Shown here: piece by piece, positions 1 to 64,000 of the stretch
How positions within the stretch are numbered: position 1 is the stretch's first letter
Layout of the letters: each line of letters starts with the position of its first letter
From: Phorcus lineatus
Taxonomy: Eukaryota; Mollusca; Gastropoda; Trochida; Trochidae
Direction of reading: 5' to 3'
NCBI GenBank assembly: GCA_921293015.1
Contig: OV121096.1
Coordinates: 24,811,729 to 24,875,728, forward strand
Length of the DNA stretch: 64,000 nt
Notes under the pieces: generated by a model
What the model was told of the DNA's origin: nothing
Seen by the model: only the letters and a program-made list of their open reading frames with translations
The model's database searches: none
Position numbers and translations under genes: made by a program

Positions 1-772
1 CATATCTGTTTTATTTTATCTAAAAAACTGTTCGTTTGATAATGAATAACGTTTACAGAATTTCATTCAAGGTAAAAACTGTTTGGTTTTGAATTTTAAT
101 ATACAAGGTTTCAATCAGTTTTAATCAGAAACTTGTCTTGGAATTATTCATATCGGAAACTATGTCCAAATTAAGATATACAAGATTAAACTTGTATCAT
201 GAAAATTTAGCACTGATTAACAATGGAAAAATAAGGCTTGAAAGACAAACAACACCTGATGACTCCAAATATATTTCCACAATAAGTTGTTTCCTAAATT
301 ATCTTGATTTTATTATCAATGTTATTTCTAAAAAGGAAGTCCCTTAAAAATGAAATGAAAATGTGTCAACAAAATCCCAATTTTTGACAGTCGACATTTT
401 GTTTCAAAATATTAACGGTAACTTGAACCATTAAGATTTAATGATTTGTAGCGAACCCTGTGACAACTTGTGAAGTTAATAAAATGATTAATTTGAAACA
501 TCAATATGAGATGGTTGTTCCGTATTCTGTTTGACAACTTGTAAACTTAATATAACAATTAATTTGATACATTAATATTGGATGTTTGCTACTGAACCTG
601 TGTTTGTTGACTTGCCAATGATGTTTCCTACATGAGATGCATGGATGTGTCAGATAAGATTATCGATCAGAACAACGCACATGTTGAACACGGTGTAATG
701 AGTGATCGATGCCTTGCATTCACTGAATCAGACGACACACGCGAGATTAACATCGCAGACGAAATTTGCAAT
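1..772. other. AT-rich non-coding DNA
   Basis: No convincing exon, RNA gene or repeat was recognised here. The only open frame of any size, at about 138-347, is AT-rich, has no recognisable domain and no splice context. Confidence 0.5.
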
Positions 773-935
773 CAGTGAGGAGCAGACGACAGTGCGGTCA
801 GTGAGGAACAGACGACATTGTACTTACTGAGGAGCAGGCGACACCGCACTCATTGAGAAGCAGACGACACCGGGCTCATTGAAAAGCAGACGACAAAACA
901 ATATATTGCATCTTTGATGAACAGACGACAAAAAG
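773..935. repeat. Degenerate ~26 bp tandem repeat
   Basis: About six imperfect units share the core GAGGAGCAGACGAC (also seen as GAGAAGCAGACGAC and GATGAACAGACGAC), spaced roughly 25-35 bp. The units have drifted enough that they look old. No coding or regulatory role can be read from them. DNA from 936 to 1587 shows nothing recognisable. Confidence 0.55.
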
Positions 936-1587
936 CTATACTGGAGTGAAGATGTTAAGCAGGATGTGACTTTATCGTTTCATGTTTTTGGAAGGCAAAC
1001 AGTTCCTGAACATTTTTATGTGATTCGCTTTCATTAAAATCAAAAGCATGTGACATTTGAGTTTTTTGGTGTGTTAATGGAACACGAAGTTAACCGGATG
1101 ATTTTGTAACAGTTATCAATTGGAAGGAACTATTCTATGATCAAAGTGTTTCGAGGGGATATACTAATGCTCAAAACTTTTGAAGAAAATATGCAAACAA
1201 CTAAATCGGACGACACTAGTACCTTCAATAATACCTCGTAAGGAACAGCTGATAGAAACCTAAATCTGAACCGTGGCTTGACGCACAAAGTTGACGTTGA
1301 GGATCATTCAGATACAAACACCTTTATAACATAAAATTTTGAAAGTGATTTTTAAAAAAAATAAATATTCTCAATCCTGTAACCTAAAAGCACATCTTGA
1401 CAGCTGATGGAAGTGAGTTTAATGGCTCGTCATTAAAATCCTATTTTCAAGCCGAATTTTGAAGGATCAAATATACAAATATACGTGATAACTTAATCAT
1501 AAATTGTTATAAATGGCAGGAGTATAAATCATCACTGTAAATACTGGATCGTGGAGTTTTGATTGGATATCCAACTTGTGAAGAGGA

Positions 1588-2837
1588 CAAGGTCTTTGAC
1601 AATTTACAACTACGGCGACTTAAAAGCAGAAGCAGGCGACTGTTGGATTTTCTTTGATAAATGTGCATATTAGTAAATGATTCCCTGACAATCTTGAAAA
1701 TTGACGTGATTGGTTGAAGAAAGCGAATTCTCTGGACGTTTAATGTAAGTTGAAGTTGACATTGTTGCTTCATTTCTTAATTTCAGTCAATGAGCGAATT
1801 TTGTGGATGTCGAATAGAAAATTCAAAATATTGTCTCTTCCAGTATATGAACTCGATCCTTTTTCACTGCACAACGGTCTGAGAACAAACTCTGCAGTTG
1901 TATGTTCTAACTTTCTAACTAACTTATATTAGCAAATCACAAGACTCCGGATACTTTCAGTATCAGAAGCTAGATGAAACCATCCTGCTTTGCTTTTGAA
2001 ACGCGATAATGTGATTTGTTCGTTACTTACTAGTTTTGATGACCGATCATGCGCTAGTTCTGACTGTCGTCAGACCGTGTTGAGAAGAAACCATCTAACG
2101 AGTTCGTATCCCGGTACAGGCAATATTTCAACCAGATTGTCATAATCATGCGGACAGTAACGGACACTTCCTTTGAGTTCAAGGGGGAAAAGGTCACCTG
2201 CAATGGCAGTTTCAAAACATCATGAAGATAGATACAAATGAGTCTGATGTACATTTAAAGATTTTAAGAGAAATCATCAGTTAACAGATACACCTTACAC
2301 ATCATACCCTGGCGCTAAATGTTATCTTTTACATTTTACCAGCAGAATGATTCAAGGCGCTTAAAGAGACAATCCGTGATTTTCATAACATATTATTTAC
2401 CTTTGATACGAACCTAAATGTCACATGTGGTGATATAAAATCAACACATCATAACTTTTCATGTCCAAAAGACATGTATATGACAAATCCTGGTTTTGCC
2501 TGAAAATCTGAAAACAGCCTTATAAATGCACAGAGGTGTAGATATCACGTCCAATATACATGGATACTATAGTTATATAACCTAACAAACACTATCAACT
2601 CCCGTCTGCCCTCCTGGCTGTTTTAGATAAGTCTCCAAAATTACGTTTGACTATTTGACGCGCGCCACTGTCCGGTTTTCGATTATAATGCGACGTTCAA
2701 CCTTCATTTTGTCACTGTAAAAAAACAATAAGCTTTAAAATGTGTCTTTTTAGTAACAGCGATACTTCGCGATCAAATGACACCATTGATTAGATTTGGC
2801 ATATAAGACTTCAACAACTCACGGAGTGGCTCTTTAA
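1588..2837 (+). mobile_element. 1.25 kb dispersed repeat, copy A
   Basis: This stretch is closely matched, in reverse complement, by 15998-17252. The match runs from CAAGGTCTTTGAC at the left to the terminal CACGGAGTGGCTCTTTAA at the right. Small open frames inside (1507-1773 minus, 1750-1932 plus, 2054-2254 minus) have counterparts in the other copy and have no recognisable domain. The right 477 bp behaves as a separate TTAA-ended MITE that also occurs without the left part near 9.6 kb, so the full length may be a composite. It is a non-autonomous element or a duplicated segment; no transposase is visible. Confidence 0.7.
2361..2837 (+). mobile_element. TTAA-ended MITE, copy 1
   Basis: The element starts TTAAAGAGACAATCCGTGA and ends TCACGGAGTGGCTCTTTAA, giving an imperfect terminal inverted repeat of about 19 bp whose outermost bases are TTAA on both sides. 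TTAA targets are characteristic of piggyBac-type transposition, so a piggyBac-mobilised MITE is the best guess, made from the ends alone. Copies: 15998-16459 (inverted), 9581-9906 (right part only), and a stray end at 17255-17333. Confidence 0.6.
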
Positions 2838-3932
2838 CGTCAATATCAGTACTGAGTAATTCTCTGAAGAGTGTTTAGTTTTGGAGCCATCTCAATAAAT
2901 TATAAGATCCTAATCTACGCTACGCAATCATTTATGTAACGTGAAAAAGCAAATTTATGAGCTTCTTTTAATGAGCTTTTGTTTTGGATTTATTGAACGT
3001 CTTTGCATTATAATGCTGTATCTAACTCTCAGAATCTTTTTCATTTTAAGATGAGTTTCACTTGAGAATTAAAATAGTTTAGGAGAAAGTGATGCAGATG
3101 GAAACGTATATATATAAATATATATATTGAAAGGCATAACTAATATATAAAAGTTTTGAAATTATTTTTCCACACTGTTTTATTGCCACTTAACCGTAAC
3201 AGATTGCGATGACCACTCGATGAGAATGTCAAATGTACACCCGCCGAATTGAAATGAATATAAAGATTTGAAAAAAAAATTGTTTATGGAAAAAAAAAAG
3301 ATTTAGAGAGATTTGGAAGTTACTCATTATGAACAATTTTGAAATGTTAAAAATATTTTCCGTAGAACAAATATGCCTTATATGATGAACGATCTACACT
3401 AATTCCTTTAAATGACAATTCCATAGGTTGCTATTATTTCATGGGGAAAAGTTATAAAGCAAAAAGGCTGTTTTAAAAAATGAATAACACACCAGAAGAC
3501 CTTCTGAAATGCTTTTAGACATTGTTTGAAAAATATAACGAAAATCTATTGAACTTCTTACATCATGTAAATATCTTAACAGCTAATTAATAGAATTTTG
3601 TCAATAAAATGACAGCATTTGCTGCCTATCAATTATTGAGACATTCTGTATACAGACATTCATTTGAAAGAAGAATAAAATAAAAACGGTTATTTTTTCA
3701 ATGATTGAGTATTTCTAGAACGTTTGAAAAGATTCTATAGCCTGGTACACTTGTTTCGATATCACGTTCAATTATTTTTATTCAACACAAACGCTTACCT
3801 TCCATTGCATTCGTGTAGAACAGTGTGTGTGTTCTGTCATATTCGTAATATCGTAAACTTAATTGATTCATCAAAGCTATAATCAATTATGTGTTACATA
3901 TTTTCACCGATTATTATATAAAACAAAAATAT
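2838..3932. other. AT-rich non-coding DNA
   Basis: Contains a short TA-rich run near 3106-3130 and several A-rich tracts. No exon or repeat family was recognised. Confidence 0.45.
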
Positions 3933-4240
3933 ACACTGTACGCCAAAAGAAATGTTACACCTCTTTAAAGTTGATCATAAAAGTATCATAAAAAGTTGTG
4001 TCCTCAAATGAATTTGGTTTGTTGTGTTCAAACATTCCACAAGTTTAGTCTTTTCTGCTAGAATAAGTGACTTGAGAATTTATTGGTACTTATGTAATCG
4101 CCATATTTTCATGGCTGGGGTCAATTGTCCTATTTTCGATCATTCATAAAAGCAACAAAGGCATAGAAAAATCATGAGTTTAATGACATACTGTCTTTGA
4201 TAAGTATCTGGTATGCCCGCCATTGGCATTCAACATGCTT
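3933..4240 (-). mobile_element. Tc1-like transposon 3' end remnant
   Basis: The left end carries a terminal-repeat-like GTACGCCAAAAGAAATGTTAC also seen near 29738-29765. The following 240 bp aligns with the DNA downstream of the Tc1 transposase at 31.3-31.5 kb, including GGGGTCAATTGTCCTATTT. On the minus strand at about 4204-4240 the last codons of a Tc1 transposase are readable (NANGGHTRY), but a one-base deletion upstream breaks the frame. The rest of the element is absent. Confidence 0.7.
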
Positions 4241-4436
4241 GAACCAAAAAACGTGTTTCTGAGTCTTTAAGGAAACGGAAATGCAGTTGAAGTTGACAGT
4301 CAGATTTTACTTCAATTGTTACCGCTTTCTGATGTTTTATCAATGGCCTATTTCGTTCTAGGTGCCAGGTTAAGTATGTTGCCTACCTTTTTCAAATCTT
4401 AACTTAATTGTAATTGAAATCAATTTTTTTTTCAGA

Positions 4437-4536
4437 ATGATGGCTTTGCCTCGTGACATTACAAGAACTATTGCGGTTTCCATCTTCATGGTTATAGACT
4501 TCCTCGCTGTTTCTGTACAGGGGGCCGCAAATGCAG
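4437..4536 (+). CDS. Exon 1: signal peptide
   Basis: A strong acceptor (nine T residues then CAG, ending at 4435) precedes two adjacent in-frame ATGs at 4437 and 4440. The exon encodes a basic start, then a hydrophobic core (IAVSIFMVIDFLAVSV) and a small-residue cleavage region (GAANA). The donor is GCAG|GTAATT at 4537. The exon ends after the first base of a codon, and joining to exon 2 gives GAC (Asp34). The acceptor implies an upstream non-coding exon that was not identified. Confidence 0.68.
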
Positions 4537-7500
4537 GTAATTTACAAGCTGTCATAACAGTTATTATCACGAATATGATTTATCATAAGTGGTAACATAT
4601 TTTCAATATATGCACATGTGCACATAAAAAAATGTATCTCTTTTGCCTAGCACCGTTTAACTCAGCGAGAGTTACCGTATTTCATCTTCTTTGACGTCAC
4701 AAATGACGAGACATCACAGTAGCGGGCAGTCGCAAGTGAAGTCGTCCCTTTTCTGAATATTCCATTTGAATGAAATAGAATGAATAATAAAGAAATTATT
4801 ACGCAAACAAAATATAAAATTAAGTAACATGATTTAATTGACTTGTGAAATACTCGAGCATTAAAGACTTATATGTTTAAAAAGGTTTCTAAAAATTCGA
4901 AAAGTAATGCAAACGGTTACGATGAAAATCAATCTTTTTCGGAAACTTTCCCTATTCTTTTATCATACTCGTGGTCATAAAAATTGAGAATTTCAAGTTT
5001 AAGATATGTTTTCTAAATGGAGCAACATATCTTCACCATTCATAGTGTATTGACGCTCTTTCAAGTTCTGATTGTAATTATAACCAGTATTTGTCACAAT
5101 TGCAAGAAAATGACCTCAAATAACAAATACATCATAGAGTTTCTACAGAGTAGACTTGGTTACAGCGGTTCATGAAAAATCGCGCTATTAACATTATAAA
5201 AACTGGTCAAAATCTCGAAGTGACATTGACAATGAGATCACGGTCACCCAAATCGAATGGTGAATCGTTACTATTGTAGAGACGGATTACGGGGCTGAAT
5301 ACTGTGTACCCTGCGCCGCGACGTCAAGGGGACAACAGTCATTAGACTTTACAAAAGCTGTTCTAGGTCACGTTTTATATCTACGAAACATTTCTTAGAT
5401 TGTACATCTTACGTACTAAGCTCTACATATTAAAAATTAAATTCGAAATTAAGACATCACGTTATATTTACATTAATAAATTCCATCCTGTATCATATCA
5501 TGAATATAAACCTCAAAATGTTTATCATTGTATTCTATAAATGTGTAAAAAAGGATTTTCCTTTTTTAATTTTGCTTTACTATAACGTAGTGAAAATTAG
5601 ATACTTGACACTTCAAATTACTATTTTTTGTTTGCCATTAATGTATTGTGATATTCTATATACACATCTTCTTCTTCAAGTCATCGAATGAAATCAATTT
5701 TAAAAAGGTATCAGAAGACTCTAATCTCTTTAGGTCACACAAGTTAATGTATAGGTTTAACAAACATTCATCAAGCTTAGTGCTCCTTCATATAAAGTAT
5801 TGTGTGAATACATTTTAATCATTTTAGTAGTGAAATAGAATCGCGACACTTAACTTACAATGGTACGTTTGTTTAAACCTGCTCTTGTTACATCCTGCTA
5901 CATCAGCGTATTTGCCTCTGCCTAGCTCCATCATATGATGGAGCTAGGCGGAGGCAAATACGCTGATGTAGCAGGATGATTTTATTATTATTAACACTGT
6001 CTTGCAGTTGAAAACATTTATTATCGTTTTCGTGAGATCAATTTATTTAACTAGAAAACGTGCTACTGCCCCTTTAATAGTAAAGGTAAGTTAAACAAAA
6101 ATTCTGGATACGTTATTACCCTTTTCCGGTTCCGTCATTACCTTTGTTACAGATTTGATGTTGAATAAGTTAAAATTGGAAAACTAATTATTTCTTCATG
6201 TTCCGGTGGAATTTTATATAACGATGCGACTGTATTCTGAATTGTGTACTATTCTCTAATTTGTATTGTTTAAGTCAGACATTACGGTAATGACTTTCCG
6301 ACACGGTTCTGTACAAAAAGTAGGTCACAACAGGATGTGTGATAAACGTTTTCTCCACATTGACACCTTCAGTGACGAGACAAGGCATGTTACATAGCCT
6401 TAGGCAAGAGATGAGACGGAACAAATTTTTAAAATGTCAGCTAATAAATTGCTCTCGACGCCGTTGCTATAACAACGATGTTTTGATATATGAATGTTTC
6501 ATGTTTCCCTCGTCGACGGAGTCAATGTTTGGACGAACTCGTTGTGATATAAGATTTAATCAATTTATTTTATGTCTATAAGAACGAAAGACAACATGCA
6601 AGGTAAAACAATAGCGTTAACAAGTGTATCCAAACAAAACCCATTAAAGCGCTTATGAGATTGTTTTAATTAAAATGTTCAGTTGGTATGTATGTAACCT
6701 TTTGTGTCCATTAAAACAAATACACCAAGACATTACAACCCCATCATTAAAAATAATAATAATGATAAACGAAAACAAAAAACAAAGAAGAAAATTATAA
6801 ACAACAACAACAGAAAACAAAACAAGAAACCCAAAACACAATCTCATAAAATTGTCAATAATGTAGTCTTTCTTTACTGAGTTTTGTTTTAAGGATGTCG
6901 GTTCCTCAAATTTAAAGTATTAAACTTTTTTTCCAACTTGTTTTTTCAAAAGTTTAGTGTATTTGCTTGAAATATCAACCCAAAAAAATGGGGGTTAGTG
7001 TTGTTTTTTTCGAGATATATTAAGCCAAAGATCCCTATGTCAGTCATAGATTTAACATGGGAGTCCATGTGGAAATGATGACCTTTTTTGAGGAATCTTA
7101 AATTTAAATTAGTTCCTGTATTAAACTTTTTTTAATATGAAAACATGTTTGAGTTAACATAATTTTCTTCCAGAAAAATGTATAAACTATATATGGTACG
7201 GTGGGTTTTTAGCCGCTACGGCACAACATGTATTCAAACATTTCAATTAAATTATCAACATTTAAGCTATTTTTGTACTAAAAACATGCTTTCTCCCACT
7301 CATTATCTAAAAATATACCTGAACGCATACATACAAATCGTATTCTTTCAACAGCATCTATTTCCTATGAAAAACAGATAGAACGTGCTCAAATGATAGT
7401 TACTATTAAAACTGCTGAGTCAGCAAAATTGTGAATTATTTCAAAATGAAAAATAATACGTTTCTTAATTTTGATGAATATTTAATCAGAAATCATCAAA

Positions 7501-10500
7501 AGTGAGACATTGCTGCTTCATTTTGGTTTATTATATAAGAACATTATGATTTAAGGTTATTTGAGTTTTGTCACTGTGACTGAGGAGCGAACATCCTTAA
7601 AGGTACTAGTGCACGCTTTTACGGTTTAAATTGGCTATTTTAAGGTTTAAGAGGACTTATGCCATCACTTAAGCTTTCTATCGATGCAATGAAATACTTG
7701 AAATTCTTTACAATTGACCTGCAATCAACAATGAAAAAATTTAGACAGCCGCTGTCGGCTTGGACATATAACAAATCTAAGGTTAGCTGTGCACAAAACG
7801 GATAAATTATAGACAGTTGAAAGCGGCTGAACTATTATTATGTGCAGCTGTTGAATTTACCTAAACTCTGAACTGAGAACAAATAATGAATTATGTTTTA
7901 TGAAAGCAATGTTGTAAATAAACCGATTTAATAACACAGCAGTAGCATTGCTATTAGATAGACCAAAGCGGCTGCCGTTTCCGCTTTTTTGGTTATAAGC
8001 AAAATCTTAATATTTCCGATATCGTAGTTCATGCGGATTTATTGTAACGTAACATTAAATACTTCAGGTCTTTAAAAATCAACTTTACTACCTGAATACG
8101 TAAATATTCGTTAAATAACTTACGAGGTAGATTACTTGAGTGAGGATCTTGAATAATATCGAGAGATATGCAGTATCTGTGCATTCCTTGTGTTAAAGAA
8201 ATATTGCTGTGCACTAGTGCGTTTAAAGATAAATTGTTTGTGTGAAAGTTGCTGCTGAGTAAAATCTTTCGTATCAAGTGATCCTGCGTCGTATTTCACA
8301 CGTAACAGTGACAAAACTTGTTTTACAGAGGCAAGTTCTACTGAAAACAGAAATATTTCTGATTTCTTTACCTGATTTAAGAATTGTTACGGAATTTTTT
8401 ATAAGCTTATTAAGTTTGTAAAACATCTTCTTTCTAGGTGGTTCTGCGCCTTATTCCAATCGTATATCAACATTGTCCAAATCATTTCTATATGTTTAAT
8501 TCTTCTTTTACAGTAACAAGTTCTTCTGATAACAGAAATCTGGTTTGTTTACCTGAATCAAGTATTATATTTATTGTCTGGTGATTAACTAATGGAATAA
8601 GAGGAATCGTCCTCAAAACATAAGATATTGCGAAAAGGTACAGCAACCAGAAATATCTATGTTTTCAAAAGATTTTGTCTCTTTGATTCTTAACCATATT
8701 TCAATTTACATTGTCCCCAAACATCACTCCAGGAAACATTTCTTTCGCAGAGTAATTACTCCTGAATGTTTCTGATATATGTTTGCCCGATTCTAGTAGC
8801 ATCTCTTGCTGTCGAGTGATCTTGCGACATTTTGAAATATAACATTGTTCCAAATTCGCTCAACGTGTATAAAGATCATTTTATAGAGACGTGTTATTTC
8901 CGTTTCTGATATCACAGAAATCTTTTTGTTTTGTTTACGAGTTTACTTTATCACTCGATATCAGGTGATTCAACACATATTTCAATATTACATAGTCCCC
9001 ATTCTTCACAACATTATAAAACTTCTTTTACAAAGACATATTCCCCTGAAAGGACACATCTTTCTGGTTTGTTAAGCGTTTCAAATAATATCTCTTGATA
9101 TCGGATTATTCTGCGCCATGTTTCAATACAACATAGTCCCAAATCTTCACAAAATTATAAAACTTCTTTTACAAAGACATATTCCTCTGGAAGGAGAAAT
9201 GTTTCTGGTTTGGTAACCCGATTCTAGTGAAATATCTTACTGTCGAGTGATTCTGCGCCATTTTTCAATATACCAATATATATTCAATATTCAATATTTC
9301 AATATATTGTCCCCATTTCTCACAACATGTATAATGCTACTTGTACAGAGACATGTTATTTCCGACATCAGAAATCTTTCTGGTTTTTTACGAGTTTCAA
9401 TTAATATCCCTTGTAATATCTCAAGTAATATCTCTTGTAACCGGGTGATTCTGCGCTTATTTCAATAATAAATAGTCCCAAATCGTCACATCGTTATAAA
9501 ACGTCTTTTACGGAAACATATTCTTCTGAAAGCAGACATGTTTCTGGTTTGTGTACCTGGCTGAATTAATAAAAAAAAGAAAAGCCTTGTAAATGCACAG
9601 AGTGGTAGATATCACGTCCAATATACATGGATACTAGTAATATAACCTAACAAACACTATCAACACGTAACTGCCCTCCTGGCGGTTTTAGAGAAGTCTC
9701 CAAAATTACGTTTGACTATTTGACGCGCACCACTGTCCGGTTTTCGATCATAACTGCGACGTTCTACCTTCATATTGTCCCTTTAAAAAACCCCAATAAG
9801 CTTTAAAATGTGTCTTTTTGGTAACAGTCTATACTTCGCGATCAAATGACGCCATTGATTAAGTTTGGCATATAACACTTCAACAACTCACGGAGTGGCT
9901 CTTTAAAGGAAACAGAACATTTTCTGATTTTTTTTACTTGTAAGTAGTTTGTTACTGACTAAAACAAGAACTGTATTTCATCGATTCAAATTATAAGTTT
10001 CAATTGCATATGTCACAGGAGCCGTCTTAATCACAGGAAGTGAGACAATAGCCTCAAACCAACAGATTATTGTTTCTATTGATCTTAATCCCGGATCCGG
10101 AAATAACATGTGGTTTCTCCTGGACCCTGAATCAGAAGCGTTATAGTCTGCTTTGAAAGAAATGGGATTTATATGCGTGTTTAGGGTGATCTTATGTCAC
10201 GCCTTGTCTGTTTTAAATGGTCCATGTAAATAATAGGGAAATTATAGGCACTATAGCACTCTTTTTCGGTTCAAATTGGCTATTTTGAGGCATATGGGAA
10301 TACTTGCAATGACTTTAGCTTTCTATCGATGCAATGAAACACTTATTCTTTACAGTTTACTTGTTATTAACAATGCAAAACTTACGACGTCGGTTTACGA
10401 GATCTGAAAAAAACTATGGTCAGCTGTGGCACAAAATGGAAACTTGTACAGTTAAAAACGGCTAATCTAATAATGTTTGCAGCTTTTGATTTTACCTAAA

Positions 10501-13500
10501 CTCTGAACTGAGAATAAAGTATGATGTATTGTTTATTAAAGCAATCTTTTAATTAAACCGATTTAAAATGTAGTATAAGGATTGTTATTGGACTGAAATC
10601 ACTATAGCACACGTTTTTCGTTCAAATTGGCTATTTTAAGGCATATGATGATTTAGGCACTCACTTTAGCTTTCTATCAATGCAATGAAATACTTTTTAT
10701 TCTGTACAATTGACCTGAAACTGACTGAGTTAGTAATAGGCGCGGCTTCTGAATTCACCTAAACTCTGAACGGAGAACAAAGAATGAAATATCAAAGCAA
10801 TCTTGTAACCCAATAGATTTAAAAAAATGTAGTATATATTAAGCATAATATAGCGGCTGCCGTTTTCGTTCTCCTGGCTTTAAGCTCTTAATCAAGTACA
10901 AATTTCAAAAAAGCATGTTTTGATTGGATATCCGGATAGGAATAATGATCCATTGAATATCATCATAATCTTGATAAAATATCTTATATTTAAAAGCAAG
11001 CTATTCGAAACATTCCAGAACAAAATAAGGGAATAGTATTTTCTTACTAAGTGTTCCGCCATAATTGAGTCTAATTAATTATTGAGCCTATTCTATAAAT
11101 TCTGTCAACTTGCATTAAATACTTCCGGTTTTAGAGTCAAGATTATATCCCGAATACGTACATATGTGTTAAAAAACTTACGAGCTAGATTACCTGAGTG
11201 CGTGTCGTTAGTAACATCGAGATTTATGCATTATCTGTGCATTCGTCGTATATACGAAACATTGGTGTGCACTAGTGCCTTTGAAGGACAAATCCATGTA
11301 TTGCTGAGGCATGCTTTAGATATAAAATGTAAATATGACTAATGTAAAGAATTTTATACATCTTCATTGGAAAAATGAAATATAAAACAGTAAATATGTT
11401 TATCTTTCACATATTTCCAATGAAAACATAAACATGTTATTCTTTGTTCTGATTTAACAGTAATAAGATACATTCCATAAGAAAATACGGTTTAAATTTT
11501 AGAATATAAACGTAAAGTTGAATATATACTAACTTCAGCCATTAATGATCATGAAACTTCTTTGTTCTTGACTCAAAATCAAATAGAAAAGCCTCCTTAA
11601 AACCTACTCCTTGATTTATCCAAACCGTAAATAAAAGAAGGTTTTTACACGGTACACCATTTTTCGTCCGACTGTGTGTAAATCATACATCATTAGTTAT
11701 GCCTGTTTTGGATACCGACGACGGTATCACATAGTATGATTGGACTAGTCTATTTCAACATAATGATAACATAATGTCAATTTTCACACCGTAAGAATAT
11801 TACGAGTTTAAGTGTTAATGATTGTTCGCTTATGATACAACGACATTCAAATTACATACCCGTAGGATGTAAATCGACTGCAAACCATATTGCTATTAGC
11901 AGTTGTCACAGGTACATCACCCTTAAAGGTGATCCCATTTTCTCCCTTTTCTCATTTTTACAAAGATAGAAGATTGGAGTCATTCTCTCCCCACAGGGGT
12001 AGCGCCGTCATTAATTCCTATACAATCTCTGTTATTATAAGAGCTCTTCTAGAGCTTCCGGCAGTTTCCCCTGGTGGCACAATATTGCTATTGCAAGTTA
12101 AACTAACTTGCAAAATTTCAACGAATTTCAGCCAATCCTCTTTTATTATAAGACCTCTTCTCGATCTTCCGGCAGTGTCCCTTAGCGGCACAATATTGCA
12201 ACTTAAACTACCATGCAAAATTTTAGCCAATGAAAACACCGAATGCATGAATAACATAATTGTTGTTATGCAGGCCTATGCAATGATGATGTCGTTGAAT
12301 ATGGCGTATGTGTTCTGTAAAGAAGACTCAAAGTGCAAAGTGCATTTTCGAATAAAGTTTAGCGTATGGACACCTTACGGAAATATTTGAATGATAACAT
12401 TTGAAACGACGTCGCTGAATGCACAACAAACTTTGATTGCACCCAATCAGATTTCTACATGTTGAGATCGAGAAACGTTCGTATCATGGCAGAGGTTGAA
12501 TAGGAATTAATGACGGAGCTAACTCTGTAGGGAGAGAACGGTTTAGGTAGAGCTCAACCGTTTTAGGAAAATATGGTCATCTGATACCATCATCGTTCCA
12601 CCTAAATTGGTAGAAATTGTTTTCAGGTTAATTCTTGTTCACAACTATTTCAAGACAGACATTAGTATATCTACCTTGTTTAAAAGGATGACAGGTCACC
12701 CTTGAAATGTTTGATATTTCTCATGACCTTGCTTTTGATCATTAAGCTTCATACACAGAACTCACGTTTAACATGGCATTTGTAGCTATGAATGCACAAG
12801 CAGAAGCTACCAAGCACGACGAATGCTTGTTTCCATCCATTCTCTCCCAACAGAGGTAGCTCCGTCATAAATTCCTATGCAACCTCTGTCTTAATTCGAA
12901 GGTTTCTTGTGCACGAAAAGTTGAACGCTGATTGGATGCGATGAAAGTTAGTTGTGCAATCAGCGACGCCGTTTAAAAAATTATCGCCTCCGTTACTTCC
13001 GGAAGCTTTACAAAGTTAAACTTTATTTGAATTTGCACCCTGCACTTTTACGTCGTTACAGAACACATACACCTCATTTTGCGACTGCATCATTGCACAG
13101 GCCTATATGACAACAATATGCTATTCATGCATTTCGCAGTATTCGTTGTTTTCATTGGCTGAAATATTGCCAGGTAGTTTTAGTTGCAACATATCGCCGG
13201 TAGGGGAAACTGCCTGATGCCCGAGAGACCTTTGAATTAAGACAGAGGTTGTATAGGAATTTATGACGGAGCTACCTCTGTTGGGAGAGAATGGTTTCCA
13301 TCACGTGTCTTCTAAAATAGTGTACTTCAAAATATCAAATATCTAACATGGTTTCGTTAATCCAACAAAACTCAGATAAAACCGTTAGGTTAGAAGGGCA
13401 CTGAAAATGACATTTATTGATTAAAGCCATCAACAGTTATAAGCGGAAGTACGCGCATGAAAACAAATCTCACTCGTATGAACTAACGTTGTATTGAATA

Positions 13501-16500
13501 TTTAAAAAACAAAAAAACAAACTTCTTTCTTTGGCTTCCGATTCTAAATTCGGTTTGAATTACATGATACAGTGTGTGCATAAGCAATAGAAAATAAAGA
13601 GGAACTTCATTCCTTCTTAAAGGTTATTTCTCTATTTCTTAATTCTACTATGTATGCGCAAACCGTACACGGGAAGTTATTACCGAAACTCATTTCCACG
13701 CTATTGTTCACCGAGAGTTATCTCGCTTTGATTTCTAATTAAACATTGACCCACTTCCTGTTTATTACCGCATGCACTACAGTAAAAGTTAATGTTATCC
13801 TCTCACATGGGTTTTCATTTTCACATATATACTGCTTCGTGAATACAAATATGATATTAACTGACAAAATAGTCGTTGATTTTCCAATCACATCACATGA
13901 CTGATCGATCTGCATTTTCACTTTATGCTCGCTGTACTGTTTCTTATCTTATTAATGCAATCTCAGTAAATTGAGATCGTAATCTACGCTATGCAGACTG
14001 TAATCTGGGTAAGGTAATCGAGCAAATTCATGAACTTATTTCAATGAGATTACTTATTAATGATTGCTTAATAAAGCCGTTCCAACTGCTTTGAGAAGGC
14101 ACCATTCTTTGAAGTTGTTTTGATGGCGCATTTGGATTTTTATAAATCGACCATAAAAAAGGCGAAACGTTTATAGTCTCCCCCAACAGAGGTAGCTCCG
14201 TCATAAATTTCTGTACAAACTCTGTCTTAATTCACTCTGTTGGGAGAGAATGATATAGTCCTCTCGTATCTTTTAAAATTTTCTAGCGGTGAAAATTTGC
14301 AACATGAGAACGCTCATATCTTATCCAATCAAATAACGTTTTACATCCAGATGAATCCTTGTAATTACTTAAGTGCGCATCGCACAGGTGACGTAAGCCC
14401 AGTTTATCAATAGTCTCGGAAACAGCGTTTGTTTATTTTGAAGCAAATCACTCGTTGCTTAACTAACCTTGGTTGCAAGTAATGAGGATTCTGTACTTAA
14501 AGCACAGAAAGTGTCCACTTGTCACAGAGGTAACATGGAAAGAAATTACCCCAGACATCTTTGATTTGATCTTTGATTGTCCCACATCATAACGGAAACA
14601 CTCCTAAAACTTCCTTTCTTAAAGTTTCCAATTTTGGCTTACTGTGAGATAAATGACTGGAAAGTGCTGACGGTGAAACAATATTTATTTAATCGATTGT
14701 TTAACGAAGCGTTCGACATTGTATTTTGATCGTAAGTGTTTCTCATTAAGCGCCATACACAGAACTCACGTTTAACATGGCATTTGTACCTCTGAATGCA
14801 CGAGCAGAAGCTATCAAACAACGACGAATGCTTGTTTCCATCACGTTTGTTCTGAAATAGTGTACTTCAAAGTATCAAATATCTAACATGGTTTCGTTAA
14901 TCCAACAAAACTCAGGTAAAACCGTTAGGTTAGAAGGGCACTGAAAATGACATTTATTGATTAAAGCTATCAACAGTTATAAGCGGAAATACGCGCATGA
15001 AAACAAAAGTAAACAAAGACAGGTAAGGCGGGTATATTAGCTGGGTAACAAAACATCAATAGGAACCTGTTATAGATTGTATTTCTTTAAGGTGCGTGCA
15101 TGAAAACAATGGAGAAAGACTTCAACATTCTCATGTAAAACACTTTCCAAAATCAGGTTCATGGTCATAACGAGATTCTCTTCCAACTTACCTCATGTCT
15201 TTCAACGTAAATTCGGTTACAAGTGGAGTATTTTCCGAGCTTTTAAAATATGGTCCTAATTTTGTAATCAAAGGTAGCTTTGCAATCAGCGCCTGATCTT
15301 TTGGTCTGCAGGCCGTATTTTACGGACTGAAAACCATTACTGTATATCATTATGGTAAACATTGTTGAAAATATTCAACACTACATACTGATTTAAAGGG
15401 TTTTAAAGAATCTTGACTAAAGACCAACAGAGGGTACTTGTGAAGAACTACCTTGATTATCCTCTCTAGGGAGAGAACAACATTGTGCTAATGCTGCCAC
15501 TGATAACATTTTTGTTGAAAGGACAACAAATACAAACAATTACAAAAAACTCAAACTAATGTTTCATATCCATAGGTCACCTATATCTTTCAAAAACTGG
15601 GGTCATGTCCATTTGTTATATGTGGCATCTTTTGAATGTAATTGCCTGAAAAGCTCATATTGATTTCAAACGCGTACCGAACTACATGTATAATGGATGT
15701 AAACATTGCATGGAAGCTAAACATCATCTCAAATATTACATTTGATCAAAACCCCTAGTGAAATATGCAATATGTTATGATAAACCATCGTACACAAGCC
15801 CGTAGCTACAGCGTCAGCAGTGTGGTGCAGATTGTAGCGCAACTGAACTGAAATCTCCTATTAAGGGGGCGAAATTTTCATTTTGTTAGCTCATAGGGTA
15901 GAGGCGAGTTATGATTGTATATACTATGGGAATTGCATGCGTGTTATCAATGTCAAACGTACCAGATTCATTATAAATAGGTCGGAGGAGGTACATATTA
16001 AAGAGCCACTCCGTGAGTTATATATGCCAAACTTAATCAATGGTGTCATTTGATCGCGAAGTATCGACTGTTACCAAAAAGTCACATTTTAAATCTTATT
16101 GTTTTTTACAGTGACAAAATGAAGGTAGAACGTCGCAATTATGATCGAAAACCGGACAGTAGCGCGCGTCAAATAGTCAAACGTAACTTTGGAGACTTAT
16201 CTAAAACAGCCATGAGGGCAGTTAGGAGTTGATAGTGTTTGTTAGGTTATATAACTAGTATTCATGTATATTGGATATCTATACCTCTGAGCATTTATAA
16301 GGCTTTTTTTCGATTTTCATGGAAAACCAGTATTTGTCATATATTTGTCTTTTTGACATGAAAAGTTATGATGTATTGATTTCATATCACCACATATGAC
16401 ATTTAGGTTCGTATCAAAGGTAAATAATATGTTATGAAAATCACGGATTGTCTCTTTAAGCGCCTTGAATCATTCTGCTGGTAAAATGTAAAAGATAACA

Positions 16501-19500
16501 TTTAGCGCCAGGGTATGATGGTGTAAGGTGTATCTGTTAACTGATGATTTCTCTTAAAATCTTTAAATGTACATCAGACTCATTTTTATCTATCTTCATG
16601 ATGTTTTGAAACTGCCATTGCAGGTGACCTTTTCCCCCTTAAACTCAAAGGAAATGTCCGTTACTGTCCGCATGAGTATGACAATCTGATTTAATCGAAA
16701 GCTACCGTTTTTAAATATTGCGTGTACCGGGGTACGAACTCGTTAGATCGTTTCTTCTTAACGCGGTCTGACGACAGTCAGTACTGGCGCATGGTCGGTC
16801 ATAAAACCAAGTAAGTAATGAACAAATCACATTTTCGCGTTTCAAAAGCAAAGCAGGATGGTTTCATCTAGCTTCTGATACTGAAAGTATCCGGAGTCTT
16901 GTGATTTGCTAATATAAGTTAGTTAGAAAGTTAGAACATACAACTGCAGAGTTTGTTCTCAGACCGTTGTGCAGTGCAAAATCCTGAATAGGATCGAGTT
17001 CATATACTGGAAGAGACAATATTTTTAATTTTCTATTCCGCATCCACAAAATTCGCTCATTGATTGACATTAAGAAATGAAGCAACAATGTCAACTTCAA
17101 ATTACATTACATTACATCTTCAACCAATCACGTCAATTTTCAAGATTGTCAGGGGATCATTTACTAATATGCACATTTATCAAAGAAAATCCAACAGTCG
17201 CCTGCTTCTGCTTTTAAGTCGCCGTAGTTGTAAATTGTCAAAGACCTTGATTATATATCAACACATATGCCATTTAGGTTCGTATCAAAGGTAATTAATA
17301 TGTTATGAAAATCACGGAGTGGCTCTTTACCTGGTCCCTTTTATTGTCAATACGCCAAATTTGATCATGAGACTAGAGGTGTGATAAATGTTTTATAGAA
17401 GCAAAGACTGAAAATATGGCGATTACATACAACACAAAAGACGAAACTTATGGGATGTTATAATACAAGAAACCAAGTTTCTCTGAACACAAAACTTTAC
17501 ATGATATTCAATTTGAAAGAGGAGTAAGCTTTCCTTTGCTATTCAGCTTATTGAGACCCGATGAGCTACAGATTTAAACGCCTATTTAGTTGTCATTACG
17601 CCAAATTTGGTTTTGAAAGTAGGCTTCTTTTAGCAGCCTAATTATATTAGTTTTGATTCAAACGCGTGTAAGATGACAGTTGATGCAAACATGTACGTAG
17701 AAACCTTAGACTGTTTTTATATAGAAATGATACTAAAATAACTTTTGTTGTCTCTTCAAAGATTCAAAGACCAATGTCATTAACAAATAAAAAGTTTTAC
17801 AGACGTGCATTAAAAGAAAGATATAACAAAACCACAAGTATCTGGCAATAATATTACAAACTGTCATGCTGAAAACAAAGCTCGGTGAAGAATCAAAACG
17901 TTGTCACTGTCTATTGATTTCCCATCTTGTGTAAAGGTTGTTTTTGTGACACTTGTGGTATAAAGGTAGGAACTGAGTGCCTGTGTAGGATGTCGAGTAT
18001 TTCAGCATAAAAACAGGTTTGTATTTTTACACTACGTGAGGAAATGCAAAGGCATAGCACGTAATGTTTTACTGACGACAATTTGTAGGATAGATTTATA
18101 GTGGTTAATATCAAGTACTGCGTATGTAAAGTGGGAAGCTCGTGATTCAGCCACCATTCCCTACACGTGCAACGACTATTTTGAATTGATAAGGAGATTT
18201 ATAAAAGCTGATAAGCCTTTCATGTGCACTTATCGTACTCAAGCTCAGAAACCTTCAACCTATCTTGACTTACGTCGTGTGCAATTAACGTGTGACTGTC
18301 AGTGTGAACCTCTTCCGTACTCTATCACATCTTGAATTATAGTTAAGTATTTTAAAGGTCAATTTCCTTGTAACTGTCAATATGGAATTTATTAGACTTT
18401 GTCTAAACCTTTTGTATCCTGTATCAGATTCTATCATCTTGAATTATAGTTAAGTATTTCAGAGGGCAATGTACGTGTGACCATCAATATAGATTTCAGG
18501 GCACATTGACAAAAGATTGTGACGTATAGAACCTCTTTTTGCAAGGACTGGACAGAGTTCTTTGTTTGAATGAATCCAATAACATAGGTTTAAATAACGA
18601 AATTATTTTGGATTAGCAGATACTTCTCCCCCTTTAATTCTCATCCCACTTCCAGGCTTCTTAATTAATGCTAATAGTGTAACTTTCCTCAATTGGCCTG
18701 GAAATTCATCTGATGTGAATAAGAGAATGATAAATTTTAAAGCAAACAGAATTAAGTGTTTGCTAGCATTTGAAAATAGTATATATCTAAATGATAATGT
18801 TAAAACATTTAATCTATAAATCGAGGCCTGATAGGCGAGTCGGTTAGCCTTTGGTAACGGTTAGCGCTAGCAGTGTTGCTAAGAATTTTTACATTTGTAC
18901 TTAATGTGACCCCAAATTTAACTCATCGTTGAATATTTTTCATGATAAAACTCGAGTGTCAACGGACAAAAGCATCTAAGATTTTCTACTTTGCAGCTAT
19001 TTACACCGTCCTTTATATTAGCAAATTGCAAATACGATTTCCTACATATCCTTTATTGGGCATCAAGCCCGTCTTTATGCAAGCATCTCAATAGTATACA
19101 AATAATGCATTATGTCCTTGAAAACCAATTTCTTTTTACAATAACCTAAACATACCACACACGCACAAAAAATCATATCTTGTCATGTCATTTACTTTTA
19201 TGTTCCGGACCCGATAAACAAGTCTTTGAGAAAAAAACTCATTTTCCTTCTTAATCTAAGAGCCTTAAGTACTTCATAATCATTCACTTACGTGTTTTAC
19301 TGTGTGCGAGCGGGAAGTGATTTACTCTTTGTAGTTCCTCCTTATCGTTTAAAGAGTAAAAAGTTTTCTATATGTACATGAATGATTGATTCTATCCAAT
19401 ATGCTTCGACAAATATCGACAGTTCAAAAAGGTTTCCAAAGGCGTATACTTTTAAAATATTGAGCTGTCGATCACTTCGTGGTAGATCGTAAAATTGTAG

Positions 19501-22500
19501 ATCAGGAGGAGGGTTACCTCGGGGTTAACCCTTTTAAAGATCGATTTAAAAAATATATATATATAAAAGGGGAGGGGTTCGAATTTTAGAGATCCTTATA
19601 CTACTAAAGGCCTGTAATATCAGCTGTAAGAATAAATCAAATTGAATCAAGGAAATTAGAGAATACAGCAGTCGTGGTTATAGATAAATAACAAGAAGAA
19701 GAAGAAGTTCATTTTACATGTACATCCGAGTTAACATTATTGTAACTGTTGTAATGTGCCTTCACATTACTGTAAAAAAGCATTATGCGTGTGTTACTGA
19801 AAAACAGTTTTTCATCGAAATCTTCGAATTCGATGCTGTTGAAATAAATAAACATGTCATTCGTTAATGCATCAATCCCTTAATTCATGCATCTGTGAAA
19901 TGAAATTGATGTGTTCATGTGATTGCAGACGAGGCGGGGCTGTGTTTCCGGGCCGAGTCTCTCGGACACAGAGAAGGAAACTTGTACTACTGCACAGACC
20001 CCGATCTTCCTGTGTGCTGCGAGAGAGACAACACTCACACGTGCTGCAGGACAGAGACGGACAGGAGCGTGTGAGTAGACAGAGACAGAAGATTATGAGT
20101 AGTCAGAGACATTGAGGAGTGTGTGAGTAGACAGAGACAGAAGATTATGAGTAGTCAGAGACATTGAGGAGTGTGTGAGTAGACGGAGACAGAAGATTAT
20201 GAGTAGTCAGAGATAATGAGGAGTGTGTGAGTAGACAGAGACAGAAGATTATGAGTAGTCAGAGATAATGAGGAGTGTGTGAGTAGACAGAGACAGAAGA
20301 TTATGAGTAGTCAGAGATAATGAGGAGTGTGTGAGTAGACAGAGACAGAAGATTATGAGTAGTCAGAGACATTGAGGAGTGTGTGAGTAGACGGAGACAG
20401 AAGATTATGAGTAGTCAGAGATAATGAGGAGTGTGTGAGTAGACAGAGACAGAAGATTATGAGTAGTCAGAGACATTGAGGAGTGTGTGAGTAGACAGAG
20501 ACAGAAGATTATGAGCAGTCAGAGACAATGTGGAGTGTGTGAGTTGACAGAGACAGACGATTATGAGAAGTTAGAGACAATGTGGAGTGTGTGAGTAGAC
20601 AGAGACAGAAGATTATGAGTACTCAGAGACAATAAGGAGAGTGTGAATTGAGTGTGTGAGTAGACAGAGACAGAAGATTAGGAGTAGTCAGAGACAATGA
20701 GGAGTGTGTGAGTGGAGTGTGTGAGTAGACAGAGACAGAAGATTATGATTAGTCAGAGACAATGAGGAGTGTGTGAGTGGAGAGAGTGAGTAGACAGAGA
20801 CAGAAGCTTATGAGTACTCAGAGACAATGAGGAGTGTGTGAGTGGAGAGTGTGAGTAGACAAAGACAGAAGATTATGAGTAGTCAGAGACAATGAGGAGT
20901 GTGTCAATCATATGAGACAGTCACTAGTGTGCAAGAAAACTGTCAATTAGCTTGTGGGTAAATAACAACATGAATCGAGTAGACAGAGACTGCCAGGAGC
21001 GTGTGAATTGATAGAAACTGTCAGAAAGTTATGAGTAGACAGAATATGTCAGGGGTGTGTAAGGAGATAGTGAGATAGTCATGTGAGTATGAGAGTGTGT
21101 GAGTAGATAGAGGTTAGGATTGTGTGAATAGACAGAGACAGACAGAAGGGCATGGGTAGACAGAGACAGTCAGAATTGTAAGAGAAGACATAGATTGTGA
21201 GTAGTCATAGACAGTCAGGATTGTGGGAGTAGACAGAGACAGTCAGGAGTGTATGAGCAGACAGAGTCAAATTGCCAGGAGCTAATCAGTAGTCAGAGAT
21301 ATTGTCAGATACTCCGTTACATTGATATCTAATCTTATTATTCCAGCAGCGACCAGGCGATCCTGTGGGGATTCGTCTGTCTGACTGTCCTTTCGTTCGC
21401 GCTGGTGTACTACTACTTCACACGGGAGGGCGACTATTGGGAGTCAGAGAACATCAGACTGGCAGCCAATCACATGGTCAGGAGGTTTGGCCTCAACTGG
21501 TTCAAGTGAGAACTTTTGCTTTTGGAGAAATGAAGGAGAAATGAAATCAAAGAGTCATTAGAATCGGTACTCCAAATGAAGTAAAACTAAAGGATAATAA
21601 CGAGCTTCCGTTTCATACTGACTTTTACTTAACGAGTTAATGACTGAAGTATAAAACGAGCGAAAGTGTCACTCAATATTTGTGTAACTCAGTTTAGCGT
21701 ATAACCATATGTTTTGACATAGAAATAGCCAGACAATAGTGAGAAAGTGACCGTTACTTGGGCAATAATCCAGTCATGAGAGGCGTAGATGTACAGATTG
21801 GATTTTATAATCCATTTGGCTCATTTCGATTATTAGCTTAAGACTCATAAAACGTCAAGCATAACATGTTTCAATGGCCAATTTTAAACTATAAAGAGTA
21901 CATTAAATTTTCCCAAAAAATCCGCAAATAATTAATTTCAATATTTAACGTGAAAGAAGTACAAATTAATTTTTTTTATATAAGTATGTTAGGTTTTTGG
22001 CTTGAAGGAGATCAGTGTATTAGGAGGAAGCTGGGCGGATTCATTTACGATGATTACGCTGATTACGCTGATTACGCTGATTTACGCTGATTACGCTGAT
22101 TACGCTGATTACGCTGATTTACGCTGATTACGCTGATTACGCTGATTACGCTGATTACGCTGATTTACGCTGATTACGCTGATTACGATGATTACGCTGA
22201 TTTACGCTTATAACGCTGATTACGCTGATTACGCTGATTTACGCTGATTACGATGATTACGATGATTACGATGATTACGATGATTACGCTGATTACGCTG
22301 ATTTACGCTGATAACGCTGATTACGCTGATTACGCTGATTACGCTGATTACGCTGATTTACGCTGATTACGCTGATTACGCTGATTTACGCTGATTACGC
22401 AGGATGCAAACAGGAAGACATTTAACAGAAGAGGTTCATGATCGAAAATCGGACAATGGCGCTCGCCAATGACTCCAACATAATTGTGTTAACCTTTCTT

Positions 22501-23355
22501 TAACAGACACAATTATGAGTTGGTATTGCTCAGTAGATCATTTAACTAATAAACATGTTAATGGGACGCTGAATTCTGACTTCTTAACATTTATATGGCC
22601 GTTTTCAATTATAAACGAAAACATGAAAATATTATGAATTCCGCATTTATTAGATAATGTGCAATTTTAGATAGAAGATTTGAACTTAACACAGGTCATA
22701 TGATATTTTAGCTTATTTAAGCCACATACACAATTCATGTAACATACTCTGTGTCACTTTGCTGCCTGAAAGTTTCGTCATGTTATTCAAACGATGAAGG
22801 ATAGGCCGTTCATTCATGGGAAAGTCATACATACTTGACTTGTATATACTCGCTATACTTTCGACAATTGCCATAATTGTCGTATTAATCAAAGGTATTC
22901 TATTTAAGGATCACACCATTTGATATTGTTAACAACCGTGAAACAAAGTCTTAAGAAAGGGAAAATATTCGTCAGTAAAAACCCAGAGTATCAAACATTC
23001 TAAGGAGAACTATTGTAAAACAGGATTTGATTTACACAAACATGTACTGATAAAACGATGTTCTCTTGCTTAATTTAATTAATTTTTAGATGTTGCATTA
23101 TTTTTTTTAATTGTGTATATTTGCATAATAGTTATGAATAAATCACGTTCCTGGTTTTTATTTAGACGAAAGAACGCCAGCGATGAGAGGTTGATGAAGA
23201 GAGGATTTGACACAGTGCCCGAGCGAACACAGTCAGCAACTTCATCTACATCATCAGCCTCAACCTGCACACGGGCCACGGGAGAAGAGAACGTTAATGT
23301 GACAAATTCATCTTCGCCGCATACAGGCTCCACGCCAATCCAACACCCACTCTGA
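4437..23355 (+). CDS. Six-Cys single-pass membrane protein (Shisa/VOPP1-like)
   Basis: The gene is assembled from four exons: 4437-4536, 19929-20070, 21350-21505 (or from 21347) and 23166-23355. Junction phases match (1, 2, 2) and the total is 588 coding bases, giving 195 residues. Residues 1-33 are a signal peptide ending VQGAANA. The ectodomain (34-83) has exactly six cysteines at 39, 55, 63, 64, 72 and 73, a C-C-CC-CC pattern just before a membrane helix (about 84-104). The tail is basic then Ser/Thr-rich. This architecture is that described for STMC6 proteins (Shisa, Shisa-like, VOPP1, WBP1, CYYR1), thought to act as membrane adaptors. The PPxY motifs common in those tails are not present. 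The assignment to this superfamily rests on layout, not on alignment, and the function is unknown. A 5' untranslated exon is expected because an acceptor precedes the ATG. Confidence 0.7.
5891..5978. repeat. 88 bp near-perfect palindrome
   Basis: Two 44-base arms (left starting CATCCTGCTACATCAGCG, right ending CGCTGATGTAGCAGGATG) abut with no spacer. I count one mismatch (CCTCTGCC against GGCGGAGG). Such a structure would fold as a long hairpin in RNA or a cruciform in DNA. It could be a recent foldback insertion. It sits inside the large intron. Confidence 0.9.
7604..8220. mobile_element. ACTAGTGCAC-ended MITE, copy 1
   Basis: The left end reads ACTAGTGCACGC and the right end GTGCACTAGTGC, so the ends form a short inverted repeat. 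The interior (TTTAAATTGGCTATTTTAAGG, TTTCTATCGATGCAATGAAA, CTAAACTCTGAACTGAGAAC) recurs at 10249-10570 and 10601-11280. No coding capacity. Possible short target duplication with a TTAAAG core on both flanks. Confidence 0.6.
8330..9560. repeat. Degenerate 135-185 bp tandem repeat
   Basis: About eight diverged units share blocks such as TTTACAnAGACATATTCTTCTGA, ATTTCTGGTTTGTTTACC, TCGAGTGATTCTGCGCCA and TTTCAATATAACATAGTCCC. Unit starts fall near 8330, 8513, 8748, 8883, 9030, 9170, 9344 and 9508. The spacing varies, so this is an old satellite-like array with indels rather than a regular minisatellite. Confidence 0.6.
9581..9906 (+). mobile_element. TTAA-ended MITE, copy 3 (5'-truncated)
   Basis: Matches the right 70% of the MITE at 2361-2837 (GTAGATATCACGTCCAATATA through CTCACGGAGTGGCTCTTTAA). 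The left terminal repeat is missing. It abuts the degenerate tandem array on its left. Confidence 0.7.
10249..10570. mobile_element. ACTAGTGCAC MITE, partial copy 2
   Basis: Begins CACTATAGCAC and carries the same interior as 7604-8220 (CAAATTGGCTATTTTGAGGC, CTTTCTATCGATGCAATGAAA, CTGAACTGAGAA). Its right end is missing; another copy starts about 30 bases later. Confidence 0.55.
10601..11280. mobile_element. ACTAGTGCAC MITE, copy 3
   Basis: Starts ACTATAGCACACG and ends GGTGTGCACTAGTGCC. The right third (ATTAAATACTTCCGG, CCGAATACGTACATA, ACTTACGAGCTAGATTACCTGAGTG) aligns with 8050-8220, supporting common ancestry with the copy at 7604-8220. An open frame at 11082-11342 lies in this non-coding interior. 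Confidence 0.6.
11981..12540 (+). mobile_element. Mutator-like MITE (9 bp TSD family), copy 1
   Basis: Starts CATTCTCTCCCCACAGGGGT and ends with the inverted CTCTGTAGGGAGAGAACG. The terminal repeats extend about 60 bp, through the GACGGAGCTA/TAGCGCCGTC block. The flanks no longer show a matching 9 bp duplication, so this copy is older than the others. An open frame at 11890-12390 runs through it; its translation has no domain and the matching stretches in other copies do not preserve it. Confidence 0.75.
12735..13445 (+). repeat. Local duplication, MITE-filled copy
   Basis: The flanks of the MITE at 12838-13293 (12735-12837 and 13294-13445) together match the continuous stretch 14741-15006, with a few substitutions. 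This is a local direct duplication about 2 kb apart, in which one copy later received the MITE. Confidence 0.85.
12838..13293 (-). mobile_element. Mutator-like MITE, copy 2
   Basis: 456 bp, starting CATTCTCTCCCAACAG and ending CTGTTGGGAGAGAATG, with terminal inverted repeats of about 60 bp. It is flanked by a perfect 9 bp direct repeat GTTTCCATC (12829-12837 and 13294-13302). The paralogous sequence at 14834-14842 has a single GTTTCCATC with no insert, which is the unoccupied site. Long inverted repeats with 9 bp duplications are typical of Mutator-like elements. The interior runs opposite to copies 1 and 3. Confidence 0.85.
14174..14252 (+). mobile_element. Mutator-like MITE, internally deleted copy
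   Basis: Only the two terminal parts remain (CCCCAACAGAGGTAGCTCCG and CTCTGTTGGGAGAGAATG), joined after loss of the interior. Flanks share TATAGTC, probably the remains of a target duplication. Confidence 0.65.
14741..15006 (+). repeat. Local duplication, MITE-free copy
   Basis: Matches 12735-12837 joined to 13294-13445. The junction point contains one GTTTCCATC (14834-14842), so this copy preserves the pre-insertion state. Confidence 0.85.
15998..17252 (-). mobile_element. 1.25 kb dispersed repeat, copy B (inverted)
   Basis: Reverse-complement counterpart of 1588-2837. Its left 462 bp (15998-16459) is a complete TTAA-ended MITE. The copies flank exon 1 of the six-Cys gene as inverted arms about 13 kb apart. 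A further fragment of the MITE end lies at 17255-17333 (ATATGTTATGAAAATCACGG, AGTGGCTCTTTA). Confidence 0.75.
17340..19928. other. Intronic DNA, little recognisable
   Basis: Contains a two-copy ~103 bp repeat (ATCTTGAATTATAGTTAAGT near 18330 and 18433) and short AT runs near 19550. No exon was recognised. Confidence 0.45.
19929..20070 (+). CDS. Exon 2: six-cysteine ectodomain
   Basis: The acceptor is GATTGCAG, ending at 19928. The exon has the same open phase as exon 1 requires and encodes residues 34-80 plus two bases of codon 81. All six ectodomain cysteines are here (Cys39, Cys55, Cys63-64, Cys72-73). GC content is visibly higher than the surroundings. The donor GT|GTGAGT at 20071 is a consensus match. 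The first unit of a 52 bp minisatellite starts at this donor. Confidence 0.75.
20071..20905 (+). repeat. 52 bp minisatellite starting at a splice donor
   Basis: Units read GTGAGTAGACAGAGACAGAA, then GATTATGAGTAGTCAGAGAC, then (A)TTGAGGAGTGT. About nine regular units span 20071-20520; longer, more diverged units continue to about 20905, and looser copies trail to 21300. Each unit repeats a GTGTGAGT block identical to the exon 2 donor. The array fills most of the 1.28 kb intron. Confidence 0.9.
21347..21505 (+). CDS. Exon 3: transmembrane helix
   Basis: A tandem acceptor TTCCAGCAG allows a start at 21347 or 21350; the choice adds or removes one serine before Asp82. The exon encodes the hydrophobic helix ILWGFVCLTVLSFALVYYYF and a juxtamembrane stretch ending NWF plus two bases of a lysine codon. 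The donor AA|GTGAGA is at 21506. Reading through the donor gives Lys then TGA at once, so intron retention would yield a form lacking the tail. Confidence 0.72.
22040..22399 (+). repeat. GATTACGCT 9 bp minisatellite
   Basis: About 38 tandem units of the nonamer GATTACGCT, with interspersed decamer variants GATTTACGCT and point variants GATTACGAT and GATAACGCT. The decamers recur every two to five units, giving a loose higher-order pattern. The array is intronic, between exons 3 and 4. Confidence 0.95.
23166..23355 (+). CDS. Exon 4: cytoplasmic tail and stop
   Basis: The acceptor is TTTATTTAG, ending at 23165. The first base completes Lys, and the frame continues RKNASDERLMKRGFDTVPE, then a run rich in Ser and Thr, to TGA at 23353-23355. 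The tail has a basic juxtamembrane part and no PPxY motif. The last codons (CCAATCCAACACCCACTCTGA) already belong to the first unit of the minisatellite that follows. Confidence 0.7.
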
Positions 23356-23965
23356 AGTCAACGCCCCGATTCAGCTACTACCCTGAAGTCACCACGCCAA
23401 TCCAACATCCACTCTGAAGTCAACGCTCCAATTCAGACCCAATCTGAAGCCACCACGCCAATCCAGCACAATCTATGAAGTCATCATTCCAGTTCAGTAG
23501 CCGCTCTGAAGCTACCACTCTAATTTAGCACCCACTCTGACGCCACCACGTCAATCCAGTACCAACTCTGAAGCCACCTCGCCAATCCAGTTCCAACTCT
23601 AACGTCACCACGCCAATTCAGTATCCAATCTGACGTAACCACTCAAATCCAGCACCCACTTTGAAGTCCTCGTACAAATCAAGCAAACATTTTGAAGTCC
23701 CTATTTAAATTCAATAGCCGCTCTAAAGCTACCACTCTACTTAAGTACCCTTTGTGACGCCACCAATCAAACCCAGTAACCACTCCGAAGCCACAACGCT
23801 AATTCAGCAACCACTCTGAATTCACGACGCAAATTCAGTACCCACTCTGAATTCACCACGCCAATCCAGCACCCACGCTGAAGTCACCATGTCAACCAAA
23901 CACCTACTCTGAAGCCACAACGTCAATCCAGCAACCACTTTTAATTCATCCCGCTAAATCAGCGT
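23325..23965 (+). repeat. ~39 bp minisatellite over the gene 3' end
   Basis: About fifteen diverged units of the form CCACGCCAATCCAGCACC followed by CACTCTGAAGTCA. The gene's stop codon TGA is the TGA of CACTCTGAAG in the first unit. The rest would be 3' untranslated or flanking DNA. Confidence 0.85.
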
Positions 23966-24106
23966 ATATGAATCCGCGATCGCTCCTTCCTGTTATATAT
24001 ACGTCAAGTCCGTTTTAACATGGCCCATTTGTTACAGAGCTGAACGTGATAAGAAATGCCGTAAATAGCCTATTTTGGAAGCGACAGGCCGATTCAATGC
24101 CAGTAC

Positions 24107-24570
24107 CATTCTCTCCCAGCAGAGGTAGCTGCGTCATAAATTCCTATACAACCTCTGTCTTAATACGAAGGTTTCTCGGGTTTCAGGCAGTTTCCCCTAG
24201 CGGGACAATTTTGCAACTTAAACTACCTGGCAATATTTCAGCCAATGAAAATACCGAATGCAGGAATAACATATTAGACTTACATACACATAGGCCTATG
24301 CAATTATGTAGCCGCAATATGAGCCGTATGTGTTCTATAAAGACGACTCAAAGTGCGAGGTGCATATTCGAATAAAGTTTAGCTTTTGTAAAGCTTCCGG
24401 AAATAACTTAAGCAATTCGAATGATAACTTTTGAAACGGCGTCGCTGATTGCACAACTAACTTTGATTCCATCCATTCAGCGTTCTATATTTCGTGCCCG
24501 AGAAACCTTCGTATTAAGAAAGAGGATGTATATGAATTTATGACGGAGCTACCTCTGTGGTGAGAGAATG
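24107..24570 (+). mobile_element. Mutator-like MITE, copy 3
   Basis: 464 bp between CATTCTCTCCCAGCAG and CTGTGGTGAGAGAATG. Flanked by TGCCAGTAC (24098-24106) and TGCCAATAC (24571-24579), a 9 bp target duplication with one change. The interior matches copy 1 and, inverted, copy 2. The open frame at 24046-24375 is interior MITE sequence, not a gene. An AATAAA at about 24371 lies downstream of the six-Cys gene and might serve as its polyadenylation signal, but this is only a possibility. Confidence 0.85.
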
Positions 24571-24579
24571 TGCCAATAC

Positions 24580-26160
24580 AGGTTCCGTTGTTTCTTGGCA
24601 TTATTTTGGTCTTTGATACGAGACAAAATACCGTATCATATGTTGTTGATATAAATTTCAAAGGTATACGAAATAGTTTTTAATGAACATCAAAAACAAG
24701 ATTTATATCAATCTCAACCAGAATTGGTAATGACTTCGGAGATCTATTTATAATAAGTAAACATCCGATTTTTATTTTGTCATCAGCTGTCACAAAAAAC
24801 CTCAAAGCAACGATTAAAAGAGTATTACTTGATCGGTGACACCCTTGCTAAGGTTTGTCAACTTTTGTGACTGAAACTTGGTGTCTTTTTAACTTGTAAC
24901 GAAGCATTCTTCCGCTAAAAGGCACGAGCGTCTAAATGCTTATAATAGTACATGGAAATGCGCCCGTAAAATATCGAAATATACATTTTCCTTAAATTGA
25001 ATGATAATACATATTAAGGATAAAAATATTTTTGATGTTTTAACGTAGTAAATATATACAATTCTATGTCATTTTACCAAGGAATACCATTAAAACATTT
25101 AAGTAAACCTTAAAGAAATCGAAGAGTAAATATAAGGCATAACAAAAACATGTTTTACTTAACTTGGTCGTTCCTTTTGAATATTATTTTTCAGCAATGT
25201 CAATATCTTTCAAAATGTTTGGGAAGTTTTTCAAAATTGGATTTTATTTTTCCCAAACTTGAAGTATAAAATTTAAAAAATAACTTTTAGCTGAAATCAG
25301 CATTTGAATACGCAATTGGTTATTACCTGTCACTCCAAAGGGTAAAAAATTTACTTGTATCTGGCGTTTTCAATAAAGAATTTGTATATACGAAATTTTT
25401 TATTATATATTGTGTTGATAGTTTTTCACGCTTTTCGAGATTACATGATATATCGTCATGTTCTATCCTGGTTACTATTTCATGATATTCTACTGATATC
25501 GCATTGATATCATTTTAGAGGAGGTAAGACCACAAAGCATTTTTGACATGTATGACTGTGAAACTTGCGATGTTCGGTGTGTACAATTTGTAAATAATGC
25601 AAAAAGATAAGAGGGCCTCACATGTATTTATAAGTTCTTACTGTGACTTGATGCTTGACACATTATATAAAATTATATATGCGCATGTGTATTCAAAATA
25701 TTCTTGACAGGTATTTTTAGGCTCGTATAGAATTAACTTCCAAAAATCAAAATCTTCTTGCTAAGAGTTTGAGCATTGCATCAGATTTTTAAATTGGCCT
25801 ACAGGATTTAATTGGCGAGTTTAGCTAACCATTCAACCATGTATATCACGTGATTAATATACCAGCTAATGCAATGACTACAGATTTTTTTTATACCTAT
25901 GTTCAACATATCTGTATCAATCACACATTACATGGTTGCAAAAATAAGATTGTTCCGTGTTCAAATAGTGGACAATTGTGCATGATGTTTTGGGAGATTT
26001 GCACCATCACATGCACTGGCAGACCTCCGAAAGCCGCCAAAGTTTGCGACTAAAAACATGGAAAAACGTAATATTTCCCTTAACGAATTATAGGTTCATT
26101 GTCCTAACATTACGTCACATGTAAACCATAACCAGTTGGGTTTCAAATTAAATCACTAAT
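24580..26160. other. AT-rich non-coding DNA
   Basis: No exon or known repeat seen. The open frame at 25850-26053 has no recognisable domain. Confidence 0.45.
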
Positions 26161-26164
26161 CTAA

Positions 26165-26486
26165 GGTGAGGTGAGGTGAAATGAGTTGGTGTTTAACGCC
26201 GCTTTCAAGATTATTTCACTTATATCGCGGCTGCTAGTATTATTGCAGGGAGAAAGCGCGCAACACCATTGTGGCTATGCATTGCGGTGAAAACTGCAAG
26301 GATCAGCTGTAACTAGCGAACCATGGGTGGTACTACGCTGAATTTCAGTGTAGCATTGCACCCAAACCTGACTGCGTGTAGAACAGTTTTCTACTGCAAA
26401 CAATGTTGCCGAGCCCCTGGCGGGATTCGAACCACGAACGTCCTGGTCCGACGCCGAACGTGCTAACCACTGCGCTATCCCGCCCC
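26165..26486 (-). mobile_element. tRNA-headed SINE, copy 1
   Basis: Read on the minus strand, the element starts GGGGCGGGATAGCGCAGTGG (box A-like, TAGCGCAGTGGTTAGC), carries a box B GGTTCGAATCC, and ends with the tail-side block CGTTAAACACCAACTCA and CTCACCTCACC. Copies at 28835-29117 and 46296-46610 have the same order, with shorter fragments at 26885-27180. It is transcribed by RNA polymerase III in related SINEs; no protein is encoded. Confidence 0.85.
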
Positions 26487-26571
26487 CTATAGTAAAAGAT
26501 TTTGTCTCAATATTACCGATGTTCCTTGGATTCTTATGAGTAGTATATATATGTCAAATAGTTTGTAAAAA

Positions 26572-26884
26572 GGAGTGAGTGAGTGAGTTGGGGTTTAACG
26601 TGTATTCAACAGTATTTCAGTTACGAAACACGTGGATGACAAGCATCCAAAAGAGAGTGGACAGACGAGGGAGAAAGAGATCGACAGGATGAGGGAAAAT
26701 ACGGAAAAAGGCATAGTGAGAGATAGACAACAGGTTTTAGAAGGACTCAAATTTAATAGGCTTCTACCCGTCGACCTATCCGGCGTGGGTGCCCCTACCA
26801 GGAGCATGTTAGCTCCAGCTGGCATAGCTCTCAGGGTCCGTGAAGCACGCAAACCACCACACCACGATAAGGTATTGAGTCTGG
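26572..26884 (+). repeat. GAGTGAGTGAGTTGG-ended repeat, left arm
   Basis: Starts GAGTGAGTGAGTTGGGGTTT and continues through CTTCTACCCGTCGACCT and CATAGCTCTCAGGGTC to GATAAGGTATTGAG. The same element lies in opposite orientation at 27181-27592. Overlapping open frames on both strands (26595-26924 and 26632-26895) are not preserved between the two arms. Confidence 0.65.
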
Positions 26885-27180
26885 AGATGAGGTGAGGTGA
26901 GTTGGTGTTTAACGGCGCTTTCAAGATTATTTCACTTATATCGCAGGGAGAAGGCCCGCATCACAATTGTGACAATGCATTGCGGTGAAACCTGCGAGCA
27001 CCGGCTGGAGGTGAGATAAGTTGGTGTTTAACGCCGCTTTCAAGATTATTTCACTTTTATCGCGGCTGCTAGTAATAATGCAGGGAGAAAGCCCGCAACA
27101 CTATTGTGGCTATGCATTGCGGTGAAACCTGCGAGCATCGGCTGGAACTAACGACCCGTGGGTAGTACTGCGCTGAATTT
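26885..27180 (-). mobile_element. Two partial SINE copies
   Basis: Two adjacent fragments of the tRNA-headed SINE, each starting GTTGGTGTTTAACG on the plus strand (26885-27008 and 27009-27180). Both lack the tRNA-like head. They sit between the two inverted arms of the flanking repeat. Confidence 0.75.
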
Positions 27181-27592
27181 AAAGAGAAAGGATTGGGTAC
27201 GTTTAATCTAACTCTCCAAAGTTAGTATCACTCCATGATTTACACGGTATATCGATAACGCTCACATCATGGCCACCATTGCCTCAATACCTTATCGCAG
27301 TTTGCGTGCTTAAGAGACCCAAGAGCTATCCCAGCCGGAGCTTACCAGATCTTGGTGGGGGCACCCCAAGGCAAGTCGACGGGTAGAAGCCAAACCAAAT
27401 TTGAGTCGTTCTCAAACCTGCCGTCTTTCTCTTACCATGCCTATCTTTTCCGTCTTTTCCCTCATCTTTTTTTTTATCCCTTTCTCCCTGATCTGTCAAA
27501 ACTCTTTTGGATGATATCATCCACCTGTTGAATTACTGAAAGATCTTTTAAAACACGTTAAACACCAACTCACTCACTCTTTCTCTCACTGA
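27181..27592 (-). repeat. GAGTGAGTGAGTTGG-ended repeat, right arm
   Basis: Reverse-complement counterpart of 26572-26884: on the minus strand it reads GAGTGAGTGAGTTGGTGTTT, then CTTCTACCCGTCGACTTG, then GGGATAGCTCTTGGGTC and GATAAGGTATTGAGG. Together the two arms and the SINE fragments form a 1 kb inverted structure. Confidence 0.65.
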
Positions 27593-27912
27593 ACTGATCC
27601 AAACTAGCTAATCATAAAAATTCCTAAAAAACCGGAACTCAAACGAACTGCTAGTCCGGATGAAAACTTACCTCTCAGGCTTTAAAATTATAACCATGAA
27701 GAAATTATTATTTCAAACAAAGTTACTGCAAGTAACACATATGTACATACACATAATATTTATGAACTCGTTATGCATTCTCCTCGTGATACACAAGTCT
27801 CGGTTCTATGGTGGCCAATTAGTTTGATGCATGCGGAGTTCAGCGTTGACCACACAACAGTCCCTAAGGAAAAATGGTTGTGCTGTGAAGTGATTTGGCT
27901 AGCATTAAGTAG

Positions 27913-28087
27913 TAGTTACTTCATCCATAAACGAGAGGTGGATCCAGTTACACCACACCTGATCGCTGTTTGATTGACAGCTGAATTCGTCGAGGACGGT
28001 AATCCGAGACGCAAATTCAGCTGTCAATCAAACAGCGATCAGGTGTGGTGTAACTAGATCCATCTCGAGTGATTGGATGAAGTAACT
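27913..28087. repeat. 74 bp-arm inverted repeat (foldback)
   Basis: Arms 27913-27986 and 28014-28087 match as reverse complements with roughly eight differences, separated by 27 bases. The inner 40 bp of each arm (TACACCACACCTGATCGC and CTGTTTGATTGACAGC) is perfect. Probably a foldback or MITE insertion. The DNA at 27593-27912 shows nothing else. Confidence 0.85.
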
Positions 28088-28426
28088 GCTTTGTACCACG
28101 CCCACATTGCACGTTGTCAAAATCTGAACGAGATCTGCGCGGGATATTTGAATTTGTAATCATTCAGTTTCACACCGCCACAATGTCGAGTCACGAGTGG
28201 GATGACATGATTGACGCCGCCACACAAATAATGAAAAATGGATTATCTTTGATAGTTCAATTTGTTTGAATGTGTATGGTGCTCGTTGCCATTAAAACTT
28301 GAATTACTTGTCATTTTTTTAGAAAATTTACATCCTTTCAACTAATTCCTTAAGGGCGTGAACAAAAGGCGTGGCTTGCTAAACTGCAGCGAGCCAATGA
28401 GATATCTACCTTCAATGGTTACTTCA

Positions 28427-28459
28427 GGCCGTGGTGTAACTATTAGGTACACCACGGCC
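28427..28459. repeat. 12 bp-arm hairpin related to the foldback
   Basis: GGCCGTGGTGTA and TACACCACGGCC flank a 9-base loop. The GTGGTGTAACT core also occurs in the right arm of the 28 kb foldback, suggesting a related family. The flanking 28100-28830 shows no gene. Confidence 0.7.
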
Positions 28460-28834
28460 GACATCAAAGGGACCGACGCGTGGGCATGGTACAATTGGAC
28501 ATGTCTACAATCATCTGATTTTACAATGAATTTAATCATCCCATTATAGTTAAGTTTCCTTAAAAATCAAGATAAACAAGATATAATTATAATTGTAAAC
28601 AACAGCGGCCAACACGAATAGGTTATTAGTTTACCATTTCTACAAAGACTCTCTTACAGTGTTAAAATTTTGAACAAGGGCGGATGAGTTTATCATGATG
28701 TTTGTCCATGCTTTCGTTTTATTTTTGGAACTTTATTGAACTATTCAATGGAAATGGGCTGTTGTAGCAGTATTTCCTCTTCTTCAGTCGTAGATTTTGT
28801 CCTGCGTCACGCTGCAGGAGATTTATTTTATTGG

Positions 28835-29117
28835 TGAGGTGAGGTGATGTGAGTTGGGATTTAACGCCGCTTTCAAGATTATTTCACTTATATCGCGGCT
28901 GCTAGAATTATTATCGGTGAAACCTGCGAGCATCGGCTGAAACTAGCGAACCATGGGTGGTACTGCCCTGAATTTCAGTGTAGCATTGCAACCAAACCTG
29001 ACTGCGTGTAGAACAGTTCTCTACTGCAGACAAAGTTGCCGAGCCCCTGGCGGGATTCGAAACACGGACCTCCTGATCCGAAGCCGAACACGCTAACCAC
29101 TGCGCTATCCCGCCCCC
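28835..29117 (-). mobile_element. tRNA-headed SINE, copy 2
   Basis: Same family as 26165-26486, with an internal deletion. It is flanked by a 12 bp target duplication: TTATTTTATTGG (28823-28834) and TTATTTCATTGG (29118-29129), differing at one base. This fixes the element ends and supports insertion by target-primed reverse transcription. Confidence 0.88.
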
Positions 29118-29129
29118 TTATTTCATTGG

Positions 29130-29737
29130 TTTCTGCTCGCTCCTCAGGGATGCGAACATTTCATAGACGTTTGGGCAAGCTTTGGCGATGACTTCTTATG
29201 TCATCCATGACAACATTCGAGACTTTTCGGATTTTTATTCAACAACTTGGATATGGATTGGTAAACAAGCCATATTGGCTTATTTTAATACCACTCATTA
29301 CGTTTATACAAAACAAAATACATTATTGAACAATATGATACATGGAAGAAGCCCTGAGTATATGCACACCGATTATTTCTTTTAATGGAACAGTTGTGAC
29401 AAGCGGAAAAGTAATGTAATGCGTCTTCATAGGGGTGACCTTAGGAAGCGGATGAATTTTGATCTATGTGCCATTCATTGTTCGCACATTTCAGTCAATT
29501 ACACAAACGAACAAGTAAAAATTATTGAACATTTGCTTTAAGGTGTACTGTCGACGATTTGCGGGGCAGTTAGACAAACAAGCGATGTGTTCATTTACAA
29601 AGACACTTACCCTATGTCCCCGCTGATGAGAGACAAGCACTTGAATATTCATCCTTGTTCAAAATGACCAACATATGGCTCCAGATTATTACGGTTATCT
29701 TTTACCAGCAAGAGTGTCACATTTGATAATAATCTGA
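29130..29737. other. Non-coding DNA
   Basis: No gene or repeat recognised. The open frame at 29182-29385 has no domain or splice context. Confidence 0.4.
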
Positions 29738-29781
29738 ACGCCAAAAGAAATCTTACACCTTTTTGAATTTGAATATCAAAA

Positions 29782-31297
29782 TAGAGCCATGGGCTCTGTA
29801 GCTCATCAGACTTTTGATAGAAATAGGTGTTTGGGTTTAGACCATGGGGTCATGGGCAGTGTAGGAAAGATAGCCTGTCCCAACGTCCGAGTTATTCACA
29901 ATCAAATTAAAAATGCCCATTGCCCATTTGGGGTCAAGGGGTCACCAAACCTACAATTCAGAATCCCCATTGTCCCCATTGTCCAAGGAGTCTACACACA
30001 ACTATTAAGCTATCAAGACCTTTTGGAACTGGAGAAGAAGATGAAAGTAGGATTTTAAGGTTTTGACCCCTGTGACCCCATTTGGGGTCAAGTGGTCACC
30101 AAACCTACAATTTAGGATCCCCAGTGTCCAAGGAGTCTACACATAATTTTTCAGCTCTCTAGACCTTTTGGAACTAGGGAAAAAGATGAAATTAGTTTTT
30201 TTTTAGGTTTTGACCCCTGTGACCCCATTTGGGGTCATGGGGTCACCAAACCTACAATTTAGAATCCCCGTTGGCCAAAGAGTCTTCACACACCTTTTCA
30301 GCTCTCTAGACCTTTTGGAACTGGAGAAGAAGATGAAAATAGGTTTTTCAGGTTTTGACCCCTGTGACCCCATTTGGGGTCATGGGGTCACCAAACCTAC
30401 AATTTAGAATCTCCAGTGCCCAAGGAGTCTACATACAACTATTCAGCTCTATGGACCTTTTGGAACTGGAGAAGAAGATGAAAATAGGTTTTTCATGTTT
30501 TGACCCCTCTGACCTCATTTGGGGTCATGGGGTCACCAAACCTACAATTTAGAATTCCCGTTGGCCAAAAAGTCTTCACACAATTTTTCAGCTCTTTAGA
30601 CCTTTTGGAACTAGGGAAAAAGATGAAATTAGGTTGTTTAGGTTTTGACCCCTGTGACCCCATTTGGGGTCATGGGGTCACCAAACCTATAATTTAGAAT
30701 CCCCGTTGGCCAAGGAGTCTACACACACCTTTTCAGCTCTCTAGACCTTTTGGAACTGGAGAAGAAGATGAAAATAGGTTTTTCAGGTTTTGACCCCTGT
30801 GACCCCATTTGGGGTCATGGGGTCACCAAACCTACAATTTAGAATCTCCAGTGCCCAAGGAGTCTACATACAACAATTCAGCTCTATGGACCTTTTGGAA
30901 CTGGAGAAGAAGATGAAAATAGGTTTTTCATGTTTTGACCCCTCTGACCTCATTTGGGGTCATGGGGTCACAAAATCTACAATTTAGAATCCCCATTGGC
31001 CAAGAAGTCTACACACAACTTTTCAGCTCTCTGGACCTTTTGGAACTGGAGAAGAAGATTAAAATAGATTTTTAAGGTTTTGACCCTTGTGACCCCATTT
31101 GGGGTCATGGGGTCACGAAATCTACAATTTAGAATCCCCATTTGCCAAGGAGTATGCACATAAAATTTCAGCTCTCTAGAGTCATTGGTTCTGGAGAAGA
31201 AGTCGAAAAAGTGAAAAGTTTACGGACGGATGGATGGACGGACGCCGGACGCCATGCCATGCCATAAGCCCATCGGGTCTTTCAGACCTGATGAGCT
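29782..31297 (+). mobile_element. Pearl/Helentron-like non-autonomous element
   Basis: Inserted in the Tc1 element. It has short terminal inverted repeats (AGCTCATCAG at 29800-29809, CTGATGAGCT at 31288-31297), a core of tandem 145 bp repeats, then a short ACGG/ATGG microsatellite (31222-31245). A 3' hairpin with a 10-base stem and 3-base loop lies at 31271-31293. This order of left flank, tandem core, ACGG-type microsatellite and right flank is that of the pearl elements of bivalves, now regarded as Helentron-associated. It has no coding capacity. Confidence 0.75.
29919..31215 (+). repeat. 145 bp tandem repeat with trimer higher order
   Basis: Unit starts (TGACCCC) fall at 30064, 30211, 30356, 30501, 30646, 30791, 30936 and 31081, preceded by one degenerate unit near 29919. 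Period is 145 bp (one step of 147). Units at 30211/30646 and 30356/30791 resemble each other more than their neighbours, which gives a 435 bp higher-order period. Each unit carries the palindrome TGACCCCATTTGGGGTCA. The run of 65-codon frames across it is a by-product of the repeat. Confidence 0.93.
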
Positions 31298-31985
31298 AAT
31301 AAAAAGTGACGTGTTCAGAGGTATTTGCTTTGTTGTGTTGTAACACTCAATCAGTTTAGTGTTTTGTGCTAAAATAGCAGACCTGTAACTTTAATGGTAA
31401 GTAAGTTATCGCCAATTCATGGGTGGGGTCAATTGTCCTATTTCCGATCATGCACAAAAACAACTAAATCATAGAATAATCATTAGTTTAATGACAAATT
31501 GTATGTGATCAGTATCTGGTATGTCCGCCGTTGGCATTCAAACATGCCTGAACTGGTCATCTCACAGAAAACGTCAGTCGTCTGATGAAAGCAGCTGGTA
31601 TCTGCCCCCATTCGGCCATCAATGCAAAAATAAGTTGTTGACGTGTGTGTGGTTGGTGTCGACGTTGACGAATCCTTCGATCGATGTAATCCCAGAGGTG
31701 CTCGATGAGATTCATATCGGGAGATCTGGCAGGCCAAGGCAAAACGTGGACGTTATTGACGTTGAGGTACTGTAACGTCACTCTGGCTACATGAGGACGA
31801 GCATTGTCCTGTTGAAAAAGGGTGTTTGAATGGCGTTGTAAGAATGGGATGACCTCTGGCTGTAGGACCCTGTCAATGTATCTCTGTGCGGTCAGATTGC
31901 CGTCAATGACAATGAGGTAGGTGGTTGCGTTGCCGTGTATCCCACCCCACCCATTACGCTGCCTCCAATTCTCAATGGTTCAATA

Positions 31986-34099
31986 TCTTTGATTGAGTGA
32001 CAATATTATGAACAGATTAAAATTTTTCTAGGTTGGCCTCTTGTGTTGAGCCCGGATGACCAAAGCGAATTGACGACAGATTAAACCCTGGAAATGGATC
32101 TATTTTTAGAATATAGGTCACAATTGATAGCGTCCAGCACCGCTCAAAGTGTTCGATTCTTTTGCAAATTCATATTTCCACATGTATCACTAATTGTTTC
32201 TCAACTTTTAAGGATTGCCAGTACAAGATATGTTAAATTACTCTCTAAAGCATAGTTCACTACCTCTATCTTCGTCTGCCACGAAGCGATATCACACAAG
32301 TTGACTCGCCTTTAGGACATTCTCTACTTATCGACTTGTAGCTGCTTGTTTCTCGCGTGTGCCGTTGTAAAGGATGGTTTTTTCTAATATGGAATAGAGT
32401 TTTCTAACCTTTCATGCGACATTTACGCGTCTAATTATATAATTTAGTACACGTGTGGTCATGAAGAATTGTACTGTCTTTTTGATTCTTAAAAACCACT
32501 GTTCCCTTTAAATTTTGAGATTTGCAGAAACAATCGTTTTCCGTATTAAAGGTTGCCAATTATTTCGGAAAACCCACATGGATACGTGGTTCTATATTTA
32601 ATACAGATGTGTTCATTGGTTTACGATATTGCCGAAATACAAAGAGGCTAAGTATGATTGGTTAAAAGTTCCTTTGAAAATTCCAAGGGTTATATAGTGA
32701 GAAATTCCAGCTGTTAAGATGGTTGGCGGCCTCCAACCAATAAACCCTAACACCGGGCATGCTACTTTTTAAATTTAACCGTCCCACTTAAAGAAAAACC
32801 GACTCGAGTTGTCGGACAGACGCGACTTTTCTACGCTGATAATCTTCAAGTAAATAGCATCTTGATTGTATACACCTGGTAGAAATTATAGCAACACTTG
32901 CTTTTCAACGACTCTCGTCATGCAAATAATTGACATTTGTTCAGTTTAATCTTTTTGCTTAAGGTTGAACCATGTCTTACGTCTCACTGACGTAACCCTT
33001 ATAAAAATAAAAACTCATAAAAACTCGAAAAACGTTTTACAAATGAAAATTAATTTAAAAAGATGAACAACGATTATCCAAAAAAGAGGCTTTTGTTAAC
33101 ATTTTCACGTACCATCTTTCCGGTGTTTTGTTTGAGTAGAAACTCTGCAGCAATTGGGCAGGTTACGCAATCTTATTTACATAGAACTATTAGCACCCTA
33201 TGACCAGCATACTCTATTGGAGTGAGATTTATGGGGGTAGAGATCTGGGTGTTATCCGATAACATTGCAGGTATTGTAGGCACCAGACAACAGACAAGGT
33301 AAGTCGAACTATGCATTTCATCTTATACATTTAGTATTTTGCTTTCGTTATTTTTACACAATTTGTATTTTTATATAAAGTAATTATTTAAGAAGTCTAT
33401 ATAAATTGTTCATACAATATTGTTTCCCCTCCGTTACATGTATGTGTAGTTATATTTCACGAAAGCTGTGCATACAGAAGTGTTAAAAATCGCGTTCTAT
33501 ATGTATCTATCACATAAAATGGTATAAAGGGATATTATTACACGAGGAAACATAGTGATGATGCATATTGATCATCTGTATTCTCTTACAAATGATAGCC
33601 ACCTTTTAAGTAATAATAAATAGTTACACGCTATTAACCAACAAAGTTTCGTTCTTGTAGGATTATTAATATAATATTAAAGGCAGATATTAATTTCTAA
33701 GTTGGAATGATATGTAAATATGAGAATGATTTGATATTCATATTAAATCTTATGTAAACAACAATGTGTGGAAGTTAAATCACTTACCTTGATATTGTCT
33801 AATTGATGGTATAAACTAGTAAATCTTCAGATAATTATCTGAAAAAATATATAATTTTACAATACTTAATAGAGAAAACTGGAGGAAATATATCGAATGT
33901 TTACCGTGAGATCATTTGATACCGAATACTTAATATCATTTTCATATGATCAACTCGTTGGAAAAGTGAAACGATATGAATGATCTTTTCTTAAATATAT
34001 AGTTACATAGTTAATATACCTTGTAACTACATCAAATGAGACACAGATCAATATACAAAACTTGGGAGTGTTTTCTTATTAAATGAGTCAAAATTAGTT
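31986..34099. other. Non-coding DNA with a possible promoter
   Basis: No coding exon was seen. A TTATATAG box lies at about 32692, and a consensus donor CAAG|GTAAGT at 33299 ends a stretch that could be a 5' untranslated exon. The evidence is weak. Confidence 0.3.
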
Positions 34100-36640
34100 G
34101 TTGAATATTGGGATGAGCGGTCGCTGTTATTATAAAAATTGTCAGTTTCATTATTTCTTTTTTAAATAAATCTTTCTAACAGGAAAATCTCCTTAGATTG
34201 TTTTTTTGTAATTAGTTCATTTAGGAATTAAAGTTTTAATGGATATGAATTTGGCAGAGATAATGATTTGATTCAGTAACATGTTTTTGTGTTTAGTGTG
34301 ACAAACCAAATCAAGTAGTTTGAATTTTTGTTGTTGCGGAAAATAGAGATTGATCCAAAGTTCAGGTTCCTTCAAGAATTTCATGGTTTCACAGCAATCC
34401 CAATAAACACGACTTATGCTCCCAGAAACACCCTTGCATAAGCTACATAAATCATTGTCAATGAGTTTATTTTCAACAGTTCTATTTTTGTATACATAAC
34501 TTATTGCAATTTTGTTTATTGGAAATAAAGAAGATTAACATCTTTCATACCAGGTCTTTAAAAGTTGAAAGTGTCATCAAACATTAGTTCCTATTTATTA
34601 CAAATCTCAAGTTAATCATGTTTCGAGTTAAGCTTGTTGTAAAACAATCTTGAACCTTTAGAAGGTTTCAACATATGTTTTTGATAAACATTGAAGTATA
34701 AATTAATTAAAGGAATATATCTTGTCTATTTTATAGTATCTTTCCAATTTTCAAGATGTGAAGAAGATAGTTACAATCAAGTATTGTTCCTCTAAGTCTG
34801 TATTTTGCCTTTATCTGTAAAAAAAGCATGAATCTATGCCCATCACATAAAGTCAGAAGACCCTTATTAGCTGAATGTGAAATGACATGGTTGGGGTTCT
34901 TAAAATTGTGGTTAAGCCATAATGGTTCACTAAGAATGTGATCAATGCTGTCCCCCTCAATATCTTACTTTCTACAAAATCTTTTTCAAGCTCTTCCAAC
35001 ATCTGTCCAAAAATAATTTGTCTATATTTGCTCCGTAATAAAAATTATCATTGTAAGGAATATTACTAGGGTTGTTGTCAAAGGATAATTTTTACAGTAA
35101 CGTTAAAGAGTGGATAATTTTAAATGTTTTTATATCAACCAGACCAATCCTCCTTCAGTGATCAGTTTGATCCTTTTTATCTGTTTATTTCTTCCAGTTT
35201 TGTTCTTGTATTAATCACCCATAAATATGCAAGGTTTTGTGTAAATTTAATTCCTGACAAAATTAACTCCCCATTAATCCATTCAAGTTTAAATTTGTGC
35301 ACAGTGTTTGCTCACTACCTGCCAACCAATACAAATTGCTTTACGTCTGACATCTTATGAATTGTGTTTATTGTTTCATTGGCTGCATATACAGCTGCAG
35401 ACCAAAAATTTGTTCACATACCCGCGAATCGTAGTGCAAATATCATATAATTTGGCATGTCTTTGAAACATCGTAGCATTGCGAAAAAGAAATGGATTAT
35501 TCTGAATTTTCAATACAGAAGAGAAGATCAATTGCACCTTTACGCAATCTTATGCCATACCCAACAGTTAACCGTAATAGTTTTTGGCAGGTCACTGAAG
35601 TGACCAGGGGTCAAAATTTCGAAAACAGTAATTTTTATTTTTCTGTACAAACTACTTGTGATTAACACCATTAAATACAATTCATATATGTTCGTTTGCA
35701 TTAAGTCAATAGCAGTTTGCTGATTTTGTTCTGCAAAAGTCAAAATGGAACATTTTAATCGAAATTTTGGAAAATCATAATTTTGAAAATATGACCCATT
35801 CTGTCCATTTAATCATGCCGAAATTCGAATTATTGCTCGAGAGACGAGACAATCCCAAAATAAAGTAATAAATGTCTACTTTACACATTGACAATTGGAG
35901 ATCCTGTGTTAGGTCTGCTGAAGTTGTTTTGTTGACATTCAAACCAAACACGGATTATATGATATTTGCACTATAAGACACAGTAGCAAGTGAACAAACT
36001 TTTGATATGAAGCTGTAGTCTCTCAGTTGTCCCATCCATAAATAATTCTGTTCCATCAACATATTGCCCTAGCTTGTATTATTTGTCATATATAACTATA
36101 CCTTTAATTTTGTCGTTATTTCTGATCATACAATCGTGGATTCTAGCTAAAAAAGGTATAGATATGGGGATAAGGGATCAACCTGTCTTCAACCCCTTTA
36201 ATTATCAAAGAATTCAGATACGTGGCTATTTTGTGTCACACATGAAGTTGTGTGATAGGTTGAATTATCTGTGGACCAAACCCAATAAAAAAAAGTAATA
36301 AAATCCTTTGAAACTGTATCAAAAGTCAATTAGAATTAGCAATCCTTTTATATTTCTTGCCTTATTTTCAAAGATATTATCATATAATAGCCTTGTATTT
36401 TCCCTTATAGTTCTGCCGGGAATATAACCTGTTTGATTTCCATGTACAAGAAAGTCCACTGTCTTTTTTTAACGGTTTGTTATGCATGCGCTAATTATCT
36501 AATGAACTGCTTTCAGAAGAGTAATTGGTTTACAAGTATAAAGCAGGGTTCCATTTTTATTTGCTTTAGGTATGCTAGTTATAAAATCCATACGTTAAGG
36601 TCTTACCAGAATACCTTTCTCATAAATGTTATAAAAACAT
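34100..36640 (-). pseudogene. L1-like LINE ORF2 remnant
   Basis: On the minus strand, degenerate frames give reverse transcriptase blocks in order. IPKANKNGTLLYTCKPITLL lies near 36560; QTGYIPGRTIRENTRLLYD near 36410; SCVTQNSHVSEFF then DPLSPYLYL near 36200; and YVDGTELFMDGT near 36050, in the place of the catalytic YADD. A C-terminal cysteine motif (CSLCKGVSGS) follows near 34430. There are many stops and frameshifts, and the reverse transcriptase is split by a MITE at 35390-36017. No activity is possible. Confidence 0.82.
35390..36017 (+). mobile_element. TA-flanked MITE, copy 1
   Basis: Terminal inverted repeats of about 34 bp: left TACAGCTGCAGACC then TTTGTTCACATACC, right (inverted) TACAGCTTCATATC then TTTGTTCACTTGC. 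TA sits at both boundaries. It interrupts the LINE just after the degenerate catalytic motif. A second copy in opposite orientation is at 48878-49501. The inner block TGACCAGGGGTCAAAATTTCG is shared. Confidence 0.85.
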
Positions 36641-37189
36641 GAAAAAAGGTACAATTTGAAACTTGTATCGTTATTTGAAATTCATGCCTATGATATTCGC
36701 CGAAAAGCGATTGAGTTTGTGAACAAAAGTACGAATCATTTGATCGTATGCAATTTTCTCGATTTTTAACTCAAACAAATACTCTATTAGAAAAACAGTT
36801 TCAGACATCGCTTGAGCACCCTTTGTTTGTATCAACATGTATAAAACAATTATAGTCTATACCCTGATTGTGTATTCTATTTACATATGCGTACATTCTT
36901 TGTTTCCTATTGCAAAGGGAGAATAAGGTCAAAGGTTGCTGTAATTGTGTTAATAATTATCCCAATATTCTATTATACGATATATCAGTCTTCTAAGGAT
37001 TTGAAGATCAAATATATTTACTATATTTACTGTATAGTTAACCCTTTTACTCATATTTTGGTTATTATAGTTTGACATAAAATGTATTGCCCTTAATTGT
37101 TGCATATGAACATGTTAATCTTTTTAAGTAAAGGAGTTTTTTTTTTATAATTTTGTTGTTGTTGTTGCATTTTACAGAGTTGCGCATAC

Positions 37190-38050
37190 ATCAAAAGATT
37201 ATCTTTTCGTATCTAAACAGCAAATGACAACTTGACCAAAACTTGTTGAAGTTATTAACATCAGAAGATATTGTTGCTGCATATTTTGTTAATTCATAGT
37301 ATTTGGCAAGTTCCCGTTTGATATCATTGAAATCTGGTTTCTTGTGCTGTGCTCTTCTGTTAAAAATGAGGTTTTTGATAATTATTATGATTATGTTTAA
37401 AGGATAATTATTTCTTTGAGTGTAACCCAGAAGAACAGTTTCCAAGGATATGTTAACATTTATCTAAGCTTCGTTAAACAACCACTCTTTCAATTCATTC
37501 CAAACGGGACGTACATTGATGCATTCCCAGAATAAGTGAACAATAGACTCTTTTTCTTTCAAACAATAACAGCATAAGTCGCTGTCAACGTATCCCATTT
37601 TATATATACATGAATAAGTAGGTAAGATATGATGCAAGATCTGATACTGGAACCATTGAAATTTGGTAGCCTTGATGCATTTAAATGCCGCTAAATTATA
37701 GCTTGAACGTTCACGTTCACAAATGTCATGACCGAATGTATGTTCACATTTTGTAAAATGTTGATTCATAACCATTTGCTTTTGCATTAATATTTTATAA
37801 TAATTTTGGGATCCTTTCGGATATTCCAGCAAGTTGGCCAAGTGAAAGGGAATCAATGGGTTAGAAATCTTGCACAAGTTAACAATATTTTGTTTATGGC
37901 AGTATTTTTTGAAAGATTGTACAATACCTAAATAAAAAAAATTAGCATCAACTGTGTATATATTACAGAAATCTCTATGGGTATAAAATTGCCCATCATG
38001 GTCTATGAAATAATTTATAAATCTTAGGCCTTTATCATTAAGTTTTTTTT
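37190..38050 (-). pseudogene. L1-like LINE C-terminal fragment
   Basis: The minus-strand frame at 37877-37464 encodes KFQWFQYQILHHILP, YKMGYVDSDLCCYC and ESIVHLFWECINVRPVWNEL, the zinc-knuckle region (zf-RVT) found at the C-terminus of L1-type ORF2 proteins. The next frame, 37445-37191, continues it (FNRRAQHKKPDFNDIKRELA, FNKFWSSCHLLF). It lacks the reverse transcriptase core. A stop and shift separate the two frames. Confidence 0.85.
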
Positions 38051-38582
38051 TATAAAGACAGTTTTATGCCCCACTTGTATGTTGTCGTTTAGCCGAGGAG
38101 TTATGGTCCTTTAGAAACAACTGAAAATGTCAATTTTCAAAAAAGACAATGTGTTCCCTTAGATAAAAAGCTGTAAAAATAGCAAGGCCTTGCCCGTATA
38201 TCAGTATCCTACAATACAGCAATGAATAAGCATATCCGGTATCTAGAAAAACACTTGTGCGAATCTAGAAACTCACTACGCAAATATTAACCAAACAAAG
38301 CTATGATTGATGACACTGGTTGGATGTCTTCTTTTATTATGCAATGGTGAAGGTTGTTACATTTTATAGACGTTCGTGGAATATGGTCCTGGTCGTTTAA
38401 CATCAAAAATAATTTTTGGAGCTATAACAAAGCCTTTGCTAACAAACGAAACTGGACATTTTGGTAAAAAAAGTTAACCGATCTTTGTCTTAGCCATTTT
38501 AGTACAAAGTAAGTGCATAATTTTGAACACGTTATGCCATGTAATATTAAGTAATGTTTTGTGATTTTTTTTACAAAATGGA

Positions 38583-39080
38583 GTGAGAATGAGTGCCAAC
38601 TCTCAAGCATTAACGGCATTTGGGAATAAGTTTAAACTTTATTGCAACTTTAAGTACTTTCCTGATATTGAATTTTATGTGACTTGTTTTATGAATCGTT
38701 CTTATAGACGAGCGCTTTTTAATTTTACATGTGGAACTGCCCCTTTAAGAACTGAAACGGGACGTGGTTACTGACAGTTTATGCTTACATACTAGTAGTT
38801 CTGATATGATAGAAGATGAATGTAATGTTATACTGAACTGTCCTCTGTACAAGGATGAAATATCTCAACTTCTAAATGTATATCGTAACAATATTTTTAA
38901 TATTGACGCTTTGTCAGTTAGGGAGAAGGTGTTTTATTTTATCGGCTTACCTTTTTATATTTAGTCTCTCAAAACTCCGCACGGAGCGTCTCAAGTTTTA
39001 CTGTATTCTAATGTGGATTTATGAGGTGAGACTTAAATAAATCATCTGTCTTTCTGTTCACTCCACGACGTTATAGACAG
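38583..39080 (+). pseudogene. LINE 3' end fragment
   Basis: Two overlapping frames encode RRALFNFTCGTAPLRTETGR and DECNVILNCPLYKDEISQLL. The pattern (G-x-A-P-L-x-x-E-T-G-R, then C-N-V-x-L-x-C-P-L-Y) is a common C-terminus of CR1/L2-type non-LTR retrotransposons. One frameshift lies between them and no reverse transcriptase is present. Confidence 0.7.
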
Positions 39081-39769
39081 CGTCAGTCAGACCTTTAGAA
39101 TTTTACTTGTATTCAATTGGAGATACATGTAGCCGTCCAAATATGTCTATCCACATAACATTGTTTGATCAACCTATACTCTGTTAAAATAACGTTTTAT
39201 CTCAGTTTTCCTGAACGTTGTAATTTGAATGTAACCATCGCTACAGGCTTTATATTTGTCATATATATGATATTTTTTGTCGGTGACAACACTAAACCTT
39301 TATTTAATTCTTTTAACAAATTAACTATATATGTAAACTTTTCTTGATTCAATTCTTAATTTTTCTACGCTGTACAAAATAGCTGATATACTAATCATAT
39401 ACAACTCATACGACTAGTATACAAAGGTTTTCATTACATAAAGAGGCTAATTGATATTCCTTCTTCACCTATCTGCATTTAATAACGATGGACTGACTGA
39501 CAGACAGACAGATTACTTATTTACGTTTCACCTCAATTGATACAAGAATTTATTTACTGTACTTAACCAGGCCCTTTAGTTTTGGAGTTATGAGGCAAGA
39601 ACAGCTTTTTAAAATTCGATCTAGAGGTGTCTTGTTTACGAATATATAATTTCAAAATTATATACACATTTAAAACATTCAAAAACACTAATGAATATAT
39701 GAGGTAACCTTACGGAACTTAAATTAATTTGAAAATTTTGGCACCTACATTAAAAAACTTACTTAAAAA

Positions 39770-40150
39770 TCAGGCCACACATAAATACATTTGTTAAAAC
39801 ATCTCCACGAACACCATCAGCAACTGGACATTTCAGTAAAACAAACATCTCATTTTCAGGACAGTCTGTACAGTTAAAACGCATTCTCCCATTAACAGGA
39901 AAGTTATATAACGACCTGTTTCAAATTTTATCGGTGCAATGCCGCTTAAGACCATAACTAAAGGTATTCTTTCTCGATATCAGCAATTGGTTATGTATTC
40001 CTATGTATGCTGTAGACTTTCTTCAAATGTTTTTTGAGGCGCAGTTTATTAACTCCCTTGCGACTCACGCTGATATCCTCACACCCATATGCTACACCTT
40101 TTGAAGTTGATTCAGTAGAAATTGAATGGAGTAATGCACACCGTGCAACT
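39770..40150 (-). pseudogene. LINE 3' end fragment
   Basis: On the minus strand, RSLYNFPVNGRMRFNCTDC and FVLLKCPVADGVRGDVLTN show the same cysteine-rich C-terminal pattern as 38583-39080 but in opposite orientation. Upstream coding is degraded. Confidence 0.6.
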
Positions 40151-41989
40151 ACACGAGGTTTATGAGAGTTTCTGAAAATTATTTATTTTACATATTTTTA
40201 TGTTTCGATATTAATAATCATATGTCAGTGTCGAGGACAAACTTTTTGTATATATTAAAAAAAAAAAGATCAATAACCCTTTGAAATGCAATGATCGTGA
40301 GTATGACAGACAGCTATGAAACGTTCAACAACTGTTTGTTGCATCAAATCAAGAACCTTTTAGTTCTTTTGATTTTTTAAAATCAAATCTGCCGTTTGTT
40401 CATAAATTTTTTTTCATAAACTCTTATCAAAATATTAAATGTTTTATTGAATATTATTTACGTGTATGTCGTTTTAAAAGAGGTGTTAAACAGTTTATTC
40501 GATATTACTTTGAAAACGATCAATGTGCATAAAACTTAACACTTAGCACCACGTGTAATAAACATGTCTCCTGTCTTAAATACATAACATGATTTTGCGC
40601 AGTCGTCTTCAGAAAGAATTTAGTGTTCTCGTCCCTGTCTCGACAAGTCAAGCTGACTTGGGCAAAGGTGTACATGAAGGGATGGGAGTTTTGGATCTAT
40701 AAAATCTATTCTCCTAAGCGACAATTAGTTATGTACAGGTATATTGGGAAAATAAATCATGTTGAGGATAAGGTTTAAGATACAGTAAGCCGGAATTAAA
40801 CCCGTTATGCATTTGACAAGTCGATACATGTATGTTTGTCTCTTTATCAAAGTTACGCAGTTAGGCAACCTTATCGCGCGAATCTAGACTGTGTCGCTAA
40901 ACAGTGTGATCAGATATGAAATCTTTTACAATTTGTAATAACATATAAATTTTATAAAACCAAAAGTTACATTAAACTAGTGGTGTTATGACTTACTGAT
41001 TACATGTGTATATATCTATATGATGGTTTAGCAAAACTGCAAGACAAATTACATTCTAATGCAGATTACAGAAAGGGAAATTACCAGCAAAGCATGTATC
41101 AGAGTAAAGTTTTCTACATTAAATCGTATTTAAAAAATGAATGTTACTTCTACTTTGTTTCTATCAGTACGCACTGACAATCGAGAGTGAATGGATTATC
41201 TATATGTGTATATACGCTGTCAATTATACGACAAGTTGAATTGAATGAAGAAATCACGTAAAGTGACGGCACATATGATAACGTCATGGAAACGATATTC
41301 TGAGGGCAATTCCTCGTAATAATTATATAAGTTAATACATGATTATTACACCATTTTGTTTAAACATGGTTGCCCTAGAAAGAGTAGCCCGCTGTAATTA
41401 AAAAGAAAAACAATAAGGAGGGAGGGCGTTTGCTGCAAGTGTTGAAATCAAGATATGTATCCGGAATGGCGTAACTATAACATGGATCACAATGATTTAT
41501 TATTACATGTAATAAACTGTGATCAAATGTACATCCAAGGATGCATGTGTGAGTCAACAGATTCCGAATTTAGGTATACCTTTTCGAAGAATTAAATACC
41601 AAAATCGATAACCTCAGCCCTTAAAAATTTTCCAAAACAAGAATGCCCTCCAAAATGCCCAAACCAAGCCTCAAATCTTAAAACAAACCTCTTCTAAAGC
41701 AGCTATCCTGAACCTCCAAACCGCACCCGATATAAATTCTCATAAGGAATTTACTGCAACATGGACCTCCACTTCTCCCAAATACCTTGTAGACAAATTT
41801 TTCTACCCCCGCTACAATAAGCTCTTCTCATGATCAGCAATGACACGAAACTCAACCGTCTCTTAATCTAATCACACCAGTTACACTTCTTTTATTCGCC
41901 GCCTCCAAGGAAATGTAATAAATAAATAAAAATAAATGAGTATTTATTTGACACATGCTCAAAGCGCTGTACAGTCAAAGATGAATTCT
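40151..41989. other. Non-coding DNA
   Basis: No clear gene. A C-rich stretch at about 41590-41900 has a composition like the LINE remnant at 47 kb and may be part of such an element, but no domain could be named. Confidence 0.4.
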
Positions 41990-44900
41990 AACTCTCGATC
42001 TCTTTTGTTGAACAGATAAGTCTAAACATTTGCTATGAAGCTCTCAAGAGATGGACATGTTCTAAGTTAAATACTGTTGATCCTTCCGTATATTTTGAAA
42101 TAATTGATACTCAGGTGCACCCGATTTTACTATACGGCTCTGAGGTGTGGGGACTCAGCAAATTTGTTAAAATTGAAAATGTTCATATCATGGCATGTAA
42201 AAGGTTCCTTTAACAAGTAAACAACGGTAAACAAATGCCTAACGCTATAACCTACTGCGAATGTGGCCGATATCCCTTATATATCAACGCTCTATGTCGG
42301 GCTGTTAGATATTGGTTGAAGTTAATTGAAATGCCGAACAATAGAATACCTAAAAAATCATATGAAATGTTGGTTAATCTGGTTTAATACGTTTAAAAGC
42401 AAATGAAGGAAGATGGTCTAACATTAATTATTATTTAAGAATTTGTCCATTGTGTAAATGTATCATCCCAACTTGGAATTCCAAGTTGGGACGTCCCATC
42501 TTGAGATGGGACGGTGGGTACTTTAACATGTTCATAATATTCTTATTCTAATGTTGAATTTAGTAATAACATGATAACATGTATCATTTAGATAACCGCT
42601 TTAAGGCCCTCGAAAGATATTTTGATTTTATGTTGATTTTCATGACTTATTGGCTATATCTATCTCTCATCGCATACGAGTCTTTCATCATAGTAAAATA
42701 CGATTTCAAAAGTAATTCTTATACAAAATCTTATAAATTAATTTTATAATTAATTAAAATATTTTGTGACAAGCAAATAAAAAAAAGAAATTATATTCAA
42801 TTATACACTCAAAACCCACTCTTAGTGAATACCAAGAATGCTAATGCCTTGTAATCAGTAATTTCTTACACATAAACAATTCCGTTAAGCAAGATTTCAA
42901 TGTACTCATTGTGTTTGATAGTCAAATCTTCTTAAAAATAAATCACAAACACTTACCTATAAGTGGTGTTCCGTCAATGCTTATAAGATGTCCAGTAAAT
43001 AAATCCAGTTATGCCTCCTCATATTTCCTAAAGAACCTGATCTGATCAGTGTCGTGGTGCAAATGGCAAACATACCTGCTTGGTAGTTCAGAGATGGGTG
43101 TGGGGTGGGTGGAGGGAGGGGGGGGGGGATGTCCGAAAGAAGAAATTTTGGTAAACATCCGGTTCGGTTTTGACACTAATACCTGTGTGTCACCTTCCAA
43201 TTAGTGACAAGAATGGGTACCAATTGTACATTAGCATGCTTGTAACACTACAAAGGTACACGCCGAGCGTTTGTTGTTTTAGTCAATGATTATAATTCAT
43301 ATTTATCAAGGCATTGGCCCCTATCGGCAATATCACTGATAGGTGGAAGCAGACGTGATCAAACCCTAACCAAAAACAACAAATTTTTATGTTTATTGTT
43401 ATTGTATTGTTATTCGATGAAAGTTTTTTTTGCCAAAATAAATATATTCAAAATATTTGTTTCATAAACAGAACGATTATCATGTAAAGTAACCAAAATG
43501 AAATCTAACATCATCCATTGATTATTTATGGGGAACAACACAAAGTTTTGTCAAAGCAATACGATGTACAGTTAACACAATTCGGTTAAGATATTCAATA
43601 TTGCAAAGGCAATTTCTTCATGCTAATTTAGAAATACAATATTTCAACTCATTTCTTATCAATACTACAAGAGGATTATAAACGGAGTATGTTGACCTTG
43701 AGTTCATTAATAAACTTTGTTTACCTTCACAAGATTTTTTGACACAAACCAGGATACAGCGTTGAGAAAAATTATTTTTGTCTACTTAACCCGAGGTAAC
43801 ATATGCTTTCGATCAGTATGAAAAGGTTTTTTTATATGTACAAGCGTCTATCTAGGCTTGTTAGAAGCGTTGAATTGAGAGAATTGTTGTGTGTTGTTAC
43901 TGCTAATAAGTTAATCCACTCATCAACTGAGTCAAATAAGATGAGTAGGTGAGGAGGAAGAAGTACATTTCAGTGTAATATTGTTGTTTAACAGCTGAAA
44001 GTTTACTTAACTAATTGTTTTGTTATCTTAAATATGCTACTTAACACTCTGTGACAAAGATTTGTCGCCGTTAAGATAGATTTTAGTATATTGATATGAG
44101 TTACTAGGGAATATTCAAGCCCTTAGTTGGCACTAGTGGAAAATATCTAAAATGTTGGGGAACCAGACTTTGATAATAGGAACTTTTATTTTTTTTACAT
44201 TGGATACAATCAACCAAGTCGCCAAGTAGATAAACAAGATAATAATTTGTTAAAACAACATGGGCTTATGGTGTCTCCATATGTTGTTTTAGCCTAACAC
44301 TACCTACGGTGGGCAAATTGGTGCCCAATCATTCGTCCTCTGTCATGCCAAGCTGTCACATTAACATATTCAGTCTATTCAGTACTGGATTGTAACGATG
44401 GAGAGTACCTCAATTTCTGCTTATGGAAGTTTTTTGCATCGATTATTCATTTCTCTGTATCAGGTATGTTTTGAAATATATATTTTAAAAAAAGCAATTT
44501 ATCATTAGTGTTGTAAAACTTGGATCTGTATTTAAATAACTTCATATCTTTGATTGTTAAAAGTTTATACCACCCTTTTGTAAAAAAAACTTAGATACAA
44601 AGATGTCTCTGTGAAATGTGGAGCCGTTTGGTTTCTCTCTGTTTACAGCTGTTCGATCTACGCATGTATTGGTCGTTTGAAAAATGCTGAAAACTATTAT
44701 CTAAATATAAATCTATATATTGGTCTGATTTTGTTATGTCGCTTAACAAATGTGATTCAATGCAATCAGTAATGAAATGGGACTTTGAATAATTTTTTGA
44801 GTAGTGTTGAATCGATAACAGATGACACCGAGTCAGAAAGTGAAGTAAATGGATATCAAATCAAATTTTCTTCGTAGGTGGGAAAAGAATATAACAAAAT

Positions 44901-45376
44901 TATCTAAAAACATGTTTTACTGACACAATTCATTATAAAATATGAATATTATTAACATGTTTTAGTATAACCCGTCCAAACTCAAGATGGGACGTCCCAA
45001 CTTGGGATTCGTCCCAACTTGGAATCCCAAGTTGGGACGCGTCCCATTTTAAGATGGGGCGGATCTGCAGTTGGGATGATACATAAATATGATGTAGAAA
45101 ATTAATATAATTTTTTACTTGTATGTGAACACTATAATGACTATAAAGAAAACTGTATTTTCCAGCTTTTCTGTGTGTTTCTCCAAACATGTTTAAATTT
45201 AAGCGCCTCATGCGGACGGAGAATGAAGCCCTAATGCTATGTACATGTAATATGTATTGTGATATTTAGTAATACTGAAAATTTATCATGTATAACATTT
45301 ATTATGTATTGAACTGCACATGTATATGGGTCAATGGCCTACAAACATGAATAAACACACTTGACTTGACTTGACT
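41990..45376 (+). pseudogene. CR1/L2-like LINE remnant, interrupted
   Basis: From 42030 the plus strand reads AYEALKRWTCSKLN, VHPILLYGSEVWGLSKF, MACKRFL, stop, GRYPLYINALCRAVRYWLKL and ICPLCKC, the region after the reverse transcriptase in CR1/L2-type elements. Coding resumes beyond an inserted 2.6 kb element (KYDVEN, stop, YNFLLVCEHYNDYKENC at 45083-45150). The remnant ends at 45360-45376 in (TTGAC)n, a simple-repeat tail typical of these elements. Several stops make it non-functional. Confidence 0.8.
42461..45081. mobile_element. 2.6 kb foldback-ended element
   Basis: Both ends carry the same complex inverted repeat of more than 80 bp. Left: TATCATCCCAACTTGG, the 24 bp palindrome around GGAATTCC, GTCCCATCTTGAGATGGGAC, then AACATGTTCATAATATTC. 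Right: the same blocks inverted, with an extra copy of the CCAACTTGG palindrome. TA flanks each side, and the host LINE reading resumes directly after the element. No transposase was seen inside; the open frame at 43009-43200 has no domain. It is presumably mobilised in trans. Confidence 0.8.
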
Positions 45377-45640
45377 TCTAAAGTGGTGGCAGAGTTTTTA
45401 AAAGAGAGTTGTCCCAAAACTTTTAGCTTCCACTTTGGTGCTTGTTCATTATTCTGTGTATCTGATCTCAGAGAACGGTTTAGGTTGTACATAGTGATGA
45501 GTTCACACAAATACTCGGGGGCTGTACCATTGATACACATAGTATATCAGGGATATAACTCAATCCTTGCCTGCAGAGGGAGCCAGTGTAATGATTTGAG
45601 GATAGGTCATATTTGATCGTACTTCGATCTAATAGTCAAT
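45377..45640 (-). pseudogene. LINE C-terminal fragment
   Basis: On the minus strand: PILKSLHWLPLQARIEL, then CINGTAPEYLCELITMYNLN and RSLRSDTQ, the classic end of CR1/L2-like ORF2 proteins. It meets the plus-strand LINE tail-to-tail at 45376, so the two ends probably come from separate insertions at one spot. Confidence 0.75.
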
Positions 45641-45977
45641 ATTCTAAGCATAAACCCGTCCCTCCAATCGCCCAAATACCTCAAAACCCATCCAATCTAC
45701 CCCTACCGACCCAAACCCCATTACCCATCCTAAATCCCTCTTTGTTAATCCTGAACCACAAGTCCCAACTGGCGTTAACCCCAACATCCCTAAACCTAAA
45801 TGTTCACAAAATCTTTTGGTCGCAGCATTTATTGCGGGCGCTCTCACCAAATGCAATGCAAAACTAAAAACAAGTACTTCACATACATTTAATGACTTTA
45901 TTTAGTTTGTCAACAATTGTAAAACAATTTTCTGAGAAAAGACTATGAAGTTATTGTTATTGAAGTAATTTGATCCC

Positions 45978-46023
45978 GTCATAGAGGAATTTATGACGGA
46001 GCTACCTCTGTTGGGAGAGAATG
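45978..46023 (+). mobile_element. Mutator-like MITE, right-end remnant
   Basis: Only the right terminal repeat remains (GGAATTTATGACGGAGCTAC through GGGAGAGAATG). The flanks TTTGATCCC (45969-45977) and TTTGATCCA (46024-46032) match at 8 of 9 bases, so the element inserted whole and was then deleted internally. Confidence 0.75.
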
Positions 46024-46295
46024 TTTGATCCAGGAACATCTACACTATAACAGGTTCCTGGTAAACACTCCAAACTATTTTTGATATATAACATAGGGTG
46101 TGTCGTAAATTGCAAAGAGAGGGCCTCCAATTCCTACAAAGTGTAGCCCCCATTTAAATTCCTATCATCCCTCCTGGGGCTGCAATGGTAAGGCTGATAC
46201 TATTTGTTGACTGGATCATAACTAATGATTATGTACTCCATAATCAAACTTCCTACATTTTTTGGACATCAAGGTATGTACTCAATCGATTTTCT

Positions 46296-46610
46296 GGTGA
46301 GGTGAGGTGAGTTGGTGTTTAACGCCGCTTTCAAGATTATTTCACTTATATCGTGGCTGCTAGTATTATTGCAGGGAGAAAGCCCGCAACACCATCATGG
46401 CTATGTATTGCAGTGAAACCTGCGAGCATCGGCTGGAACTAGCGAACCATGAATGGTACTGCGCTGAATTTCTATGTGGCATTGCACCCAAACCTGACTA
46501 CGTGTAGAACAGTTCTCTACTGCAGACAAAGTTGCCGAGCCCCTGGCGAGATTCAAACCACAGACCTCCTGATCCAAAGCCGAACGCTTACCACTGCGCT
46601 ATTCCGCCCC
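46296..46610 (-). mobile_element. tRNA-headed SINE, copy 3
   Basis: Same family and orientation as 26165-26486. Box B is weakened (ATTCAAACC for ATTCGAACC on the plus strand) and the head is slightly shortened. TTTTCT lies on both sides as a short possible target duplication. Confidence 0.85.
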
Positions 46611-46639
46611 TTTTTCTGATCAGCACCTCGGACATGGTT

Positions 46640-47960
46640 AGCCAGATCGAATTGACACCCCATAGTGAAGTAATCATTTCACATTTCACATTTCAAACCA
46701 CTTCCTTCGAAATAAAACTCAGGATCAAAACTGCCTCCATCCTAAATTATCATACAAGGCTGACTGGAAAAATTATTTCAAAACATTTAAAACCAGCATA
46801 CCTTGAAGCTAAAAAACCCAAACCTTTTGTGATAATTTCACTAAAACACTGTAAAACAATATATACCATTCATACCTTAAAAAATCTTAATCATCATTTC
46901 CTTGGTCGACAGAAGGAATTAAAACTCCGCAAATTGTTTCTTAACACAGCTAAACGTGACATAGGAATACAAGGTAATGGAAGCGATGGTATAAAAATTA
47001 AGCCTCCTTAACCAGAATGGTTTCACTCAACTTTAATCAACTTGGCTCGTCTGGAGCAAGAAATAAAAACCAGGCAATTACACAAACATTGCACCCTAGA
47101 GCATTACACTCTAAAGCAATTTATATGGTATTGCATTTTGCCCTTATCCATGAACTTTCAAATAAAGACCTAAAGGGCAATAAAATCAACTCTATTAATA
47201 GATATTTTCACAAAAGGTAACTAACTGTCCGGGCCAATAACAAATTTTCGGAAACTTTCCCATTTGAAAATGACATCCCAAAGTGCCAAATCTGAAGATG
47301 TCGGTGCTCTTTTGGTCCGTTGAAATAACCTTAAACTTCAACAAAACTTCTCCAGTCCACACTTAACAAATTTGACCAATGGGCCGACAAATGAAAATTC
47401 AAACTTAATTCGAAAACATCTGGAATGGTATTTAAACACCCCCAAAATGTAATCTTTCTTCCCCAAACTATATCTTAAAACCAATAGTATAAACCTCCGA
47501 AATCAAACTAAATTTCTAAGGATAATCTTTGACGAGCATCTCTCTTTATGTGCCCAAGTCAGATATCAAATACGTAAGTGGACAAAGAACCTTAATCTGC
47601 GCTTTAGGCCCTTGTCTATGTCTGTGTGTTCGGCAATGAAACTTCCGACAAAGCAGCAACAGAAGGCCTAAACTAAATACAATCACCCAACCTATACCAC
47701 ATACCAAACAACAAGTCAAAGTCCTCGCTCAATTACATAATATGCAAACTACAAAATAGCAAAACGTACCAAAACCCTTCTTCCTAAAGGACTCACTGAC
47801 TTAATAAAAAAAAAACTTGATAGGGCAATCATCCAACTTCAAACAGGAGAAATTCAACTCAATGCAAAAACACAACAAACAGGTCACAAACACCAAAAAA
47901 ACGAACAGAAACAATTACACAGACACGCCATAAATTTTTAATTCCCCAACATAGCAATGT
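46640..47960 (+). pseudogene. RNase H-bearing LINE remnant
   Basis: Degenerate plus-strand frames. Near 47515 LRIIFDEHLSLCAQVRYQIR matches the region after the reverse transcriptase in Jockey/I-type elements, and near 47632 VFGNETSDKAATEGLN matches the C-terminal motif of the RNase H domain. The open frame 46532-47011 begins in the SINE and continues into basic, Lys-rich sequence that may belong to this element. Stops are frequent. Confidence 0.65.
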
Positions 47961-47963
47961 AGA

Positions 47964-48031
47964 CACTTTCTAGATACGACCTAGAAACTTTCTAGATACG
48001 ATCTGAAACTTTCTAGATACGATCTAGTAAC
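47964..48031 (+). repeat. 22-24 bp triplicated motif
   Basis: ACTTTCTAGATACGA(C/T)CT occurs three times in tandem. Nothing recognisable follows up to 48877; the open frame at 48174-48482 has no domain. Confidence 0.8.
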
Positions 48032-48877
48032 CATCCAGAACGGATATAGAAAATTTCAGAAATAAATTTGTGTTGTGTATCCCGTCAAGAACATTTCCCT
48101 TTGTCTGTATTTAAAATTAACCTCTGAAAAATTGATTTTTTATCATTTTGTATAACGACCATTTAAAAGTATTATGCTAAATACATGTAAATACATAAAT
48201 AGATATATCAGGTATTTATCTGAAGCTTTTGAAGACAAGGAGTGCCTTTGTCATACAGCTCATCACAGTTTAATCAACCGTGTCCCGAGGAAGAGAAGTT
48301 TTACAAAATTGACAATAGCGGGATTCAAACTTACTGTATCAGGGTCTTTCCTCTTCACAACGGTCTGGAAGCACCCTCATGGTTTGCACGTTCTGAAGCA
48401 ATCTAAATTAGCCAATCACAACGACTCCAGCAAAAGATTTCGGTATCAGTATCGAGGGGCAATTTACCAATCGGACGATTGATCACCACTAACCTTATTT
48501 TAAACGATGTTTTTGCTCCCCTTATTAATAGGTTTTGTCTGCCGTGAACTGGTGCCAGCACGTGCGAGAAGTGAGGGTTCTTTCAGACCAATGTGTAGAG
48601 GAAAGCCCCTGACAAAGTACGTTCAAAACCCGCTAGAGTCAAATATACAAAAACTGTTATTCCTCGGAACACGGTTGATTTTTATATGACTGGAGCTCAT
48701 CACAGCTAACGCCTCCTGATGGGGTTGCTATTTTATTATTTAAGGACAAAACGAACTACCATGGACCTTGTCTTTGGACTCGTGATTCGAGCCCCGTTGA
48801 TTATTTTCAAAGATTCCAATCCTACCTATATCTGAATTCCCCATTACATACAATTCACATCATTTTGTTAATATGTG

Positions 48878-49501
48878 TAAATGCAGCTGCATACCGAAAG
48901 TTTGTTCACTTACCACTGCAAATATCATGGAATTTGGGTTTCGTTTCAAAATCAATAGAATAACTTTAACAAGACTGACAATGGATCACCCACTGTCCAT
49001 GTGTGAAATAGCCATTTTTGAACCCATGATGGCATTGTCAGGTCACTTGTGCAAAAATTCGAATATTGGCATATTGATATAGACAGAAGGGGTCACATTT
49101 TCGAAATTTCGATTTTGTTAAATGTCGAATAAAATGTCCCATATCGACTCTCTGGGATTAAAACCAACATAATCACATTGACTTTGGGCTAAGAAACAAA
49201 CGTGACTAATTTTTAAAGAAATCGAAAACTTATAAAGGATTTTATGGAGAAAAATAAAAATTAGTGTTTTCGGAATTTTGACCCCTGGTCCCTTCAATGA
49301 ACTGACAAGACTGTTACGGGTAATTGTGGGGTACAATAAACCTTTGCCTCAAAGAAGAATGGATCAGCATATGTGTATTGAAAATTCAATATTATACGTT
49401 TGTCTATCGCAACGCTACGATACCTCAAAGGCATCTCAAATTACATGATATTTGCACTAGTATATTCAGGTATGTGAACAAACTTTTGGCATGCAGCTGT
49501 A
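48878..49501 (-). mobile_element. TA-flanked MITE, copy 2
   Basis: About 624 bp, opposite in orientation to 35390-36017. Ends read GCAGCTGCATACCGAAAGTT and, inverted, ACAGCTGCATGCCAAAAGTT. The interior shares TTTTGACCCCTGGTC and the TTCACnTACC blocks. Confidence 0.85.
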
Positions 49502-49913
49502 TAGAAAATAAACCATGAGGATATGTATTTACAAATCATACACACCTAAATATATTGTGTTTTTGTATTTTATCAAACATACGATACATACATCAAACGA
49601 TAATGTTATCAATTATTGTTTTTCTTAAACAAAAATATGCTCTGTAACCATTCCCTTTAAAATCGATGGCTTGATCAAATTGTATAGAATTTCATATATT
49701 CCTCCCAATTTTTCAAGCTGACAGGCAAGACTTTTACGAGTAGGACTGCTATTCAGAAGTAATATGAGCCTGCACCCGTTCTTACTGCCCTTGGAAGTTT
49801 TTTGTTGAAAGCTCGAATCTTCCTCCAGTTTACGGACTGACATCATGCTTCTTTGCAAAACAAGATATTTCTTTTTTATGTGGTTTTTAAAAGTTTTTCA
49901 CAACGTCCTCCAA

Positions 49914-50038
49914 TTGTGTGTATGTATGTGTGTATGTATGTATGTATGTATGTATGTATGTATGTATTGCAAGTGTGTGTATGTAGTGCAAGTGTGTGTA
50001 TGCATGTTATGTATGTATGTATGTAGATAAGTATGTAG
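49914..50038 (+). repeat. (TGTA)n microsatellite
   Basis: TGTGTATGTATG-type repeats, interrupted by CAAGTGTGTGTATG. The long frames on both strands here are artefacts of the repeat. Flanking 49502-49913 and 50039-50829 show no gene. Confidence 0.95.
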
Positions 50039-50829
50039 GATAATAGGAATTGAGCCAAAGGAAAACTGTAAATACATATCTTTATATATATATGGGAAAT
50101 TTCAAACATGCTGGGTTTTATCTGCTTTAAGTTCATTATAGACGACACTTTGAAGCAAGCAAATGGCACTAGCTGAGGAAAAAGAAAAAATATTAAACTG
50201 AACTAATTTGGAAGGATCAACTTATCAGTGTTGGTCTTTGAAGAACTTCTCTATAGGGTCAATGTGCAATCTATTAAACTAAAAGATTTGAAGTTATCCG
50301 TTGTAATCCTATTTTTGAGGAATTAAATCTAGGGGTTTGTAAGTTCGGAGTTGAAGTAATATCCTTTGGTGTTTATGGGTTCCTCGGCGCCCAATCTCTT
50401 TGTTATATATTGTATAAAAGGTCCTTGCATTACGACATTATCTTGGCTATACATGGGTAATCAGCCGTTAGCAATTGTAGGAGCTCTCAGGAGACTGGTA
50501 CACTGATGTAAAAGAATTATGAACTTATAAAAAATGGAAGGAAAAGGAAGATAATTTATTATACAGATACAAAACACCCACTTACTTTTATCGTGATTAA
50601 ATTACTACTCTACTGATTACTTCAATTCGAAAATTTCTTAATAAAATTTCGCCTTCTCACAATTTTCTTAAACATTTTTAAATCTCCGAATAATATTTTG
50701 CAGTATATTTTGCAGGCGGACAGACAAGCGTGCAGAAATAATTTAACATGTTTTCAAGCACTTCCGGTAAGCTGTTCACGGTGAGAGGTCACTGATTTTT
50801 TCTCTCGCGGTAGACAGCTTAAGAAATTG

Positions 50830-53800
50830 AATATGTCAAGTAAAATAAATATGGCAAGAGGTGGCCGGACTGATTACATGGCGGCCGACCTGAAACGTTT
50901 TATAGAGGAAGAGATACGGAAGCACACGAATGAACGTGGTCGTGCAGCTTCGAGCCTCTTTGAACGACATAATAAAAAGTGTTGAATTTAATTTGTCGCA
51001 AATTGAGGGAAATAAACAGACAATCAAAATAATCACAGACGACGGAACATGCCTTCGCGAGGAGCCAGACAAAGGACAAAGTTGTACAGCATTGATATAT
51101 GGTATCCCTACCAGAAACAACACGGAGATATCAGCTTGGAAACTACATTGGTATCGATAATGCACAAGATATGCTTTTTGTATATGTGCACCCACTGCCT
51201 CAACTCGGCACAGATCCTACAGGTCGACTGGCCGTTTGCCGGACCTGGGCCCGTGATTGTTAAGTTGGTGACAATTATAAATAGAAAGAAGGTGTTTATT
51301 GCTAGCTTCGAAAATTAGAAACCAAGAGAAATCAATTCGAACGGATTGATAAGTTATGAACCAGACAGGACTTGTAAAATCTTTGTAACAGTGTCACAAC
51401 ATTTTTAAAAAATCCAAAATTTTATACAAATATTGTCTCAATTGTAAATAAGTACCTACTTTCTAAAATAATATGTAGATTTGAACCAAAATATTTTCAA
51501 AATTGTTAATCACGATACACTTTCATGTAATTATGCATATTCCAACAAAATTTTATAAAAATTAGATGATTGGTTCAGGAGTTATTAGCTGGACAGGACT
51601 TGTTAACAGTTTTCATATAAATTTATCAGTTTTCCCCAAAATCCCAAAATGTTTGACGATTTTAAAAGAACATTGGTACTTACACATCATTACATATTTC
51701 TGAATTCCCGTGACAAATTTGAAGTAAACTGGTTGATTAGTTACAAAGTTATGATACGGACACACTGTGTAACGGATGGACCCCATTATAATGCCCCAGG
51801 CAACTTCGTTGTTGCGGGAGATAAAAAAGAGTATATGATACACCATGTATACAAGGATGACTTTGGGTACCTTCTTCTGATTGACATAACATTAAATGAT
51901 ATCCGAATGACCATTTGTTAGGTCTATGGCCCAAATACAGATACACCTAACATTTACAAAATGATTTTGACAAAATTCAAGGAACTTGGAAATGCCTGTT
52001 ATATTCTAGGTGGAGACTTTAATTTGTTGCTGGACCGTGATGGAGATACAAATAATTAAAACAAATTCAATAATCCAAATGCCATAGAAAAGCTATTAGA
52101 ACTTTTAGGAGAAGTAAACCTTATAGACATTTGGCGTGAAAGCAAGGAAGACTTGAAGGTTGGAATGTTTTCCTTATTTTTGAAAATCTGTGTGGTAATG
52201 TAACGTTTGCTAGAATTAACCCGGGACATGGAGCAGATCATTCTTTTATAAATTTTACTATGAACATTGAGAAAAAACACACTAAAACTATTGGAAATTC
52301 AATAACTCCCTGTTACAAGATCATAAATATGTGAAAGACATAAAACAAGTCATATCTGATGTAAAGAAAGAATATGCTTTACCAGTTTGACCAAATCCCT
52401 AATAACAACTTGCAATTTCTGATTGATGACCACCTTTCTATGGATCGCTCCTTATAAAAATTACGTGTAAATCAATAGCCTTTTCTTTTTATAGAAAAAA
52501 AAAACATGATAAAAAAATAAATGACCAAATAGAAGAAATTAAATTTTTTGAAAAATAACTTTGAAGAAAAAACCCATTTCTGTTCTAGATACTAGAAATA
52601 ACGGGAAAAAATTAGATGGCATAATTTGTCGCAAATTGAGGGTGATAAACAGACAATCAAAAGCAAGATTGATAACCAAAGGTGAAACCAAAGACAAGTA
52701 TTGTTGTTGTAATCTTGAAAATAGGAACTACATAACTTAGAATATGAAAGAATTAGCAAGAAATGATGGATTCGTAGTAGTAGTAGTAGTAAATGATACT
52801 TTATGGATATCATAAAATATCCCTACCAATTTGTACCAAAACCTGTATGCTTCAAGAGATGACCTTATAGATGATAAAAACCTCGATGATATACTCGCTA
52901 AGCAAGATGTCAATTAAAGGACAAATGTCGATGTCGATCATCCGGAAACAATGAATTATCACCTGTATCCAAAAAAAAAGGAAAACTCAGATAATTCTTT
53001 AAAACAATGGCGCCCTATTACGCTATTAATCATCAATTGTATACTTTTATCTTCTGTTACTGTGGACAGGTTTAACAAAGTCCTGCCTCAAATTATTGGT
53101 GGAGAATTGGGTTCATTCCTGGCAAATACATTTGGAGACAGCAGTCGCTTGATACATGTATATTATTTGCAATTATACACTTAATCTAGACAAAAACCTG
53201 GCATGCTTTTCATATCAGACTTTGAAAAAGCTTTTGATTCTGTTTCCTGGTCTTTCATATCTAAAACCCGGAAATGTTTTTGATTTGGTGAAAGTATCTA
53301 GAATCCATATTGGATATCCATACTTTTCAAGATATGAAGTCAAGTGTTATTATAAAAGGGAATTTTTCTCCTTGGATAGCTCTAGGCAAGGTGACCAACT
53401 ATCACCTTACATTTTTCTTCTCTGTGCTGAAGTTTATTCAATTCTTGTAAAAAAATTAAACATAAATTATGAAAGGTTTGACAATTGATATTGTAGATTA
53501 TTTACTTGCACAATTGGCAGATGATGTATGATTTCTCTTGGACGGTGCATTTGAATCCTTTGAGGAAACTATAGCCACTCTTGATACTATTGCAAAGATT
53601 TCGGGTTAAGAATAAACTTTGATAAAACAAAAGTAATTTGGATAGGATCCACACACAAAATTGTAACATAAAATTAAAACCCGATTTGAATATGGCATGA
53701 AACCCAGAAACCTTCAGAATTCTTGGCATAATGTTCCCCACAAACTGTGATTACATGACTAAGCTCAACCATGAAAGCGAAATCTTTGAGATTGAACAAA

Positions 53801-54410
53801 CTTTAAACAAATGGACGAATAAAATTATTACGCAAATGGGCAAAATGGCAGTAATAATTTCAATGCACATTTCAAAACTAAACTTCCAGTTCCTTACTCT
53901 CCAAAACCCCTCTGATGAAATAATTGAAAAAATAAATTCCTTTCTTTTCAAGTTATTGTGGGATAACAAACCAGATGAAATAAAGAGAACAGTTGCTTGT
54001 GAAAAAATTGGCAAAGGAGGAGTTGGAATGAAAGATATTTATGCTTATGTTGACTCTTTAAAAGTAATCTGGATAAAGTAATTGGAAACAAATGGAAAAG
54101 TTTAATAACAAAAACTGTTGCAATTTTCCTGATATACTCATTATCTGATGTGATTTTCCAAGAAAGATTGCACAAAAATCACAGAACCTTTTTGGGAGAT
54201 TGTCTTCTTGTCTTCTCGAAATATAGTCACATGGTAAGGCCAAATAACTATGGAGAGTTCTTTTGAGAACCTTTTCTTTACAATAACCATATTTCTATCA
54301 ATAGATAATTTAATAACTCTCCTGCCAAATAACGGTACAACATAGACACAAGATAACAGGACCAAGTTCCTGACGATTGCAAGATACAAAATGTAAAATA
54401 AAAACAATAA
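50830..54410 (+). pseudogene. L1-like LINE, near full span but broken
   Basis: An ORF1-like start lies at about 50833 (MSSKINMARGGRTDYMAADL). Then come an RRM-like block (ALIYGIPTRNNTEIS), an APE-type endonuclease at 51730-52160 (VYGPNTDTPNIYK, GGDFNLLLDRDGD, NLIDIWRES), and reverse transcriptase blocks at 52960-53620 (QWRPITLL, SDFEKAFDSVSWSFIS, LAQLADDV with the catalytic DD at about 53516). The downstream part (RILGIMFPTN, FLFKLLWDNKPDEIKRTVAC) runs on to about 54400. Many stops and shifts, including TGA right after LADDV, and a shortened endonuclease-to-RT segment. It ends about 550 bp before the fusion gene. Confidence 0.85.
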
Positions 54411-54961
54411 AACATTTTTAAAAATTTTTTAATTGTACATGAGGCACACTATTTATGAGACATACATCGTACCCACGCCGTAACAATAGTTTATATATCT
54501 GATGCAGACAGAATATTGAATTTCAATTGATTTTGTTTGAAAAAGTTACATTACTTATACTTAAGTAAATTTCACGTGCGATTTCGGTCTCGACAACATT
54601 CATGAAGGTGCTGTTTGACTTTCATCTAAAACTTATACTTGTCATGAATATTTTAGGTATTTATAGTTATTAAGAAGAATGTTTAAATGAATGTCATCCC
54701 AAATGGTGTTTTTAAACATATTTTTTTAAAAGCAAAAATGAAAACCATAAGATAACCGAGTGTCTCTTTTATGTCACAGAACACTACAGGCAAAGTATGT
54801 CACAGTTCATTTAAAAATTGCAACTAGACATGTATCGTATCATGACCATAAACATATCAGGCATCTGATAAAAAGAAGATACCCACTAAACGCCTGCTGA
54901 CTAAAATTACAGGAAATAAAGATATGATAAAATAATCATGACATTGTTTAATATTTTTCAG

Positions 54962-55859
54962 ATGTTGAAAGGATCCCTGGCCTTCATAGGATGGACGGTA
55001 GCATCGTTTATCTGCCACCAAACCGCCAAAACCTTCCTGAGATCAGCAACAACTGACACACAAGTAGTCAGTGGGGTCTTTTGGGCAGCTTTGGTTACAG
55101 CTTCTCAAGCTGTCATGTGTCTTCTTCTCACTACTGTAGAGTTTGGGGGACCGCCATGGGTCTTCAAGGTGAAGGTCGTCACCCACCTTGCTGCAACAAT
55201 GGCTACCAACTACAGCATGACCCTCATTGATGCATCTTCAACCTTTGCTGTTAAACTCTTTGAACCCGTAACAAGCGCCATTGTGCAGCGATTGGTGCTC
55301 AAAACCAAGCTGAATTCATCCATCTTCATAAGTCTACCAACCATAGTTGGAGGTGCCATTATGTTTTGTGGTTCATCGGTAAACAGCTCTGCTCTTTCCC
55401 TTGGAGGTATTATGGCTCTTGTAAGCAACGTCATGCTCGGCTTCAGAAACGTTGCCATCAAACTGGAGTCTGAAGACAGCACCAAGCAAATGATGAAGCT
55501 CAGAGGAAGGGGGGCACTTGTTATTGTGCCTGCAAGCATTAGACTCTTACTTGGACTTTACTCTTATATGAACACGCAATCAAATACATGGGTTACTCTC
55601 AGTTCAGCCCTTATCTTAACCAGTGTCTTCCACGTCCTTTACTCCTTCATATCCACTAACATTGTTCTGCGGTATATGAGTGTGCTGAGTCACTCCATCG
55701 CAAATATCATGAAGAGGGTTCTGGTTGTGTCTTTACTCTTCTCTGTAGGACAAAGGGAAGCAACTCTGATAAACTTTTTAGGACTTGGAGTGTGCACCCT
55801 TGGTCTGTTAGCCTATACACTGAGCCAGCATTCTTTTCAATCATTTTGGGGAAAAATAG
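54962..55859 (+). CDS. Fusion exon A: TPT/SLC35-type transporter
   Basis: Open from 54938; an acceptor TTTAATATTTTTCAG ends at 54961, so the exon likely starts at the ATG 54962. Numbering from 54938, family hallmarks are FAVKLFEPVTSAIVQ (103-117, the conserved Lys and Glu-Pro), GFRNVAIK (168-175), HVLYSFIST (232-240) and SHSIANIMKRVLVV (251-264). The Lys-Arg pair (259-260) is the phosphate-binding pair of structurally studied triose-phosphate translocators. The domain is about 300 residues, normal for the family. Without splicing, translation ends three codons past the donor (GKG, TAG at 55868). Substrate cannot be fixed from sequence; PEP is inferred from the fusion partner, with nucleotide sugar or another sugar phosphate as alternatives. 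Confidence 0.85.
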
Positions 55860-57342
55860 GTAAAGGATAGTTCTTATTTCACTTCTTTTGTGACATTAAA
55901 CGAGTGAGATGCGCAAATTACGCCTTTGGGCAATATCTCAGTCTGTTTTCGTACATTAAACAAAACAGCCCTAAATGAATGCTATTAATTTTCAATTCTA
56001 CATGTTACTTTTTATGTCAATAATTATACACTGTTGTTATTCTAAAGTTGAATTTTGATTTGGTTAATCTTTATTTTTTGCAGACGTGCGACTAGGATTA
56101 AGAATGATGACTTTTCTAATGGCGTCCATGTTTTGCAGCATACTTGTTTACATTTCGACTCAGAAAATGCATTCATTTGACGTCAACACCAACGTTTCTG
56201 ACTTGATAAGGAATAACAGCTTTCAAATAGAGCGGGATCGATTTCAATTGAAGAACGAAGAGAAAATAAGTGATTTTCTACAAAGAAGACTTATAAATAC
56301 TCCAACAGAAACAAACATCATATCACCATTACTAACAACCACGTTCGATGTCATAAACGAAGCACAGCGAGTTCAGATCAACTTATTCTCTGATATATTA
56401 TCTAAGTTTCAATATGCCATGCTGTTCGACGTGGCTGCTTTTGAAAATAAAGGCGATCCAGCAATTACAGCAGGGGAAGCCTATTTGATCGGACGCCTTG
56501 GACTAAAGCTCGTCTATTACTGTAACTTTTATGCATGCTCTGAGAAAAACCTTGATCATGCTAAAGAACTAAGTGCGAAATATTCACCTGAAAATATGGT
56601 TATTTTGCTTCAAGGTGGTGGCAATATTGTGGGATATCCATATAATGATCGTCTGCGTGGCGAGGTTTTAAAGCGTTTTCCAAAATTTCACAAAGTGTTA
56701 TTCTCCCAAAGTATATACCTAACCAAAGACAAAAAACATGTCGAATTTTGTAAGAAAATTTACAATAACGATGACACCTTCACAATGATTCTCAGAGATA
56801 AACAGTCCTTGAGATACGCCCAAGAATACTTCTCTGGTAGAAACAAGATCATGATGGCACCAGACATGGCGTTCCAGATCGGTCATGTGGATCGGTTTCT
56901 GTCACCTTCATTTGACGTTCTATGGATAAAACGTTCCGATGGAGAAAGTCCTGGCTACAAGATGCCCACATTTCCAAAAGGAATTACAGTGCATGTTGCG
57001 GACTGGTGGAAATGGAAAACGCCTCATGGTGAAACTACAATGGAAACAGCGTTCTTGATGGCAAACAATGGCTTGGTGTTCCTTCAACGAGGCAGAGTTG
57101 TTGTCACTGATCGTCTTCATGGGCATATTCTCAGCGTCTTGCTTGATATACCACATGTTCTGATTGATAATTCTTATAAAAAGGTATCGGCTTTTCACAA
57201 CACCTGGACTAAAGGTCTGGAAAACACACTAATGGCAAACAATGCAGAGCATGCAGTAGAATTGGCTGTTCAGTTAATAGAGAAATATAATGACACCCTA
57301 CCATCAATAGTCCCCTTTATGGATATCAAGGAAAATGCATAG
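54962..57342 (+). CDS. TPT transporter-pyruvyl transferase fusion protein
   Basis: Exons 54962-55859 and 56084-57342 join in frame across a 224 bp intron: donor ATAG|GTAAAG, acceptor TTTTTTGCAG, junction codon g+ac (Asp). The product is about 718 residues. The first half is a TPT/SLC35-type transporter of about ten membrane helices; the second is a PF04230-type polysaccharide pyruvyl transferase behind a hydrophobic segment. Known biology: TPT-family members include PEP translocators; pyruvyl transferases transfer a ketal-linked pyruvate from PEP to galactose or other sugars; fission yeast uses a separate Golgi TPT-family transporter plus Pvg1 for this. Inference: this protein brings cytosolic PEP into the Golgi lumen and uses it there. 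Pyruvylated galactose has been reported on Aplysia nerve glycolipids, so a molluscan substrate is plausible. The ATG at 54962 directly follows an acceptor, so a 5' exon probably exists. Confidence 0.78.
55860..56083 (+). other. Intron joining the two halves of the fusion gene
   Basis: 224 bp, starting GTAAAG and ending in a T-rich tract plus GCAG. It is AT-rich, unlike the exons. Retention brings in an early stop at 55868-55870, so splicing would decide between a transporter alone and the fusion. Confidence 0.75.
56084..57342 (+). CDS. Fusion exon B: polysaccharide pyruvyl transferase
   Basis: Encodes about 419 residues (numbered here from the codon at 56086). It opens with a hydrophobic helix (TFLMASMFCSILVYIS, 9-24), then a stem to about residue 105. 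The catalytic domain covers about 109-400. It has the N-terminal motif LFDVAAFENKGDPAI (113-127), the glycine motif VILLQGGGNIVGYPYND (172-188), and TDRLHGHILSVLLDIPHVL (341-359) followed by DNSYKKVSAFHNTW. The His in RLHGH is conserved in the family. Domain length and motif order match complete enzymes, so no truncation is suspected. In-frame ATGs at 56104 and 56107 could start a stand-alone type II Golgi protein if the exon had its own promoter. The family is well known in bacteria, fungi and some algae; in animals its distribution is patchy. Confidence 0.88.
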
Positions 57343-58821
57343 ATTGTTTTGCTGCTTTTATATTAAAAAAATCTGGTAGTTCTTCTAATTTGTTTGGAAA
57401 AGGATTATCTATGTGTTAAACAAACTGCTAGCTTTCAAATTTGCAAAGTTGCAAACGTATGCATGAATCCTGTATTCCGAAACAAACAGAAATGACCCCT
57501 GAAGTTAAATCCTAATGAAGATAATTAAGGTTTTAGGTGATACACTTTGGTTAAATTCAATTCGATTTATATGATTGATATTATATCTTTTACAGAGTTT
57601 TCTAAAGCAGAGCATCCCAGAAACGTGCATAGCTTATTCTTTTATCTTGTAATTAACAAGAATATTTCATCCTTTGTTATCAGTAAAAGGATAACGGTCT
57701 GTTCATCAGCTTCACACATTCCTAAGTCAGCAGGTCTCAATAATCAATATTTTCCATTTTGTGCAGAATCAATTATTATGATTTTCCCACATTCATAAGG
57801 ACTTTAACAACCTTTACTTTTCTTTATTCATTACAAGTCAATTGTAAAGAATTAGTGTTACTTCCATCCTTAAAAAGCTTAAGCTATACCCAGACAATAG
57901 CCAAATTGAGTAATTTGAAACTCTTGCTTTACTGCTTTTAAAGGTAAACAATAGAAGAATTGCTGATCAAGGTGAAATGATTATTTTAGATAAGAATAAA
58001 GAAGTAGGCAATCCTTGATGCTAAAACAAAAGGTCAATACAATTTACTATATCATTGATTTTTTAGGTTTTCTTTTGTATTTTGCCATTTTCAATGCTGG
58101 ATTGACTTATTAGAATCCAACCAAATATTATTAAACCTATTGATTGATTGAAGTGTTTCAGCATTTCAGGGATAAACTGTAAATTGGTTAAAAGGTTAGA
58201 GACGACAACGAGGCTTTTACTATTCATTTATTGTTATAAATCAAATGTGTATAAAAGACACTTCTAGACATGTAAAAGGGTGATTCAAAATCATTTTTAA
58301 TGAACATGATTAAAGTTCTATGTGTATGATACTTATCTCAAATAGATATCAATAACTTAAAAAACTTGTAACAATGTAGTCAGTCATTCTCCCTGAAGAG
58401 TAAATCGAAACATGTATATATATATATATGAAAAGTTGAATTGGTTCAAACGCAAGGTCACATATAGATTAAATATAACATACTTCACATAGTCGTTTGA
58501 ATAATCATTTTAATCCGATACTAGTATTTCGTCAATAGTATTGACTCATCAGGGATGAAACGATATGATCGTTAACATCGCATTACAAGCGTTTTTATAA
58601 CAAAATATACGTACAATGTACAAGGATATATTGTAAATTATGCTAATTAGGTGACGTCGTGGTTCTTCCTTGTTGGTCTTCTGATTGACACAATCACTCT
58701 CTTATGAGTTTACCCCTTGAGCAATATGTTAATGTGACATAATCCCTCTTGTTTTTTAAATAGCTCAATTGTAGTTAGAGATATATGTCAGTGATTTAAG
58801 GGTAATCATCTCATTGTTTAT
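57343..58821. other. 3' flank of the fusion gene
   Basis: AT-rich DNA, probably including the 3' untranslated region. A short TA run lies near 58416. No other gene was recognised; open frames at 57547-57941 have no domain. Confidence 0.45.
57995..58000 (+). terminator. Possible polyadenylation signal
   Basis: AATAAA about 650 bases after the fusion-gene stop. An ATTAAA at 57362 is closer but only 20 bases from the stop. Neither is confirmed by a downstream cleavage context. Confidence 0.3.
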
Positions 58822-59290
58822 TTAGTGAGGGTCTATAGGTGTCAATGAAGGACTCTTCAAGTCGTAAAAGTGCATTTGAGACACTGCCCATGTTAGATTT
58901 ATGAAATAATTTATAAAAAGGAAATATTTTGAATCACCATTTGCACAAGTGGAAAGATGTTTATTTACAAATAAACAGCGGTATCTGCTATCGTTATTGT
59001 GTTGTCTGTGTAAGGTTACCCAATTCAGTTTTACCAATATAGGATTATTTACACTTAGGGCACATTATTGCATAAATGACATTTTTTGAATTGCAATCAA
59101 AGTTAGATTTTATTTCAAATGTTTTGCCATTGTCAAATGTGAAAGACGAGCGTTCTAATAAATGGGGACATGTGCCACATCTTTTATTTGAACATTTGGA
59201 AACTGAAGGTCTTTCTGTTGGGTTTTGAATACCATCATATTTAGCCCTTGTTAAGATGTGTTTAAGAATTTTTGGCTGTCTTTTGCTTGA
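58822..59290 (-). pseudogene. Penelope-like element, GIY-YIG remnant
   Basis: On the minus strand: RQPKILKHILTRAKYDG, CSNKRCGTCPHL, then KTFEIKSNFDCNSKNVIYAI, CPKC, stop, YIGKTELGNLT, and finally RYRCLFVNKHLSTCANGDSK. This is the linker, Cys motif and GIY-YIG endonuclease typical of the C-terminal part of Penelope-like retroelements. There are in-frame stops and a frameshift, and no reverse transcriptase is preserved next to it. Confidence 0.8.
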
Positions 59291-59365
59291 AAAGAAATAA
59301 AATCATTAAATGCAAAAGACAGCCAAAAATTCTTAAACACATCTTAACAAGGGCTAAATATGATG
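59233..59365. repeat. 54 bp-arm perfect hairpin
   Basis: Arms 59233-59286 and 59312-59365 appear to be exact reverse complements, with a 25-base loop. The left arm is part of the Penelope-like coding sequence; the right arm is an inverted duplicate of it (CAAAAGACAGCCAAAAATTC through GGGCTAAATATGATG). It probably arose by template switching or an inverted junction at insertion. Confidence 0.9.
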
Positions 59366-61389
59366 GCAAGGCATGGTAGGTCTTGTCAACAGGTAAGTGT
59401 AAATAATTACGTTTAATCAAAAAATATATATATGAAATAAATTGTTAATTATTTTGCTTTTGTTTTCTATAAATCCATTAGTAGATGTGGATATTTGACA
59501 TATGTTGCACAGGTACTTGTAAATATAAGACAAACTCCTTGTGCTCAGGAAGCATGTTGGACTTTATTCCTAGATATGTAACACAACCTGTAAATATGTG
59601 TAACTTGTACTAAAGTCATTTGATTAAAAGGCCCAATTCTGGTAATTTTAAGGATTTATTGTGTGTTAACAACTAACAAGCATTATATAAGTTTATAATC
59701 TTCTCCACCGTGCTGCAAACTTAAGTTGTTTGAAAAATGTACTTTTGACTTATGGGTCTTATAATGAATCTCTCTGTCTGTCTGTAGATCAGTAGAACGA
59801 TCGTAAACCATAAAGCATCTATTACATCATAAAAGCTATTAGTTCATACCTCTTTAAGAGATAAATACTTTACTTTTACATGATGATATGAGGTAGATCA
59901 CATGCAGTATTACATACCATTAGCACGTGATAATTGCGACAATATTACAGATAATAATGTAGCGTAGCAGTTAAATACACAGATATGGCAACAACACCTT
60001 AGAATATATAATAAATTAAAAGGAATTATTACACAATAAAAACAAATGGCTAAGAATAACAATGGCATATACATACGTTGTACATTATGCACAGGCCATA
60101 TATAAACAATATATAATAGATATGAAAAACATAACACATATGCAATACATGACACATACCCTGTGGTTCCTAGAAGAACGGAATATTAGAGAGAATAATG
60201 CCTTGCCTCATATCATTTATCATGGCAATTAAAAATAGCAAAGATGAGTTTTACTCAGAGATTTAATTCATACATTCTCTCATACAATCACAACTATTAT
60301 AGAGAAATGTACTAGTAAAGAAACATAGAGCATGCATCGGGAAAAAGATCCCAACGCTTATGTAAGATAGTTAGTGAGTAAGCAGAGGCTGTTATATAGG
60401 GCGAGTGCGGACGGCGAAGAAGACAATGAGCTTCTTGGCCATGTAAGCATGTTGTTCTGGACAATTAAAAAGACAAAAAAACAACTAAGCTGCCCACCCT
60501 TGATGTCAACAGCACAGTCTGCTTGGGCATTTGCGCAAAACAGAAACTCACTGTAGAGTGAAATAAAATACCTCAATGCATAAATACATAATAACATTTC
60601 TATCAGGGGCTTTTTCAAATAAACTCTATAGTTTGGTAGGTAAATCATTCAACAATATATGATAAACAAATCAGATTTTATATCAACAATAAAGTACCTT
60701 ATTCTAATTTTGAAGTATACCACCCTCTAGAATTTGTCATACCCAAACACGAACCTACAATCCATTACGTCACCGTTAATTTTGTACTTGGATTTCAGGA
60801 AGACAAGGATATGTTATGGACGTTAACTTTCTTTATTTTCACAGTCGAAGTTTTGGTGTAGATGCTTATAAAGTTTTCAACCATGTTGAAAAAAGTGCTG
60901 TATACCATTTATACAGGACTTAGATATTGGTAAATCAATGCAGTTACTATTCAGGATGACATAATGATGGCATCAAAGGAAACAAATACAAACTAAGAAA
61001 AGATCTGTATGACCTACTTTGAACTGTATGCCCTCAGCAATTCACTAACCATACCTTAATTGCTCGTTTTATGAAAGTTGATTACACCTAACGTATTAAT
61101 TCTTTTAACCACCTTAACCAGCAATGCCACCCGCCATTTTATTCACCATTGAATCTGAACCTAACTTACAGCTCCGCTCCCTTTTTGCTCTAGTCATCCT
61201 CACCTTCTTGTGCAAGGAGAAAGAATTCACAATCAGTCACTCATTCTATATTATCAGACTATGGTTTTGATCGAAAGGCTAAATCATGTGAGACATTTTA
61301 CTAGCGCTTCATGTAAGTCTGTACCATCTAAATTAATTGTTTATCATTTGTTGAATATTTCAAAGATGATTTGAATATTCAAGATGTTC
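59366..61389. other. Non-coding DNA
   Basis: No convincing exon or repeat. Frames at 59910-60155 and 60358-60648 on the minus strand show no known domain. Confidence 0.4.
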
Positions 61390-62120
61390 ATATTATTTTT
61401 ACAAGAGATGTAGTGTTAGTCATGATGTGCACTATGCTTTCTTAGGAGTTGGTGATGATGATGATATTAGTAATATTGTAAACAGGAATAGAAGTATTGA
61501 TGAGTTGATTATTGCTCTTTCTAGTTTACGGACTAATAAAAGTCAAGGCCCGGATGGTATCCCAAAAGAGATGTTTAGATGTAATGAGATGGTTAAACAA
61601 TCATATTTATATACAGTACAGCTTTTTTAATGATATTTTTTATCAGGGGAAATTCCTAAACAGTCGTCATTAAGTATTTTATTTCATTGCTTAAAAAGGG
61701 TAGCATTCACCAAGTAATTAATTATCGTAATATATCTCTTATGGATATTTGTGGTAAAAGTTTCACTTCCATTATGAACAGGCGTTTAAAAGGGGTTGTC
61801 GAGTTGTTGGATTTGTACCCATAATGTCAGGGTGGCTTTCGTCAGGGACACTTTACAGCTGATAATATGTTTACGCTCCAAGGTGTCGTACAGAAGTATT
61901 TGTCTTAAAAGGGAGGTACATTTTAGCAGGACTTTTGATTCAGTTAATATAGTTTATCCTTTTATCTAATAAAATTCATGTATCTATGTTTGATAATTAC
62001 ACGAATATATTCAAAGACATGGGCTTCGATGAAAGCCATGCTCATTCTTCTATTTAAGGCTTTAAAAAGCAGAGATCTATTATATTTCAAACATCAGCTT
62101 ACAACCACTTACTAGGCAAA
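61390..62120 (+). pseudogene. Non-LTR reverse transcriptase remnant
   Basis: The frame at 61427-61630 contains LRTNKSQGPDGIPKEMF, the early RT motif that precedes the first catalytic block. Shifted frames continue SLMDICGKSFTSIMNRRL, then QGGFRQGHFTADNMFTLQG and MFDNYTNIFKDMGFDE. The order matches LINE reverse transcriptases. The catalytic YADD segment is not visible. Confidence 0.75.
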
Positions 62121-62199
62121 TAGGGGGGATAATTTTGGAAATTTGGAAATTTGGAATATTAGATTTGCCTAAAGTGGTGGGAGATGTGTAGTGTTGTGA

Positions 62200-62970
62200 T
62201 TTTGGTTCTAAGGCTTTTTAGTTGTTTAGATTTTCTTGCCCGTGTCTTTTAAATATGTGCCTAGGGCGTGGTGTATATGTGGTTGATTTAGAGGGTTTAG
62301 GATTTGGTGTATGTTTGTGGGGTTTATGCCACTTGTTACGAGTGCTGTATTGATTGTGTTGCGTTGTGTTGTATAGTGTTTGCATTGGGTGAGTATGTGT
62401 TGTATTGTTTCTTGGCGTGGGCAGTTTTTTTGTGTTTGTGTGTATTGAAGCGTATGTGGCCTGTTTGTAGTTTGATGATTACCCTGTCATTGTTTGTGTT
62501 TTTGGAGTATATTATTTGTTTTTGGAGTGGGTTGGGTAGTAGTGGTTTGGTTTGAGACGCTAGGGTGTATTGTTTGTAGTGTTGGTGCCACTTGCGTTTA
62601 GCGTGTAGTTTGGAGAGGCTTTTGGCCTCTTGTTTAGAGTGGTAGAGTGGAAGTGTAGGTGTGCAAAGGTTGGGGCCCCTCCTTTGCCGCTTTGTCGGCT
62701 TTTTTGTTTCCGAATAGTCCGACGTTGGCGGGTACCCAAAGGAGTGTAACAGCCTTGCCCTGTGTGTTGCGTGATTGTATTATGTGTAGTATTTTGGAGA
62801 TGATGCCTGTGCGGTTTTTGATGGATTATTTTTGGAGTGCCTGCAGCCCACTGAGTGAGTCTGTGAGTATGAGTATATATAATTTGTTGTGTTTTTTATG
62901 TAGGGTTATCAAGATGGCAAAGAGTTCTGCCGTATAGACATATTGGTCTTTTGGTAGCCGGTGGGCACCC
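62200..62970 (-). pseudogene. RNase H domain remnant of a retroelement
   Basis: On the minus strand, YVYTAELFAILITL and LTDSLSGLQAL lie near 62930-62850, and WVPANVGLFGNKKADKAAKE near 62735-62680. These are the Glu, Asp and His/Asp-bearing blocks of a LINE RNase H; the usual His in the WVPxHxG motif is Asn here. The plus-strand frames over this stretch are shadows. Confidence 0.72.
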
Positions 62971-63397
62971 GATACGATTGTAGTCAAGGCATTGGAAGCA
63001 GCAGTATGACAAAAAAGTCAGGCTTCCGAACCCTGAGTAACTCGTAATACAAGCACCCAGGTGACGCAGTCAGGCATCGAAGCCCTACTGTATTACAGCC
63101 ATATGTTATACCAGCAGCCTCCGATCAAGCCTGACCCATAATACCATGATTATGTAACCTGGCCGATTAATAATGCTTAAAAATATCTTTCACAAGACAT
63201 AACTATAGGCTGTATTAGGGCGGGTTGGCAATGCAATGCATTTTCCCTAAATCCAAAAATATTTTACAATTAAATCAAAATTTCTAATCGATCGTAAATA
63301 AACAGTGCGAAAGTTTTTTGTACAGATAAATTTACCGTTTTATGCTTCCTTCTTTTTTTCGGTTCACTTTCAGTAAAACCCATGTCGAAATGTCACG

Positions 63398-63418
63398 ATG
63401 GCGGAATCGGCGGGAAAT
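63398..63418 (+). CDS. Possible first coding exon of a further gene
   Basis: ATG in a good context (CACGATGG) starts seven codons (MAESAGN), then a donor AAT|GTAAGC. The short stretch is GC- and CpG-richer than its surroundings, as promoters and first exons often are. The open frame continues to 63613 if unspliced, without a known domain. The rest of the gene would lie beyond the window. Confidence 0.3.
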
Positions 63419-64000
63419 GTAAGCTGTTTATTTAAAGATTATATATTGTTATGTTTATTCTTGCAATTATCTAAATTGTGTTTCACAATCTACATTGGTT
63501 TTTACCGACACCGTATGTTTCATATTCACACCTACGTCAAGGAGTTTGAATTTGCTCACGATCCAACTGCGCTTAGTGAAACGGCAAAATTCATTAAAAA
63601 AAAGAGTTTCTGACTACAGTTATGTTTTTAATGAGTGTAAATAATAAATTGAATTACTGTTTAACATATGTCAATCGGCATGAATGTTGAAAACAAGAAA
63701 ATACCAAATTAATGTCATATCATTATATTGTTTGCGGTAAGCAAGAAAAGGGTTTAAGGCCCCTTGTAACCTCTTTCATGCAGAAGTCTGACAAAACGTC
63801 ATCACTTCCGCTTTCCATTTCAATTTTCGAACTGCTGGGAATATCTGCCCAATGTATGTAGCTAAAAACAGTTTTGTTATCAAAGAAAATGAAAAATATC
63901 TTTAATTAAGTTTTGTTTCTTGTTTCTCTGTAAGTTGGCAGAGAAACGGTAATGATTTCGGCTATATCTTACCTTACAGAACGAAATTTTGAAAAAAGTT

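Follow-up and report, generated by a model that had tools for sequence, protein, structure and literature searches.

The closest described counterpart of the gene reported here is found in fission yeast, where the pyruvyltransferase Pvg1p depends on the phosphoenolpyruvate (PEP) transporters Pet1p and Pet2p in the Golgi, and where transporters and enzyme are separate proteins of one pathway (PMC4872226, PMC6801904), as a preliminary description of this locus had stated. Two further reports describe SLC35A2 and SLC35A3 in association with MGATs or B4GalTs in Golgi complexes, which likewise set a donor importer beside a donor-using enzyme (PMC6453868, PMC9368800). In the literature surveyed, the importer and pyruvyltransferase steps are described only as separate proteins. 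Pyruvate occurs on glycolipids of the sea hare, a mollusc, according to one paper (PMC6994554), and the open-access matches listed name, in their accessible parts, no animal pyruvyltransferase gene.

The locus lies in a 64,000-nucleotide stretch of the genome of the gastropod Phorcus lineatus (the window). It resembles the fission yeast system in enzyme family, in catalytic residues and in a predicted supply of PEP by a membrane transporter. However, where fission yeast uses three separate proteins, the mollusc gene is predicted to encode a single chain, and its enzyme family, unlike Pvg1p, is expanded. Similarly, whereas the SLC35A2/A3 complexes are non-covalent, built from separate gene products and concerned with nucleotide sugars, the mollusc fusion would be covalent and concerned with PEP. 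That the host is an animal, as first described, and a mollusc is supported by 150 scored homeobox matches and by 16 molluscan-haemocyanin domain matches that form two sets of eight.

No stop-to-stop frames in the window are longer than 54920-55867 and 56068-57339 (316 and 424 aa), which contain the coding parts of the two exons (Table 1). The junction between them, 55859/GTAAAG to TTTTTTGCAG/56084, is in phase 1 and yields a single 718-aa frame in which both families exceed Pfam's cut-offs. On a generic splice-site matrix, the acceptor scores 11.2, a level reached about 7 times per 100 kb on both strands of the window, and the donor scores 5.9, with sites at or above 5.7 occurring about 2.5 times per kb. 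For two such short stretches, the chance of holding a donor and an acceptor that are both in phase 1 is roughly 0.031 x 0.025, where the stretch lengths and thresholds were chosen after the sites had been seen. The preliminary description had proposed that two exons join in frame through good splice sites and link a complete TPT transporter to a complete PS_pyruv_trans domain, and each of these points holds, the profiles being matched over positions 7-290 of 291 and 59-280 of 280, respectively. The gene appears to encode one protein comprising a TPT transporter and a pyruvyltransferase.

Table 1. Positions in the window of the exons, splice sites and residues discussed in the text.
Feature	Position	Strand	Remark
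Probable 3' splice site before the start codon, TTTTTCAG/ATG	54938..54961	+	CAG/ATG in paralogues
TPT-family transporter exon	54962..55859	+	Residues 1-299 plus base 1 of codon 300
Lys98 = Galdieria TPT Lys204 / Arabidopsis Lys203, substrate pocket	55253..55255	+	K in 9/9 paralogues
Leu159 at the Arabidopsis TPT Phe262 position	55436..55438	+	L in 9/9
Lys251-Arg252 = Arabidopsis Lys359/Arg360, substrate pocket	55712..55717	+	KR in 9/9
Phase-1 intron, GT-AG	55860..56083	+	224 bp
Pvg1-like pyruvyltransferase exon, own membrane anchor, stop included	56084..57342	+	
Hydrophobic segment MMTFLMASMFCSILVYIST, fusion residues 307-325	56104..56160	+	Predicted extra membrane helix / signal anchor
Asp = Pvg1 catalytic D106	56455..56457	+	D in 15/18; absent from three N-terminally truncated copies
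Arg = Pvg1 R217, PEP contact	56794..56796	+	18/18 copies
Arg-Leu-His = Pvg1 R337-L338-H339, PEP contact	57112..57120	+	18/18 copies

Since the first ATG in the TPT exon comes straight after CAG in 8/9 copies (three C37 copies, four C7 copies and C15, with CCAGGA/ATG instead in C9), this exon is probably not the first, and a 5'UTR exon probably lies upstream. Beyond the junction, no hydrophobic segment in the fusion scores higher than the one at residues 307-325 (GES 2.24), which falls inside helix 2-29 of the enzyme model, a region of low confidence in that model.

The enzyme exon matches PF04230 at 67 bits against a curated cut-off of 25.3 (E 3.5e-18) and the Pvg1 structure 5AX7 at a phmmer E of 5.8e-35. 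An AlphaFold model of this half has a mean pLDDT of 84.3 and shows the two-domain fold of Pvg1; its top Foldseek match is again 5AX7 (E 1.7e-22), with a TM-score of 0.85 by target length and 0.68 by query length. Judged against the catalytic and PEP-pocket residues given in two papers on Pvg1 (PMC4872226, PMC6801904), the window copy keeps 6/6 of those tested, namely the equivalents of D106, R217, D240, R337, L338 and H339. Sequence match, residues and modelled fold together give strong support to the prediction, already made in the preliminary description, that this half is a PEP-dependent pyruvyltransferase. At the H168 position of Pvg1, five C37 copies, the window copy among them, carry Asn and C39 carries Met, while the remaining 12 keep His. 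The Pvg1 crystal also contains a disulphide, C68-C373, which is not established as family-defining; in the window copy Leu replaces Cys373, and the alignment does not extend to C68.

The gene is one of a family. The 958-Mb genome holds 18 PS_pyruv_trans matches and 10 TPT relatives at E<=4.2e-8, both counts being lower bounds (15/15 candidates were scored), and all 10 TPT relatives lie upstream of, and on the same strand as, a PS_pyruv_trans match. Both splice sites are phase 1 in 8/9 intact pairs, across lineages about 35-51% identical and including copies at only 35-39%. The introns of two close C37 copies measure 183 and 251 bp and use the same sites and phase as the window copy; C9 and four C7 copies share the junction sites and phase with longer introns, the exon gaps in the C7 copies being 3.2-9.7 kb. 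The exception is C15, whose best donor is in phase 2, mismatched to its phase-1 acceptor, and whose TPT exon falls below Pfam detection at E 0.001. Both halves are under purifying selection, dN/dS being 0.17-0.43 for the TPT exon and 0.21-0.30 for the PS exon in the same six paralogue pairs. The proposal of a fusion is well supported by a pair, an intron phase and a frame that are conserved among diverged paralogues of this genome, in which the two halves are not always two genes.

A single locus could nevertheless give rise to at least two products, that is, the fusion transcript plus a stand-alone transporter, a stand-alone type II pyruvyltransferase or both, and we consider this unlikely, although it is the alternative that fares best. 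The transporter would be released by intronic polyadenylation or by intron retention up to a stop just past the donor, and the type II enzyme would arise from an internal start at a Met before the extra helix. The intron contains two ATTAAA hexamers, where 0.57 A[AT]TAAA would be expected, so that early polyadenylation is possible, and an in-frame stop starts 6-9 bases past the donor in the window copy (W), C37b and C9. However, the number of codons from donor to frame end, counting the split codon, is 3 in W, 2 in C37b, 31 in C37c, 2 in C9, 11 in C7a, 21 in C7b, 11 in C7c and 11 in C7g; with such differences, no stop is common to different clades. This lack of a common stop disfavours a stand-alone TPT protein that would end just past the donor. 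A Met occurs 1 or 7 codons after the split codon in exon 2 of 7/8 phase-matched pairs, which makes a separate start possible, but C9 has no Met ahead of its hydrophobic helix, and C37 introns of 183-251 bp could hardly house a promoter and first exon of the enzyme's own. Enzyme copies without such a TPT of their own make up 8/18, and in one more, C39, an intact enzyme exon adjoins a decayed TPT, so the enzyme can persist alone; C39 and three of these eight (C12, C7e and C7f) keep a phase-1 acceptor at the same place, as a locus with several products might.

The transporter half is less clear in its cargo than in its family. The TPT exon matches PF03151 at 63.7 bits against a curated cut-off of 30 (E 2.4e-17) and the Galdieria TPT, PDB 5y78, at E 1.9e-10 over TPT 75-291. 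TPT-family transporters have ten membrane helices; a GES hydropathy scan finds 8 hydrophobic segments in this half rather than 10, and a single-sequence model has 10 long helices, but at a mean pLDDT of only 42.5. With the plastid TPT/PPT translocators the mollusc proteins share, besides PF03151, the pocket Lys/Lys/Arg in 9/9 paralogues and the pocket Tyr in 8/9. In contrast to the plastid protein of Galdieria, the mollusc TPT is an animal protein with Thr in 9/9 paralogues for the pocket residue His185 and Leu for Phe263, and, unlike plastid TPT/PPT, it is predicted to continue at its C-terminus into an enzyme by way of an additional membrane helix. We take Lys203, Lys359 and Arg360 (Arabidopsis numbering) to hold phosphate. 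By eye, the K...KR pattern is also present in exons of ordinary TPT-family genes of the same genome, and one further gene, presumably SLC35C1-like, is without it. Since this pattern is common to ordinary TPT exons and His185 has become Thr, the pocket residues are not PEP-specific. In a study that places Lys203, Lys359 and Arg360 in the substrate pocket of Arabidopsis TPT, Phe262 is held to exclude PEP and the PEP-capable TPTs named have Ser or Ala at this position, yet diatom TPT2 carries PEP and keeps Phe (PMC6981301).

The earlier naming of a PEP transporter thus stands in part: the phosphate-contact Lys/Lys/Arg are kept and the Phe has become Leu, but a non-specific K...KR and a Thr in place of the pocket His do not single out PEP. 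We regard PEP as a plausible cargo on these sequence grounds. The same substitutions leave room for a real fusion whose transporter carries a nucleotide sugar or some phosphorylated compound other than PEP, with the PEP of the enzyme otherwise supplied or its chemistry different. We think this distinctly unlikely, as every tested PEP-pocket residue is kept in the enzyme, and fusion to a PEP-using lumenal enzyme fits a lumenal need for PEP.

It is more doubtful still that the locus consists of two adjacent genes that underwent duplication as one cluster, with a splice match that is an inherited decoration and with products that act as separate partners like Pet1/Pet2 and Pvg1. The gaps of the C7 copies, the phase mismatch of C15 and the existence of enzyme-only copies would fit such a cluster, but the phase-1 donor and acceptor are kept in the diverged lineages, no TPT stop is common to different clades, and the chance figures given above, when multiplied over three lineages taken as independent, come to roughly 2e-9, with thresholds and stretches set post hoc. 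Chance adjacency of the two halves is rejected because the enzyme accompanies every one of the 10 significant TPT relatives found.

In a bacterial-rooted tree of the enzyme, fused copies lie on either side of the family's first split, so that parsimony makes the fusion look ancestral to this gene family. The tree comprises 15 host copies, three truncated ones being left out, and 17 outgroups (16 prokaryotic and one viral contig), and the program flagged an outgroup row at which long branches meet. The outgroups come from 80 usable outside sequences, two of the 82 outside loci (the best 80 of 194 prokaryotic and 2 viral-contig) having no usable frame. Within flanks of <=3 kb at E 1e-5, no TPT match lies beside the enzyme relatives at these 82 loci. 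Pattern matches gave 2/27 viral relatives for the enzyme and 0/16 for TPT. There is no support for a sequenced prokaryote as the source of the enzyme by recent horizontal transfer: the best 80 of 194 loci are 27-34% identical, and the 17 outside sequences separate from the 15 host copies in the tree.

Based on these observations, we believe that the gene probably encodes one bifunctional Golgi membrane protein made up of a PEP importer, an extra helix and a lumenal pyruvyltransferase, with the spliced mRNA as its presumed main product. The N-terminal half would be a transporter of the TPT/SLC35 type whose membrane helices are even in number and whose two termini face the cytosol, and would swap cytosolic PEP for lumenal phosphate. 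The phase-1 splice would add a further membrane helix, reached through a cytosolic linker that is short and weakly basic, and would thereby place the C-terminal Pvg1-like domain in the lumen, beside the transporter exit. There, the enzyme would take the pyruvyl group from PEP and attach it as a cyclic ketal to a terminal sugar, which is probably galactose; the phosphate freed in doing so would serve as the counter-substrate of the transporter. The donor may also be channelled between the two halves, as the preliminary description proposed.

If this is true, the fusion represents a covalent form of a transporter-transferase pairing that is otherwise reported as non-covalent complexes, and since it is covalent, the coupling of donor import to donor use becomes addressable by separating the halves. 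The family supplies candidates for an animal pyruvylating enzyme and for the entry route of its donor into the Golgi, in one gene. More tentatively, we propose that molluscs may have self-feeding Golgi pyruvyltransferases that form a family both ancient and expanded, each enzyme being joined in one chain to a PEP importer of its own, with lumenal phosphate driving the exchange. The copies may since have diverged in their choice of acceptor, as the Asn or Met at the H168 position in one clade would suggest, and pyruvate-based acidic glycans could then fill, in these animals, some of the roles that sialic acid has in vertebrates.

The window corresponds to C37:24811729-24875728 of the genome. 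No stop-to-stop frames in it are longer than the two that make up the predicted fusion gene, and each of these carries a Pfam domain above its cut-off. Splicing from 55859|GTAAAG to TTTTTTGCAG|56084, across a 224-bp phase-1 intron that splits the codon of Asp300, joins them into a single protein of 718 amino acids bearing both domains. G+C content is 0.45 in the TPT exon, 0.39 in the enzyme exon, 0.29 in the intron and 0.35 in the whole window. In eight of nine copies, the exception being that on contig C9, CAG directly precedes the earliest ATG in the TPT exon, so that a 5'UTR exon probably lies upstream of this exon. The broken frames just 5' of the gene were named by eye; a Pfam scan of two frames in that stretch gave no convincing match. 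Fragments of mobile elements are also found elsewhere in the window.

Features of the window and of related loci in the same genome
Feature	Location	Strand	Remark
TPT frame	window 54920-55867	+	Pfam TPT, 63.7 bits (cut-off 30), profile 7-290 of 291
PS_pyruv_trans frame	window 56068-57339	+	Pfam PS_pyruv_trans, 67 bits (cut-off 25.3)
Reverse-transcriptase-like broken frames	window 53153-54266	+	
zf-RVT (reverse-transcriptase element) fragment	window 37467-38063	-	
DDE_3 transposase fragment	window 31560-31979	-	
TPT relative C37b	C37, 24.93 Mb		
TPT relative C37c	C37, 6.73 Mb		
TPT-enzyme pair of C15	L025 2039-2899, 495-1769	-	splice phases mismatched
Pyruvyltransferase copy	C37:25062783 (L010 7661-8605)		truncated
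Pyruvyltransferase copy	C37:25088547 (L011 7922-8866)		truncated
Haemocyanin domains, first group	G000:C12:7646582-7661095	-	
Haemocyanin domains, second group	G000:C12:16557773-16572398	+	

The pairing of the two halves recurs across the genome. The PF04230 profile gave 18 matches in the 958 Mb, every one above cut-off, and the TPT protein of the window copy gave at least 12 at E up to 10, ten of them with E of 4.2e-8 or less; as the latter search scored the best 15 candidates only, distant relatives may be missed and the TPT counts are lower bounds. All ten significant TPT relatives among those scored lie upstream of an enzyme match on the same strand: three on C37 (the window copy, C37b and C37c), four on C7, one each on C9 and C15, and one on C39, which is a decayed fragment with five stops. 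The remaining two (E 1.5 and 4.7) were not significant, and among the 15 candidates no intact member of this TPT clade was found without an enzyme. Eight enzyme copies have no TPT of their own (C37d, C37e, C11, C12, C7d, C7e, C7f and C7h, the last adjoining C7g, 2.4 kb behind it). The assignment of this DNA to a mollusc is supported by the beta-sandwich domain of molluscan haemocyanin, which is typical of molluscs and has 16 matches on one contig, in two groups of eight, each probably one gene; homeobox matches are also present (150 scored of 354 candidates).

Phase-1 donors are matched by phase-1 acceptors in eight of the nine intact pairs. The three C37 copies share both splice sites, TAG|GTAAA at the donor and TTTTTGCAG|A at the acceptor; their introns, 183-251 bp long, are 95% identical between the window copy and C37b and 69-74% identical between either of these and C37c. 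C9, with 39% identity to the window copy in each half, uses donor AGC|GTAAGT and acceptor TTTCAG|AGACAA, again in phase 1, and C7a, C7b, C7c and C7g (about 35-37% identity, introns of 3.2-9.7 kb) combine donor CAA|GTAGGT with phase-1 acceptors TTTTTCAG|ATATAC or TTTTCAG|ATACAC. The exception is C15, with a phase-2 donor (CAG|GTAGCA) and a weak acceptor (score 4.0); speculatively, a GC donor a few bases earlier (AAAG|GCAGGT) would give phase 1. The chance of a phase-1 donor and acceptor in the relevant stretches is about 0.0008 in both the window copy and C9 and about 0.003 in C7a, these being products of window site densities that assume independence, with thresholds and stretch lengths chosen after the sites had been seen. 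They rest on a generic splice-site matrix. If the transporter were made on its own, its C-terminus should be conserved, whereas read-through past the donor in the eight phase-matched pairs ends after 3, 2, 31, 2, 11, 21, 11 and 11 codons, with no stop common to different clades. Moreover, exon 2 of C9 has no Met ahead of its hydrophobic helix, so upstream joining is required if the helix is made. The fusion proposed in the preliminary description is correctly observed, and genome-wide pairing together with conserved splice phase makes a stronger case than the single locus did; at the level of gene sequence, fusion of transporter and enzyme is well supported.

Across one set of six paralogue pairs, dN/dS was 0.17-0.43 in the TPT half and 0.21-0.30 in the enzyme half. 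An enzyme tree was built from 15 of the 18 host copies (three truncated ones omitted) and 17 sequences of prokaryotes or viral contigs, out of 80 that were usable; its first split separates the C37/C39 group, three fused copies and one with a decayed TPT (99/100), from the remaining copies, six with TPT and five without (100/99). The simplest reading is that the fusion predated expansion of the family and that several TPT losses followed. C39 looks like such a loss with the enzyme kept: its enzyme exon (L022/L041) is intact, with 70% identity to the window copy and dN/dS of 0.19, and the remnant of a TPT lies about 0.4 kb upstream of it. For the nine pairs, the tree of the TPT half and that of the enzyme half recover the same main groups, C37 and C7; the placement of C9 and C15 is not firm. 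Between the window copy and C37c, the TPT exon has a dS of 0.12 and the enzyme exon one of 0.26, a hint that the transporter half may have undergone gene conversion among the C37 copies. Two near-identical pyruvyltransferase copies on C37 (99.7% of amino acids, about 26 kb apart) lack the N-terminal region that contains the catalytic Asp; they probably arose when an already truncated copy was recently duplicated.

The enzyme half matches fission-yeast Pvg1 (5AX7) with E 5.8e-35 (phmmer). Studies of Pvg1 describe catalytic D106, R217 and R337 and further pocket residues D240, L338 and H339 (PMC4872226, PMC6801904). All six are present in the window copy; equivalents of R217, D240, R337, L338 and H339 occur in 18 of 18 copies and that of D106 in 15, the exceptions being the truncated copies. 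Mutation of Pvg1 H168 is reported to change acceptor use (PMC6801904/PMC4872226); this position holds Asn in all five C37 copies and Met in C39, while the remaining 12 have His. The Cys373 of Pvg1's disulphide is replaced by Leu in the window copy. An AlphaFold model of the window copy, made with 41 relatives from public contigs (mean pLDDT 84.3), shows a helix at 2-29 near the N-terminus, predicted at low confidence, then a stem and a catalytic domain modelled with confidence, and its top Foldseek match is 5AX7 (E 1.7e-22, TM 0.85 by target length).

Among solved structures, phmmer gave the TPT half one relative, the Galdieria TPT 5Y78 (E 1.9e-10). A K...KR pattern, which the half carries, can also be made out by eye in ordinary TPT genes of the genome that consist of several exons, though not in another gene, which we take to be SLC35C1-like; the pattern is therefore not specific for PEP. 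For the plant TPT, six pocket positions are described (Lys203, Lys359, Arg360, Tyr338, Phe262 and His184; PMC6981301). Equivalents of the two Lys and the Arg occur in nine of nine paralogues and that of Tyr338 in eight, whereas all nine have Leu in place of Phe262 and Thr in place of His184. In the same study, Phe262 is held to exclude PEP and is Ser or Ala in PEP-carrying relatives, although one PEP-carrying diatom protein retains Phe and has the His and Tyr altered instead (PMC6981301). Leu has no ring, yet lies outside the residues reported for PEP carriers. PEP is the likely candidate for the cargo.

TPT-class proteins have both termini in the cytosol. A hydropathy scan of the TPT half found 8 segments against 10 expected, both even; after the splice, the weakly basic segment DVRLGLR (net +1) precedes a stretch with the highest hydrophobicity in the protein (GES 2.24), and the 393 residues C-terminal to it have no further hydrophobic segment. 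Six N-glycosylation sequons are present, those at 336, 343 and 702 within these 393 residues. With an even helix count ahead of the extra helix, the enzyme would face the lumen. Imported PEP would reach it there, and the phosphate released by its reaction would serve as the transporter's counter-substrate. A charged-then-hydrophobic head is found in five of the eight copies without their own TPT (C11, C12, C7d, C7e and C7f), which fits type II enzymes that may also act alone.

Yeast Pvg1 is reported to depend on the Golgi PEP transporters Pet1p and Pet2p (PMC4872226, PMC6801904), pyruvylated glycosphingolipids are described from the sea hare Aplysia kurodai (PMC6994554), and Golgi transporters and glycosyltransferases are said to associate in complexes (PMC6453868). 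Among the matches listed from the open-access literature, no title or abstract opening named a TPT/PS_pyruv_trans fusion or a pyruvyltransferase gene from an animal. The pathway and its two components are already known; we know of no other example of transporter and pyruvyltransferase in one chain, and this arrangement is, to our knowledge, the new element. We hypothesise that it may allow channelling of PEP between the two halves.
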